Source: Nitrospiraceae bacterium (GTDB taxonomy: Bacteria > Nitrospirota > Thermodesulfovibrionia > UBA6902). Taken from it: a stretch of 45,060 nt of DNA. How positions within the stretch are numbered: the first letter of the stretch is position 1; every line of letters begins with the position of its first letter. The stretch is from NCBI GenBank assembly GCA_003599425.1, contig QZKC01000090.1:1-45060 (forward strand), written 5' to 3'. Below the pieces are notes generated by a model. It worked only from the letters and a program-made list of their open reading frames with translations, was not told where the DNA came from and did not search any database. The position numbers and the translations under genes are program-made. Below are positions 1-45,060 of the stretch, one piece after another.

Positions 1-156
1 GGAACACGGCGTCTGACTGAAAAAGAGTTTGATATCAATGCAGGTCTGAAGTTTTTGGATAACTATAAGCTGGAAACTGAATTAGCGATTGTCGACAGTG
101 AAAGTGTTGAGGGGGATTTCAACATACTGAAAGTATCATTCTCATATGAATTTTAA
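1..156 (+). CDS. C-terminal end of an outer-membrane beta-barrel protein (partial)
   Basis: The frame is open from base 1 to a TAA at 154-156 and gives 51 residues. The visible part alternates polar and hydrophobic residues in strand-turn-strand fashion and ends in Tyr-Glu-Phe. A terminal Phe is the usual signal for Bam-dependent insertion of outer-membrane barrels. The start lies outside the window, so neither family nor substrate can be given. It is upstream of, and co-directional with, the two-component system, but a 130-bp gap with its own regulatory-looking motif separates them, so they are probably separate transcription units. Confidence 0.6.
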   Translation, partial: GTRRLTEKEFDINAGLKFLDNYKLETELAIVDSESVEGDFNILKVSFSYEF

Positions 157-186
157 ATAACTAAGTGCCTGCCTATTTTCCTGAAA

Positions 187-216
187 ATCAAACATTATCA
201 AATAGTAATGTTTTGA
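187..216. promoter_or_regulatory. Inverted-repeat operator candidate upstream of the response regulator
   Basis: The sequence ATCAAACATTA (187-197) faces TAATGTTTTGAT (205-216), an inverted repeat with one extra base in the right arm. The first 15 bases, ATCAAACATTATCAA, recur exactly at 2406-2420 upstream of the secreted-protein gene. Sharing between the regulator's own promoter region and a neighbouring gene suggests a binding site for the response regulator encoded at 287. That assignment is inference. Confidence 0.45.
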
Positions 217-286
217 TTAACATGTGGTAATAGTCCTGTGTTAATATTGAATATATCAGTTGGCAGGAAAATCATTTTTATTCAAA

Positions 287-970
287 ATGAGATTATTACT
301 GGTCGAAGACGATAAAAAAATTGCCCTCTTCATCAAAAATGGCCTGAAACAGGAAGGCTTTGCGGTAGACCATGCTCAGGATGGTCAAGATGGTCTGCAT
401 CTCGCATTAAGTGAAGCATATGATATGGCAATAATTGATCTAATGCTGCCCAAGCTCGATGGATTGTCAATCATCAGAGAACTTCGTAACAACAATAATA
501 ATATGCCTGTGCTTATTTTGAGTGCCAAAAGTTCGGTAGATGAAAGGGTGAAGGGGTTGAAGACCGGAAGTGACGATTATTTAACCAAGCCCTTTGCGTT
601 TTCTGAGCTCATAGCAAGAGTCCAGGCACTGATCCGGAGAGCTTCCAGAGTTGCTGACCCTTCAAGCCTCACCTTTGCTGACCTGACTATGAACCTGCAC
701 ACCCGGAAAGTATTTAGAGGGGAAAAAGAAATAGACCTCCAGCCTCTTGAATTTTCTCTCCTTGAATACATGATGCGGAACGCAGGAAGAATCGTCTCAA
801 AGACCATGATTATTGAGCATGTCTGGGATTATAATTTTAGTCCCCAAACAAATGTTGTGGAAGCCCGGGTATGCTATTTGCGCGACAAAATTGATAAACA
901 GTTCGACAATAAACTGATCCACACGATCCGGGGAGTCGGGTATGTTCTCAGGGAAAATCATCAAGATTAA
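287..970 (+). CDS. OmpR/PhoB-family two-component response regulator
   Basis: This is a cytoplasmic DNA-binding regulator of about 227 residues. The N-terminal receiver domain has the acidic pair after LLLVE (residues 7-9), the predicted phospho-acceptor Asp51 in IIDLMLP, and the conserved Lys in LTKPF. The C-terminal winged-helix domain ends with the typical TIRGVGYVL. The ATG at 287 gives the standard MRLLLVEDD opening; an upstream TTG at 260 would add nine residues without a good ribosome-binding site. It overlaps the sensor kinase gene by 29 bp, so the two are translationally coupled and surely partners. The stimulus is not evident from the sequence. Confidence 0.93.
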   Translation: MRLLLVEDDKKIALFIKNGLKQEGFAVDHAQDGQDGLHLALSEAYDMAIIDLMLPKLDGLSIIRELRNNNNNMPVLILSAKSSVDERVKGLKTGSDDYLTKPFAFSELIARVQALIRRASRVADPSSLTFADLTMNLHTRKVFRGEKEIDLQPLEFSLLEYMMRNAGRIVSKTMIIEHVWDYNFSPQTNVVEARVCYLRDKIDKQFDNKLIHTIRGVGYVLRENHQD

Positions 971-2342
971 AAACACGCTGCTCTTTCGACTGACCATTCT
1001 CTATGCCGGGTTGTTCTCCTTGTCTGCGCTACTCATATTTTTATTCTGCTATTTCAAAATATACACCGTGACCATGCATGACCTTGATACGGAGCTTCTT
1101 AATGAGGTTCAAATGTATTCTTCTGTGTTGAGAGAAGAAGGGCTGGAAGATATGAAAGCCGGGATAGCCAGAGAAGGCGAGAAAGAAGACCCTGAGGAAG
1201 TATTTTATCGCGTGCTTACAATGAAAGGAGAGGTGCTGATTACAACAAACCTTTCCTCCTGGGGAAATGTGGATATAAGCAATGGCCTGGCAGAACTGCA
1301 GGGTGGAGAAATGGATCATGTTTTTCACACACTGACTGGGCCGGGAACTGACAAAAAGGCACGCATGATCACTGCCATGATCGCTCCGCTATTAGTTCTG
1401 CAAATCGGCGAGACTCTTGAGGATGCGGAAACGTACCTGCTCATTTTCAGAAACTGGTTTCTCGTTCTTTTGATATTTTTCGTGGTCCTTTCCTCCATCT
1501 TAGGATGGTTTATGGCGAAGCGGGCGCTTCTTGATATGGAAGATGTGACAAAAACTGCCTTTGAAATTTCTCAGGGCGCTTATGACAGGAGAGTTCAGGT
1601 AAAAGACCGTTTCGAAGAAATCAGGATGCTCGGTGGCACTTTCAATACAATGCTTGACCGCATCCAGAATCTACTGAAGTCATTGAGAGAGGTAAATGCT
1701 AATATTGCACACGATCTTAGGAGTCCCCTCACAAGGATTCGCGGCATTGCAGAGATGAGTCTTATGAATATGAAATCTGCTGATGAGTATAAAGTAATGG
1801 CTGCAAGCACAATAGAAGAATGCGACCGGCTGATTGAAATTGTCAATACTATGCTTGAGATTACAGAAATTGAATCTGGAATCAGTAAGCCCAGGATTGA
1901 AGAGCTTGATGTTGTGACACTGATCCGGGATGCCTGTGAGATCTTCCACCCTACAATGCTTGAAAAACATATTGCACTCTCAGAAGACATGCCTGATAAA
2001 CTTACGGTAAAAGGAGACAGGAAAAAACTACAGAGGATAATAAGCAACCTTCTGGATAATGCGATCAAATATACTTTTGCCGGCGGTTCAGTGACCGTAT
2101 CAGCATACGTTGAAGAAGACAGAATCAATATTGTAGTTAAAGACTCGGGCATCGGCATATCCGAAGCTGAACTCCCTCATATCTTTGATCGTTTTTACCG
2201 CTGCGACCGAAGCCGATCCCGGGACGGGGTAGGGCTTGGCCTCAGTCTTGTTAAGGCCTATACTGAAGCCATGAAGGGCACGGTCAGCGTCTTAAGCGCT
2301 GTCAACGGGGGCAGCAGGTTTTCAGTGACATTGCCCCTATAG
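942..2342 (+). CDS. Membrane sensor histidine kinase paired with the response regulator
   Basis: The 466-residue protein has the classic layout: transmembrane helix 1 (about 14-38), a periplasmic sensor loop (about 40-165), transmembrane helix 2 (about 168-192), a HAMP linker, a HisKA domain with phospho-accepting His257 in AHDLRSPLTR, and a HATPase domain. The ATPase boxes are intact: N373 in LLDNAIKYT (N box), DSGIGI at 401-406 (G1) and GVGLGL at 429-434 (G2). It would phosphorylate the regulator encoded just upstream. The roughly 125-residue sensor loop has no recognised ligand domain. An ATG at 942 lies inside the end of the regulator gene; no better start is visible. Confidence 0.92.
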   Translation: MFSGKIIKIKNTLLFRLTILYAGLFSLSALLIFLFCYFKIYTVTMHDLDTELLNEVQMYSSVLREEGLEDMKAGIAREGEKEDPEEVFYRVLTMKGEVLITTNLSSWGNVDISNGLAELQGGEMDHVFHTLTGPGTDKKARMITAMIAPLLVLQIGETLEDAETYLLIFRNWFLVLLIFFVVLSSILGWFMAKRALLDMEDVTKTAFEISQGAYDRRVQVKDRFEEIRMLGGTFNTMLDRIQNLLKSLREVNANIAHDLRSPLTRIRGIAEMSLMNMKSADEYKVMAASTIEECDRLIEIVNTMLEITEIESGISKPRIEELDVVTLIRDACEIFHPTMLEKHIALSEDMPDKLTVKGDRKKLQRIISNLLDNAIKYTFAGGSVTVSAYVEEDRINIVVKDSGIGISEAELPHIFDRFYRCDRSRSRDGVGLGLSLVKAYTEAMKGTVSVLSAVNGGSRFSVTLPL

Positions 2343-2405
2343 GGATTCCCAGTCCCATTCAGAAGTTTCATCTCATTAAGGATCATTCCCTTCTTATCAT
2401 GATTT

Positions 2406-2450
2406 ATCAAACATTATCAATAAATAATTTACTCGTAATCTTCTGATAAA
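2406..2450. promoter_or_regulatory. Second copy of the ATCAAACATTATCAA motif
   Basis: Bases 2406-2420 are identical to 187-201. A second block, GTAATCTTCTGATAAA at 2435-2450, matches 13 of 16 positions of the right arm region at 205-220. Both blocks keep their order but here the spacing is wider. The site lies about 70 bp before the first start codon (2520) of the secreted-protein unit, a position compatible with activation or repression by the adjacent two-component system. Confidence 0.4.
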
Positions 2451-2519
2451 GATAAATAGCTTAAGTTAGTATCAAGGATTTTATCCTGCTCGCAAATTAA
2501 AAGAGTTAAGGAGGAATAT

Positions 2520-2537
2520 ATGACTATAAAAAAATGA
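2520..2537 (+). CDS. Five-codon leader minigene (MTIKK) overlapping a longer frame
   Basis: A consensus ribosome-binding site AAGGAGG at 2508-2514 is followed five bases later by ATG ACT ATA AAA AAA TGA. The stop overlaps an ATG at 2534 (ATGA), which opens the frame of the secreted protein with 18 extra residues. The best Shine-Dalgarno of the region therefore serves a five-residue peptide. It could be a coupling leader, or the remnant of a shifted start. Translation is unproven. Confidence 0.3.
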   Translation: MTIKK

Positions 2538-2587
2538 GTAAGGGAGTTAAGTATTCACTTTTGTTGCAAAATAAGAAAGGAGAAAAA

Positions 2588-3445
2588 ATGAAACACAGAC
2601 GAAATAGAAACAATGAAATGCTAAAGCACATGGGCAAGCTGTCCGTGTTACTGGTAGTGGCTGTCAACCTTATTTGGGGGGCATCTTTGCCGAATAGCTG
2701 GGCCGACAACGACAGAAATGAGCTGCCTTTTAAAGCGGCAGAGATGTTTATTGAGTTCAACTCTACGGCTGGAGATACGGGCCTACAGGTCTTTCTCGAC
2801 GACGATAACTGGCGTGAAATCACTATCTCCGACCCACGCGACAAGACGATCTTTACGGTCAAGGGCAAGTCGACACTGGGCCGGCAAGGCCTCACCGAAC
2901 TGTTCTTCGAGAGTGTGGAGCCGGAACTCGCCGATCTGCCGATCGTGAAATTCCTGAAACGGTTCCCGAGGGGCGATTACGAGTTTGAGGGGATAAGGAA
3001 TGATGGGGTTGAGCTGGAAAGTGAAGTGGAGTTCACACATGTCATTCCGTGCGGTCCTGAAGTCCTGCCGAAAGATGGCACAGTGTTAGACACTGACTTG
3101 GAAACTGTCATAAGGTGGGCCGAGGTCAAAAAGGTGGTCGACCCAGCCGCAACAGACGCAGCAGGAGAGACGGTGTGTACAGAACCGATAAACCTTGGAC
3201 AACACCTTGAAATCAATAGCTACCAGGTTATCCTCGAAAATTCCGACATCCGTCTTATAGTCGACCTCACGTCGAGTAACAGGTTCCTGACGGTTCCATC
3301 GGAACTCCTCAAGGATAATACGCTGTACATTTTCGAGGTATTGGCAAAAGAAGTAAGTGGAAACCAGACAATCACGGAAGGCTTTTTCTGCACAGGGCCT
3401 GATCTTGAGGAAGAGGATTGCGTAAATCTTTTTGAAACTCGGTAG
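2588..3445 (+). CDS. Secreted protein of unknown function
   Basis: From the ATG at 2588, preceded by AAGGAG at 2577-2582, the product has 285 residues. The N-terminus is basic, followed by a hydrophobic stretch (roughly residues 17-34) and a plausible signal-peptidase site after SWA near residue 38, so export is likely. An alternative start at 2534 adds 18 residues and is coupled to the MTIKK leader. The mature part is acidic and strand-rich. The C-terminal half resembles a fibronectin-III-like fold (PKDGTVLD, then a YQVILE strand and a LYIFEVLA strand), which is my structural impression only. Placement beside the two-component system and the shared motif upstream suggest it is a regulatory target. 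Confidence 0.75.
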   Translation: MKHRRNRNNEMLKHMGKLSVLLVVAVNLIWGASLPNSWADNDRNELPFKAAEMFIEFNSTAGDTGLQVFLDDDNWREITISDPRDKTIFTVKGKSTLGRQGLTELFFESVEPELADLPIVKFLKRFPRGDYEFEGIRNDGVELESEVEFTHVIPCGPEVLPKDGTVLDTDLETVIRWAEVKKVVDPAATDAAGETVCTEPINLGQHLEINSYQVILENSDIRLIVDLTSSNRFLTVPSELLKDNTLYIFEVLAKEVSGNQTITEGFFCTGPDLEEEDCVNLFETR

Positions 3446-3480
3446 ACTGAATTAGGAACAGAGAGGCTCCGTCTGCATAG

Positions 3481-3612
3481 CAGGCTGCTGAAAAAGTATT
3501 TTTACGTGTCACCCTGAGCAAAGCGAAGGGTCTCAACTAACTGTAAGTTTGAGATTCTTCGCTAACGCTCAGAATGACAAACGCAGTATTTTTCGACTTT
3601 TTCAGCAGCCTG
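3481..3612. repeat. MITE-like inverted-repeat element, 132 bp
   Basis: Perfect 17-bp terminal inverted repeats, CAGGCTGCTGAAAAAGT at 3481-3497 and its complement at 3596-3612, enclose a second imperfect inverted repeat (about 3511-3580) with the pair CACCCTGAGC / GCTCAGAATG. No open reading frame fits inside. Nested palindromes without coding capacity fit a non-autonomous transposable element or a structured intergenic repeat. It fills the gap between the secreted-protein gene and the 3' end of hemG. Confidence 0.8.
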
Positions 3613-3662
3613 ATAGGTTAGTAATATACTTGACTCTTATCTTTGTAAGAGTGGGCTTATTA

Positions 3663-5051
3663 TCACGTGGAGAGACTGGCGATAATCTCATCCGCCAGCC
3701 TGTATCCATTCTCTACGCAATCGTTCATGCCGATTCCCCTGTATGCATTGCCTGCGAGATACAGACCGGGATAGGCTTTCAATCTCTCATCAAGGATCTT
3801 TAATTTTGCAGAATGTCCGAGGAGGTACTGGGGGATCGCTTTTTGCCATCTGTAAATTCTTACCATATCAGGATCGGCTTTCAGTGTAAGGATTGGTTTC
3901 AGTTCATCAAATACCATGCTTATGATCTTTTCATCAGTCTGCATGGCAATATCCGGTGATTTTGCGCCGCCGACCATGGTCCTTAATAGTGCGTACCCTT
4001 CAGTTGCCCTGTTAGGGAATATACTTGAATCCCAGAGCGTGCCGAGGATCTTCCGTCCTTCGATATGAGGGACAAGAAAGCCGAAACCGTTCAGCGGGTG
4101 TCCGACCTTTTCCTTCCTGTAGCCGAAACAGGCAACCGATACATGAGAGTAGGGGATATCTGAAAGAGGTTTTGAAAGGTCACTGTCAAAATCTTTAAGA
4201 ATACCAGCAGAGGCATACGCTGGACAGGCAAGTATCACGATATCGGCTTCTACGGTGCTATTTGATGTATGAACCTGATATGCATTGCCGTTCTTTGTAA
4301 TTGAATGGACTTCGGCGCCAAGATTTAGTCTTGTGCCCAATTTTTCTGCAAGGGTATCAGTCAGTGTCTGTGCTCCGTTAAAAAATGAGGTCAGTGTGCC
4401 GCCCGGAGCAACAGAGACCTTTGAATCTCCTTCTTTCTGTTTTACTGCCCTCAGGTGCTGTTTTTTCTGTTTGCGTATTTTAAGCAGTGCTTTGAACAGC
4501 CCTCCGTGCTCCTGTTCGAGCTCCTTTATGCGGGGGAAGCAGCTTTTTATACTCATGTTATAGGGATCGCCTGCATAAATTCCTGAGGTCATGGGGTCGA
4601 TGAGTTTCTCAAGCGCCTCCCGTCCAAGCCGCCTGATTATGAAGTCTGCAACGGTCTCATCATCCGGGCCTTTTGGGGCGTTGTATTCAAGCAGCATCCT
4701 TAACTTGCCTCTCCATGAAAGTAGGTCGGATTTGATAAATGCCGTGGGTGATTCAGGGAGGGCGTTCAGTTTCCCGTTCAGAAATATGAACCTCTTTTTG
4801 GAATTCTCATTGCTGCGAACCGGATCAATGCCGAGAATTTTGCATAATTCAAGGGTCCGGGGTTTATTATCGAGAAAGCCATTCGCCCCTTTTTCGCAGA
4901 GGAATCCCTCATTTTTTTCGGTCCATATCTTGCCGCCGGGCCTGTCATCAGACTCATAGACAGAGATATCAAGGCCCACATTTTTCTGTTGAAGCACGTA
5001 AGCAAGTGTTAATCCTGACAATCCTCCGCCAACAATGATTGCTCTTTTCAT
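3663..5051 (-). CDS. hemG: Protoporphyrinogen/coproporphyrinogen oxidase (HemG/HemY type)
   Basis: The product is a flavoprotein of 462 residues that oxidises a porphyrinogen to the porphyrin in haem synthesis. It opens with the FAD-binding Rossmann motif AIIVGGGLSGL and continues with YESDDRPGGKI, typical of the HemY/monoamine-oxidase-like fold. The C-terminal segment LYLAGNAYRGIGMNDCVENG is the usual second FAD contact of this family. I chose the ATG at 5051; a TTG at 5066 would add five residues. It is 30 bp downstream of ferrochelatase on the same strand, so the two form a haem operon. Whether the substrate is protoporphyrinogen or coproporphyrinogen cannot be settled from sequence alone. 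Confidence 0.9.
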   Translation of the reverse strand: MKRAIIVGGGLSGLTLAYVLQQKNVGLDISVYESDDRPGGKIWTEKNEGFLCEKGANGFLDNKPRTLELCKILGIDPVRSNENSKKRFIFLNGKLNALPESPTAFIKSDLLSWRGKLRMLLEYNAPKGPDDETVADFIIRRLGREALEKLIDPMTSGIYAGDPYNMSIKSCFPRIKELEQEHGGLFKALLKIRKQKKQHLRAVKQKEGDSKVSVAPGGTLTSFFNGAQTLTDTLAEKLGTRLNLGAEVHSITKNGNAYQVHTSNSTVEADIVILACPAYASAGILKDFDSDLSKPLSDIPYSHVSVACFGYRKEKVGHPLNGFGFLVPHIEGRKILGTLWDSSIFPNRATEGYALLRTMVGGAKSPDIAMQTDEKIISMVFDELKPILTLKADPDMVRIYRWQKAIPQYLLGHSAKLKILDERLKAYPGLYLAGNAYRGIGMNDCVENGYRLADEIIASLST

Positions 5052-5081
5052 AATATAATTTTTCAATGCCTTTAATATTTT

Positions 5082-6101
5082 CTATGTTATTTTTGCCATA
5101 ACAAGCTGCTTCATTGCAAGTATAAATGTATCTGAGGTGTTCAAGGCTTTGCAGCGCTTTAGTTTCATGCCATGCTTTTCCGCAAGTTCTTTATATTGTA
5201 TATCTATCTCATAAAGCGTTTCGATATGATCTGATACAAAACTGATCGGAACAATAAACAGATGCCTGCAGCCGCTGTGTGCAAGCTCCTCGATCGTCTT
5301 TTCCGTTGAGGGTTCCAGCCACTTGACCGGCCCTGTCTTGCTCTGAAAAGAGAGCTGCCATGTAACAGGTAATGAGTAACGAGTGGCGAGTAAAGAGTTT
5401 ACTGCTTTAATGGTGGATTTTATATGCTCGAGATATGGATCTCCCTCGTCGATGAAAGATTGCGGCAGACTGTGCGCGCTGTAGAGAACCTGGAAATCAC
5501 TTCCTTTTAATTCTGATATCCCGTCTGCAACAAGCTCTGTGAGGGCCTCTATGTATGGCGTGAAATCATACCACTGGGCTATGTACTGGATGTTAAGCCT
5601 GGAGTCATGGTTCCGGAGCCTGGCAACCGCCCGTTTGAATTCATCAATTGAGGACCCGGACGTCGCCTTTGAATAATGCGGGTAGAGGGTCAGGACAATG
5701 AGATGTTGTACCTTATCATGAAGGATGTCATTTAAGGTATCGATTATGAATGGACGCCAGTAGCGCATGCCTATGTACACTTTGAAAGGCAGCGACGGGT
5801 GAGCAGTGGCAGATTTCTCTGCATTCTGATTAAGCGCTTTCTCCAGTGCTTCAGCCTGCGCTTTTGTAATATCGAATATTGGGGATTTGCCGCCTATCCG
5901 GCTATACATGAACATGGTTTTTTTTGAACGAAGAGTTGAGATAAGCCACGCAATGGGTTTCTGAAGAAATGACGGCCCAAGCCTTATGATCTCCCTGTCA
6001 GAAAAGAGATTGAAAAGAAAAGGCCTTACTGCGTCGAGAGAGTCCGGCCCTCCAAGATTAAGCAAAAGTACGCCAGTGATATGTTTGTCATCGGCTGTCA
6101 A
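5082..6101 (-). CDS. hemH: Ferrochelatase
   Basis: This enzyme inserts ferrous iron into the porphyrin ring, the last or next-to-last step of haem synthesis. The 339-residue protein starts GVLLLNLGGPDSL as the family does. It carries the catalytic His210 in YSAHSLP and the conserved Glu294 in DHIETLYEID. It is the first gene of a two-gene operon with hemG. Residues about 235-247 (SLLATRYSLP) are encoded by a degenerate 7-bp repeat at 5366-5396 that has apparently been inserted in frame, between the conserved SAHSLP region and the TWQLSFQSK strand. The active-site motifs on both sides are intact, so function is probably retained. Confidence 0.95.
   Translation of the reverse strand: MTADDKHITGVLLLNLGGPDSLDAVRPFLFNLFSDREIIRLGPSFLQKPIAWLISTLRSKKTMFMYSRIGGKSPIFDITKAQAEALEKALNQNAEKSATAHPSLPFKVYIGMRYWRPFIIDTLNDILHDKVQHLIVLTLYPHYSKATSGSSIDEFKRAVARLRNHDSRLNIQYIAQWYDFTPYIEALTELVADGISELKGSDFQVLYSAHSLPQSFIDEGDPYLEHIKSTIKAVNSLLATRYSLPVTWQLSFQSKTGPVKWLEPSTEKTIEELAHSGCRHLFIVPISFVSDHIETLYEIDIQYKELAEKHGMKLKRCKALNTSDTFILAMKQLVMAKIT
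5366..5396. repeat. Heptad tandem repeat inside hemH
   Basis: Units GTAATGA, GTAACGA, GTGGCGA and GTAAAGA follow each other with a strict 7-bp period. The same GTAACGA unit occurs in the intergenic palindrome near 22505. Because the array sits inside an otherwise well-conserved enzyme gene, it looks like an insertion tolerated in a surface loop. Confidence 0.65.
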
Positions 6102-6315
6102 ATAAAATTTACTCCTTTAATAAGCGTCTTATTGTAACATTTCCGGTAATGGAAACTATTATGTAACAGCAAACAGTATCTGATGTTTTTTGATTGAGTT
6201 TTCCTCAGGATTGGTTTAATGTAATTTCGTCATGATCTGAAAAACTTACTTGATATTATGGGGTATAACTATCTGTATTTCAAATTTAACCGCGATTTAA
6301 TTATATAATAGGAAT

Positions 6316-8475
6316 ATGGCAGTGCTAAAAGATATCAATACAGTAGATGCCCTTATAGACAGGGTGTTCTCATATAACCCTGAGTCTGATGCTAATCTCT
6401 TGCGCAGGGCATATGCGTTCTCCAATGAGGCGCATTACAAGCAGAAAAGAAAAGGGGGCGAGCCGTTTATTGAGCATCCGCTTGCTGTCGCAGCGATACT
6501 GTGTGAGATGCGAATGGACACAAATACGATTGCGGCAGGCCTTCTGCACGATACCATAGAAGATACTGATACGACGGTTGAAGATATCAGGGAACTTTTC
6601 GCCGATGATATTGCATTCCTTGTCGAAAGCCTGACAAAGCTGAGCAGGATGGAATTCAAGACGAGCGAAGACGCGCAGGCTGAGAATTTCAGGAAGATGC
6701 TGCTTGCCATGGCAGAAGATATGAGAGTGATCCTCATCAAATTTGCCGACAGGCTTCACAATATGCGCACGCTTGAATACCTCTCTCCCGAAAAAAGGGA
6801 GAAGATAGCTCTTGAAACCCTGGAGATCTACGCCCCGCTTGCAAACCGGCTCGGTATAGGATGGCTGAAATCTGAATTTGAAGACCTGAGTTTTAAATTC
6901 CTCATGCCTGAGATGCATGAACAGCTTGTACAAAAGGTAGCCAAAAAGAAGGAAGAACAAGAGGGGTATCTTGATGAGGTTATGAAGATCGTGGAGGCGC
7001 ATCTAAAGGCTGCTGCTATTCCCGCTAAGGTCTTCGGGAGGGTCAAACATTATTACGGTATTTTCCAGAAAATGCAGAAGCAGAGGATCCCCTTTGAACA
7101 GGTATATGATGTAATAGCTATCAGGATAATCACTGATACACCTGGTAACTGTTACGGAATACTTGGACTTATACACTCGCTCTGGACGCCTGTACCTGGA
7201 AGGTTCAAGGACTTTGTCGGGGCGCCGAAATCGAATCTGTACCAGTCCCTGCACACTACGGTGATCGGCCCCAGAGGCGAGAAAGTTGAGTTGCAAATAC
7301 GGACGGAAGAGATGAACCGGATCGCAGAAGAAGGCATTGCTGCGCACTGGAAATACAAGGAAGGTGAGCAGGTCGAGAAGCTGGATGAAAAATATTTTTC
7401 ATGGCTCAGGGAGCTCGTAAAAACACAGAATGAGACGGGAAATGCAAGAGAATTCCTCGAGGAAGTGAAAGGGAATATTTCTCCTGCTGCCGTTGTTTAT
7501 GTTTTTACTCCTGAGGGTGATATTGTAGAACTTCCCCAGGATTCAACACCGGTGGATTTTGCCTACAGCATCCATACGGAAGTAGGACATCAGTGCATAG
7601 GCGCAAAGGTCAACAGCAGAATAGTGCCGCTGCGGTACAACCTTCAGAACGGAGACACTGTAGAAATAATCACCTCCCATGGACATGGGCCGAGCAGAGA
7701 CTGGTTGAAGTTCGTAAAAACACAGAGGGCCAAAGCCAGGATAAAACAGTGGCTTAAAGTTGAAGAGAGAAAGAAAGGACTGACACTCGGCGAGGAGCTG
7801 CTGGAAAAGGCGCTGAGACGATATAATCTGAGCCCGTCTTTATCAAAATCAAAGGAAATACTTGAGGCAGCAAAATCCTACAGGATACATACTCATGAGG
7901 ACCTCCTTGTCGCCATCGGATACGGCAGGATTTCAGTCCACAAGATCGTCAGGAAACTCCTGCCTGAACCTGAGAAAGCTGAGACAGAAAAGGTCACGCT
8001 AAAAAAGGAAGTTCAGAAGGCAGAGGAAGGGAAAGGGATAAAGATCAAAGGTGTTGACAACATCATGTTTCACCGGTCCAAATGCTGCTACCCGCTCCCC
8101 GGAGAAAAAGTTGCAGGTTTTGTTACAAGAGGCAGAGGCATTTCTATTCATACTGCAGACTGTCCCACCCTCGACAGCCAGACCATAGATGCAGACCGTC
8201 TCGTAGATGTGGAATGGTCAGTAGGGGATGATAGTGCTTATGCGGTCAAAATACAGGTGCTGACAGAGGACAAGCGAGGGTTGTTGGCTGAATTGAGCGC
8301 TGTTTTGTCAACTAATAACGTCAATATCAATCATCTCGATGCTACTACAACACATGAAAGACAGGCGCTATTCAATTTTATACTTGATATCAGGGATAAA
8401 GGCCATCTTGTCGATGTCATTAAAAAACTGGCTCAGATAAATGGCGTTATAGATGTAAAGCGGGTCAAAACATAA
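6316..8475 (+). CDS. relA: Bifunctional (p)ppGpp synthetase/hydrolase (RelA/SpoT family)
   Basis: The 719-residue protein makes and degrades the stringent-response alarmone. The N-terminal HD hydrolase domain keeps His54 and the His78-Asp79 pair in GLLHDTIEDT. The synthetase domain contains RFKDFVGAPKSNLYQSLHT; the basic RFKD signature is that of bifunctional rather than synthetase-only members. TGS (about 390-450, VYVFTPEGDIVELP) and C-terminal ACT (about 645-719) domains follow. The start is ATG 6316 after ATAGGA. It is followed after 3 bp by the alkyltransferase gene, so the two are co-transcribed. The 214-bp divergent gap with hemH must hold promoters for both; I could not assign them with confidence. 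Confidence 0.96.
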   Translation: MAVLKDINTVDALIDRVFSYNPESDANLLRRAYAFSNEAHYKQKRKGGEPFIEHPLAVAAILCEMRMDTNTIAAGLLHDTIEDTDTTVEDIRELFADDIAFLVESLTKLSRMEFKTSEDAQAENFRKMLLAMAEDMRVILIKFADRLHNMRTLEYLSPEKREKIALETLEIYAPLANRLGIGWLKSEFEDLSFKFLMPEMHEQLVQKVAKKKEEQEGYLDEVMKIVEAHLKAAAIPAKVFGRVKHYYGIFQKMQKQRIPFEQVYDVIAIRIITDTPGNCYGILGLIHSLWTPVPGRFKDFVGAPKSNLYQSLHTTVIGPRGEKVELQIRTEEMNRIAEEGIAAHWKYKEGEQVEKLDEKYFSWLRELVKTQNETGNAREFLEEVKGNISPAAVVYVFTPEGDIVELPQDSTPVDFAYSIHTEVGHQCIGAKVNSRIVPLRYNLQNGDTVEIITSHGHGPSRDWLKFVKTQRAKARIKQWLKVEERKKGLTLGEELLEKALRRYNLSPSLSKSKEILEAAKSYRIHTHEDLLVAIGYGRISVHKIVRKLLPEPEKAETEKVTLKKEVQKAEEGKGIKIKGVDNIMFHRSKCCYPLPGEKVAGFVTRGRGISIHTADCPTLDSQTIDADRLVDVEWSVGDDSAYAVKIQVLTEDKRGLLAELSAVLSTNNVNINHLDATTTHERQALFNFILDIRDKGHLVDVIKKLAQINGVIDVKRVKT

Positions 8476-8478
8476 TAT

Positions 8479-8988
8479 ATGCGCCTTCAGAGAGATAATA
8501 TTGTCAGCAAGGCAGTTTTTTATGACATCTTCCAGTCTCCTCTTGGATATCTTTATCTGATCTTTTCAGGAAAAGTTCTTTCAGGGGTTTCCTTTCAGAA
8601 GCCATCAGATATTCCTTTTAAAAAAGGTCATGCACCGAAAATCTTTCTGAAACAGCTCTCTGTGTATTTTCAGGGAGGCAACAAAGAATTCAGTCAGGAG
8701 GTAGTATTTCTTGCCGGGACCGAGTTTGAGAAAAAGGTCTGGTCTGTCCTGAAGAAAATACCTTTTGGCGAGACAAGGACCTATAAATGGGTAGCTGAGA
8801 AGATCGGGAAGCCTGCTGCTGCAAGGGCCGTCGGACAGGCGCTTTCCAAAAATCCCATTCCGATTGTCATTCCCTGCCACAGGGTCATTGAATCAGACGG
8901 GTCGCTTGGCGGATACTCATCCGGGGTCGAAGTAAAAAAGCGGCTGCTTGAAATGGAGTATTATGCCAGTATGGATGAGCAGATCTAA
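8479..8988 (+). CDS. ogt: Methylated-DNA--protein-cysteine methyltransferase
   Basis: A suicide DNA-repair protein that transfers the alkyl group from O6-alkylguanine to its own cysteine. The 169-residue product has the N-terminal ribonuclease-like domain (SPLGYLYLIFSG) and the C-terminal active-site domain with PCHRV, containing the acceptor Cys, preceded by the winged-helix segment containing ARAVGQALSKNP. The start codon is 3 bp after the relA stop. The 3' end is only 5 bp from that of the convergent radical-SAM gene, with no terminator between them. Confidence 0.94.
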   Translation: MRLQRDNIVSKAVFYDIFQSPLGYLYLIFSGKVLSGVSFQKPSDIPFKKGHAPKIFLKQLSVYFQGGNKEFSQEVVFLAGTEFEKKVWSVLKKIPFGETRTYKWVAEKIGKPAAARAVGQALSKNPIPIVIPCHRVIESDGSLGGYSSGVEVKKRLLEMEYYASMDEQI

Positions 8989-8993
8989 AATAC

Positions 8994-10805
8994 TTACTGG
9001 GCAACCATTACAAGAACCTGGTTGCATTCAAATTCGCTCCCGCCGATGCTTTTAAGGGCATGTTCGTAAGCCTTGCGGATATTCTTATATCTTTTGTCCA
9101 GCAGCAGACCGATATTGATGCAGGTTTTGTAAAGTGAGATAGACTCGAGATTGATAACTTTCACTGATTCTTTGTATTTTTCACAAAGGTCTGATAACTG
9201 CTGCATACCTTTTTCATGTCCGTTTTTCAGATGTTCTACAAGCGGAGTGATAGCAACGGTATTTTTGTGGATGTTAAGATCCTCGTTGATGACGAGATCC
9301 TTATCAAGTTTTCTTAGAAACGTCAGGAAGAAACGGGATTCGGTATTTTCGAGTGCAGAGGTATTCAGGACGACATTCAATCTCTCTTTTTTCTGGGCAA
9401 AATACTGTCTTACCATGTCTGTTTTTGCATCGAAGCGTGCGGTCATGTTTTTCTTCAAAGTATCAAGATACCCTTTTGTATCGGAGAGCGACTTTCTTGT
9501 TGCTCTTTTTCCATAGATGCTGACGAACGAATAGAAGATATCCCGTTCAAGCAGATGGCGGAGTATGGATGACCAGGAATAAAACCTGGCCATTGCCTTT
9601 AATGTTTCCACATGCAGTTCAGCGGCAGTCATAAGCTTGGGTTCAAAAACAGCATGATGAGCATCGTATTTGCTCCAGTCAGTATGCAGAAGACGTCCCT
9701 GTTCCTTGAGCTCTTCAAATACAGGAGTTCCGGGAAGGGGGGTGAGCATCATGAACTGTATGGAGTCGATCTCAAGCTTTCGTGCGTATTTCTGTGTATT
9801 TCTGATGGTCTGAATATCGTCTGTGTCAGAACCGAGAACAAACATCCCGTGAATGTTTATTGAATGTTCTTTTATTAACCGGATGCTGTTGTCGATATCT
9901 TCAACACCCTGTCCTTTATTAAAGAGCGCAAGGGTTTTGGGATTTATCGATTCAAACCCGATATAAACTGAGAAACATCCTGCCGATTTCATCAGCTTAA
10001 GTAATTCAGGATCCTTGGCAATGTCAGTACGCACCTGTGCGCTCCATTCCATTTTTATGTTGTTTGCGATCATGGCGCGCAGCAGGTCCTTTGTTCTTTT
10101 TTTGTTGGCTGCAAAATTGTCATCTATGAAAAATACATGAGTGCCTTTTGGAGGATTTGCAACCTTGATTTCCTCGATGATCCTGTCAATTGTTTTGTAG
10201 CGGTATTTTCTTCCGAACATCTGAATAACCGAACAAAACCTGCAGGCAAAAGGACATCCTCTTGAGGTTGCAATCGGAATGACTTTTTTGTCCCAGTTAT
10301 AGACAATACTGAAATCCGGCATCGGCGCATCATTCAGATTTTCAAGCAGCCCTCTGTCAGGGTTATGTACTATGCTGCCGGCATTGTTGTAGGATAATCC
10401 CTTGATCGCATTCAGCGGTTTGCCGCTTTCAAGGTGTTGCACAAGTTCGACAAGGGTTTCTTCACCTTCACCCCTGACAACGTAATCGGCATACTGCAAA
10501 CTTTCTTCGGGTAAAAAAGTTGAATGCGGACCACCAAGAGCGACAGGGATTCTGAGATTCTTAAATTTCTCAGCTATCTGAAATGCACGCGGTGCTGTGG
10601 AAGTGATATTTGAAATACAGACCAGGTCGGCATCTTCAAGGGCTTTCCAGTCAGGAGTTGCAATGTCTTCGATATATACTTTTGTGTTATATCCTCTTTC
10701 TTTAAGAATAGTTCCTAAAAGGATTGAACCCAGGCGCGGCATCGGCATTTTGCTGAATATGTTTGCTCCCGGGGATTTTGCTTCTATAAAATAAATATTT
10801 TTCAT
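8994..10805 (-). CDS. B12-binding-domain radical SAM protein
   Basis: The 603-residue protein has an N-terminal cobalamin-binding-like Rossmann domain (about 1-140, with VALGGPHSTFLPEESL) and a radical-SAM core with the 4Fe-4S triad CxxxCxxC in RGCPFACRFCSV. The remainder is a long, lysine-rich C-terminal extension from about residue 400, without a family I recognise. Proteins of this architecture include methyltransferases and cyclases of lipid, bacteriochlorophyll or peptide metabolism, but no neighbour identifies the substrate: it stands alone between ogt and groEL. Start ATG 10805. Confidence 0.88.
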   Translation of the reverse strand: MKNIYFIEAKSPGANIFSKMPMPRLGSILLGTILKERGYNTKVYIEDIATPDWKALEDADLVCISNITSTAPRAFQIAEKFKNLRIPVALGGPHSTFLPEESLQYADYVVRGEGEETLVELVQHLESGKPLNAIKGLSYNNAGSIVHNPDRGLLENLNDAPMPDFSIVYNWDKKVIPIATSRGCPFACRFCSVIQMFGRKYRYKTIDRIIEEIKVANPPKGTHVFFIDDNFAANKKRTKDLLRAMIANNIKMEWSAQVRTDIAKDPELLKLMKSAGCFSVYIGFESINPKTLALFNKGQGVEDIDNSIRLIKEHSINIHGMFVLGSDTDDIQTIRNTQKYARKLEIDSIQFMMLTPLPGTPVFEELKEQGRLLHTDWSKYDAHHAVFEPKLMTAAELHVETLKAMARFYSWSSILRHLLERDIFYSFVSIYGKRATRKSLSDTKGYLDTLKKNMTARFDAKTDMVRQYFAQKKERLNVVLNTSALENTESRFFLTFLRKLDKDLVINEDLNIHKNTVAITPLVEHLKNGHEKGMQQLSDLCEKYKESVKVINLESISLYKTCINIGLLLDKRYKNIRKAYEHALKSIGGSEFECNQVLVMVAQ

Positions 10806-10930
10806 CTTAATTCCTTTACCTTCTTTTACTAAAATAAATCATTTTTTGTTTCTGTAACAGCACTTGTAGGATATCACAGGAAATCATTTTCCACAATGCA
10901 ACTGATCATAAACGGTAATGTGCGTTCAAC

Positions 10931-10970
10931 AAACAAAAAGGGTGAGGACATTTCCCCACCCTTTTTGTTT
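10931..10970 (-). terminator. Rho-independent terminator of groES-groEL
   Basis: On the minus strand a GGGTGGGG / CCTCACCC stem with loop AAATG is followed by TTTTTGTTT. The flanking A/T runs also pair, giving a long hairpin. It lies 30 bp beyond the groEL stop and 125 bp before the radical-SAM start, so it separates these two minus-strand units. Confidence 0.85.
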
Positions 10971-10999
10971 GTGACAGTGTATCTTTTTTGTTTTGGATT

Positions 11000-12649
<1,650 letters not shown>

Positions 12650-12666
12650 TTATAAACGTGGTAAAT

Positions 12667-12957
12667 TTATTTTTCAATGATCCCAAGGATGTCGTCTTCC
12701 TTGATAATGAGATATTCCGTATTATCAATGTTTATCTTTGATCCGGAATATTTTTCGAAAAGCACGACATCGCCAATCTTGATCTCCATTTTTTGCAGTT
12801 TGCCGTCATCTGTTATTCTACCTGGACCGACTGCAATTACTTCACCTTTTTGAGGTTTTTCTTTTGCGGAGTCGGGAATATAAAGACCTCCTGAACTCTT
12901 TTCAGGTTCATCCGAGTACTTTACCAATACTCTGTCTCTCAGCGGTTTGAATTTCAT
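12667..12957 (-). CDS. groS: Co-chaperonin GroES (10 kDa)
   Basis: A 96-residue lid subunit of the GroEL chamber. It starts MKFKPLRDRVLVKY and contains the mobile loop (about residues 17-32, SGGLYIPDSAKEKPQ) and the GEVIAVGPG strand. It is the first gene of the groESL operon and sits 66 bp downstream of the CIRCE operator. Confidence 0.98.
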   Translation of the reverse strand: MKFKPLRDRVLVKYSDEPEKSSGGLYIPDSAKEKPQKGEVIAVGPGRITDDGKLQKMEIKIGDVVLFEKYSGSKINIDNTEYLIIKEDDILGIIEK

Positions 12958-13023
12958 TGTAGTGTCTCCTTTCTTAAATAAGGTTTCATGTTTGGCTAAA
13001 TTATTTGCAGGGATAAAAACACA

Positions 13024-13050
13024 TTAGCACTCTAATGCAACGAGTGCTAA
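13024..13050. promoter_or_regulatory. CIRCE operator (HrcA-binding site) of groESL
   Basis: TTAGCACTC, a 9-bp spacer and GAGTGCTAA match the CIRCE consensus without mismatch. On the minus strand a TGC-TATATT extended -10 (13049-13057) overlaps the operator edge, so bound HrcA would block the polymerase. HrcA repression relieved by heat is the established behaviour. The hrcA gene is not in this window. Confidence 0.96.
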
Positions 13051-13200
13051 TATAGCACAATAGTTGAATATGAAGACAAGTGACTAAACTAACAGAAAAT
13101 GAGCCTAAATTAAAAAATAAACTAAAATATCACTCTTTATCAGAGTTTTTCTCAAAAATTCTAATTGTGGTGATGAATGGTTCCAAGTTTAAATACAATT

Positions 13201-13875
13201 TCAGGAATAACGGCGCCATTTGGTCTTTAAAAAAAGCATTATCGAAACAAGGCCAAAAATGAACCCCCCAATATGTGCAAACCATGCAACCCCTCCCTGT
13301 CCTGCTATCCCCTTGCTGAGTATTCCATTTATGAATTGGATGAATATCCAGAAACCGATTAAAAAAATAGCCGGCAACCTTACGACCTGAACAAAGAAGC
13401 CAAGGAATATAAGTGTATGGACTCTGGCATGCGGGAAAATAAGCATATATGCTCCCAGAACTCCTGAGACAGCACCACTGGCTCCTATCATGGGGATGCG
13501 GGATGAAGGATCCGTTATTGCGTGAGCATAGGCGGCTGCAACACCACAGAGAACATAAAATATGATGAACCGGAAATGTCCAAGTTTATCTTCTATATTG
13601 TTGCCGAATATCCAGAGATAGAGCATATTTGTAACCAGATGAAGTATGCCCCCGTGCATGAACATTGAGGTAAATATTGTAAGGACAGGATGAATTGGTT
13701 GCACGTTCTTGAATGTTAAGAGGATATTGGGGATAGCGCCATATGAAAAGGCAATATGCTGAGGGTCTGACCAGAAGAACATTTGCAGAATGAAAACCAA
13801 TGTATTGATTATAATGAAACCAATGGTCACTAAAGGGAAGGTGCGCGCAGGGTTGTCGTCTTTCAAGGGAATCAT
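13201..13875 (-). CDS. Rhomboid-family intramembrane serine protease
   Basis: A polytopic membrane protein of 224 residues with about six hydrophobic helices. The catalytic Ser133 lies in GASGAVSG and the catalytic His201 in AHIGGF; the HGGILHLVTNMLYLWIFG segment (about 74-91) is the conserved rhomboid helix region. Rhomboids cut membrane-spanning substrates inside the bilayer; the substrate here is unknown. It is encoded alone. The 325-bp stretch between groES and the groES-side edge of this gene (12958-13200 plus overlap) holds only the CIRCE region and AT-rich sequence. Confidence 0.93.
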   Translation of the reverse strand: MIPLKDDNPARTFPLVTIGFIIINTLVFILQMFFWSDPQHIAFSYGAIPNILLTFKNVQPIHPVLTIFTSMFMHGGILHLVTNMLYLWIFGNNIEDKLGHFRFIIFYVLCGVAAAYAHAITDPSSRIPMIGASGAVSGVLGAYMLIFPHARVHTLIFLGFFVQVVRLPAIFLIGFWIFIQFINGILSKGIAGQGGVAWFAHIGGFIFGLVSIMLFLKTKWRRYS

Positions 13876-13992
13876 CTTGAGTGAAATTAACTGAATCTGT
13901 TATTTTTTGTCAATGAATGATACGAAAATGATACGAAAATGAAGATCAATTGTCTTTACTACCTTATAAGCAACTCATATCGTTTTAATGTA

Positions 13993-14001
13993 TGGTATAA
14001 T
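13993..14001 (+). promoter_or_regulatory. Extended -10 promoter of ssrA
   Basis: TGGTATAAT, an extended -10 element with a consensus TATAAT, ends nine bases before the first base of the tmRNA. No convincing -35 is seen, which fits an extended -10 promoter. Confidence 0.6.
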
Positions 14002-14010
14002 TTAATCAAC

Positions 14011-14356
<346 letters not shown>

Positions 14357-14497
14357 ATAATTGAATTGCGCCTGATTACCCTAACATCTTTATTTTTTTT
14401 ATTTTATTGATTGATGCCTGTAGCTATTGCAATTTTGAGGATTGTTCGTTTATTTTATGTGTCTAACTCTTAGAATAAATTACTGATTGGCATAATT

Positions 14498-15718
14498 ATG
14501 GCATATCCAAAGACACTTGCAATGATAATGGCTGGCGGGAGGGGAGAAAGATTGTTTCCCTTGACGTTCGAGCGTTCAAAACCTGCTGTGCCTTTCGGTG
14601 GACGTTACCGCATTGTTGATTTTGTCCTCAGCAATCTGATCAATTCACAGATATTTTCCATATATCTCCTTGTACAATATAAATCCCAGTCACTCATCGA
14701 ATACGTAAGGGAGAACTGGGGACTGTCTGCCGTGATGAGCGACCACTTTGTTACGGTCGTGCCACCTCAAATGAGACACGGGCCTGATTGGTTTCAGGGA
14801 ACTGCAAATGCAGTATTCCAAAACCTCAATCTTATCCGTCAGCATAAACCTGAACTTGTGATTGTCTTTGGAGCTGACCATATATACCGGATGGATATAC
14901 GCCAGATGATAGATTTTCATCTTGAAAGAAACGCTCATGTGACAGTAGCTGCAAGGCCTGTTCCCATCAGCGAAGCCAGCGCATTTGGTATTATTGATGC
15001 GGGAGATAACGGCAGGATGAAAGGATTTATAGAAAAACCGAAGAGCCCTCCTCCCATGCCAAATGATAAAACAAGGGCATATTGTTCAATGGGCAATTAT
15101 ATTTTTAATACAGATATCCTGATAAAAGCCCTGAACCAGGCAGAAAGAAACAAGGAATACGACTTTGGAAAGCATGTTATTCCGAATCTGTTAAATTCAG
15201 GCGAGAAACTGTTTGCATATGATTTTGAGACAAATAAAATTCCCGGGACCAGACCTCATGAAGAAACTGGTTACTGGAGGGATGTCGGGACAATAAAGGC
15301 TTTCTGGGATGCGCACCAGGATATGCTTGGGGAAAAACCGCTGTTTGAAATACATAATGACCAATGGCCTATCCGGCCTTCGAGGGATGAACTGCCTGCA
15401 ACGAAGATACTCGGTGGGGAGATCACAAACAGCATAATTGCCGAGGGAAGCCTCATCAATAAAGCCAGGATAGTGAATTCGGTCATCCGCAGGGGCGTTG
15501 TCATTGATGCGGATGTGGAAATCAGGGATTCAATAATTATGGACGGAGTGGTGCTGAAAAAGGGCTGTATTTTAAACAAGGCAATTGTTGATGCTCACAA
15601 CATTATTGAAGAAAATGTCCATATAGGCTACGACAGCAAGACTCCTTACTGGCGTGCTCATTTGGACCCTTCGGGGATTACTGTAATTGCGACAGAAAAG
15701 CCGACCGCAAAACTTTAG
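14498..15718 (+). CDS. glgC: Glucose-1-phosphate adenylyltransferase (ADP-glucose pyrophosphorylase)
   Basis: Makes ADP-glucose for glycogen synthesis. The 406-residue protein has the nucleotide-binding motif MAGGRGERLFPLT near the N-terminus, the KPAVPFGGRYRIVDF segment, the substrate loop FIEKPKSPP (about residue 179) and a C-terminal left-handed beta-helix (about 290-390) built of isoleucine/valine-rich hexapeptides. No other glycogen gene is adjacent. It converges on the minus-strand terminator at 15720. Confidence 0.95.
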   Translation: MAYPKTLAMIMAGGRGERLFPLTFERSKPAVPFGGRYRIVDFVLSNLINSQIFSIYLLVQYKSQSLIEYVRENWGLSAVMSDHFVTVVPPQMRHGPDWFQGTANAVFQNLNLIRQHKPELVIVFGADHIYRMDIRQMIDFHLERNAHVTVAARPVPISEASAFGIIDAGDNGRMKGFIEKPKSPPPMPNDKTRAYCSMGNYIFNTDILIKALNQAERNKEYDFGKHVIPNLLNSGEKLFAYDFETNKIPGTRPHEETGYWRDVGTIKAFWDAHQDMLGEKPLFEIHNDQWPIRPSRDELPATKILGGEITNSIIAEGSLINKARIVNSVIRRGVVIDADVEIRDSIIMDGVVLKKGCILNKAIVDAHNIIEENVHIGYDSKTPYWRAHLDPSGITVIATEKPTAKL

Positions 15719-15719
15719 C

Positions 15720-15751
15720 AAAAAAAAACTATGGCAAAGTGTGCCACAGTT
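15720..15751 (-). terminator. Rho-independent terminator for the minus-strand cytochrome unit
   Basis: Read on the minus strand, AACTGTGGCA and TGCCATAGTT form a ten-base stem with one mismatch around a five-base loop, followed by a run of nine T. On the plus strand the hairpin is followed by AAAAGG, so it would not work for glgC. It marks the 3' end of a minus-strand transcript that must come from the small ORF and the cytochrome gene. Confidence 0.75.
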
Positions 15752-15815
15752 AAAAGGAGGTTGTTGGGACAAAACCTCTGCATCATCGCCAAACGATCGG
15801 CAGTGATAATGCCTT

Positions 15816-16010
15816 CTATTTCACTCTTCTTACGTAGCCTGACATCATCCTGAACTGGAGCAGAGCCTTTTGCTTTCTCTGCCTTTTTTCCCTGTAGGAT
15901 GCCAGAAATTTCCAGTACATATTTTTCAATTCGATCAGCATCTTTTCCCTCTCATGACGGACCGAGTTAACTAATTCAGCCCGGCAGTCTGTGCTTCGAT
16001 GCAATATCAT
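15816..16010 (-). CDS. Small basic protein, unknown
   Basis: A 64-residue frame, rich in Lys and Arg, with a predicted helical stretch (about residues 20-60) containing KNMYWKFLASYREKRQRKQK. TATAAT lies two bases before the ATG, and no ribosome-binding site is visible. The downstream terminator supports transcription in this direction, but the coding nature is uncertain. Apart from this ORF and the terminator, the 376 bases between glgC and the cytochrome gene show nothing recognisable. Confidence 0.3.
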   Translation of the reverse strand: MILHRSTDCRAELVNSVRHEREKMLIELKNMYWKFLASYREKRQRKQKALLQFRMMSGYVRRVK

Positions 16011-16094
16011 GATTATAGTTTACCTGGATACAGGATGGAATTAAGTGATGAAAGTCACTTTTTTGAAATAGCCGGATATTTATATTATGTGGAG

Positions 16095-17300
16095 TTATTT
16101 CTCTATTACAACTGCTTGGCTGACATCCTGGACTGTGAATATTTTTTCACGGGAATATTCGTATGTCAAATGGGTGTCGATCTTTACCGATTGAGTATCA
16201 GGGCTGACAGGAATGACAAAGGTATATGTTTCTGGTGTGAGAGGCTCAATGCCAAGGCCGAAATGTTCCGTTGCAGTTACATCCCACTCAGCCATCGGAA
16301 CCTTTTTCCCTCCTTTAAAATAGAAATCATTGACAGAGTACTCTTCCTGCCTTGAAAATATTTTTTTACCATCCTGATCTTGTGCGGTCACTTCCAGGAC
16401 CATATTGGGTATTATTGATCAGCCGTGAGGTATTTCATGGCCTGCGTGGTTTTTCAACGTAACCTGAAGGATCACTGCAGGCATCTTTTCATTTTCATAA
16501 ATATCTATATATCTCGTTGGTCTTGCGTTCACTGTAAGACTGACTGAGGACTTGAGGAAATCGAGGTTGTTCGGGCCAAGAAATTTATGGCTTAATTTCT
16601 TGCCCTCCATATGGCAATCCTGGCAGGTTTCATTACGTCCATTTTTAATTACGAACTCATCAACATAAGAGGTGAAAATAGTAGGGCACTCATTCCATGG
16701 AACACTTGGCGGGCAGTGATGGCATTGGGCGCAGAATTCAGACACTGTAAAGAGTTCGGATTTTACAGTCTTATATCCAAAACCCTCGTGAGGAGAATCT
16801 TCGATATCTCTTGGCCCGTAAATAACTTTTTCTTCAGGCGTGGAATGAAATCCTGTACCTTTCAGATTATGACATCCGAGACAGTTGAGGTTCAGTTTTG
16901 AGAGATCCTTCTTTGCCGCCTCGCGCTTGGCCTCGTCTTTATCCTCTACGGCAGTTAAAATCAGATCCCCTATATGCAGGACAAGCTCCGGAGTTGCATC
17001 TTTTATTTGCGGTATGTGGCAATTGAGACATATGGTGAGGGCTTTTCTTTCCAGTTCTTCCTCCCTGTCAATTGCCAGCCTGATGAATGTCCTCATCCCT
17101 TTCAGGACACGGGGATCAGCCAGGGAGTTGCCCATGCTTGAGGTCTTCCATTCCTCATATTTGTCTTTATGACATTCCGCGCAGTGTTTGATGCTGTACA
17201 TTTCAGCCAGTTCATCGATGGTGGATGCTTTTTTAGCGGATACTGACTGCGGGGTTAGCGCAACGGCTAAAAGGAAAACAAAGAGTAATCTGAATCGCAT
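16095..17300 (-). CDS. Pentaheme c-type cytochrome with an in-frame TGA (candidate selenoprotein, or nonsense-interrupted)
   Basis: From the ATG at 17300, preceded by AGGGAGA, the frame encodes a signal peptide (residues 1-22, ending VSA) and five CxxCH haem sites: C40-H44, C91-H95, C140-H144, C190-H194 and C226-H230. This marks a periplasmic electron-transfer protein. A TGA at 16419-16421 (codon 294) follows GHEIPHG. The same frame then continues for 107 codons to a stop at 16095, with a well-kept strand-rich domain starting SIIPNMVLEV. The ATG after the TGA has no ribosome-binding site, so separate translation is unlikely. A hairpin after the TGA could serve as a SECIS element (see findings). 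The alternatives are a recent nonsense mutation or a sequence error. Confidence 0.7.
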
Positions 17301-17365
17301 GGATTTCTCCCTCAAGCTGAACGATCTCTATTTGTTAATGTAAATTATAACAAATCATCATCCAG

Positions 17366-18586
17366 TTATTTTTTTATTTTTACATTCCTGATTCCGGAAG
17401 GCCTCCATGCGGGAGAAATAACGCTCGGTGGTTTCAGTTGCTCCAGGCATGATGCCCACATGACAGTAAAATCTCCATACCTGTCATTGACGGCATCAAC
17501 CGCGCCGAGAATGGACTTCTCCTTTCTCTTATAATCAAACAGCGTTGCCTGATCATTGCTGTCTCTCATAAGTGATGAAATACTTACACCGAGCAGCCGT
17601 ACTTTGTCCTTCAACCTGACCGCATCAAGAATGCAAACTGCATGGCGGTATATTTCGTGGGTAATATTGGTGTAACCAGGCAGAGTGGCCTGTTTTGTAA
17701 AAGTTTCGAAATCAGGATACCGTATTGTGAGTGAAACCTTCTTGCCTGCAAATCCGTATTTTCTCGCCCGCCTTCCCACCATTTCGCTGAGTTTCAGGAG
17801 CTGCGCCTCAATATGTTTCCTGCTTGAAATATCGCGCGGAAGGGTCATACTGTGACCTATGGATTTCGGGTCCCCTTCCCGGACAATAAGCGGCCTGCGG
17901 CAAATGCCCAGTCCCATGAGCTTCAATGTTTCGCCGATGATACCGAATTTATTTCTCAGCAGGCTTGCAGGGGCATTGCCGAGCTCACCGCAGGTTTTAA
18001 TCCCCATATCCCCAAGCCGCCGTTCAATTGCCGAACCTATTCCCCATAGTTCTTTCACTGGCAGAGAATGAAGGACCGATTGTGCATCTTCTTCTTTGAT
18101 CCACCTCAAACCATCCGGTTTTGCAAGGTCGCTGGCAAGCTTCGCCATGAGGATGTTCGGCGCAATGCCGACGGTGCAATTTATGCCGAACTTCTTTTTT
18201 ATCTCTTTTTTTATTACGTAGCCTATCGACTCCGGCCCATCAAAGAGGTGATGTGTTGTGGTGACGTCGAGAAACGCTTCGTCTATGGAATAGATCTCAA
18301 CGTCCGGAGTGAAACGGATATATATTTTTTGAAGTTCCGCACAGGTATGGGTGTATTTTTCGTTGTCCCCGACAACAAAGATGATGTGAGGGCAGAGCTT
18401 CTTCGCCTCATAAATGTTCATTCCGGTCTTTACGCCGAATTTCCTCGCCTCGTATGAGCGGGTGGTGATCACTGTCCGGTGTCCTGAACCGATTACGGCA
18501 ATCGCTTTGCCGCGGAGTTTCGGATTTGCCTGCTGTTCCACAGAGGCGAAGAAGGCATCCATGTCTATGCAGAGAATGATTGGCAT
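17366..18586 (-). CDS. dinB: DNA polymerase IV (Y-family translesion polymerase)
   Basis: A low-fidelity polymerase that copies damaged DNA. The 406-residue protein has the metal-binding Asp8 in CIDMDAFFASVEQ and the D102-E103 pair in SIDEAFLDV, a helix-hairpin-helix thumb (WGIGSAIERRLGDMGI, about 195-210) and a little-finger domain. It is the last gene of the minus-strand SOS cassette that starts with lexA, 19 bp after the 54-residue ORF. I saw no C-terminal beta-clamp motif with confidence. Confidence 0.95.
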   Translation of the reverse strand: MPIILCIDMDAFFASVEQQANPKLRGKAIAVIGSGHRTVITTRSYEARKFGVKTGMNIYEAKKLCPHIIFVVGDNEKYTHTCAELQKIYIRFTPDVEIYSIDEAFLDVTTTHHLFDGPESIGYVIKKEIKKKFGINCTVGIAPNILMAKLASDLAKPDGLRWIKEEDAQSVLHSLPVKELWGIGSAIERRLGDMGIKTCGELGNAPASLLRNKFGIIGETLKLMGLGICRRPLIVREGDPKSIGHSMTLPRDISSRKHIEAQLLKLSEMVGRRARKYGFAGKKVSLTIRYPDFETFTKQATLPGYTNITHEIYRHAVCILDAVRLKDKVRLLGVSISSLMRDSNDQATLFDYKRKEKSILGAVDAVNDRYGDFTVMWASCLEQLKPPSVISPAWRPSGIRNVKIKK

Positions 18587-18605
18587 GGCTTCTCACAATA
18601 ATGAG

Positions 18606-18770
18606 CTACCCTTCCCAACGCTCATTGCACCGCTCAACAATCATATCAAACATATCTTTCATGAATTCCCTGTCTTTCAGCATGCTTTTTACTACTTCGT
18701 CTCTTTCTTTTTTTGGCAATGCCTTTAACGCCCTCCAGAACACTTCCGATGCTGCTTTGCCATGTGTCAT
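18606..18770 (-). CDS. Small protein (54 aa) in the SOS cassette
   Basis: The frame starts at ATG 18770 with a strong purine-rich leader (AGGGGAGGCAGGGAAT) and ends at TAG 18606. The product is charged and helical: residues 10-20 read VFWRALKALPK and 30-45 MLKDREFMKDMFDMIV. The length, ribosome-binding site and position between the 81-residue protein and dinB support a real gene. Its function is unknown; a regulator or accessory factor of the polymerase is only a guess from location. Confidence 0.65.
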   Translation of the reverse strand: MTHGKAASEVFWRALKALPKKERDEVVKSMLKDREFMKDMFDMIVERCNERWEG

Positions 18771-18786
18771 ATTCCCTGCCTCCCCT

Positions 18787-18893
18787 TAGTAAAGTGCAAA
18801 AGCCGGAAGTGCGAAAGAGCAAAAGCATAAAACAAAGAATTAAAGTCCTTGTCTCTTTTGTGCTTCTGATCTTCTGTACTTTTGGGCTTCTTA
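18787..18893. repeat. Palindromic 7-8-bp tandem repeat between two SOS genes
   Basis: The left arm has units such as GTGCAAAA, GCCGGAA, GTGCGAAA and GAGCAAAA. The right arm carries the complementary kind (TTTGTGCTTCTGATCTTCTG and on). The two arms can fold into a long imperfect hairpin. It spans almost the whole gap between the 81-aa and 54-aa genes. Confidence 0.65.
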
Positions 18894-19136
18894 TGTCTCC
18901 ACTCCTTCCAGCCTCCATAGGACAGAACCTGTATCAAAGCTCAGTTCATAGAGCGTGTTCCCATCGGTTACGGAAAAATGAAGACGTTTGGTCTTTCCGT
19001 TCATCGTGGCCCATTCGTACGTGATCTCCCGGATGTCGATTTGCCTTCCTGACCATCTGAACCGCAGCGGTTTGAGTTTTGATCCTCCACCGAACGCGGC
19101 CACAACAGATATCTGTTCTCCTATCGCAAGCATCAA
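18891..19136 (-). CDS. Conserved-looking small protein (81 aa) coupled to lexA
   Basis: The start codon overlaps the lexA stop by 4 bp, so the two are translationally coupled. The protein is strand-rich, with KLKPLRFRWSGRQIDIREITYEW in the first half and LHFSVTDGNTLYELSFDTGSVLWRLE in the second, a small beta-sheet domain. I recall similar proteins near lexA and dinB in anaerobic proteobacteria, but cannot name a family. SOS-regulated by location. Confidence 0.75.
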   Translation of the reverse strand: MMLAIGEQISVVAAFGGGSKLKPLRFRWSGRQIDIREITYEWATMNGKTKRLHFSVTDGNTLYELSFDTGSVLWRLEGVET

Positions 19137-19750
19137 ATCGTTCTTATGACTCCCACAACCTTGCCGAGCACTTTGACCTCATTGGCAGGGTAGGTTGAGG
19201 GTTGCATGTTTTTATTCTCAGGCTTCAGCATGACCTTATCCTTTCTGAGAAAGAACCTTTTTACAGTCGCCTCATCTCCTATCAGGACAACGCTTATCTC
19301 ACCGGTTCCAACGGTCTGCTGATGTTTCACGATCACAATGTCCCCCTCAAATATTCCTGCATCCACCATGCTGTCGCCTGTAACTCTCAGTGCAAAGCCG
19401 TCTTCGACCCTGAACAGGTTCCTGTCGATCCTGATGTAGTCTTCGATCTCCTCTGCGGCAAAGATGGGAGCGCCTGCCCTTACCCTGCCGAGAAGGGGCA
19501 ACTTTGTGTCTTCCGCAGGTTTCAGCCCTGCTATTTCAATTGCCCTCTGTTTGAAAGGAGTTTTTCTGATAAGCCCTTTTTTTGCCAAAGCATTTATGTG
19601 AAGTTGTGCGGAAAGGGGGCTTGCAAATCCGAAGTGGCCGGCGATCTCCCTCACTGTAGGCGGGAACCCTTTTTTCATAATATGCTTTCTGATGAATTCA
19701 AGGACTGCCTGCTGTCTTTCTGTTGGTTTACTGGATCTTACCGGTGTCAT
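19133..19750 (-). CDS. lexA: SOS repressor LexA
   Basis: Represses DNA-damage genes and cleaves itself when RecA is activated. From ATG 19750 the product has 205 residues; a TTG at 19756 would add two. The N-terminal winged helix contains FPPTVREIAGHFGFASP. The cleavage site is Ala-Gly in VRAGAP, the catalytic Ser lies in TGDSMV and the Lys in EATVKRF (129 and 166 when counted from the TTG). It heads the cassette lexA, 81-aa protein, 54-aa protein, dinB, and is autoregulated through the palindrome at 19755-19780. No Shine-Dalgarno is present before either start. Confidence 0.96.
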   Translation of the reverse strand: MTPVRSSKPTERQQAVLEFIRKHIMKKGFPPTVREIAGHFGFASPLSAQLHINALAKKGLIRKTPFKQRAIEIAGLKPAEDTKLPLLGRVRAGAPIFAAEEIEDYIRIDRNLFRVEDGFALRVTGDSMVDAGIFEGDIVIVKHQQTVGTGEISVVLIGDEATVKRFFLRKDKVMLKPENKNMQPSTYPANEVKVLGKVVGVIRTI

Positions 19751-19754
19751 GATC

Positions 19755-19785
19755 AAATACTATACAAATGTATAGTATTTGTCAA
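19755..19785 (-). promoter_or_regulatory. lexA promoter with perfect palindromic SOS box
   Basis: AAATACTATACA and its exact complement TGTATAGTATTT (19755-19780) flank a 2-bp centre. Read on the minus strand, TTGACA at 19780-19785 and a TAGTAT/TATAGT -10 lie at the two edges, so the operator fills the spacer. With TAGTAT the transcript would start at, or within a few bases of, the ATG, which gives a leaderless or nearly leaderless mRNA. The operator role is inferred from position and symmetry. Confidence 0.85.
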
Positions 19786-19798
19786 GGGGTCTGATATG

Positions 19799-19838
19799 GA
19801 AGGCACAGAGGCACAAAGTAGCAGAGGCACAAAGGAGG
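19799..19838. repeat. Heptad tandem repeat (AGGCACA type)
   Basis: GGCACAG, AGGCACA, AAGTAGC, AGAGGCA and CAAAGGA follow at a 7-bp period just upstream of lexA's promoter. A single degenerate arm of the same type precedes the related element at 20622. Confidence 0.55.
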
Positions 19839-19840
19839 AG

Positions 19841-19984
19841 TTGTTGAAGAATTTCTGAGTTTCGCGATAAGATATCAGCCATCAGCAGTCAGATCATAAA
19901 TATTATTTTTCCGTTCTTTCTGATAGCTGAAAGCTGATCACAGACCGCTATGTTATTCTGTCGATTATAGAAATTTTGGAACAG
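19841..19984. repeat. Degenerate inverted-repeat element, copy A
   Basis: The left end TTGTTGAAGAATTTCT and the right end AGAAATTTTGGAACAG are imperfect inverted repeats. The inner right part TGTCGATTATAGAAATTTTG differs by one base from TGTCGATTAGAGAAATTTTG in copy B at 20733-20752. A heptad palindrome (TATCAGC, CATCAGC, AGTCAGA / CTGATAG, CTGAAAG, CTGATCA) occupies the middle, 19875-19940. The gap 19786-20038 contains only these repeats. Confidence 0.55.
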
Positions 19985-20038
19985 GCTCTCATCTCGTAAA
20001 GAAATGTTAGCTGACTTTTAAGATTTTTGTTGTTTACC

Positions 20039-20569
20039 TTAATAATCCAGATCCATTTTAATATTCCCGTTTGAACCTATGCTGATCAGTTTGGTGTAGT
20101 GGATGGAATAGAGGTGCATAACTTGCTCCGGGTTGCCGCGCATCGTGACGACATCCGCAATATAAATAGTGTGGTCTCCCGTTTCAACCCGGTCGACTAC
20201 CTTGCATTCAAAGGCAACAGTGACACCTTCTATAGAAGGTGGCTTTACCATCTTCGAAGGGATGGCCTTGAACTCCGTATCTTTGAATTTGTCTATTTTC
20301 CGTCCGCTTTTGGTTCCGCAGATCCATGCGTCTTTTTCCTGGCCTTCTGAGGGGAAACAGAGCACAAATTCCTTATGGTGTTCAAGGCATTCATGGGAGT
20401 ATCTCTGGTTGCCTACCGAGATGGCTATCATGAGCGGCGACCATGATGTGAACATCCACCACGAGAGCCCCATGATGTTCGGACGGTCTCTTTTGTCCAG
20501 CGTAACAGCAAGCACATAAGGGAATGGTGAGGCAAGTTCAAAGACTTCCTGTCTGTCAAGTTCTTTCAT
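20039..20569 (-). CDS. Flavin reductase-like FMN-binding protein
   Basis: A 176-residue protein of the split-barrel flavin-reductase family. The N-terminal part (FPYVLAVTLDKRDRPNIMGLSWW) and the following SPLMIAISVGNQRYSHECLE match the FMN-binding fold. Members reduce flavin for a partner or act as small flavoproteins in anaerobes; no partner is encoded nearby. The ATG at 20569 is preceded by AAGGAGGATAACT, a strong ribosome-binding site. The gene is isolated between two related repeat elements, which suggests an acquired or mobilised segment. Confidence 0.85.
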   Translation of the reverse strand: MKELDRQEVFELASPFPYVLAVTLDKRDRPNIMGLSWWMFTSWSPLMIAISVGNQRYSHECLEHHKEFVLCFPSEGQEKDAWICGTKSGRKIDKFKDTEFKAIPSKMVKPPSIEGVTVAFECKVVDRVETGDHTIYIADVVTMRGNPEQVMHLYSIHYTKLISIGSNGNIKMDLDY

Positions 20570-20621
20570 AGTTATCCTCCTTCATTTGTTGCAAATAGGC
20601 CACGAAGACACAAAGGGAAGG

Positions 20622-20758
20622 CTGCTGAGGAATTTCTATACGACACATTTTCCAAGAGAGCCTTCATCTGCAAAAGATTTTTTTTTGTAAAAAATACAAA
20701 AGTGCCCTGAAGCAAAAATGTAAAATGTTTTTTGTCGATTAGAGAAATTTTGCAGCAG
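20622..20758. repeat. Degenerate inverted-repeat element, copy B
   Basis: CTGCTGAGGAATTTCTATACGAC at the left (20622-20644) and the complement-like GTCGATTAGAGAAATTTTGCAGCAG at the right (20734-20758) form imperfect terminal inverted repeats. The element is 137 bp and has no coding capacity. Copy A lies on the other side of the flavin reductase gene. The rest of the 260-bp gap is AT-rich without further signal. Confidence 0.6.
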
Positions 20759-20829
20759 TCTGCCCTTTGCGCATGGGAAAATGTTAAATGGAAATTAAAA
20801 TGTTTGGAAATTAATAACATAGTATCATC

Positions 20830-21486
20830 TCAGGCAAGAATAACGGATATTATCCCCACGACAAAAATACCATCAAAAACTCCGGCTCCTCCTATGCTCA
20901 GAAACGAGAGGCCAAAACGTTTAATCTGATTTAATCTTAACAGGTCGGCGCCTATGAGCGTTCCCAGCACTCCTGATATATAAGCAACAGCAGGAGCATC
21001 TGCCCTGCCTGCAAATACCAACGCTGCAATTGCTGCAATAATTGGAGGTATGAATGCAGGGATAACTATCCCTATACCCTTCACGGGTTTGCTCAGATAA
21101 AATGAGAACATTGTGGTAATCGCTGTTGCCAGCATGGCAGATGAAAGGTTTACCCTCGGCAGGAGATAAAGACAAAGCAGGCCGGGCAGTATCGCTCCAC
21201 CCACATTTATGGCTATGATGCGCTCTTTGATCTCCGGAATTTTTATCCCGAAAAACCTGTTGAGAAGGACCGCAGACTGATCGGGCTCTTCATAATAGTC
21301 GAGTTCCTTCCGGTAGACAGGGATGTTCATTGAACTTCCGATGAGACAGAGCATGAAGAACAGGAGGCCGGCCAGAGGGCTAAGCCCCAGTTTTGAAAAT
21401 GCAACGGCAGGCAGCATAAATATGAGAAAGGGGATGAGGAGCAGAAAGATCAGGAATATGGCTATCGATATGGGCAGAAAATACAC
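20830..21486 (-). CDS. DUF1614-type integral membrane protein
   Basis: A 218-residue hydrophobic protein with about six to seven membrane segments. The pattern GSSMNIPVYRKE (about 50-61), the VGGAILPGLLCLYLL helix and the C-terminal GGAGVFDGIFVVGIISVILA match my memory of the DUF1614 family of bacteria and archaea, whose role is unknown. It lies 45 bp downstream of the sugar kinase gene on the same strand and is probably co-transcribed with it. Confidence 0.75.
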   Translation of the reverse strand: MYFLPISIAIFLIFLLLIPFLIFMLPAVAFSKLGLSPLAGLLFFMLCLIGSSMNIPVYRKELDYYEEPDQSAVLLNRFFGIKIPEIKERIIAINVGGAILPGLLCLYLLPRVNLSSAMLATAITTMFSFYLSKPVKGIGIVIPAFIPPIIAAIAALVFAGRADAPAVAYISGVLGTLIGADLLRLNQIKRFGLSFLSIGGAGVFDGIFVVGIISVILA

Positions 21487-21531
21487 GGACTGTCTCCTTT
21501 CAGTTTTTTATAGCGTTTTCGAATATAAAGG

Positions 21532-22440
21532 TCAAGCCCTGTTCTTCAGCAAAAAGGCATTTACTTCATTCAGGGAAGGGATGCCGTTCCTCCCGCCCGG
21601 CTTCCGGCATTTTAACGCTGCAAGGGCGGATGCAAAACGCACAACGTCCCTGATATTCCATTTCTGAAGAAGCCCATACACATATCCTCCATGAAACACA
21701 TCACCTGCGCCTGTTGTGTCAACAACATCCACATTGAATGATGGGGTATAAAAGATATCATCACAGCAAACGGTTATGCTTCCCCTGTCTCCGAGAGTGA
21801 TCGTGGCGGACTTTGCACCAAAGGACTTCATATATATGATAGCTTTCGCAGGATCAAACGGTTCAGTCCCCTGCATTAATTCTCTTGCGAACTCTTCAGA
21901 ACAGACCACATAGTCGCACAGGTGCGCAAGTTCGATCATGCCCTCTCGCACCCTTCCGGCGTCAAGCATCACAGGAATGCCTTTGTCCCTCGCTTTCTGA
22001 GCGGCATAAAAAGATACTTCTGACATGAGCCCGTCAAGCAGGAGAAAATCCGCGTCCCCCGGAAAGTCGTTGGGGAGTTCATGCGGCTTTAATGGCTCTG
22101 CCGAAGGACGCTTCCAGAAGATCGTCCGCCTTCCGCTGCCTTTTTCAACAGCTATGAACGCGGCTTGGGAGCATGAGCCCTGCCTCGTCAGGAGTCCCTG
22201 TACATTAACATGCTCCTGTTTTAGAGATTCTGAGATTTTCTGTCCGGCTTCATCGTCACCGATGATACCGTGAAATCTGCACTTCATCCCAAGTCTCGCA
22301 AGGCTGACGAGCGCCGTTGCCACCGGGCCGCCGCCGGAGATGGTCCATTTAAGGACCTCTTTTTTGGTATCAGCAGCAGGAAAAGAATCGATCACAAAAA
22401 GATGATCAAGCGCGCATTGACCAAGTCCTGCAACATTCAT
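21532..22440 (-). CDS. PfkB-family carbohydrate kinase
   Basis: A ribokinase-like sugar or nucleoside kinase of about 302 residues. The N-terminus MNVAGLGQCALDHL, the substrate segment SGGGPVATALVSLARLG and the ATP/anion-hole motif DTTGAGDVFHGGY with the catalytic Asp are all present. The frame extends upstream to 22530, but that extra part is translated from the heptad repeat at 22500-22560, so I take ATG 22440 (or 22452) as the start. Sugar specificity is not predictable. Confidence 0.88.
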   Translation of the reverse strand: MNVAGLGQCALDHLFVIDSFPAADTKKEVLKWTISGGGPVATALVSLARLGMKCRFHGIIGDDEAGQKISESLKQEHVNVQGLLTRQGSCSQAAFIAVEKGSGRRTIFWKRPSAEPLKPHELPNDFPGDADFLLLDGLMSEVSFYAAQKARDKGIPVMLDAGRVREGMIELAHLCDYVVCSEEFARELMQGTEPFDPAKAIIYMKSFGAKSATITLGDRGSITVCCDDIFYTPSFNVDVVDTTGAGDVFHGGYVYGLLQKWNIRDVVRFASALAALKCRKPGGRNGIPSLNEVNAFLLKNRA

Positions 22441-22499
22441 GCGTATAATCATAAGAATGTTTACCGGTGAATGCAAGCATATATCCCAGAAACAAAACT

Positions 22500-22560
22500 G
22501 TAACGAGTAACGCGTAACGGGAAAAGACAAAAACTAAAGTGACCCGTCACTCGTCGCTTA
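22500..22560. repeat. Heptad palindrome upstream of the PfkB gene
   Basis: GTAACGA, GTAACGC and GTAACGG units on the left face AGTGACC, CGTCACT and CGTCGCT on the right. The GTAACGA unit is the one found inside hemH at 5366. A repeated gene-start fragment (22563-22590) abuts the right arm. Confidence 0.65.
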
Positions 22561-22562
22561 TT

Positions 22563-22590
22563 ACGATATATTCATTCACCATACTTGCTC
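22563..22590 (-). repeat. 28-bp gene-start-like fragment, copy 1
   Basis: On the minus strand the fragment reads GAGCAAGTATGGTGAATGAA and eight further bases, that is a weak ribosome-binding site, ATG and the codons for MVNEYIV. The frame soon ends in the heptad repeat. It matches copy 2 at 27167-27194 at 25 of 28 positions. Confidence 0.5.
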
Positions 22591-22621
22591 TCAGATTGTG
22601 GATAATGTGAATTAGGAATTG

Positions 22622-22630
22622 TGCTATAAT
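22622..22630 (+). promoter_or_regulatory. Extended -10 promoter of the GspE/PilT-like gene
   Basis: TGCTATAAT, a TGn-extended consensus -10, lies 27 bp before the ATG at 22658. It predicts a short 5' leader of about 20 bases. Confidence 0.5.
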
Positions 22631-22657
22631 TATGGCAAATCCTATATCCATCTCATC

Positions 22658-24223
22658 ATGCAAGAACTTACAGGAAAACATACATCCCGTATCGGAGAGA
22701 TGCTCCTGAACTATGGGTTGATCAGTCAGGAACAACTTGCCCAGGCGCTTGACCGTCAGATCCGTACGGGGCAGCGTCTTGGATCAGTTCTTGAGGAAAT
22801 GGGATATGTGGATGATGATACGCTTCCGGGCATTCTTGGCAGGCAGCAGGGCCTCCCGCATGTGAACCTGTTTGAAGTAAAAGTGCCTCCTGAGGTCCTT
22901 AATGTCCTTTCTCTTGATCAGGTCAAGTCACTCAGGGTGTTGCCTTTCAGAAAATATGATAACGTCCTTTCTCTCGCCATGATAGACCCGCGCGACGCAC
23001 ATGCGATCCATACTGTTGAGGCTTCAGCAGGCGGCACGGTCAGTCCTCATATTGTCTCTCATTATCAGATGGACAGGGCGATCAGGTCATTTGAAGAGGA
23101 GGGGTACGGGATCATTCCTTTTGACGGAGAAAAGCTCAGGGAGGAAAAACCTGCGCTTTCCGGAATCCCCGGCATATACGCATTTCTGAAACTGGTCCCG
23201 GATATAGGAGCGACCGCGCTTTATCTTTCTGCAGGTGCATCACCTGCAATGGATATTGATCAGGAACTTAAAAGGTTTTCCATGCCGAAAGTAACTGCGG
23301 CACAGATGAAGGACTTTGTCTATGAGATCCTCAATAAGGACCAGATGGAGGAGTTTGAAAGGGTGAAAGAGTTGAGCATGGTCCTTTCTGTCACCGACAC
23401 AGGGCGTTTCAGGATAGATCTTTATAAACAGAGGAACTCATTCTCTCTTTCTGCACGCCTGATACGTGAGAACATCCCGGCTTTCAGCGAGCTAAGGCTT
23501 CCCGACTGGATGGCCAGTTATAGTATGAAACCGTATGGGCTGATAGTGATCGCGGGGCTTCCAGGGAGCGGAAAGTCAGCTACCGCAGCAGCGCTTGTTG
23601 ATGTGATAAATACAAACAGGAAGTGTAATATCGTTACCCTCGAAGACCCGGTCCGGTACCTGCACAGGCATAAACGGAGCAACGTGAATCAGAGGGAAAT
23701 AGGGATCGACACTGAGTCATTTGCCTCCGGACTCAGGCATTGTGTGATGCAGGGGGCTGATGTCATCATGCTCAGCGAATTGAGAGATGCGGAGAGCATG
23801 TCTATAGCCCTGAATGCTGTTGAAGCAGGGTGTCTCGTCATAAGCTGTATGACGACCTTGAATACAGTCGCTGCTCTTGACAGGATCATAAACGTATTTA
23901 CGGTAAACCAGCAGCCCCAGATACGGCTGCAGCTTGCGGACAATCTGCTACTTGCATTTGCGCAAAAACTGATACCCGGGAAAGAGGGCAGGGAGCTTGC
24001 ATATGAAAAACTTGCCGGCTCCGGCAGGGTCAGGGGTCTGATCAGGGAAGGAAAGACAGCCAACATAAGGTCACTCATGCAGGTAGCCGCAGAAGACATG
24101 CTGTCTGTTGACCGGAGTATCGCGAGGCTGTGTCTTGACGGGAAGATCACTTTTGAGGACGGATTACGGTACGCGGACAGTCAGTCTTATTATCAGGATC
24201 TCATAAGGACAGGAAGCGCTTAA
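22658..24223 (+). CDS. Divergent GspE/PilT-like secretion or pilus ATPase
   Basis: The product (521 residues from ATG 22658) has an N-terminal GspE/MshE-type domain (RIGEMLLNYGLISQEQLAQAL, then GILGRQQGLPHVNL) and a C-terminal AAA+ domain. Walker A is GLPGSGKS (300-307), the Asp box VTLEDPVRY is kept and the Walker B region is ADVIMLSELRD. At the His box, where PilT-like proteins have GHLVFATLHT, this protein reads GCLVISCMTT, so both conserved histidines are missing. No zinc-binding CxxC pair is seen. It may be a regulatory paralogue of a pilus motor. No pilus genes are adjacent. Confidence 0.8.
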   Translation: MQELTGKHTSRIGEMLLNYGLISQEQLAQALDRQIRTGQRLGSVLEEMGYVDDDTLPGILGRQQGLPHVNLFEVKVPPEVLNVLSLDQVKSLRVLPFRKYDNVLSLAMIDPRDAHAIHTVEASAGGTVSPHIVSHYQMDRAIRSFEEEGYGIIPFDGEKLREEKPALSGIPGIYAFLKLVPDIGATALYLSAGASPAMDIDQELKRFSMPKVTAAQMKDFVYEILNKDQMEEFERVKELSMVLSVTDTGRFRIDLYKQRNSFSLSARLIRENIPAFSELRLPDWMASYSMKPYGLIVIAGLPGSGKSATAAALVDVINTNRKCNIVTLEDPVRYLHRHKRSNVNQREIGIDTESFASGLRHCVMQGADVIMLSELRDAESMSIALNAVEAGCLVISCMTTLNTVAALDRIINVFTVNQQPQIRLQLADNLLLAFAQKLIPGKEGRELAYEKLAGSGRVRGLIREGKTANIRSLMQVAAEDMLSVDRSIARLCLDGKITFEDGLRYADSQSYYQDLIRTGSA

Positions 24224-24230
24224 AACAGAA

Positions 24231-24303
24231 AGCCACCGAGGGGAGTCGAACCCCTAACCTACGCATTACGAATGCATTGCTCCGCCAGTTGAGCTACGGT
24301 GGC
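24231..24303 (-). tRNA. tRNA-Thr (anticodon CGT)
   Basis: All four arms fold: acceptor GCCACCG / CGGTGGC, D stem GCTC / GAGC, anticodon stem ATGCA / TGCGT with loop TTCGTAA, and T arm AGGGG-TTCGACT-CCCCT. The anticodon CGT reads ACG. The discriminator is T and CCA is not encoded. It lies just after the ATPase gene on the opposite strand. Confidence 0.95.
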
Positions 24304-24322
24304 ACAATCCAATAGACAATTG

Positions 24323-24880
24323 TTATCCACCGCCGCCTTCTGCTATTCTTTCTTCTTCTTCCTGCCGTGTCTTGCAGTCAATGCACAGGGTTGTTACAGG
24401 TCTTGCCTGGAGGCGTTTTATGCCTATTTCATTTCCGCATTCCTGACAGTTGCCGTATTCGTCCCTGTCAATGCGTTCGATGGTCTCTTCGATCTTTTTC
24501 AGGAGCATGCGCTCGCGGTCCCTAAGACGAAGCATAAAGTTTCTGTCAGTCTCAGCCGTTGCCTGGTCTCCCATATCAGGGAAATTCAGTTCAGAAGGGA
24601 GCGTACTGAGAGTTTCCTCCGCTTCCTTCAGAAGGGTTTCTTTTTGTGCCAGAAGGCTCTGTTTGATTTCAAGTATTGATGTTTCGCGTGGTGATACGGT
24701 TTCAGCTTTCTTCATAGATGCGGTCTTTCCCTTCACTGGCGCTGCTGCGCTTTTTGATTTCTTCTTTTTCCGGACGTCCTTGGCGACTTTGGACTTTGAT
24801 GCCGTAACTGCTTTGGATTTTTTGACGGGGATGGATTTCTTGGTTGTTTTTTTCTTTACTGCTGTCGTCTTCTTTGGCAT
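24323..24880 (-). CDS. DksA/TraR-type zinc-finger protein with a Lys-rich N-terminal tail
   Basis: The 185-residue protein has two parts. Residues 1-60 are almost pure Lys, Ala, Thr and Val (repeats like KKTTAVKKKTTKKS), resembling a histone H1 tail. Residues about 70-185 form the DksA/TraR fold: a coiled coil with SETDRNFMLRLRDRERMLLKKIEE-like helices, then the zinc site CQECG ... CIDCK. DksA proteins act in the RNA polymerase secondary channel, often with ppGpp; a relA homologue is in this window. The basic tail may add DNA binding, which is inference. Confidence 0.85.
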   Translation of the reverse strand: MPKKTTAVKKKTTKKSIPVKKSKAVTASKSKVAKDVRKKKKSKSAAAPVKGKTASMKKAETVSPRETSILEIKQSLLAQKETLLKEAEETLSTLPSELNFPDMGDQATAETDRNFMLRLRDRERMLLKKIEETIERIDRDEYGNCQECGNEIGIKRLQARPVTTLCIDCKTRQEEEERIAEGGGG

Positions 24881-25010
24881 ATACGTAACCTCGTCAGAAT
24901 TATTTTCAATTTTAAATAAAAAGTAACTTAACAGATTTATGTTCTTGAAGTCAAATCATCTTTCCAGGGATAACGTAATGCCTTGACAAATCGCCGTCCT
25001 ATCCATTAAT

Positions 25011-25072
25011 TTAACCGTTAAATCGTACCGTTAAATCTGCTTTTCGGCATACGAACATCAATCCTTTAACGG
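25011..25072. promoter_or_regulatory. Cluster of CCGTTAAA boxes upstream of the ABC ATPase
   Basis: CCGTTAAATC occurs at 25015-25024 and again at 25028-25037, 13 bp apart. The complementary TTTAACGG is at 25065-25072. The first box is also part of a near-palindrome ATTTAACCGTTAAAT at 25010-25024. A TTGACA at 24983-24988 could be a -35. Three copies of one box before an operon suggest a regulator binding site; the regulator is unknown. Confidence 0.4.
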
Positions 25073-25114
25073 CGCTCAATAAATAGAATGAATTTCTGTA
25101 TATCACTGTGACCA

Positions 25115-26077
25115 ATGCATGATCCTCTCCTCTCTGTCAAAGACCTGAATATTTCGTTTGATCAAGATAAAAGACCACTGAAGATAATTGATGGCGTTTC
25201 GTTCCAGATCGGCCGTGAAGACTTTTCAGTTGTCGTTGGAGAAAGCGGAAGCGGCAAGACGCTTACCGCGCTTTCGATTATGAGGCTCCTGCCCCCGTAT
25301 GCCGGCTGTTCAGGGAAAGTATTATTTAATGGGGAAGACATTCTGTCAAAGAAGCCCGAAGAACTGCGGCAGATACGAGGCAGAGACATATCTATGGTAT
25401 TTCAGGAGCCCATGACGTCCCTCAACCCCGTCTTCACCATTGGTTACCAGATCGCAGAGGTATTCCTTGCCCATGAGAAGCTCAGCAAAAAAGAAGCGAC
25501 CGAACGGTCGATCGAACTCCTGAGAAGCGTCAGGATACCGTCACCTGAACTGCGGATCAGGGAGTATCCGCATCAACTGAGCGGGGGCATGAGGCAGCGT
25601 GTAATGATAGCCATGGCCATAGCATGCAAACCTTCGCTGGTCATTGCCGATGAACCTACAACAGCCCTGGATGTCACCATACAGGCGCAGATACTTGAAT
25701 TGATAGGAAGCCTCAGGGAGAAAGAAAAAATGTCTCTTCTCCTTATCACGCATGACCTCGGTATTGTTGCTGAATGGGCGGACAGCGTGGAAGTGATGTA
25801 TACAGGCAGGATTGTGGAAAAGGCCCGTGCTGGCGATATATTCCTCAACCCCCGGCACCCGTATACGATCGGACTGCTTGAATCCCTGCCAAAGAGAAAA
25901 GGGCAGAAATTGATCCCTATCCCCGGCCAGGTCCCGAAGTTCGATGAGCTTCCTGCCGGGTGCAAATTCACTACAAGATGCCGTTATGTCATAAATGAAT
26001 GCCATCTGCGCGAACCGGATCTCATCCAGGTCGGTGAAGCGCATTTCAGCAGGTGCATCAGGGCGATGGAGATATGA
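25115..26077 (+). CDS. Peptide/nickel-type ABC transporter ATP-binding protein (OppD/DppD type)
   Basis: A 320-residue cytoplasmic ATPase. Walker A is GESGSGKT, the signature LSGGMRQRV and Walker B LVIADEPTTALDV, followed by the H-loop LLITHDLG. The C-terminal oligopeptide-transport extension (LLESLPKRKGQKLIPIPGQVP ... GCKFTTRC) with paired cysteines is typical of OppD/DppD. It is followed by the F-type partner. No permease or binding protein is in the window, so the rest of the transporter must be elsewhere. Confidence 0.93.
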   Translation: MHDPLLSVKDLNISFDQDKRPLKIIDGVSFQIGREDFSVVVGESGSGKTLTALSIMRLLPPYAGCSGKVLFNGEDILSKKPEELRQIRGRDISMVFQEPMTSLNPVFTIGYQIAEVFLAHEKLSKKEATERSIELLRSVRIPSPELRIREYPHQLSGGMRQRVMIAMAIACKPSLVIADEPTTALDVTIQAQILELIGSLREKEKMSLLLITHDLGIVAEWADSVEVMYTGRIVEKARAGDIFLNPRHPYTIGLLESLPKRKGQKLIPIPGQVPKFDELPAGCKFTTRCRYVINECHLREPDLIQVGEAHFSRCIRAMEI

Positions 26078-26083
26078 AGAAGG

Positions 26084-26163
26084 ACAGGGGTAAGGGGCAT
26101 GGAGCAAGAGTGAGGACGGCAAATGGCTCTCTCTCTTGGCCCATGCCCCCTGCTTCTTGACAC
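26084..26163. repeat. Heptad palindrome between the two ABC ATPase genes
   Basis: AGGACAG, GGGTAAG, GGGCATG and GAGCAAG on the left and CTTGGCC, CATGCCC and CCTGCTT on the right keep a 7-bp period. GGGGCATG / CATGCCCC pairs in the stem. It accounts for nearly the whole 93-bp gap before the ATG of the second ATPase at 26171. Confidence 0.65.
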
Positions 26164-26170
26164 CAAGAAT

Positions 26171-27115
26171 ATGAATGAGCTATTACGAATCGAAAACGTA
26201 AAAAAATATTTTCCTGTCAGAGACAAAAAAGTCCTGAAGGCTGTTGACGATGTCACGCTGGGCGTTCAGGAAGCTGAGGTGTTCGGGCTTGTAGGCGAGA
26301 GCGGATGCGGAAAGTCGACCCTTGGCAAACTGATACTGAAATTATTTGAGCCGACCGGCGGGAGCATCCTCTTTGACGGTATAGACGTTGTAAAGGCGCG
26401 GGGCCGGGAAATGTCCCTTGTAAGAAAGGGGCTGCAGATCATATTCCAGGACCCTCTCGCATCACTGAATCCCAGGATGAAGATACTTGATGCAGTAGGT
26501 GAAGGGTTGATCGTCAACAATATTGTAAAGGGGAAAGATGTCAAAGAGAAAGTCGCTGCGCTCCTTGAAAAAGTGGGAATCAGCAGTGATGCGCTGGGCA
26601 AGTATCCTCATGAATTCAGCGGCGGGCAAAGACAGAGGATATGTATTGCAAGAGCCCTGGCGGTCAATCCCAAAATGATCGTTGCGGACGAACCGCTTTC
26701 TGCGCTTGATGTGTCGATCCAGGCCCAAATAATCAATCTCCTTGAGGAGTTGCAGAAAGACTCCGGGCTCGCATTTATGTTTATCAGCCATAATCTGCTC
26801 GCGATAGAGCATTTCTGCGATACTGTAGCGGTCATGTACCTTGGCAAGATCGTGGAGATGTCGCCTGCTGCCGAGCTTTTTAGTGAGCCTCTGCATCCAT
26901 ATACTGAGGCTCTTTTATCGGATGTATTGAGGCCTGAGTTCGGTGAGAAAAGGGGAAAGATCATTCTCAGGGGCGACGTGCCGAGTCCAATCTCTGTACC
27001 GCCCGGATGTCCTTTCCATCCGAGATGCCATAAAAAGTTTGAACCATGTGATACGCTAGTCCCGGTCTACAGGGAAGCAAAAAAGGGCAGATGGGTGTCG
27101 TGTCATTTATGGTGA
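26171..27115 (+). CDS. Peptide/nickel-type ABC transporter ATP-binding protein (OppF/DppF type)
   Basis: The ATG at 26171 gives MNELLRIENVKKYFPVRDKK, the standard OppF/DppF opening and a product of 314 residues; a longer frame from 26123 is translated from the repeat and is unlikely. Walker A is GESGCGKST, the signature FSGGQRQRI and Walker B MIVADEPLSALDV, followed by the C-terminal oligopeptide extension (FHPRC). It should form a heterodimer with the product of 25115-26077. Confidence 0.93.
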   Translation: MNELLRIENVKKYFPVRDKKVLKAVDDVTLGVQEAEVFGLVGESGCGKSTLGKLILKLFEPTGGSILFDGIDVVKARGREMSLVRKGLQIIFQDPLASLNPRMKILDAVGEGLIVNNIVKGKDVKEKVAALLEKVGISSDALGKYPHEFSGGQRQRICIARALAVNPKMIVADEPLSALDVSIQAQIINLLEELQKDSGLAFMFISHNLLAIEHFCDTVAVMYLGKIVEMSPAAELFSEPLHPYTEALLSDVLRPEFGEKRGKIILRGDVPSPISVPPGCPFHPRCHKKFEPCDTLVPVYREAKKGRWVSCHLW

Positions 27116-27166
27116 CAGAGTTAACCAGTGTCATTCATAAGCTTTTGAACTTTCTTGAGGTATTGC

Positions 27167-27194
27167 ACAATACATTCATTAACCATACTTGCTC
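27167..27194 (-). repeat. 28-bp gene-start-like fragment, copy 2
   Basis: On the minus strand a GGAGC ribosome-binding-like site precedes ATG and the frame MVNECIVQYLKKVQKLMNDTG (21 residues), which stops at 27122. It shares 25 of 28 bases with copy 1 at 22563-22590. It looks like the 5' remnant of a multi-copy small gene. Confidence 0.45.
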
Positions 27195-27235
27195 CAAAAT
27201 TATAAATTTCAAAATTGGGTTAAAAGGGAGGTAAT

Positions 27236-27949
27236 ATGCTTCTTGGTGTTAACGTTGACCATGTCGCTACGGTAAGAGAGGCAAGAAAAGAGACAGAGCC
27301 TGATCCGGTGAGGGCGGCAGTCCTTGCGCTTCGGGGAGGGGCAGACGGCATTACGGTTCACTTGAGGGAAGACAGAAGGCATATTCAGGACAGGGACCTG
27401 ACAGAGATGAGGGAAAAAGTGAGGGTCGTAGAGCTGAACCTCGAAATGGCAGCCACGGATGAGATGATAAAGATCGCATTGAAAGTCAGGCCGGACATGG
27501 TTACACTTGTCCCTGAAAAAAGGGCAGAGCTGACGACTGAGGGCGGACTTGATTTAAAAAAGAGCGGGAAGAAGATAAAAAAAGCGATTGATGCGATACA
27601 GAGGAAAGGAATGCCGGTAAGTCTTTTTATCAACCCGTCAATTACCGATGTTGAGATTTCAAGGAAACTTGGCGCTAAGATGGTGGAGATCCATACAGGT
27701 CTTTATGCAAATGCAAAAGGCATAAGGCATAAGGCAGAACTGAAGAGGGTTAAAGAGGCGGTGAAACGGGCGATTGACATTGGTTTGCTCGCCAACGCAG
27801 GACATGGCCTGAATTACATCAACGTGAAAAAGATTGCCGCAATTAAAGATATAAGAGGACTATATATCGGACACAGCATTGTTGCGCGCTCTGTATATGA
27901 TGGCATGGAACGTGCTGTGAAAGAGATGAAAAAGTTGATAGGGGAATAG
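27236..27949 (+). CDS. pdxJ: Pyridoxine 5'-phosphate synthase
   Basis: Condenses 1-deoxyxylulose 5-phosphate with 3-amino-2-oxopropyl phosphate to make pyridoxine 5'-phosphate (vitamin B6). The 237-residue TIM-barrel protein opens LLGVNVDHVATVREARK and has the phosphate-binding NAGHGLNYINV and the C-terminal YIGHSIVARSVYDG. The ATG is preceded by AGGGAGGTAAT. No other B6 gene is adjacent. Confidence 0.96.
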   Translation: MLLGVNVDHVATVREARKETEPDPVRAAVLALRGGADGITVHLREDRRHIQDRDLTEMREKVRVVELNLEMAATDEMIKIALKVRPDMVTLVPEKRAELTTEGGLDLKKSGKKIKKAIDAIQRKGMPVSLFINPSITDVEISRKLGAKMVEIHTGLYANAKGIRHKAELKRVKEAVKRAIDIGLLANAGHGLNYINVKKIAAIKDIRGLYIGHSIVARSVYDGMERAVKEMKKLIGE

Positions 27950-28011
27950 AGGTTTTATAGAAAAAGGAAAGTTTTTAATATAAAATAAAAGTCATAGAGG
28001 AGGTGACTAAA

Positions 28012-28254
28012 ATGAGAGCTGTTGCAAATGTTGTTTTAGATAAAGCAGAAGAAGATGTATTAACAAAGATGGTTGAAACAGGACTTTTCCCAAGCAAAGA
28101 TGAAGCAGCAAGGGCTGCGATTATCAAGTATGCGTCAGACCTCGGGATTTTCAGTCCCGATATGTTGTGGAAGAAAATAGTCCGGTATAAAAGAAGAAAA
28201 GTCACTCCGGAACAGTTAAAAAAAGACCTTAAGGCAATTGAGAATGAGACTTAG
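28012..28254 (+). CDS. Ribbon-helix-helix-like antitoxin (VapB-type candidate)
   Basis: An 80-residue protein from ATG 28012, after AGGAGGTGACTAAA. The start MRAVANVVLDKAEEDVLTKMV and the segment SKDEAARAAIIKYASDLG fit a small DNA-binding antitoxin. It overlaps the PIN-domain gene by 11 bp, the usual coupling in toxin-antitoxin pairs. By analogy it would neutralise the toxin and repress its own promoter. Confidence 0.75.
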   Translation: MRAVANVVLDKAEEDVLTKMVETGLFPSKDEAARAAIIKYASDLGIFSPDMLWKKIVRYKRRKVTPEQLKKDLKAIENET

Positions 28255-28669
28255 GGTTTTTCTCGATACGAATGTTTTTATCTATGCCTTTGAATTCCCC
28301 GGAAGCAATTCCAATAAAATAATAGACCTCCTCAATAAAGGACAAATAGAAGCTGTAATATCTGAACGTGTGCTGAAGGAAGTGCAGACATATTTCAAGA
28401 AATATTATGACAAGGATTTAGCAGCGACTTTCAGGGATTATATTTTGAGAACTTGCACTATTATGCTTTCTGTTGATGTCAGAAAAGAGATGGCAGAATA
28501 CAAAAAGCTGATAAAGGACAAAGACCTTGAGCAATTGGCCGTTGTGAAAAAGCTCGGCATCAAATATCTTGTAGCCTATGACAGAGATTTTGAGAATTTT
28601 GAGGAATATATCACACCCAAAGCGTTCATAAAAGAGATGGATATTAAAGCGGCATCAAGCGATTATTAG
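28244..28669 (+). CDS. PIN-domain ribonuclease toxin
   Basis: A 141-residue PIN-domain protein from ATG 28244. The catalytic acidic residues are visible: Asp in VFLDTNVFIY, Glu in ISERVLKEV, and the C-terminal acidic cluster KDKDLEQL and VAYDRDFEN. PIN toxins cut RNA. It is coupled to the preceding antitoxin and lies directly upstream of the defence island, so it may be part of the same acquired region. The 70 bases after it hold a CAGGC-TTCAA-GCCTG hairpin (28680-28695). Confidence 0.8.
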   Translation: MRLRVFLDTNVFIYAFEFPGSNSNKIIDLLNKGQIEAVISERVLKEVQTYFKKYYDKDLAATFRDYILRTCTIMLSVDVRKEMAEYKKLIKDKDLEQLAVVKKLGIKYLVAYDRDFENFEEYITPKAFIKEMDIKAASSDY

Positions 28670-28739
28670 TTTGGCAGCCTCAGGCTTCAAGCCTGCGTTT
28701 AATCAGCACACATTTTCCTCCAACAAACAGAAGGATTTT

Positions 28740-28748
28740 TGCTATAAT
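28740..28748 (+). promoter_or_regulatory. Extended -10 promoter of the defence operon
   Basis: TGCTATAAT (TGn plus consensus TATAAT) ends five bases before the ATG at 28754, so transcription would start at or next to that codon. No -35 is obvious. Confidence 0.45.
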
Positions 28749-28753
28749 CCTTC

Positions 28754-28870
28754 ATGTCTAAAGGCTCCCCCAAATACGGCCCTGACAATCCGCATCCGTT
28801 TAGCACACGGAAGACCGAGCTGATCACTGAGACAAAAGGTTATAGCAGTCGAGCGAGGATTGAATTTTGA
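28754..28870 (+). CDS. 38-aa ORF resembling the N-terminus of the Mod methyltransferase
   Basis: The frame starts at ATG 28754 and ends at TGA 28868-28870. Residues 9-23 (GPDNPHPFSTRKTEL) closely match residues 9-23 of the downstream methyltransferase ([15 protein letters not shown]). The DNA is also similar (CACGGAAGACCGAGCTG versus CACGGAAGACGGAGCTT). Its stop overlaps the TTG start of the PHP-ATPase gene by 2 bp, so the pair is coupled. It may be the relic of a mod gene split by insertion of the PHP-ATPase gene, or a functional short peptide. Confidence 0.55.
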   Translation: MSKGSPKYGPDNPHPFSTRKTELITETKGYSSRARIEF

Positions 28871-31764
28871 GACCGAAATACCCCAAAGGGTCCGAATGGC
28901 GTAAATGGGATTTGCATGTACATACTAAATCGGATGCGTATACTTTCAGTGCTGAACACCACATTTCAAGTAGAGAACAGAATGATGATGAGTATCCCAA
29001 AGTCTTTGTTGAACATATAAATTCTATTTATAACTTGGGAGCTATTGCGATTACTGACCATAATTCAGCTAATTGGATTGATTCAATAATTGAAGAAAAT
29101 AAAAAATATGCCGTTCAAAATAGTCGTCAAGAGATAACTATTTTTCCCGGTGTCGAAGTAGAAAGCAGTGACGGGATACATCTTTTGGTAATTTTTAATC
29201 CTACTACTCAAATAGACACGGTTAAAAACAACCACAGAAAAATAAATTGGAAGGAAACCATCGAACATTTTTTAACTGCAATAGAACTTACACAAGGTAG
29301 TAATGCTTCAAAAACAACAGAACAAATAATGGAAGCAGCGGAAGAAAGGGATGCTTTATGTATTTTTGCACATGTGACGTCAGATAAAGGATATTTTAAA
29401 ATTTCAAGCGGAACTTCTAAAATTAGAATTTACAAGCACAGATTGACACAGATATATCAAATACCTATCGGCGGGGTTAATGATGGTCAAAGGAATATAA
29501 TAGATGGCAAAGATACCAATTATTGCGATGAACAAGGGAAACAAAAATCTGTAGTTTGCATAACTGCAAGTGATACAAAGAAATTGGCCGATATAGGGGG
29601 AAACAACTGCTGGATTAAAGCAGACTCTACCTTTGAAGGACTAAAACAGATTTTATATGAACCGCAAAGGGTCTACATTGGAAAAGAGCCGCCTAATAAA
29701 ATTGATAAAGATAAGATTATCAGTTCACTGTCTATCTCTAATTCGAATGACTGGTTTTCTGATAACTTATCCATAGAGTTTAATGAAAATCTTGTTAGCG
29801 TAATAGGAGGTAAAGGGACGGGGAAAACTGCTCTATTGGATTTGTTGGCATATGCGGCGGGCAAGAACTTTAAAGATTTCGATGAGGATTCATTTCTTAA
29901 TAAGGCATACAAAAAACTTAAAGGAACCACTTTGAAGTTAAGATGGGCAGATGGTACGGAACAGCCTATATCTATTGGCGATATGAAGATAGAGGCGCCG
30001 GAGGATAAAACACGATATTTATCGCAAAGCTTCGTCGAACATTTATGCTCCATTGACAAAATAGGAAAACTCAGAGAACAGATAGAAAACGTCGTCTTTC
30101 AAAAAATTCCTGATGAAGATAAAGCTAACTATATAGGTTTTACTGATTACAAAACCGCTCAACTCAAAATTATTTCAGATAAGAAAGCAAAAGTCGTAAA
30201 TAAGATAGAGGACTTGAATCGGCTCATTGTCGGTAACAAGTTTCTTATGTCAAAGAAGACCGAGTCTCAATCAGCCATAGATAAGATTAAGAAGAAAGAC
30301 GCCGAGCTCAAGGAAGATCTAAAAAACTTAATAGCTACCTTGTCAAGTGAAGTAGAAAAGAATAATTTTGAAAAGCTTACCGCGCTGAATAAATCTAAAA
30401 CACTCCTCGAAGAAAGAATCTCATCGTGCAAATCAGATTTGTTGACATTGGAGGAAGTTAAGAATGACATTTCTCAGTTGAATGACAATATTGAGTTCTG
30501 GGTCAGTGACATTAAAGAGAAGCTTACTACTGTAAATGTATTGCCATCTGATGTAGACAAAGTCGCTATCAACCTGTTTCCTGAAACTCTAAATACAATA
30601 ATTCTGACAAGAGAAGAAGAGATCAAGAAAGGGATTAGTGCTGAAAGCCTGAGATTAAAAGGTGTCATTTTGGAAATTGGTGCTTTAGACGGAGTTTTAA
30701 ATCTTGAGAAATCAAAGCAAGACAATGTCACGAAGATCAACGAGCAAATTAATGCTAACAAGAAGTTGCGTGACTCTTATGAGGAGGAACTAAGAAAGAT
30801 TGATAAGGCAGAAAAAGGCCAACCTGAGTTAATAGCAGAAAGAGATGGCTTATATATTAATTACTTTGAATTGCTTTTTGAGGAGAAAAACAAACTCTCT
30901 CTTATTTATTCCCCTCTTATGGAGAGTCTGAAACAAAGCTCTCGTAAAGATGAAACATTATTTGAATTTACTGTAACCTTTAATTGCGATTTGGCTGCTT
31001 TTGCAGGAAAAGGGAATGAACTCATAGATCATAAGAGAAGTGGAAGATATCATAATCAGTCTGCAAATGCATTATATGAGGACATAAATAAGGTTATGTT
31101 CTTAATTGACATCTCTAAGGTCAGTCTCGAAGAACTTGAAAAAGAGACAATCAAGTCATTCACCCGAAAAGTTGAAGAACTTTTCGTGAAAGATGAGAGC
31201 GGGAATCCTTATCAAATAGCAGACCAATTAAAAAAAACCGGTTCTCCCGAAGAGGACTTTTTCAACTGGTTATATTCTGTCGAATACTTTTCAATTAACT
31301 ATTCAATAAAATTTAATGGTATTGCACTTGATAATTTGTCACCCGGCTTGAAAGGTGTTGCATTGCTGATTCTTTTTCTTGAACTTGATAAAGAAGATAC
31401 ACGCCCACTGCTTATTGATCAACCTGAAGAAAATTTAGACAATCGTTCTATCTATGAGACTTTAGTTGGGTATTTCAAGGCGGCCAAATCAAGAAGACAG
31501 GTTATAATGGTCACACATAATCCAAATCTTGTAGTAAATACTGATTCTGAGCAGGTGATCGTGACAAATTTTGACAGAGAGAAAAAAGAACAATCTTCTT
31601 ATATTCATTACGTTTCCGGCTCTCTTGAAAATACGTTTCAGGAAAATCCTGCTGAACAAATAATGCTTGAAAGAAAAGGAATTAGAGAACACATCTGTCA
31701 AATTCTTGAAGGGGGGAAAGAGGCTTTTGAGAATCGAGAAAAGAAATATGGCTTTAAGTCATAA
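28867..31764 (+). CDS. TrlF-like PHP-domain SMC-type ATPase
   Basis: A 965-residue protein. The N-terminal PHP domain carries the metal ligands HxH (H17, H19 in WDLHVHT), AITDHN and EVESSDGIH. It is followed by an ABC/SMC-type ATPase: Walker A GGKGTGKTALL (about 313-322), a long coiled coil (about 400-680), a signature SPGLKG (about 825) and Walker B LLIDQPEENLD (849-859). PHP domains are phosphoesterases, and this pairing matches the TrlF family as I remember it. The start is a TTG at 28867, coupled to the 38-aa ORF. The gene is 41 bp upstream of mod. It is AT-richer than the flanking genes, which suggests transfer. Confidence 0.85.
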   Translation: MRPKYPKGSEWRKWDLHVHTKSDAYTFSAEHHISSREQNDDEYPKVFVEHINSIYNLGAIAITDHNSANWIDSIIEENKKYAVQNSRQEITIFPGVEVESSDGIHLLVIFNPTTQIDTVKNNHRKINWKETIEHFLTAIELTQGSNASKTTEQIMEAAEERDALCIFAHVTSDKGYFKISSGTSKIRIYKHRLTQIYQIPIGGVNDGQRNIIDGKDTNYCDEQGKQKSVVCITASDTKKLADIGGNNCWIKADSTFEGLKQILYEPQRVYIGKEPPNKIDKDKIISSLSISNSNDWFSDNLSIEFNENLVSVIGGKGTGKTALLDLLAYAAGKNFKDFDEDSFLNKAYKKLKGTTLKLRWADGTEQPISIGDMKIEAPEDKTRYLSQSFVEHLCSIDKIGKLREQIENVVFQKIPDEDKANYIGFTDYKTAQLKIISDKKAKVVNKIEDLNRLIVGNKFLMSKKTESQSAIDKIKKKDAELKEDLKNLIATLSSEVEKNNFEKLTALNKSKTLLEERISSCKSDLLTLEEVKNDISQLNDNIEFWVSDIKEKLTTVNVLPSDVDKVAINLFPETLNTIILTREEEIKKGISAESLRLKGVILEIGALDGVLNLEKSKQDNVTKINEQINANKKLRDSYEEELRKIDKAEKGQPELIAERDGLYINYFELLFEEKNKLSLIYSPLMESLKQSSRKDETLFEFTVTFNCDLAAFAGKGNELIDHKRSGRYHNQSANALYEDINKVMFLIDISKVSLEELEKETIKSFTRKVEELFVKDESGNPYQIADQLKKTGSPEEDFFNWLYSVEYFSINYSIKFNGIALDNLSPGLKGVALLILFLELDKEDTRPLLIDQPEENLDNRSIYETLVGYFKAAKSRRQVIMVTHNPNLVVNTDSEQVIVTNFDREKKEQSSYIHYVSGSLENTFQENPAEQIMLERKGIREHICQILEGGKEAFENREKKYGFKS

Positions 31765-31805
31765 ACGACATGATGATAAACTGACAGTACATAGGAAGAG
31801 AAGGC

Positions 31806-33818
31806 ATGGATAAAAACAATAACCATTGGAGCCCTGACAACCCTCATCCGTTAAGCACACGGAAGACGGAGCTTGTGTGGGAGGGGAAGTATGACGAGTA
31901 CGGCAACAGGCGTGAGGTAGATATCGCAGGATGCGCCATGCCTATGCAGAAGATCGAGACGATTGACGAACCCGCCAGCCGTTTGAGTCAGACAGGCTTG
32001 TTTGACGCGCAGAAGGCGCATAAAGACGACTTTCGCAACATGCTCGTCTGGGGCGACAACAAGCTCGTCATGGCAAGTTTGCTTAAAGATTTCAAAGGCA
32101 AGATTGACCTCATCTGCATAGACCCGCCGTTTGATGTAGGCGCTGATTTTACTATGGATGTTCCAATTGGCGACGGACAAGAGACCGTTGATAAAGACCA
32201 GTCTACTCTTGAGATGGTGGCTTATCGCGATATGTGGGGTAAAGGAACTGACTCTTATCTTCACATGATGTATGAACGTCTGGTACTCATGAAGGAATTG
32301 CTGAGCGAAACGGGCAGTATTTATGTGCATTGTGATTGGAGAATGAATTCTCTGCTTAGGCTTATTTTAGATGAAGTTTTTTCACCTGATCGCTATCGTA
32401 ACGAAATTCGTTGGAGACGCCAACCCCCCCGTGGTGCAAAAGCGGTTTCTAATCAGTATGCTCGTTCTTCTGATAGCATTCTTTTCTTCTCGAAAAGTGA
32501 GAGAATGACTTGGGTAGCTGGTTATAAAGAATATTCAGATGAATATATAAAAGCTAAATTTCGACCCGATGAAAATGGGCGTTTGTATAGAATAGATACA
32601 ATCGGCACTTATTCAGATGAATCTATCTCAAAGTTTGAAGCACGAGGAAGGATTTATCATTATCCATCAGGTAAATTAGGTTTAATTCGATATTTAGATG
32701 AAGCAAAAGGGGAACCGCTAACAGACATTTGGTCCGATATTCCCGAAGTGAACTCTCAAGCTCTCGAAAGATTAGATTACTCTACACAGAAACCCGAAGC
32801 CCTTCTTGAGCGCATTATCAAAGCCTCTTCCAACGAAGGCGATCTTGTTGCCGACTTCTTCTGCGGCAGCGGAACTACCGGCTCAGTTGCCGAGCGTCTT
32901 GGACGCCGTTGGATAATGGCTGACCTCGGCAGGTTTGCGATTCATACGACACGCAAGCGGATGATTGAGCTTCAGAGGAAGCTTTATGAAGAAGACAAAC
33001 CGTATCGCGCCTTTGACGTCTACAATCTCGGAAGGTATGAACGCCAGTGGTGGCAGAAGGAGAGGCTGAAAGGCGCTGACGAGGAGCATAGAAAGGTTGT
33101 GCTTGAATTTTACAGGGCGGAGGTATTGCAGAACTCAAGCTCCCCGCTTATTCACGGCAGAAAAGGCTCTGCACTTTGTCATGTTGACAGCATTGACGGG
33201 CTCTTTACACGGGATGAATTAAAGGCGGTTGCAAAGGCTGCGAAAGAGGCAGGCGCAAAGGAGCTTCACTGCCTTGCGTGGGAATTTGAAATGGACCTGC
33301 GGCTTGTCTGTCATGAGATTGAACATGCTGACGGCGTTAAGATAAAGCTTATTCCCATTCCACGTGAGATCATGGAGAAGAACAGGACTACGCCGCCGCC
33401 GTTTCTTGAGGTTGCGGTGTTAGAGGCGGAGGTTATTTATAAAAAGGGGAAAGGAAACACACCCCTTGATCCCCTCTTGATAGAGGGGAAAAATAAAAAA
33501 ACCGTTGACATCAAGCTCACCAAATTTGTCCCTTCGCTGGCAGAAGTTCCAAGCAAAGAACTTGAGGCTTTAAAAGAGAGGGCGATAAAGAGCGGGTTTG
33601 ATTTTATTGACTTTTGGGCAGTGGACTTTGACTATCAGGACGGTCAGCCGTTTGAACATCATTGGCAGGCATACCGCACGAGAAAAGACCGCTCCCTTCC
33701 AACCGTCTCCAATCACGAATTCGACAAATATCCAAAGAAGGGCAAGTACACCGCCTGTGTGAAGGTGGTTGATATATTCGGATGTGATACGAGTATTACG
33801 GTGGAAGTGGAGATATGA
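31806..33818 (+). CDS. Type III-like DNA (adenine) methyltransferase Mod
   Basis: A 670-residue site-specific DNA methyltransferase. Motif IV is DPPF (106-109) and motif I is FCGSGTTG (352-359); their order puts it in the beta class, which includes type III Mod subunits. The N-terminus ([20 protein letters not shown]) is also found, shortened, at 28754. A C-terminal domain (about 420-670) lacks a name I know. Bases 33449-33500 are a 7-bp-type repeat encoding [16 protein letters not shown] within that domain. It overlaps the following peptidase gene by 4 bp and likely protects DNA from the Res subunit at 34574. Confidence 0.9.
33455..33491. repeat. Repeat with hairpin inside the mod gene
   Basis: ACACCCCTTGATCCCCTCTT at the left includes CCCCTCT, which pairs with AGAGGGG across a TTGAT-like loop. 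The CCCCT unit is related to the second repeat in nnr (CCCTAAC). It inserts a proline/lysine-rich stretch at about residues 549-565. Confidence 0.55.
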
Positions 33819-34282
33819 AAATGAGAATCAAAATTCCTTATTTTAAACAAGAAAAAAACACAACTTGCGGTGTTGCATGTGTGAAAATGGTCCTTGCGTT
33901 TCATGGAAAAGAAATCAGCGAGTTTGACCTGGAAGATGCTTGCGAAACAAGCTGGCTTGGGAATACGTGTGGAGAAATTGTTGCAGGAGTAAAGAAGCTC
34001 GGATTTGATGCGGAAGAAATAGATCAGGTAACTATTAAATATCTTTCAGCCCAGCTCAGGAAAAAATATCCATTTATAGCGCTCATAGACCCTGCTGTTT
34101 TATACGGAGGTATCGAAGGCTTCGGACATTTCGTTGTTATAACAGGGATTGAAGATGATAAAATATACTATCACGACCCTGATTTGGACAAAGATTTAAC
34201 AAAAAATATAACGCATTTTAAGAAGGCATGGAAGAAATTTTCATGTAAAGGAGTAAGAATATGCAAATCTTTGAAAAAGTAA
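33815..34282 (+). CDS. C39-like papain-fold cysteine peptidase in the defence operon
   Basis: A 155-residue protein without a signal peptide. It has the full peptidase-C39 pattern: Gln12 and the nucleophile Cys18 in [14 protein letters not shown], the His105 in [10 protein letters not shown] and Asp121 in HDPDL. C39 peptidases usually trim double-glycine leaders when fused to ABC exporters; this one is free-standing. Its ATG overlaps the mod stop (ATGA) and its 3' end overlaps the next gene by 22 bp, so it is an integral member of the operon. The substrate is unknown. Confidence 0.8.
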
Positions 34283-34563
34283 GAAAATATCTCTATGAAA
34301 ATATCGGGCATATGACAACAGCAGGCACACCAAAGTATGACCTGAAGGAAAATATATGGAAAGTGCCTGTGCTCTGCAAAACCGAGAGGGGAATAATTAT
34401 TGTTGGAGAATTTCATGCTGATAAAAACGGCAATTTTACCAATATCCCAACAAAGGAAGAAATGCTGAAAACCGTTAAGCAAGAGATGAAGAAACTCCCA
34501 TTCCTTTATTACGGGTCAAAAAAAGAATTGGATAAACGGAAGATTAAACCGGTTGCGGTATAA
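34261..34563 (+). CDS. Small protein (100 aa) linked to the C39 peptidase
   Basis: The frame starts at ATG 34261 inside the end of the peptidase gene, with AAGGAG a few bases upstream. The 100-residue product has a strand-rich core: TPKYDLKENIWKVPVLCKT, then GIIIVGEFHADKNGNFTNIPT. No family is recognised. The tight coupling suggests a partner, substrate or inhibitor of the peptidase. It ends 10 bp before the Res start. Confidence 0.7.
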   Translation: MQIFEKVRKYLYENIGHMTTAGTPKYDLKENIWKVPVLCKTERGIIIVGEFHADKNGNFTNIPTKEEMLKTVKQEMKKLPFLYYGSKKELDKRKIKPVAV

Positions 34564-34573
34564 AGGATAAACT

Positions 34574-37500
34574 TTGCCAAGCCCCATCATAAACCTTTCA
34601 GCCCTTGAGCCTTTATACCTTCCTCACGAAATGCCGACACATCACCGTGTCAGGGCCAAGAAGGAAGGTGAGCCTGCCGAACTTGTAAAAGGAAGAAGAC
34701 CGAGCGATATTGTCATAGCGCAAAACCTCCGTCATTATGTCACCGAATGGAGAGATACGGATTACGCCGGGGCATCGGATACTACACGAGAACTTCTTTA
34801 TCACTGGTTCGGCAGAGACCATACGATTAAAAACAGCGAGGGGGACGTTATTCCCTTCAGATATTATTTCTGCCAGAGAGAGGCGCTTGAGACTTTTATA
34901 TTTTTAAGAGAAGTGCGCGGGCTTGATACCCTTTCAGGGATTGTATCTGAATTCGGCGGAGATAACAGAGAGATAGCGGCATTAGGCATAGACCCCGAAG
35001 AAGATATCTGGGCAAAGTATGCCTTCAAGGTAGCTACAGGTGCGGGCAAGACCAAGATAATGAGCCTTGCCATTGTCTGGAGCTACTTCCACGCCCTCAG
35101 AGAATCATATTCTCCGATGTCAAAGCATTTTGTTGTGATTGCTCCTAACCTCACTGTCTTTGAAAGACTGAAAGAAGATTTCGGCGACGGCGCAATATTC
35201 GACAGAGACCCTCTGATACCGGTTGCATGGAGAGGGGACTGGAATTTGTCAGTCGTGCTTCAGGATGATACCACCGGTGCGGTCACTGGCGGAACTTTAT
35301 ATCTGACAAACATCCATCGTCTATATGAAACAGGCAAAAGGCAGAGAAAGAAAGACGCCGAGACCTGCGATTGGATGGGGCCAGCCGTATCAAAGGCAAA
35401 GGCCCTCGATACAGGTGAAGCGCTAAGAGAGCGGATAACATCTCATAAGCGCATTATGGTTCTCAATGACGAAGCCCACCATGTATGGGATCCTGATTCC
35501 GCATGGAACGAGGCGATAACCTATCTTAACGACACCATCAGAAAAAGAGGCGGGGAAGGCATTGTCGCCCATCTCGATTTCTCCGCTACACCTAAAGACA
35601 ACAAGGGGAATATTTTTAAACATGTTATATGTGATGCTCCTCTTGGTGAGGCGGTAGACGCAGGGATAGTTAAGTCGCCCATCATCGGCAGGGGTGAGAG
35701 GCTTATTGAGCAGACGAGCGATGACGATTCAATTAAGTATCAGCAACATTTAATGATAGGATATTCCCGCTGGCTTGTATCTAAAGAGGAATGGGAAAAA
35801 AGCGGCAAGAAAGCGCTCCTCTTTGTCATGACAGAAGACACAGAATCTGCAAGCCAGATAGCGAACAGACTAAATACCGATTCCCTTTATAAAGAACTTA
35901 ACGGCAAGACGATTAACCTCCACACACGGCTTAAAGGCAAACTCAAGAAGCGCGGCAAAGGCGAGAAAGTCTATTATGAATTTGTTGAAGACGAAAAAGA
36001 GATCAGTGATGAAGATTTAAAAGAATTGAGAAAACTCTCAAGAGAACTTGATTCAAACAAAAGCCCTTATCTCTGCATTGTATCTGTCTTAATGCTGCGG
36101 GAAGGCTGGGATGTGAAGAACGTAACGACCATTGTCCCGCTTCGTCCATACAGCTCCAAGGCAAACATTTTACCTGAACAGACACTCGGTAGAGGACTTA
36201 GGCGTATGACCCCGCCGGGACAGGCTGCGGAGGTTGTCACAGTCGTTGAACACAAGGCTTTTGTAAATCTTTATAAAGACCAGTTGAGCCAGGAAGGCTT
36301 GCCAATTGAAATAGTAGATGTAGACAAGATACCGAAAACGACAGTAACAATATATCCTGACAAGACAAAAGATTTGGAAACGCTTGATATCCTTATCCCG
36401 TCACTCAGCGCGGGATACAAACGGTCTCCCAGGCTTGAGAATATTACAATTGAGGATATCAGAAAGTCTTTCTCAAGATTCTCACCTTTGCCCATCGGGG
36501 AAGTAAGAAAGACAGAGATTGATTACGAGGGAAGACATCTGTTTACAAATGAGATTATTGAGAAGATGAAAGTACAGCTTCCGTTACTTGAGAGCGGCGT
36601 CGGAGCGATTTCATTCTATTGCAAAGAACTTGAAGCGCAAACACGATTAACCGGTATGCACAGCACATTAGCTCTCTTGATACAGACATTTCTTGAAGAG
36701 ATATTATTTGAGAAAAAGGTCAGCATCTTTGAAGAAACGCTCACCAGCCGTCTTTCAGACGCGGATGTGCGTGAACATATAAGGGCAACATTTGTTCCTT
36801 TAATTCTTTCCAGGACTACTTATATAGAGGAACGCTTACAGCAGTATGAACCTGTATCTGTCTGTAGCTGGAAACCGTTTCAGGTGACGCATTCAGAGAC
36901 ACGCCCAACGCTTCCTGCAGAAAATACACCGTTTAATCTTGTCCCTTGCAATAGAGAATTTGAAATTGCGATGACAACATTCTTAAATCGTGCATCTGAT
37001 GTACAGTCCTTCTGTAAAAATGCAGGACCTCAGTCGCTAAGGATTGATTACCTGTCAGGATCTGGAAGGCTTTCATTCTATACCCCTGATTTCATTGTCA
37101 GGAAGAAAGACGGGAATTATCTGCTTGTAGAAACGAAAGGACGTGAAGATATTGACGTTCCATTGAAAGCAACTGCTGCTGTTTCCTGGTGCAAGGCCGC
37201 AGCATCTCCAAAAGTGAAATGGCAATATCTTTATGTGCCACAGGCAGTATTCAGCGGCTTTACTTCTAACAAAATAGAAGATTTGGTAAGAACATGCGCG
37301 CCATCTTTACAAGAACTAATAAGGGAAAGGGCCCAACCACAATTGTCCTTACCGCTGGGTGAATATATTGAGGGAAAAGTTACCGGCATTGAAGAATTTA
37401 TCAACGCAACACATCTTGATAAGTTGCCGTCGCGTTATAAAAAATCCATAGAACAGGCAATAGCAGTATTCCAATTTTTTGAGAAGAAGGAAGGCATGTC

Positions 37501-37972
37501 ATTTGCTCCTGTATTTACTGCACTTCTCGGGCCGATTGATGAATCAGCCAAAGGACTTATAACTGATTTATTGCTGCCATTACTTCCGGCTATCCCTGCT
37601 GAACAGAAAAACTTTTTCGCCCCATATTATGGAAGCCTGAACAAAGGTACGACTGACTGGCTGAGAGCTAATGCCAGAAATCTTGAAAAGACGCTGGTTT
37701 TTAAAAATGGACTTATGCCGATAGGGCTTCTGAAATTCTGTCTCGAATATTCTCAGGGCGACTATGACATCGGAGGCGTCTTTGATGCGGCAAAACAGAG
37801 TTTCTTCCGATTCGGCAAAGAAGGTTTATATGGCACTGTGAAAGAGATATATGATTTCAGGAACACCTACATTGCACATCAAGAGAAAGAGTTGACCGAC
37901 ATTGATACAGCGAGAGAAGGGCTAATGAAATGGATTAGAGGATTGTATCAGATTTACTTTGCGCATCATTGA
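34574..37972 (+). CDS. Type III-like restriction helicase-nuclease (Res) with HEPN-like C-terminus
   Basis: The 1132-residue protein starts with TTG 34574 after AAAGGA. It has a superfamily-2 helicase core with Walker A ATGAGKT (154-160), DEAH (299-302) and motif VI EQTLGRGLRRM, then a PD-(D/E)xK nuclease site with D839 and E853-T-K855 (TPDFIV ... LVETKG). The last 150 residues form a helical region with RNTYIAH (R1096-x5-H1102), a HEPN-like RNase motif. It resembles restriction endonucleases of the BPTD_3080 type as I remember them. With Mod it should form the restriction part of the system. Confidence 0.88.
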   Translation: MPSPIINLSALEPLYLPHEMPTHHRVRAKKEGEPAELVKGRRPSDIVIAQNLRHYVTEWRDTDYAGASDTTRELLYHWFGRDHTIKNSEGDVIPFRYYFCQREALETFIFLREVRGLDTLSGIVSEFGGDNREIAALGIDPEEDIWAKYAFKVATGAGKTKIMSLAIVWSYFHALRESYSPMSKHFVVIAPNLTVFERLKEDFGDGAIFDRDPLIPVAWRGDWNLSVVLQDDTTGAVTGGTLYLTNIHRLYETGKRQRKKDAETCDWMGPAVSKAKALDTGEALRERITSHKRIMVLNDEAHHVWDPDSAWNEAITYLNDTIRKRGGEGIVAHLDFSATPKDNKGNIFKHVICDAPLGEAVDAGIVKSPIIGRGERLIEQTSDDDSIKYQQHLMIGYSRWLVSKEEWEKSGKKALLFVMTEDTESASQIANRLNTDSLYKELNGKTINLHTRLKGKLKKRGKGEKVYYEFVEDEKEISDEDLKELRKLSRELDSNKSPYLCIVSVLMLREGWDVKNVTTIVPLRPYSSKANILPEQTLGRGLRRMTPPGQAAEVVTVVEHKAFVNLYKDQLSQEGLPIEIVDVDKIPKTTVTIYPDKTKDLETLDILIPSLSAGYKRSPRLENITIEDIRKSFSRFSPLPIGEVRKTEIDYEGRHLFTNEIIEKMKVQLPLLESGVGAISFYCKELEAQTRLTGMHSTLALLIQTFLEEILFEKKVSIFEETLTSRLSDADVREHIRATFVPLILSRTTYIEERLQQYEPVSVCSWKPFQVTHSETRPTLPAENTPFNLVPCNREFEIAMTTFLNRASDVQSFCKNAGPQSLRIDYLSGSGRLSFYTPDFIVRKKDGNYLLVETKGREDIDVPLKATAAVSWCKAAASPKVKWQYLYVPQAVFSGFTSNKIEDLVRTCAPSLQELIRERAQPQLSLPLGEYIEGKVTGIEEFINATHLDKLPSRYKKSIEQAIAVFQFFEKKEGMSFAPVFTALLGPIDESAKGLITDLLLPLLPAIPAEQKNFFAPYYGSLNKGTTDWLRANARNLEKTLVFKNGLMPIGLLKFCLEYSQGDYDIGGVFDAAKQSFFRFGKEGLYGTVKEIYDFRNTYIAHQEKELTDIDTAREGLMKWIRGLYQIYFAHH

Positions 37973-37990
37973 TAAAATAATGGAGCTATC

Positions 37991-38362
37991 ATGATCTACG
38001 GCATCGGCATAGACCTTGTAAAGATCGAACGGATGAAGGAAGCCCATGATAAATGGGGGATGAAGTTCTTCGAGAAGTTTCTCACAGAAAATGAAATTGC
38101 CTACTGTTTTGAGAAGAAAGACCCATATCTTTCCGCGAGCGTGAGGTTTGCCGCGAAAGAGGCGCTTGTGAAGGCAATTGGCTCTGAGGTCTTTGTTAAC
38201 CTGAAAGATGTTGAGATCATGAATGACGAGAAAGGCAAACCGTCAATCAAAGTCCACGGCGAGCTTGAGAGATTTTTCAGAGACAGGGGAATAAAGCACT
38301 GTCATCTGTCACTGAGCCACGAGAAGGAGTTTGGGATAGCGAGCGTGGTGCTGGAGGATTGA
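37991..38362 (+). CDS. acpS: Holo-[acyl-carrier-protein] synthase
   Basis: Transfers phosphopantetheine from CoA to acyl-carrier protein. The 123-residue protein has the metal-binding Asp8 in GIGIDLVKIERM and the FAAKEALVKAIG helix with the catalytic Glu and Lys. It follows the Res gene by 18 bp and has its own ATG after GGAGCTATC. It converges with the rseC-like gene, with 6 bp between the stops. Confidence 0.95.
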   Translation: MIYGIGIDLVKIERMKEAHDKWGMKFFEKFLTENEIAYCFEKKDPYLSASVRFAAKEALVKAIGSEVFVNLKDVEIMNDEKGKPSIKVHGELERFFRDRGIKHCHLSLSHEKEFGIASVVLED

Positions 38363-38368
38363 GGAGAC

Positions 38369-38869
38369 TTAATTGTTCCTTCCGAATATGGCGAGATAGT
38401 CCACTTCTTCAGGGCAGGCGAGATAATCAGATGTGTGTCCTTCAGAAATGACCTTGGATATTTGAAGATGTGTCGTTTTATCGAGTGCGCGGATCTTTTT
38501 CAGGGCGTAGACAATGGAAACAAAAAGACAGGTAAATCCGGCCACAACATCAAATCCTTTTATCCCCGAGTACTCTGAAACAAGATGACCTGTGTATGTT
38601 CCGGCAAACATTAATATGACAGGAAGGACAAAGGCATAAAAGTAAGCCTTGACGTGGGTCTTCCTGTCAAGTTCAAGCAGTACCGTATCCCAAACCTTTG
38701 CCCTGACAGGGTTGCGGACTTTCATGACCATTCCGGCGCCGCTTTTCCCGCAGATGCCGGCCTGTGCCTTGCCGCATTCATTGCAGGACTTGCTTTTATT
38801 GGTAATGACCGTAGCCCAATTGCCTTCGGTTTTCAGAACAGTGCCTGTTTCAATATCCGGTCTTTCCAT
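38369..38869 (-). CDS. rseC: RseC/RnfH-region SoxR-reducing-type membrane protein
   Basis: A 166-residue protein of the RseC family. It opens with a cytoplasmic part containing CNECGKAQAGIC (three of the four usual cysteines that may bind an Fe-S cluster or metal), then two membrane helices (about 74-95 and 105-122). RseC members act in sigma-E regulation or in reduction of the SoxR sensor. The C-terminal 40 residues carry no recognised motif. ATG 38869. No Rnf genes are adjacent. Confidence 0.8.
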   Translation of the reverse strand: MERPDIETGTVLKTEGNWATVITNKSKSCNECGKAQAGICGKSGAGMVMKVRNPVRAKVWDTVLLELDRKTHVKAYFYAFVLPVILMFAGTYTGHLVSEYSGIKGFDVVAGFTCLFVSIVYALKKIRALDKTTHLQISKVISEGHTSDYLACPEEVDYLAIFGRNN

Positions 38870-38955
38870 AACTCATTTCTCCCTGTATAATTTATGCTAA
38901 TGCAAATTCGTTTCTGTTGGTATGATTAGCATCATGTTTGTTCTGAAGGATTTTA

Positions 38956-39032
38956 AAAAGCAATCAGCAGCAGGCAAGCGTCTGTCTGTTTTCTGATCTG
39001 ACCGCTGAAAGCTGATAGCTGACAGCTTGTTG
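38956..39032. repeat. Heptad palindrome upstream of nnr
   Basis: AATCAGC, AGCAGGC and AAGCGTC on the left and CTGACCG, CTGAAAG, CTGATAG and CTGACAG on the right follow a 7-bp period and pair as a hairpin. It is the same type as 19875-19940. Confidence 0.65.
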
Positions 39033-39047
39033 TAACGGAGGGTTGAA

Positions 39048-40688
39048 ATGCTGAAAGCAGTAACAGCACAAGAGATGCAGCAGATAGACCGGTTGACAAC
39101 TGAAAAATATGGCATTGCCGGATGCGTACTTATGGAAAGGGCGGGGCTTGCTGTTGTGTCGAGGGTCAATGATATTTATTTTCATGACACCGGGAATGGA
39201 ACATGTAATTCAGATAAAAAGATAATCGTCCTCTGTGGCGGTGGCAATAACGGAGGAGACGGGTTTGTCATAGCGAGGATATTGCATAACCAGAGACGAA
39301 ATGTCGTGGTCTACCTGACCGCAAGGCCTGAGAACCTGAAAGGCGATGCAAGGACAAATTATAATGCTGCAAAAAAATATGGGGTTAGAATATACCCGAT
39401 CAAGAGATTTTTAGCTGACCCCTTATCCCTAACCCCTAAACCCCTCGTTATCATTGACGCTCTTCTTGGCACAGGACTTAACAAAGATGTCAGGCCCCCA
39501 GTTTCTGATGTCATTCTGAAAGTGAATGATATGTCATGGCCTGTTATCTCCGTAGATGTCCCCTCAGGCATTTCATCAGATACCGGCCAGATAATGGGAT
39601 GTGCGATCAAGGCACATGCGACAGTAACCTTCGGTCTTCCCAAGAGGGGGCATTATTTATTTCCGGGCGCTGAACATTCCGGGAGTTTGTTTGTGGAGGA
39701 CATAGGTTTTCCGCAAGAGCTGCTGGCATCAGGATCGATGGTCAACGTCCCTGAGCAGGAAGATATCATGTCTTTATTGCCAAAAAGACCGAAATATTCA
39801 CACAAGGGGACATACGGGCATGTGCTCCTGATTGCCGGATCAAAAGGAAAGACAGGGGCCGCCCTGATGGCTGCTAAGGCATGTCTGAGGACAGGGGCAG
39901 GTCTTGTTACGATAGGCATTCCTGAGACGATGGTGAATGCTTTTCAGTCCCGGGTCACGGAGGAGATGATCCTGCCGCTGCCGGAAAAGGGTGATGGCAC
40001 GCTTTCATACGCAGCATCGGGCGTTATTCTGAAATTCATCAAAAAACGCGCGAAGGTCCTTGCAATAGGGCCGGGACTTTCGGTTAATGAAGAAATATCA
40101 AAACTTGTCAGCCTGTTGATCTCTGAAGCAGGCATTCCCATCGTTATCGATGCGGACGGATTGAATGCGGTAGCGGGCAGAATAAATATTCTGGGGAAAG
40201 CCAGATCTCCGGTAATACTTACACCGCATGTTGGAGAAATGGCGAGACTGATAAGCCAAAAGTCAGAAGTCAGAAGTCGGAAGTCAGAAGAAAAAATCGA
40301 TATGCTACACTCAAAACTTCTGGACACTATTGAAAGGGACAGAATAAACACGGCGCTTTCATTTACTAAAAGAACAAAGACACATCTTGTTCTCAAGGGC
40401 GTACCTACCATTATCGCTACAGCAGATGGGAACTCCTTCATCAATCCTACCGGAAATCCCGGTATGGCCACTGCCGGGACAGGTGATGTGCTCACAGGCG
40501 TGATATCCGCATTACTGGCGCAGAGACTGAGCGCTCAGGACGCATCAGTAGCAGGAGTGTATCTGCATGGACTGACAGGCGATATTGCTGTCCGGAAAAA
40601 AGGAGAGCATTCTCTTGTCGCATCAGATATTATCCAGGCCCTACCGGAAGTATTCAAGATGATAAGGCGAACATCCAGCGCATGCTGA
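39048..40688 (+). CDS. nnr: Bifunctional NAD(P)H-hydrate epimerase/dehydratase
   Basis: Repairs hydrated NAD(P)H. The N-terminal epimerase half (about 1-215) holds the GGGNNGGDGFVIAR motif; the C-terminal ADP-dependent dehydratase half (about 225-540) has KGTYGHVLLIAGSKGKTGAA, the VIDADGLNA and the NPGMATAGTGDVLTG motif. The ATG at 39048 follows GGAGGG. Two degenerate repeats lie in the frame: CCCTAAC-type at about 39420-39450 (residues 125-135, PLSLTPKPL) and AGTCAGA-type at about 40256-40293 (residues 404-416, KSEVRSRKSEEK). Conserved motifs flank both, so the enzyme is probably active. It overlaps pgeF by 7 bp. Confidence 0.94.
   Translation: MLKAVTAQEMQQIDRLTTEKYGIAGCVLMERAGLAVVSRVNDIYFHDTGNGTCNSDKKIIVLCGGGNNGGDGFVIARILHNQRRNVVVYLTARPENLKGDARTNYNAAKKYGVRIYPIKRFLADPLSLTPKPLVIIDALLGTGLNKDVRPPVSDVILKVNDMSWPVISVDVPSGISSDTGQIMGCAIKAHATVTFGLPKRGHYLFPGAEHSGSLFVEDIGFPQELLASGSMVNVPEQEDIMSLLPKRPKYSHKGTYGHVLLIAGSKGKTGAALMAAKACLRTGAGLVTIGIPETMVNAFQSRVTEEMILPLPEKGDGTLSYAASGVILKFIKKRAKVLAIGPGLSVNEEISKLVSLLISEAGIPIVIDADGLNAVAGRINILGKARSPVILTPHVGEMARLISQKSEVRSRKSEEKIDMLHSKLLDTIERDRINTALSFTKRTKTHLVLKGVPTIIATADGNSFINPTGNPGMATAGTGDVLTGVISALLAQRLSAQDASVAGVYLHGLTGDIAVRKKGEHSLVASDIIQALPEVFKMIRRTSSAC
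40256..40293. repeat. Heptad tandem repeat (AGTCAGA) inside nnr
   Basis: AGTCAGA, AGTCAGA, AGTCGGA and AGTCAGA are consecutive. They encode a Ser/Lys/Arg-rich linker inserted between the ILTPHVGEMARLI and IDMLHSKLL segments of the dehydratase domain. Confidence 0.7.
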
Positions 40689-41368
40689 TAACACCTCCGA
40701 ATATCGCTTCCCCGCATGTCAGGGCTTTTTTTACCACAAAGATATTTACAGGCAACCACGTTCATGTCAGTGATGCTGTGGCGCGTGAGTTCAATATCCC
40801 TGCTGCCAAAATCTATTTACCTGTACAGAAACATACGAACAGGATACAGATACTTGAGGCGGATACGGCTCCTGAAGTAGCGGACGCGGTTATAACGAAC
40901 AGGAAGGATGTATATATCGGCGTACTGGTAGCTGATTGTGTGCCGATACTTTTGTTTGATAAGGACAAGGAGGCCGTTGGAGCTGTACATGCGGGATGGA
41001 GGGGAACGGCACAACAGATTCTGCAGGAAACGATCATAACTATGCAGGAAAAATTCCGTTCAACACCTGAGGATATATCCATTGCGATAGGGCCCTGCAT
41101 CAGGAAGTGCAGTTATGAGGTTGATGAAGATGTAAAGGACGCGGTGGAGCGTGCTACGGGACAGGGAGATTATTACACCGGGAAGGGGAATAAATATTTT
41201 ATCGATCTTTCATCTGCAAACAGATTGCAGGCATTATCAGCCGGCATTTTAGAGCAGAACATATGGCAGTCCGGAGAATGCACCTTCTGCAGCCCTGAGC
41301 AGTTTTATTCATACAGATATGCCGTAAACACCGGAGGGAGGCAGGGCGGGTTTATCGGAATGTGGTAG
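40682..41368 (+). CDS. pgeF: Peptidoglycan editing factor / multicopper-like hydrolase PgeF (YfiH family)
   Basis: A 228-residue YfiH-family protein. It has the metal-ligand motifs ADCVPILLFD and HAGWRGT, the IGPCIRKCSYEV segment and the C-terminal CTFCSPEQFYSYR. The family removes wrong amino acids from peptidoglycan precursors and has also been reported as a laccase-like or purine enzyme. It overlaps nnr by 7 bp and both are part of one unit. Confidence 0.92.
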   Translation: MLITPPNIASPHVRAFFTTKIFTGNHVHVSDAVAREFNIPAAKIYLPVQKHTNRIQILEADTAPEVADAVITNRKDVYIGVLVADCVPILLFDKDKEAVGAVHAGWRGTAQQILQETIITMQEKFRSTPEDISIAIGPCIRKCSYEVDEDVKDAVERATGQGDYYTGKGNKYFIDLSSANRLQALSAGILEQNIWQSGECTFCSPEQFYSYRYAVNTGGRQGGFIGMW

Positions 41369-41387
41369 AATACTGGGGAGTTAATAA

Positions 41388-41480
41388 GTAGAGAGTAGAA
41401 AACAGAGAGAAGATAACTAACAAAAGTGAAAAGCTATATGCCCTTTTTCTTTCTACTCTCTGCTATCTACTATCTACTTT
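41388..41480. repeat. Heptad palindrome upstream of the CBS-domain gene
   Basis: AGTAGAG, AGTAGAA, AACAGAG and AGAAGAT on the left are matched by CTACTCT, CTGCTAT, CTACTAT and CTACTTT on the right. It occupies most of the 125-bp gap and would form a long hairpin right before the ribosome-binding site TGGAGG at 41483. Confidence 0.7.
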
Positions 41481-41493
41481 TTATGGAGGAATA

Positions 41494-41958
41494 ATGCTTA
41501 AGGCAAAAGATATCATGACAAAAGATGTTATAACGGTTAAATCTGATTCAACAGTCGAGGCTCTTGCGAGGGTTTTGATGGAACACAGGATAAGCGGAGT
41601 CCCTGTTGTTGACGGGAGCGGCAAGCTTGTCGGCATTGTTACAGAGAATGACCTGATCACGCAGAACAAAAGGCTTCATATACCCACGGTGATCAGGCTC
41701 TTTGACGCATTCATTCTTCTGGGCAAGGGAAAGATGGAAGATGAGATCAGAAGGATGGCAGCCACCAATGTTGATGAGATATGCACAAAACAGGTCGTGT
41801 CCATAACAGAGGAAACATCACTGGAGGAAATAGCTACCATAATGGCAGAGCAGCATATTCATCTGCTCCCTGTGCTCAGGAACGGCGCTGTCGTCGGCAT
41901 AGTCGGAAAGGCCGATATGGTGAGGGCTATGACCAATGAAACTCCTCAGCAGCAGTGA
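41494..41958 (+). CDS. CBS-domain pair protein
   Basis: A 154-residue protein of two CBS domains: about 1-60 (KAKDIMTKDVITV ... HRISGVPVVDGSGKLVGIVTE) and about 92-150 (TKQVVSITEETSL ... HIHLLPVLRNGAVVGIVGKADMV). CBS pairs bind adenosine nucleotides and usually sense energy state. The start is ATG 41494 after GGAGGAATA. It overlaps tsaE by 23 bp, so its expression is coupled to tsaE and nadK. The target is unknown. Confidence 0.9.
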   Translation: MLKAKDIMTKDVITVKSDSTVEALARVLMEHRISGVPVVDGSGKLVGIVTENDLITQNKRLHIPTVIRLFDAFILLGKGKMEDEIRRMAATNVDEICTKQVVSITEETSLEEIATIMAEQHIHLLPVLRNGAVVGIVGKADMVRAMTNETPQQQ

Positions 41959-42355
41959 GGCCGAAACAAGGGATATAGGCCGCCGTCTTGGGGAAAAACT
42001 GAAACCGGGAGATATCGTTTGCCTGTATGGGGAGCTTGGCTCAGGCAAAACAGTCATGGTAAAAGGCATTGCTTCAGCTTTTGGGATCAGGGAACGCGAT
42101 ATAACCAGTGCAAGTTTTACCATTATTGCTGAATATGATACTCCTGTGCCGTTTTACCATATTGATCTTTATCGTTTGAATAACCATGAGGCTGCTGAAT
42201 TAGGGCTGCAGGACTATATCGGCGGGAGCGGCATATCTGTCATTGAATGGGCTGAAAGGGCCGGGAGTGAGATCCCCTCAATACATATCAGTGTCAATTT
42301 CAGGCATGTCAGCGAAAATGTGAGGGAGATAGAAATAGAAGGGACCGAACTATGA
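41936..42355 (+). CDS. tsaE: tRNA N6-threonylcarbamoyladenosine biosynthesis ATPase TsaE
   Basis: The 139-residue P-loop ATPase activates the TsaB-TsaD complex that makes t6A in tRNA. Walker A GELGSGKT, the SASFTIIAEYD segment (typical SPTF-like) and the C-terminal VIEWAERAG are present. It overlaps both neighbours (23 bp with the CBS gene and 4 bp with nadK). Confidence 0.95.
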   Translation: MKLLSSSEAETRDIGRRLGEKLKPGDIVCLYGELGSGKTVMVKGIASAFGIRERDITSASFTIIAEYDTPVPFYHIDLYRLNNHEAAELGLQDYIGGSGISVIEWAERAGSEIPSIHISVNFRHVSENVREIEIEGTEL

Positions 42356-43197
42356 AAAAAATAGGGATAGTGGCAAAAAGGGGCGAACCAGAAGCTGTGA
42401 AGGCGGTGAAGGATTTCCTTAAGCAATTAAAGGGGAGGGATTTCAGGTTTTTCATAGACAGTGAAGTGGCCGCAATACTGAAGATGAAGGGATACCAGAG
42501 GGAGGACATTCCCCGGAAAGCGGATGTGATCATTGTCTTCGGCGGCGATGGTACGCTCTTGAGTGTTGCGCGGCTTGTAGGTAATACGGGGGTGCCGATA
42601 CTCGGGGTTAATCTCGGCGGTCTTGGATTTATTACAGAGGTCAGCAGGGATGAGTTCCCATCAGAGATCGATAAAGTGTTCTCCGGCAAGTTCGCTTTTG
42701 AGGAAAGGATCCTGCTGCTTGCCGATATATATCGAGGTTCCAAAAGGATAACCCAGTGCAATGCCCTGAACGATGTCGTACTGCACAAGAGCGCGCTTTC
42801 GAGGATGTTTCAGATCGATATCAGCATTAATGGAAAATACGTCAGCACGTTCAGGACTGACGGGTTGATCATATCAACCCCTACGGGCTCAACAGCTCAT
42901 TCACTTTCAGCGGGAGGGCCGATCCTGTATCCGACACTGGAATCTTTTTTAATGACTCTCATATGTCCTCATACGCTGACAAGCAGGCCTATAGTGCTGC
43001 CGGATACATTTGAGATTGAGACAACCGTTAAAAGCGGAGAGGACGTCTATCTGACCCTTGACGGGCAGGTAGGGTTCCCCCTGAAAGTTGGTGACAGGAT
43101 ATTGACAAGGAAGGCTGATTATAAAACGAAGTTCATCGTCCTGCATGACCGGGACTATTTCCAGATACTCAGGACAAAGCTGAAGTGGGGGGAGTAA
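42352..43197 (+). CDS. nadK: NAD kinase
   Basis: Phosphorylates NAD to NADP. The 281-residue protein has the GGDGTLLSVAR motif, NDVVLHKS and the STPTGSTAHSLSAGGPI substrate-binding motif. It starts 4 bp before the end of tsaE. Length and motifs are normal. Confidence 0.97.
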   Translation: MKKIGIVAKRGEPEAVKAVKDFLKQLKGRDFRFFIDSEVAAILKMKGYQREDIPRKADVIIVFGGDGTLLSVARLVGNTGVPILGVNLGGLGFITEVSRDEFPSEIDKVFSGKFAFEERILLLADIYRGSKRITQCNALNDVVLHKSALSRMFQIDISINGKYVSTFRTDGLIISTPTGSTAHSLSAGGPILYPTLESFLMTLICPHTLTSRPIVLPDTFEIETTVKSGEDVYLTLDGQVGFPLKVGDRILTRKADYKTKFIVLHDRDYFQILRTKLKWGE

Positions 43198-43199
43198 AG

Positions 43200-43262
43200 A
43201 CGGAGTTAGAGAGTTAAGAGTTAGGAGTAATTGTAGGGGCAAGGCGTTGCCGCGCCTTTTTC
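43200..43262 (+). repeat. Heptad repeat and hairpin after nadK (possible terminator)
   Basis: GTTAGAG, AGTTAAG, AGTTAGG and AGTAATT repeat at 7 bp. Then AAGGCG-TTGCCG-CGCCTT followed by TTTC resembles a Rho-independent terminator (43240-43261). It lies between the nadK stop and the uracil-DNA glycosylase start at 43278. Confidence 0.5.
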
Positions 43263-43277
43263 GAAGACATCAGCGCT

Positions 43278-44060
43278 ATGAATAACAGAAACGAAATAAT
43301 AGCAAGACTGAAAAAATCCCTCGAGTTTTACCGGGAGCTTGGCTTTGAGTATCTGCCGGTGAAGATAGAGAAGAAGTTCAAAAGTGCAATAGAGCAAAAG
43401 AGCCAAAGCACGGAAGTGCAAGAGTGCAGAAGTGCAAAAGTGCAGAAGACTGAAAGTACAAAGGTGCAAAAGTTAAAAACTGCAGAAGCAGGGAACATAG
43501 CACTCGACAGGGAAGCTGCCCTTAAGGCATTGAGAGAAGAGATCGGGGACTGTAAAAGGTGCAAGCTTTCCGGCAACCGCAAGAATATTGTTTTTGGTGA
43601 GGGTTCTCCTGATGCGAGGCTTATGTTCATTGGAGAAGGGCCGGGCAGGGATGAGGACATCCAGGGGAGACCGTTCGTGGGTGAGGCAGGCCAATTGCTC
43701 ACACGTATGATAACAAAACTGGGTTTGAGGCGCGAGGAAGTATATATAGCAAACATCGTAAAGTGCAGGCCGCCTAACAACCGGGAACCGGAAGAGGATG
43801 AAATTGCGACGTGCAGGCCTTTTGTCGAAAGACAGATAGAGATAATCAGCCCTGCGGTCATCGTCAGCCTCGGAAGGATATCTGCGCAGTCTCTCCTTAG
43901 AGTCAAAACCGCCATAAGCAGACTCAGAGGTAATTTTATTGAATATAACAATGTCCCCGTAATGCCCACATTTCACCCCGCGTACCTTTTGCGGAACCCT
44001 AAGGACAAATGGAAGACCTGGGATGACATGCAGAAGGTGCTTGAACGGTTGGGATGTTAA
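43278..44060 (+). CDS. Type 4 uracil-DNA glycosylase
   Basis: Removes uracil from DNA. The 260-residue protein has a 4Fe-4S cluster site built from CKRC (residues 91-94), a Cys in VKCRPPNNR and a Cys in ATCRPF. The catalytic motif region is GEGPGRDEDIQGRPFVGEAGQLL and the C-terminal motif is TFHPAYLLRN, typical of family 4. Residues about 35-70 come from a 7-8-bp repeat array (43385-43485) and form a Lys/Ser/Gln/Val linker between the N-terminal helix and the catalytic domain; in usual family members the catalytic domain starts sooner. The start is ATG 43278, with no strong ribosome-binding site. Confidence 0.93.
   Translation: MNNRNEIIARLKKSLEFYRELGFEYLPVKIEKKFKSAIEQKSQSTEVQECRSAKVQKTESTKVQKLKTAEAGNIALDREAALKALREEIGDCKRCKLSGNRKNIVFGEGSPDARLMFIGEGPGRDEDIQGRPFVGEAGQLLTRMITKLGLRREEVYIANIVKCRPPNNREPEEDEIATCRPFVERQIEIISPAVIVSLGRISAQSLLRVKTAISRLRGNFIEYNNVPVMPTFHPAYLLRNPKDKWKTWDDMQKVLERLGC
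43385..43485. repeat. Tandem repeat (GTGCAGAA type) inside the uracil-DNA glycosylase gene
   Basis: GTGCAAGA, GTGCAGAA, GTGCAAAA and GTGCAGAA are consecutive 8-bp units, flanked by degenerate AGAGCCAA and GTACAAAG units. The same unit type occurs at 18787-18893 between SOS genes. Confidence 0.7.
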
Positions 44061-44136
44061 ACAAATGTCATGGTTGCGCAGTATGGTTTTATTAAATAGC
44101 GCATGAAAATTATTTTTATACATAAGGTGGAAAGAC

Positions 44137-44679
44137 GTGGACTTTAAACAAGTGCTTGAAAAACTTTTAACTGCCTTCAGAGAACAGGACATTCGCTACG
44201 CCCTGATGGGCGGGTTTGCTATAGGGCTGTGGGGTGGATCGAGGTCTACGGTTGATCTGGATTTCCTTGTGCACAGGGATGATATACAAAGAATTCACAG
44301 CATAGTAACAGCTTTGAGTTATGAAATACATCACAAAACTGAAAATGTCTCACAGTACACCTCTTCTTTAAAGGTTTTTGGGGGGATAGATTTTATCCAT
44401 GCTTTCAGAGATGCAAGCATTGAAATGCTAAAGCGGGCTGTTGATAAAGATATATTAGGGGGGGCTATCAAGATCAGGACTCTTATACCTGAGGATATCG
44501 TAGGACTCAAACTTCAGGCAATTTATAACAACCCATCACGAGAGAATATTGATATGGCGGATATCGAAACTCTTGTTTCGGTCAATAAGGAAAATCTCAA
44601 CTGGGAACTGATTCAGCAATATTGCAGTATATTTGGTATGGATGATAGATACAGGAAACTGAGGGAGGGACTAAAGTGA
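44137..44679 (+). CDS. Nucleotidyltransferase (MNT/AbiEii-like)
   Basis: A 180-residue protein with the pol-beta nucleotidyltransferase signature MGGFAIGLWGGSRSTVDLDFLV: a glycine-rich loop followed by the catalytic Asp-x-Asp. The start is a GTG (44137) with AAGGTGG upstream. It overlaps the next gene by 4 bp. Members with a small coupled partner are commonly toxin-antitoxin or abortive infection modules. I cannot say which gene would be the toxin. Confidence 0.8.
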   Translation: MDFKQVLEKLLTAFREQDIRYALMGGFAIGLWGGSRSTVDLDFLVHRDDIQRIHSIVTALSYEIHHKTENVSQYTSSLKVFGGIDFIHAFRDASIEMLKRAVDKDILGGAIKIRTLIPEDIVGLKLQAIYNNPSRENIDMADIETLVSVNKENLNWELIQQYCSIFGMDDRYRKLREGLK

Positions 44680-44900
44680 AGCTTTCTGAAAAGACGCAAA
44701 AGGAACTCGTTGAACTCGCCAATTCAGAGGAGCTAAGAAAAGATATGGAAATCCTGAATATGAGGCAAAGGCCTCCTTTCATCAGTAACGGTGTAATAGA
44801 TGTCGACGCTTACATTGAATTCATTCAGCAGTTCAATGAATTCATCAACCACGAGCCGAGGCCGTTTAAGGCGATGATAGAGAGGGATATGAAGTTATAA
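44676..44900 (+). CDS. Small partner protein of the nucleotidyltransferase
   Basis: A 74-residue protein coupled to the nucleotidyltransferase by an overlap of 4 bp (the ATG at 44676). It is charged and mostly helical, with KTQKELVELANSEELRKDME at the start and VDAYIEFIQQFNEFINHEPRPFKAM toward the end. No family recognised. As the second gene of a pair it may be the cognate antitoxin or substrate-binding partner. Confidence 0.65.
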   Translation: MKLSEKTQKELVELANSEELRKDMEILNMRQRPPFISNGVIDVDAYIEFIQQFNEFINHEPRPFKAMIERDMKL

Positions 44901-44968
44901 GCCATACATATTCAAAGCAACTTCTCCTTTTCGGATGGAAAAAGTCGCCCCGCCAGAAAAATGTAATA

Positions 44969-45009
44969 CCAAAATGATAATGTCCTAAACAACCAAAATA
45001 AGAATGTCC
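44969..45009. mobile_element. Direct repeats suggesting the end of an insertion sequence
   Basis: CCAAAATGATAATGTCC at 44969-44985 and CCAAAATAAGAATGTCC at 44993-45009 match at 15 of 17 positions with a 24-bp period. Closely spaced repeats of this kind before a transposase gene resemble IS ends with multiple transposase sites. The element continues beyond the window, so the family cannot be assigned. Confidence 0.4.
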
Positions 45010-45053
45010 GGTTGTAAGATGCTAAACTGCCTTCTTTTCAATAAGGAGGAGTG

Positions 45054-45060
45054 GTGGCAA
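45054..45060 (+). CDS. Possible start of a gene at the right edge (partial)
   Basis: AAGGAGG at 45043-45049 is followed by GTG at 45051 and 45054. With the repeats just upstream, this may be the first codon of a transposase or its regulator. Only two codons are visible. Confidence 0.25.

Follow-up and report, generated by a model that had tools for sequence, protein, structure and literature searches.

A type III-like restriction-modification operon with exchanged accessory modules and a probable leftover of an older mod gene in a Nitrospiraceae bacterium

The locus and its insertion site

The stretch of DNA analysed here (45,060 nt of contig QZKC01000090.1 from a Nitrospiraceae bacterium; hereafter the window) carries six ORFs at positions 28754-37972, all on the plus strand and inserted between pdxJ and acpS. 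The first, which we call the leader, is a Mod-like ORF of 38 aa with an ATG start (28754-28870). It is followed by a TrlF-family protein of 965 aa with a TTG start, combining an N-terminal PHP-like part with an SMC/ABC-type ATPase (28867-31764); by Mod, a type III-like DNA methyltransferase of 670 aa (31806-33818); by C39, a stand-alone cysteine peptidase domain of 155 aa without a transporter part (33815-34282); by p100, the 100-aa partner of the C39 gene, which belongs to no known family (34261-34563); and by Res, a DEAH helicase of 1132 aa with a PD-ExK nuclease site and a TTG start (34574-37972). The leader stop and the TrlF start overlap by 4 nt (TTGA), TrlF and Mod are separated by 41 nt, Mod and C39 overlap by 4 nt, C39 and p100 overlap by 22 nt, and p100 and Res are separated by 10 nt. 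These coordinates bear out the original prediction of six co-directional genes with small overlaps or gaps of at most 41 nt, and the six ORFs would be transcribed as a single unit.

Of 28 genomes of the family, 21 have an empty pdxJ-acpS site. At the left end of the island lies a toxin-antitoxin-like pair, also on the plus strand, consisting of an 83-aa ORF (28003-28254) and a PIN-domain ORF (28238-28669; PIN_3 match), and the same pair is found between PdxJ and the leader in G044:C104 (genomes are denoted G and contigs C). An extended -10 promoter element, TGCTATAAT (28740-28748, plus strand), lies 5 nt before the leader ATG, with a predicted leaderless start. The element that had been proposed here as a promoter is present, and it recurs at identical sequence and spacing ahead of the leaders in G003, G004 and G044, but the motif alone proves little, because TGNTATAAT occurs four times in the 45-kb window with both strands counted. 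Promoter and terminator scans of the operon region gave site numbers no higher than in shuffled sequence.

The Mod and Res proteins

In beta-class Mod proteins, a DPPY/F motif precedes FxGxG and the recognition region lies between them. The Mod of the window has this order, with DPPF at residues 106-109 ahead of DFFCGSGTT at residues 350-358, and an identity profile places its variable region at about residues 161-320. This motif order, together with a match to the PADLOC model MTase_III at E 1.3e-224, upholds the predicted beta-class methyltransferase, and Mod also matches the EcoP15I Mod (chain 4zcf_A).

Res carries a Walker A motif (35033-35053), a DEAH box (35468-35479) and a PD-x14-ExK site (37085-37138), as expected of the SF2 helicase and nuclease that had been predicted. 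It matches ResIII (PF04851) at 45.8 bits (cut-off 22.5), its matches to curated families are partial, and its best-scoring named family, NF046055 (the BPTD_3080 restriction endonuclease), reaches 253 bits, yet below the cut-off of 800. The C-terminal tail of Res (37286-37969) contains RNTYIAH (37859-37879; R1096 to H1102), in which R, N, Y, A and H are invariant in 11 of 11 tails. HEPN domains carry a conserved R-x4-6-H motif, and the tail has RN-x4-H, whose R, N and H are invariant in all 11. The Pfam family HEPN_Apea matches five of the 11 tails (best E 0.019), as does the unrelated Cac1_C with a better E of 0.002, and the window's own tail gives no match at all; a single-sequence structure model of the tail, with a mean pLDDT of 41, is too poor for a fold. 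Thus, the C-terminal Rx5H of the predicted Res-HEPN fusion is present and invariant, but the HEPN profile matches are weak, which makes HEPN the least secure element of the prediction, and on motif and profiles together the tail is possibly HEPN-like. It was found in 12 of 395 genomes of the phylum, all 12 from the window's class, and in more distant Res relatives (about 35% identity) the alignment stops near residue 905 and excludes the tail.

The accessory genes

TrlF matches the family model NF045780 over residues 7-962 at 557.5 bits (cut-off 350). This full-length match establishes the predicted TrlF-like PHP-ATPase, with the Pfam PHP model alone at 14.1 bits, under its cut-off of 26.4. 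Residues H17, H19, E97, H105 and D236 are invariant in the 10 TrlF-like proteins compared, and H65, the histidine after T-D, is retained in five of them. TrlF shares the combination of PHP and SMC-like ATPase with the anti-phage protein Ppl (120-138 bits), but its 137.7 bits against the Ppl model NF042955 are far under the cut-off of 1000. Ppl is described in one review as a PHP exonuclease gated by NTP and the 3' end (PMC12904381); a separate search of the open-access literature for the Ppl mechanism gave nothing. A scan of the genome contigs for TrlF gave one locus, and none of the four plasmids viewed carries an annotated mod or res gene directly next to TrlF.

C39 matches PF03412 at 73.1 bits (cut-off 22), and the complete Cys-His-Asp triad reported in the original prediction, C18, H105 and D121, is invariant in seven of seven homologues. 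Its closest solved relatives are the peptidase domains of ComA and PCAT. A bacteriocin-processing C39 ABC transporter is ruled out, since C39 stands alone at 155 aa with no fused ABC transporter; its highest mean hydropathy over 19 residues is 1.4. Among the 20 plasmid matches listed of 494, none exceeds 32% identity and the named ones are transporter peptidases; no C39 relatives were found in viral contigs. All seven full-length copies of p100 that were found overlap the end of a C39 gene, and p100 matches occur in eight of 345 genomes of the phylum, three of them partial or broken. Searches with p100 gave no match in Pfam, PADLOC or NCBIfam, none on plasmids and no relative in viral contigs, and its structure model (mean pLDDT 75.5) gave no match in the PDB at E 0.001 or better. 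From its gene position, one might guess at an antitoxin or inhibitor. Together, C39 and p100 are a candidate for a module not yet characterised.

Constant core and exchanged modules among relatives

Relatives of the operon keep Mod and Res, and other defence or toxin-antitoxin-like modules elsewhere fill the places of TrlF and C39-p100. In 2 of 15 loci, the first gene encountered upstream of Mod is TrlF (G000, G003, G004, G005, G018, G030, G042, G044, G076, G094, G148, G163, G181, G196 and G226; in G005, G148 and G226 some 200-540 nt separate mod from that first gene). C39-p100 is found at 5 of 13 mod-res junctions (G000, G003, G004, G018, G042, G044, G076, G094, G111, G148, G181, G196 and G226), among which the G076 res is cut by a contig end and mod and res are internally deleted in G094, G148 and G181. 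These counts were made by eye; they do not include G098, the distant mod-res families or any locus that breaks off ahead of the junction. A direct mod-res junction is present, among the 13, only in G196 and the eroded G148. In G044, one contig carries a mod scar and MNT, and a second carries the end of MNT, HEPN, a res scar, a 257-aa protein, mod, a ClpP-like protease, res and acpS; the res scar is 19 codons long and has an ATGA overlap with the next gene. The mod scar, MNT, HEPN and res scar of this genome precede a newer mod-res block. G181 has eroded copies of mod and res that flank MNT and a HEPN start. The same operon is thus seen in several states: an empty site, a bare core, a core with one or more modules, and an eroded core with gene starts.

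The original prediction regarded the locus as one composite system, in which TrlF and the peptidase would be dedicated to restriction and add a sensing or abortive response. Its composite nature stands, with all genes on one strand and tightly ordered with overlaps, and with the identical order leader-TrlF-Mod-C39-p100-Res in G042, which belongs to another family within the order. An integrated system would also fit published cases of back-up effectors embedded in restriction-modification (RM) operons, such as PrrC, and of HEPN domains fused to restriction endonucleases or helicases (PMC3710099). That TrlF may be associated with type III systems gains some support from G042:C59, where a TrlF of 899 aa and a 396-aa ORF lie between a distant mod (694 aa) and res (938 aa), no gap exceeding 17 nt. 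Distribution does not bear out the reading as one machine: TrlF precedes Mod in only 2 of 15 loci and C39-p100 occupies only 5 of 13 junctions, and both also occur apart from mod-res, C39-p100 being away from any mod seen in G203 and G182. Hence, homologous mod-res loci mostly, although not consistently, lack both additions; a dedicated integrated system appears unlikely, and sensing or abortive roles of the ATPase or peptidase are possible.

The leader as a leftover mod start

The leader matches MTase_III of PADLOC at model positions 6-32 (E 1.2e-4) and is found with Mod residues 1-50 as query (E 1.5e-6). It consists of the first 24 or so mod codons followed by unrelated codons, and its nucleotide identity to the downstream mod is 0.78 over the shared codons. 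In a comparison of eight leaders with their own downstream mods, identity ranges from 0.65 to 0.90 and is never near-identical. These differences mark the leaders as other alleles, and a recent target duplication is ruled out as their source (0 of 8 near-identical). Across relatives, leaders contain from about 22 to about 103 mod codons, continue into unrelated tails and end a short way ahead of the accessory genes, several breaks falling near codons 22-26. The predicted Mod-likeness of the leader is real, but a scar of another mod copy accounts for it better than one gene of six: the leader is probably what remains of the start of an older mod gene, and the operon then retains a partial record of its own assembly. 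When up to three mismatches are allowed, a 20-nt pattern derived from the ends of the G003, G004 and G163 leaders is confined to those three junctions in the loci searched. It was built from the same junctions, two of which precede the same gene pair, so it may reflect shared ancestry, and it was set aside as a recombination site.

Orphan mod starts were counted by separate searches of 230 genomes with the N-terminal, middle and C-terminal parts of Mod, which serve as the control; other orphan counts come from loci partly chosen for holding a mod start. Nine of 26 N-terminal places are orphans (the others being 16 mod starts and a degenerate copy in G229), and orphan starts precede accessory genes. 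No orphans were seen among 14 close matches to the middle of Mod (two distant matches left out) or among 14 to its C-terminus (23 distant matches of 40-54% identity, some in short frames, left out). Fisher tests, which ignore kinship and omit G229 (9/25), give p 0.015 for orphan N-termini against the middle and 0.0005 against the C-terminus; G229 scored as non-orphan gives p 0.0006, and each genome counted once, kinship still ignored, gives p 0.010. C-terminal remnants also occur, of TrlF in G025 and of p100 in G071.

One may argue that these fragments are artefacts of collapsed or chimeric contigs, as all genomes with the operon are multi-contig drafts and some breaks coincide with contig ends (G044, G042). 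Yet leaders lie inside long contigs, two in G003:C37 (255 kb) and one in G004:C88 (128 kb), and have open frames and shared promoters, which makes an assembly artefact very improbable. A second possibility is selection for the leader as a peptide with a regulatory or protein-binding role, an attenuator or Mod decoy that controls the operon. The ORFs do remain open, with low dN/dS, and overlap the next gene by 4 nt in G000, G042 and G042:C16, as does the G044 res scar. Their variable lengths and unrelated tails speak against such a peptide, and their dN/dS, which falls among the values for intact mods, does not distinguish selection from recent descent, because leaders once formed part of functional mods, for however long. 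We regard this as quite unlikely.

A more serious alternative, though still a doubtful one, is that an accessory gene was inserted into a mod start, by homologous plus illegitimate crossover or with a long target duplication, so that the leader would be an insertion scar and not a product of decay. Leaders do end just ahead of accessory genes with clustered breaks, and RM insertions that duplicated about 100 bp of the target have been described (PMC3874152). In addition, both TrlF copies that precede a window-type mod share the 41-nt TrlF-mod spacer, the G042 TrlF being only about 30-47% identical to that of the window; TrlF and mod may thus have moved together, in which case the scar may date from TrlF insertion. 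Against this, leader and downstream mod are never near-identical, the sequence upstream of the leader is not repeated before mod (judged by eye), and G044 keeps the mod-X-res order as scars.

Proposed explanation

From the observed gene content, module exchange, orphan gene starts, empty sites and conserved motifs, we infer an order of events, a translational coupling and a set of activities. Mod and Res, with its possibly HEPN-like tail, would be the unchanging core around which a mobile defence operon is built, with independent defence or toxin-antitoxin-like modules exchanged in two slots, one ahead of mod (here TrlF) and one between mod and res (here C39-p100). Core replacement would have removed an older mod, while the older promoter and first codons stayed. 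The leader would still start translation, and the 4-nt stop/start overlap would hand ribosomes to TrlF. Mod would methylate DNA, and Mod with Res would cut unmodified foreign DNA, the tail of Res perhaps being an RNase restrained as back-up. By analogy with its distant relative Ppl, TrlF may be an ATPase-gated exonuclease acting on free 3' ends, for example those made by Res, and C39-p100 may be a self-contained module in which the peptidase is paired with a small inhibitor or substrate of its own. We give this reading as a whole (a type III-like core, exchangeable modules and the leader as scar of an older mod) a probability of about 0.6. We count against it the shared TrlF-mod spacer, the low leader dN/dS, the C-terminal remnants, the weak Ppl match and the retention of H65 in only five of 10 proteins, as well as a remark in a review that mobility seems lower for type I and III systems than for type II (PMC3874152).

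A broader and more speculative extension is that the mod promoter and first codons persist once the rest of mod has gone and serve permanently as a place where defence genes dock and are expressed. The leaderless start would then drive each acquired module through translational hand-over, and operons would grow by repeated core replacement, with readable scars of former mod alleles. How defence islands gain genes while keeping their expression is poorly understood. If scars supply translation starts, they would offer a testable route for stacking defence genes under one promoter, and orphan mod starts would become a search tag for new defence genes.

Comparison with known systems

Like type III RM systems of the EcoP15I type, the operon encodes a beta-class Mod with a variable recognition region and, downstream, a Res with an SF2 helicase and PD-ExK site. 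Type III systems perform ATP-dependent cleavage between two inversely oriented sites, and their res usually follows mod directly, although this is not strictly defining. Here, a two-gene module splits Mod from Res, and Res carries an extra tail; we use the label type III-like because C39 and p100 separate mod from res.

The family name TrlF (NF045780) appears to derive from the TRL operon of Photorhabdus, a three-gene temperature-restriction operon of trlF with trlR and trlG, in which mutations hit trlG and no role was demonstrable for TrlF (PMC7554251). RM methyltransferase genes are reported near the TRL operon on one plasmid (PMC7554251). Among the matches listed for the word TrlF in the open-access literature, this paper alone was relevant, the others being unrelated by title. 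Photorhabdus trlF thus belongs to a temperature-restriction operon, whereas the TrlF of the window belongs to a type III-like RM operon.

A search of the open-access literature for nested or composite RM defence or mod remnants gave no match by title or abstract start. The closest parallel is with PrrC/PrrI and RM-embedded back-up systems, which likewise hold extra effector genes within an RM operon (PMC3710099). PrrC/PrrI is a type I system, whereas the operon described here is type III-like and has several exchangeable modules and orphan mod starts, features that the consulted part of that paper does not mention.

Operon layout and chromosomal site

The six ORFs at 28754-37972 of the window run in one direction. 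In order, they encode a 38-aa Mod-like leader, TrlF, Mod, a C39 peptidase, p100 (a protein of 100 aa), and Res; neighbouring ORFs overlap at three junctions, by 4, 4, and 22 nt, and are separated by 41 and 10 nt at the other two. This layout, together with family matches for Mod (type III by PADLOC, E 1.3e-224), TrlF (NF045780, 557.5 bits), and the peptidase (PF03412, family search), bears out the six-ORF operon of the original prediction. Res carries Walker A, DEAH, and PD-ExK motifs and scores below the cut-off of its top-scoring named family. In its tail (final 228 residues), RN-x4-H is invariant in 11 of 11 tails; Pfam HEPN matches among these tails are weak and are outscored by an unrelated family. 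Searches of Pfam, PADLOC, and NCBIfam gave no family match for p100. The same genome has a second, distant Res-like gene (G000:C42:6702-8363, 30% identity), and the window also holds a tmRNA gene with the tag ANTNLALAA (14011-14356).

True AcpS matches occur in 28 family genomes, the window's own included. In 21 of these PdxJ precedes AcpS by no more than 370 nt, in three (G000, which is the window's own genome, G003, and G002) Res precedes AcpS, and in four neither is found within 1.5 kb. No long duplication is visible by eye at the site junction. Relatives also carry the operon at other sites, in the direction of the preceding gene in G004, G163, G076, and G094 and opposite to it in G018. 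Two ORFs, one of 83 aa and one with a PIN domain, lie at the island's left end (28003-28669). The 83-aa gene shares 95% identity with its G003 counterpart, versus 81% for the adjoining pdxJ, and the PIN gene has no match at the G003 locus.

Accessory modules are exchangeable

Relatives were collected by a Res search of 230 genomes of the class, followed by reading of the loci; full-length Res relatives occur in G003, G004, G018, G042, G111, G196, and G226, and partial ones elsewhere. The C39-p100 pair, which the original prediction placed in a composite system with mod and res, is present at five of 13 readable mod-res junctions (G000, G018, G042, G076, and G094); most homologous loci, though not all, do without it. 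Three junctions (G003, G004, and G111) instead have a 101-aa protein and a DUF2283 protein, with an additional MNT-HEPN module in G004; an eroded MNT-HEPN lies at the G181 junction, G226 has a DUF559 protein, and in G196 and G148 no gene separates mod from res. The G044 junction holds a serine protease, ClpP-like and of SDH type (L052:12777-13784), so a peptidase of another type takes the slot that C39 has in the window.

The 15 loci readable upstream of mod vary too: TrlF in two (G000 and G042), an AAA ATPase (G004), a weak PD-T7-5 match (44 bits, G163), a 257-aa protein (G044), HerA and SIR2 (G196), a HEPN protein barely over the cut-off (G148), a DUF2442 relative (G181), unnamed genes (G005, G030, and G226), and an apparent chromosomal neighbour gene (G018, G076, and G094). 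In G003, the gene upstream of mod is a mod start of ~50 codons fused in frame with a 300-aa protein (L043:6159-7211), which has no Pfam match and by our reading appears nuclease-like.

Modules also occur apart from mod-res. Among the 230 genomes, p100 is found in eight, full length in seven, and the seven full-length genes all overlap a C39 gene at its end; the C39-p100 pairs of G203 and G182 are apart from any mod-res seen. A TrlF match is present on 1140 plasmids, and on 32 of them it covers 80% or more of the query. On the four plasmids viewed, TrlF adjoins no annotated mod or res, as far as their incomplete gene tables show; one of the four carries an N-6 DNA methylase ~5.6 kb off. Given these varied slots and separate modules, the accessory genes are exchangeable, and TrlF has some affinity for type III loci, since a distant type III-like operon (G042:C59, L058:4485-13302) has the order mod, second TrlF, 396-aa ORF, and res. 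The proposed composite machine is therefore upheld in part: TrlF recurs between a distant mod and res, but modules are swapped among relatives and two C39-p100 pairs stand apart.

Origin of the leader

The operon's most unusual feature is the leader, which aligns with the first residues of Mod. A query of Mod residues 1-50 matched at 26 places, spread over 19 of the 230 genomes; on reading, these places comprise 16 true mod starts (some internally deleted), nine orphan starts (Mod N-termini without the rest of Mod), and a degenerate one (G229). In the same search, 50-residue queries from the middle and the end of Mod each gave 14 close matches and no orphans, with two and 23 distant matches, respectively, outside the count. 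Orphans are thus biased to the mod start (Fisher, kinship ignored: p 0.015 versus the middle, 0.0005 versus both, 0.010 once per genome). Distant mod C-terminus matches in G182:C9 and G006:C27 have identical contig coordinates, perhaps a shared element or cross-contamination.

In addition, tblastn found a mod start preceding TrlF in G042 and, in G163, one that precedes a 297-aa gene as well as a degenerate one. Other genes left orphan starts as well, namely res (G044), PLD-helicase (G042 and G182), and HEPN (G181); orphan ends are few (TrlF in G025, p100 in G071). In G042 (L046:5667-5932), two such scars stand in series, a PLD-helicase start and a mod start, followed by TrlF. At three loci (L054, L055, and L056), mod and res are deleted internally with both gene ends kept, and in G181 (L056) the HEPN start runs straight into the final 39 residues of Res.

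Leaders share a nucleotide identity of 0.65-0.90 with their own downstream mod. Since none of eight is near-identical to it, fresh duplication is ruled out, and the leaders are other mod alleles. TGCTATAAT stands 5 nt before the ATG of four leaders (G000, G003, G004, and G044), predicting a leaderless transcript, and is absent at that position from the other seven compared. The leader stop overlaps the next start by 4 nt in G000, G042, and G042:C16, as does the G044 res scar with its next gene. Of the remaining leaders, the second one of G003 runs in frame into the following gene, and for the others the following gene begins no more than ~105 nt away.

The most telling locus for leader origin is G044, on two contigs that we infer to adjoin. 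One holds pdxJ (assembly-broken), the 83-aa gene, the PIN gene, a mod scar of 74 codons, and the MNT start; the other holds the MNT end, HEPN, a res scar of 19 codons, the 257-aa protein, mod, the ClpP-like protease, a fragmented res, and acpS. An older mod-MNT-HEPN-res operon would here have retained its module but only scars of mod and res, and a newer block would have come after. This scar order favours, at modest odds, decay of older mod-res cores over direct insertion into mod as the source of leaders.

Proposed working and comparison with known systems

In type III systems, Mod modifies and Res cuts DNA, and from family knowledge the operon's Mod and Res would be expected to do the same. 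TrlF residues H17, H19, E97, H105, and D236, kept in 10 of 10 proteins compared (H65 in only five), fit what we take to be PHP metal ligands. TrlF is a distant relative of Ppl, outlined as an exonuclease under nucleotide and 3'-end gating (PMC12904381); by analogy, free ends from Res would suit a Ppl-like TrlF exonuclease. TrlF itself is described from the Photorhabdus TRL operon, where no role could be demonstrated for it (PMC7554251). Because relatives hold toxin-antitoxin-like pairs in the same place, analogy suggests that C39-p100 may be a self-contained pair. HEPN fusions to restriction helicases are on record, with the idea, as sketched there, of a back-up RNase freed upon restriction failure (PMC3710099). 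RM operons in which effectors are embedded are already a known kind. Among the open-access papers listed for composite RM defence and mod remnants, none by its title or abstract start describes gene starts that are kept alongside exchangeable modules.
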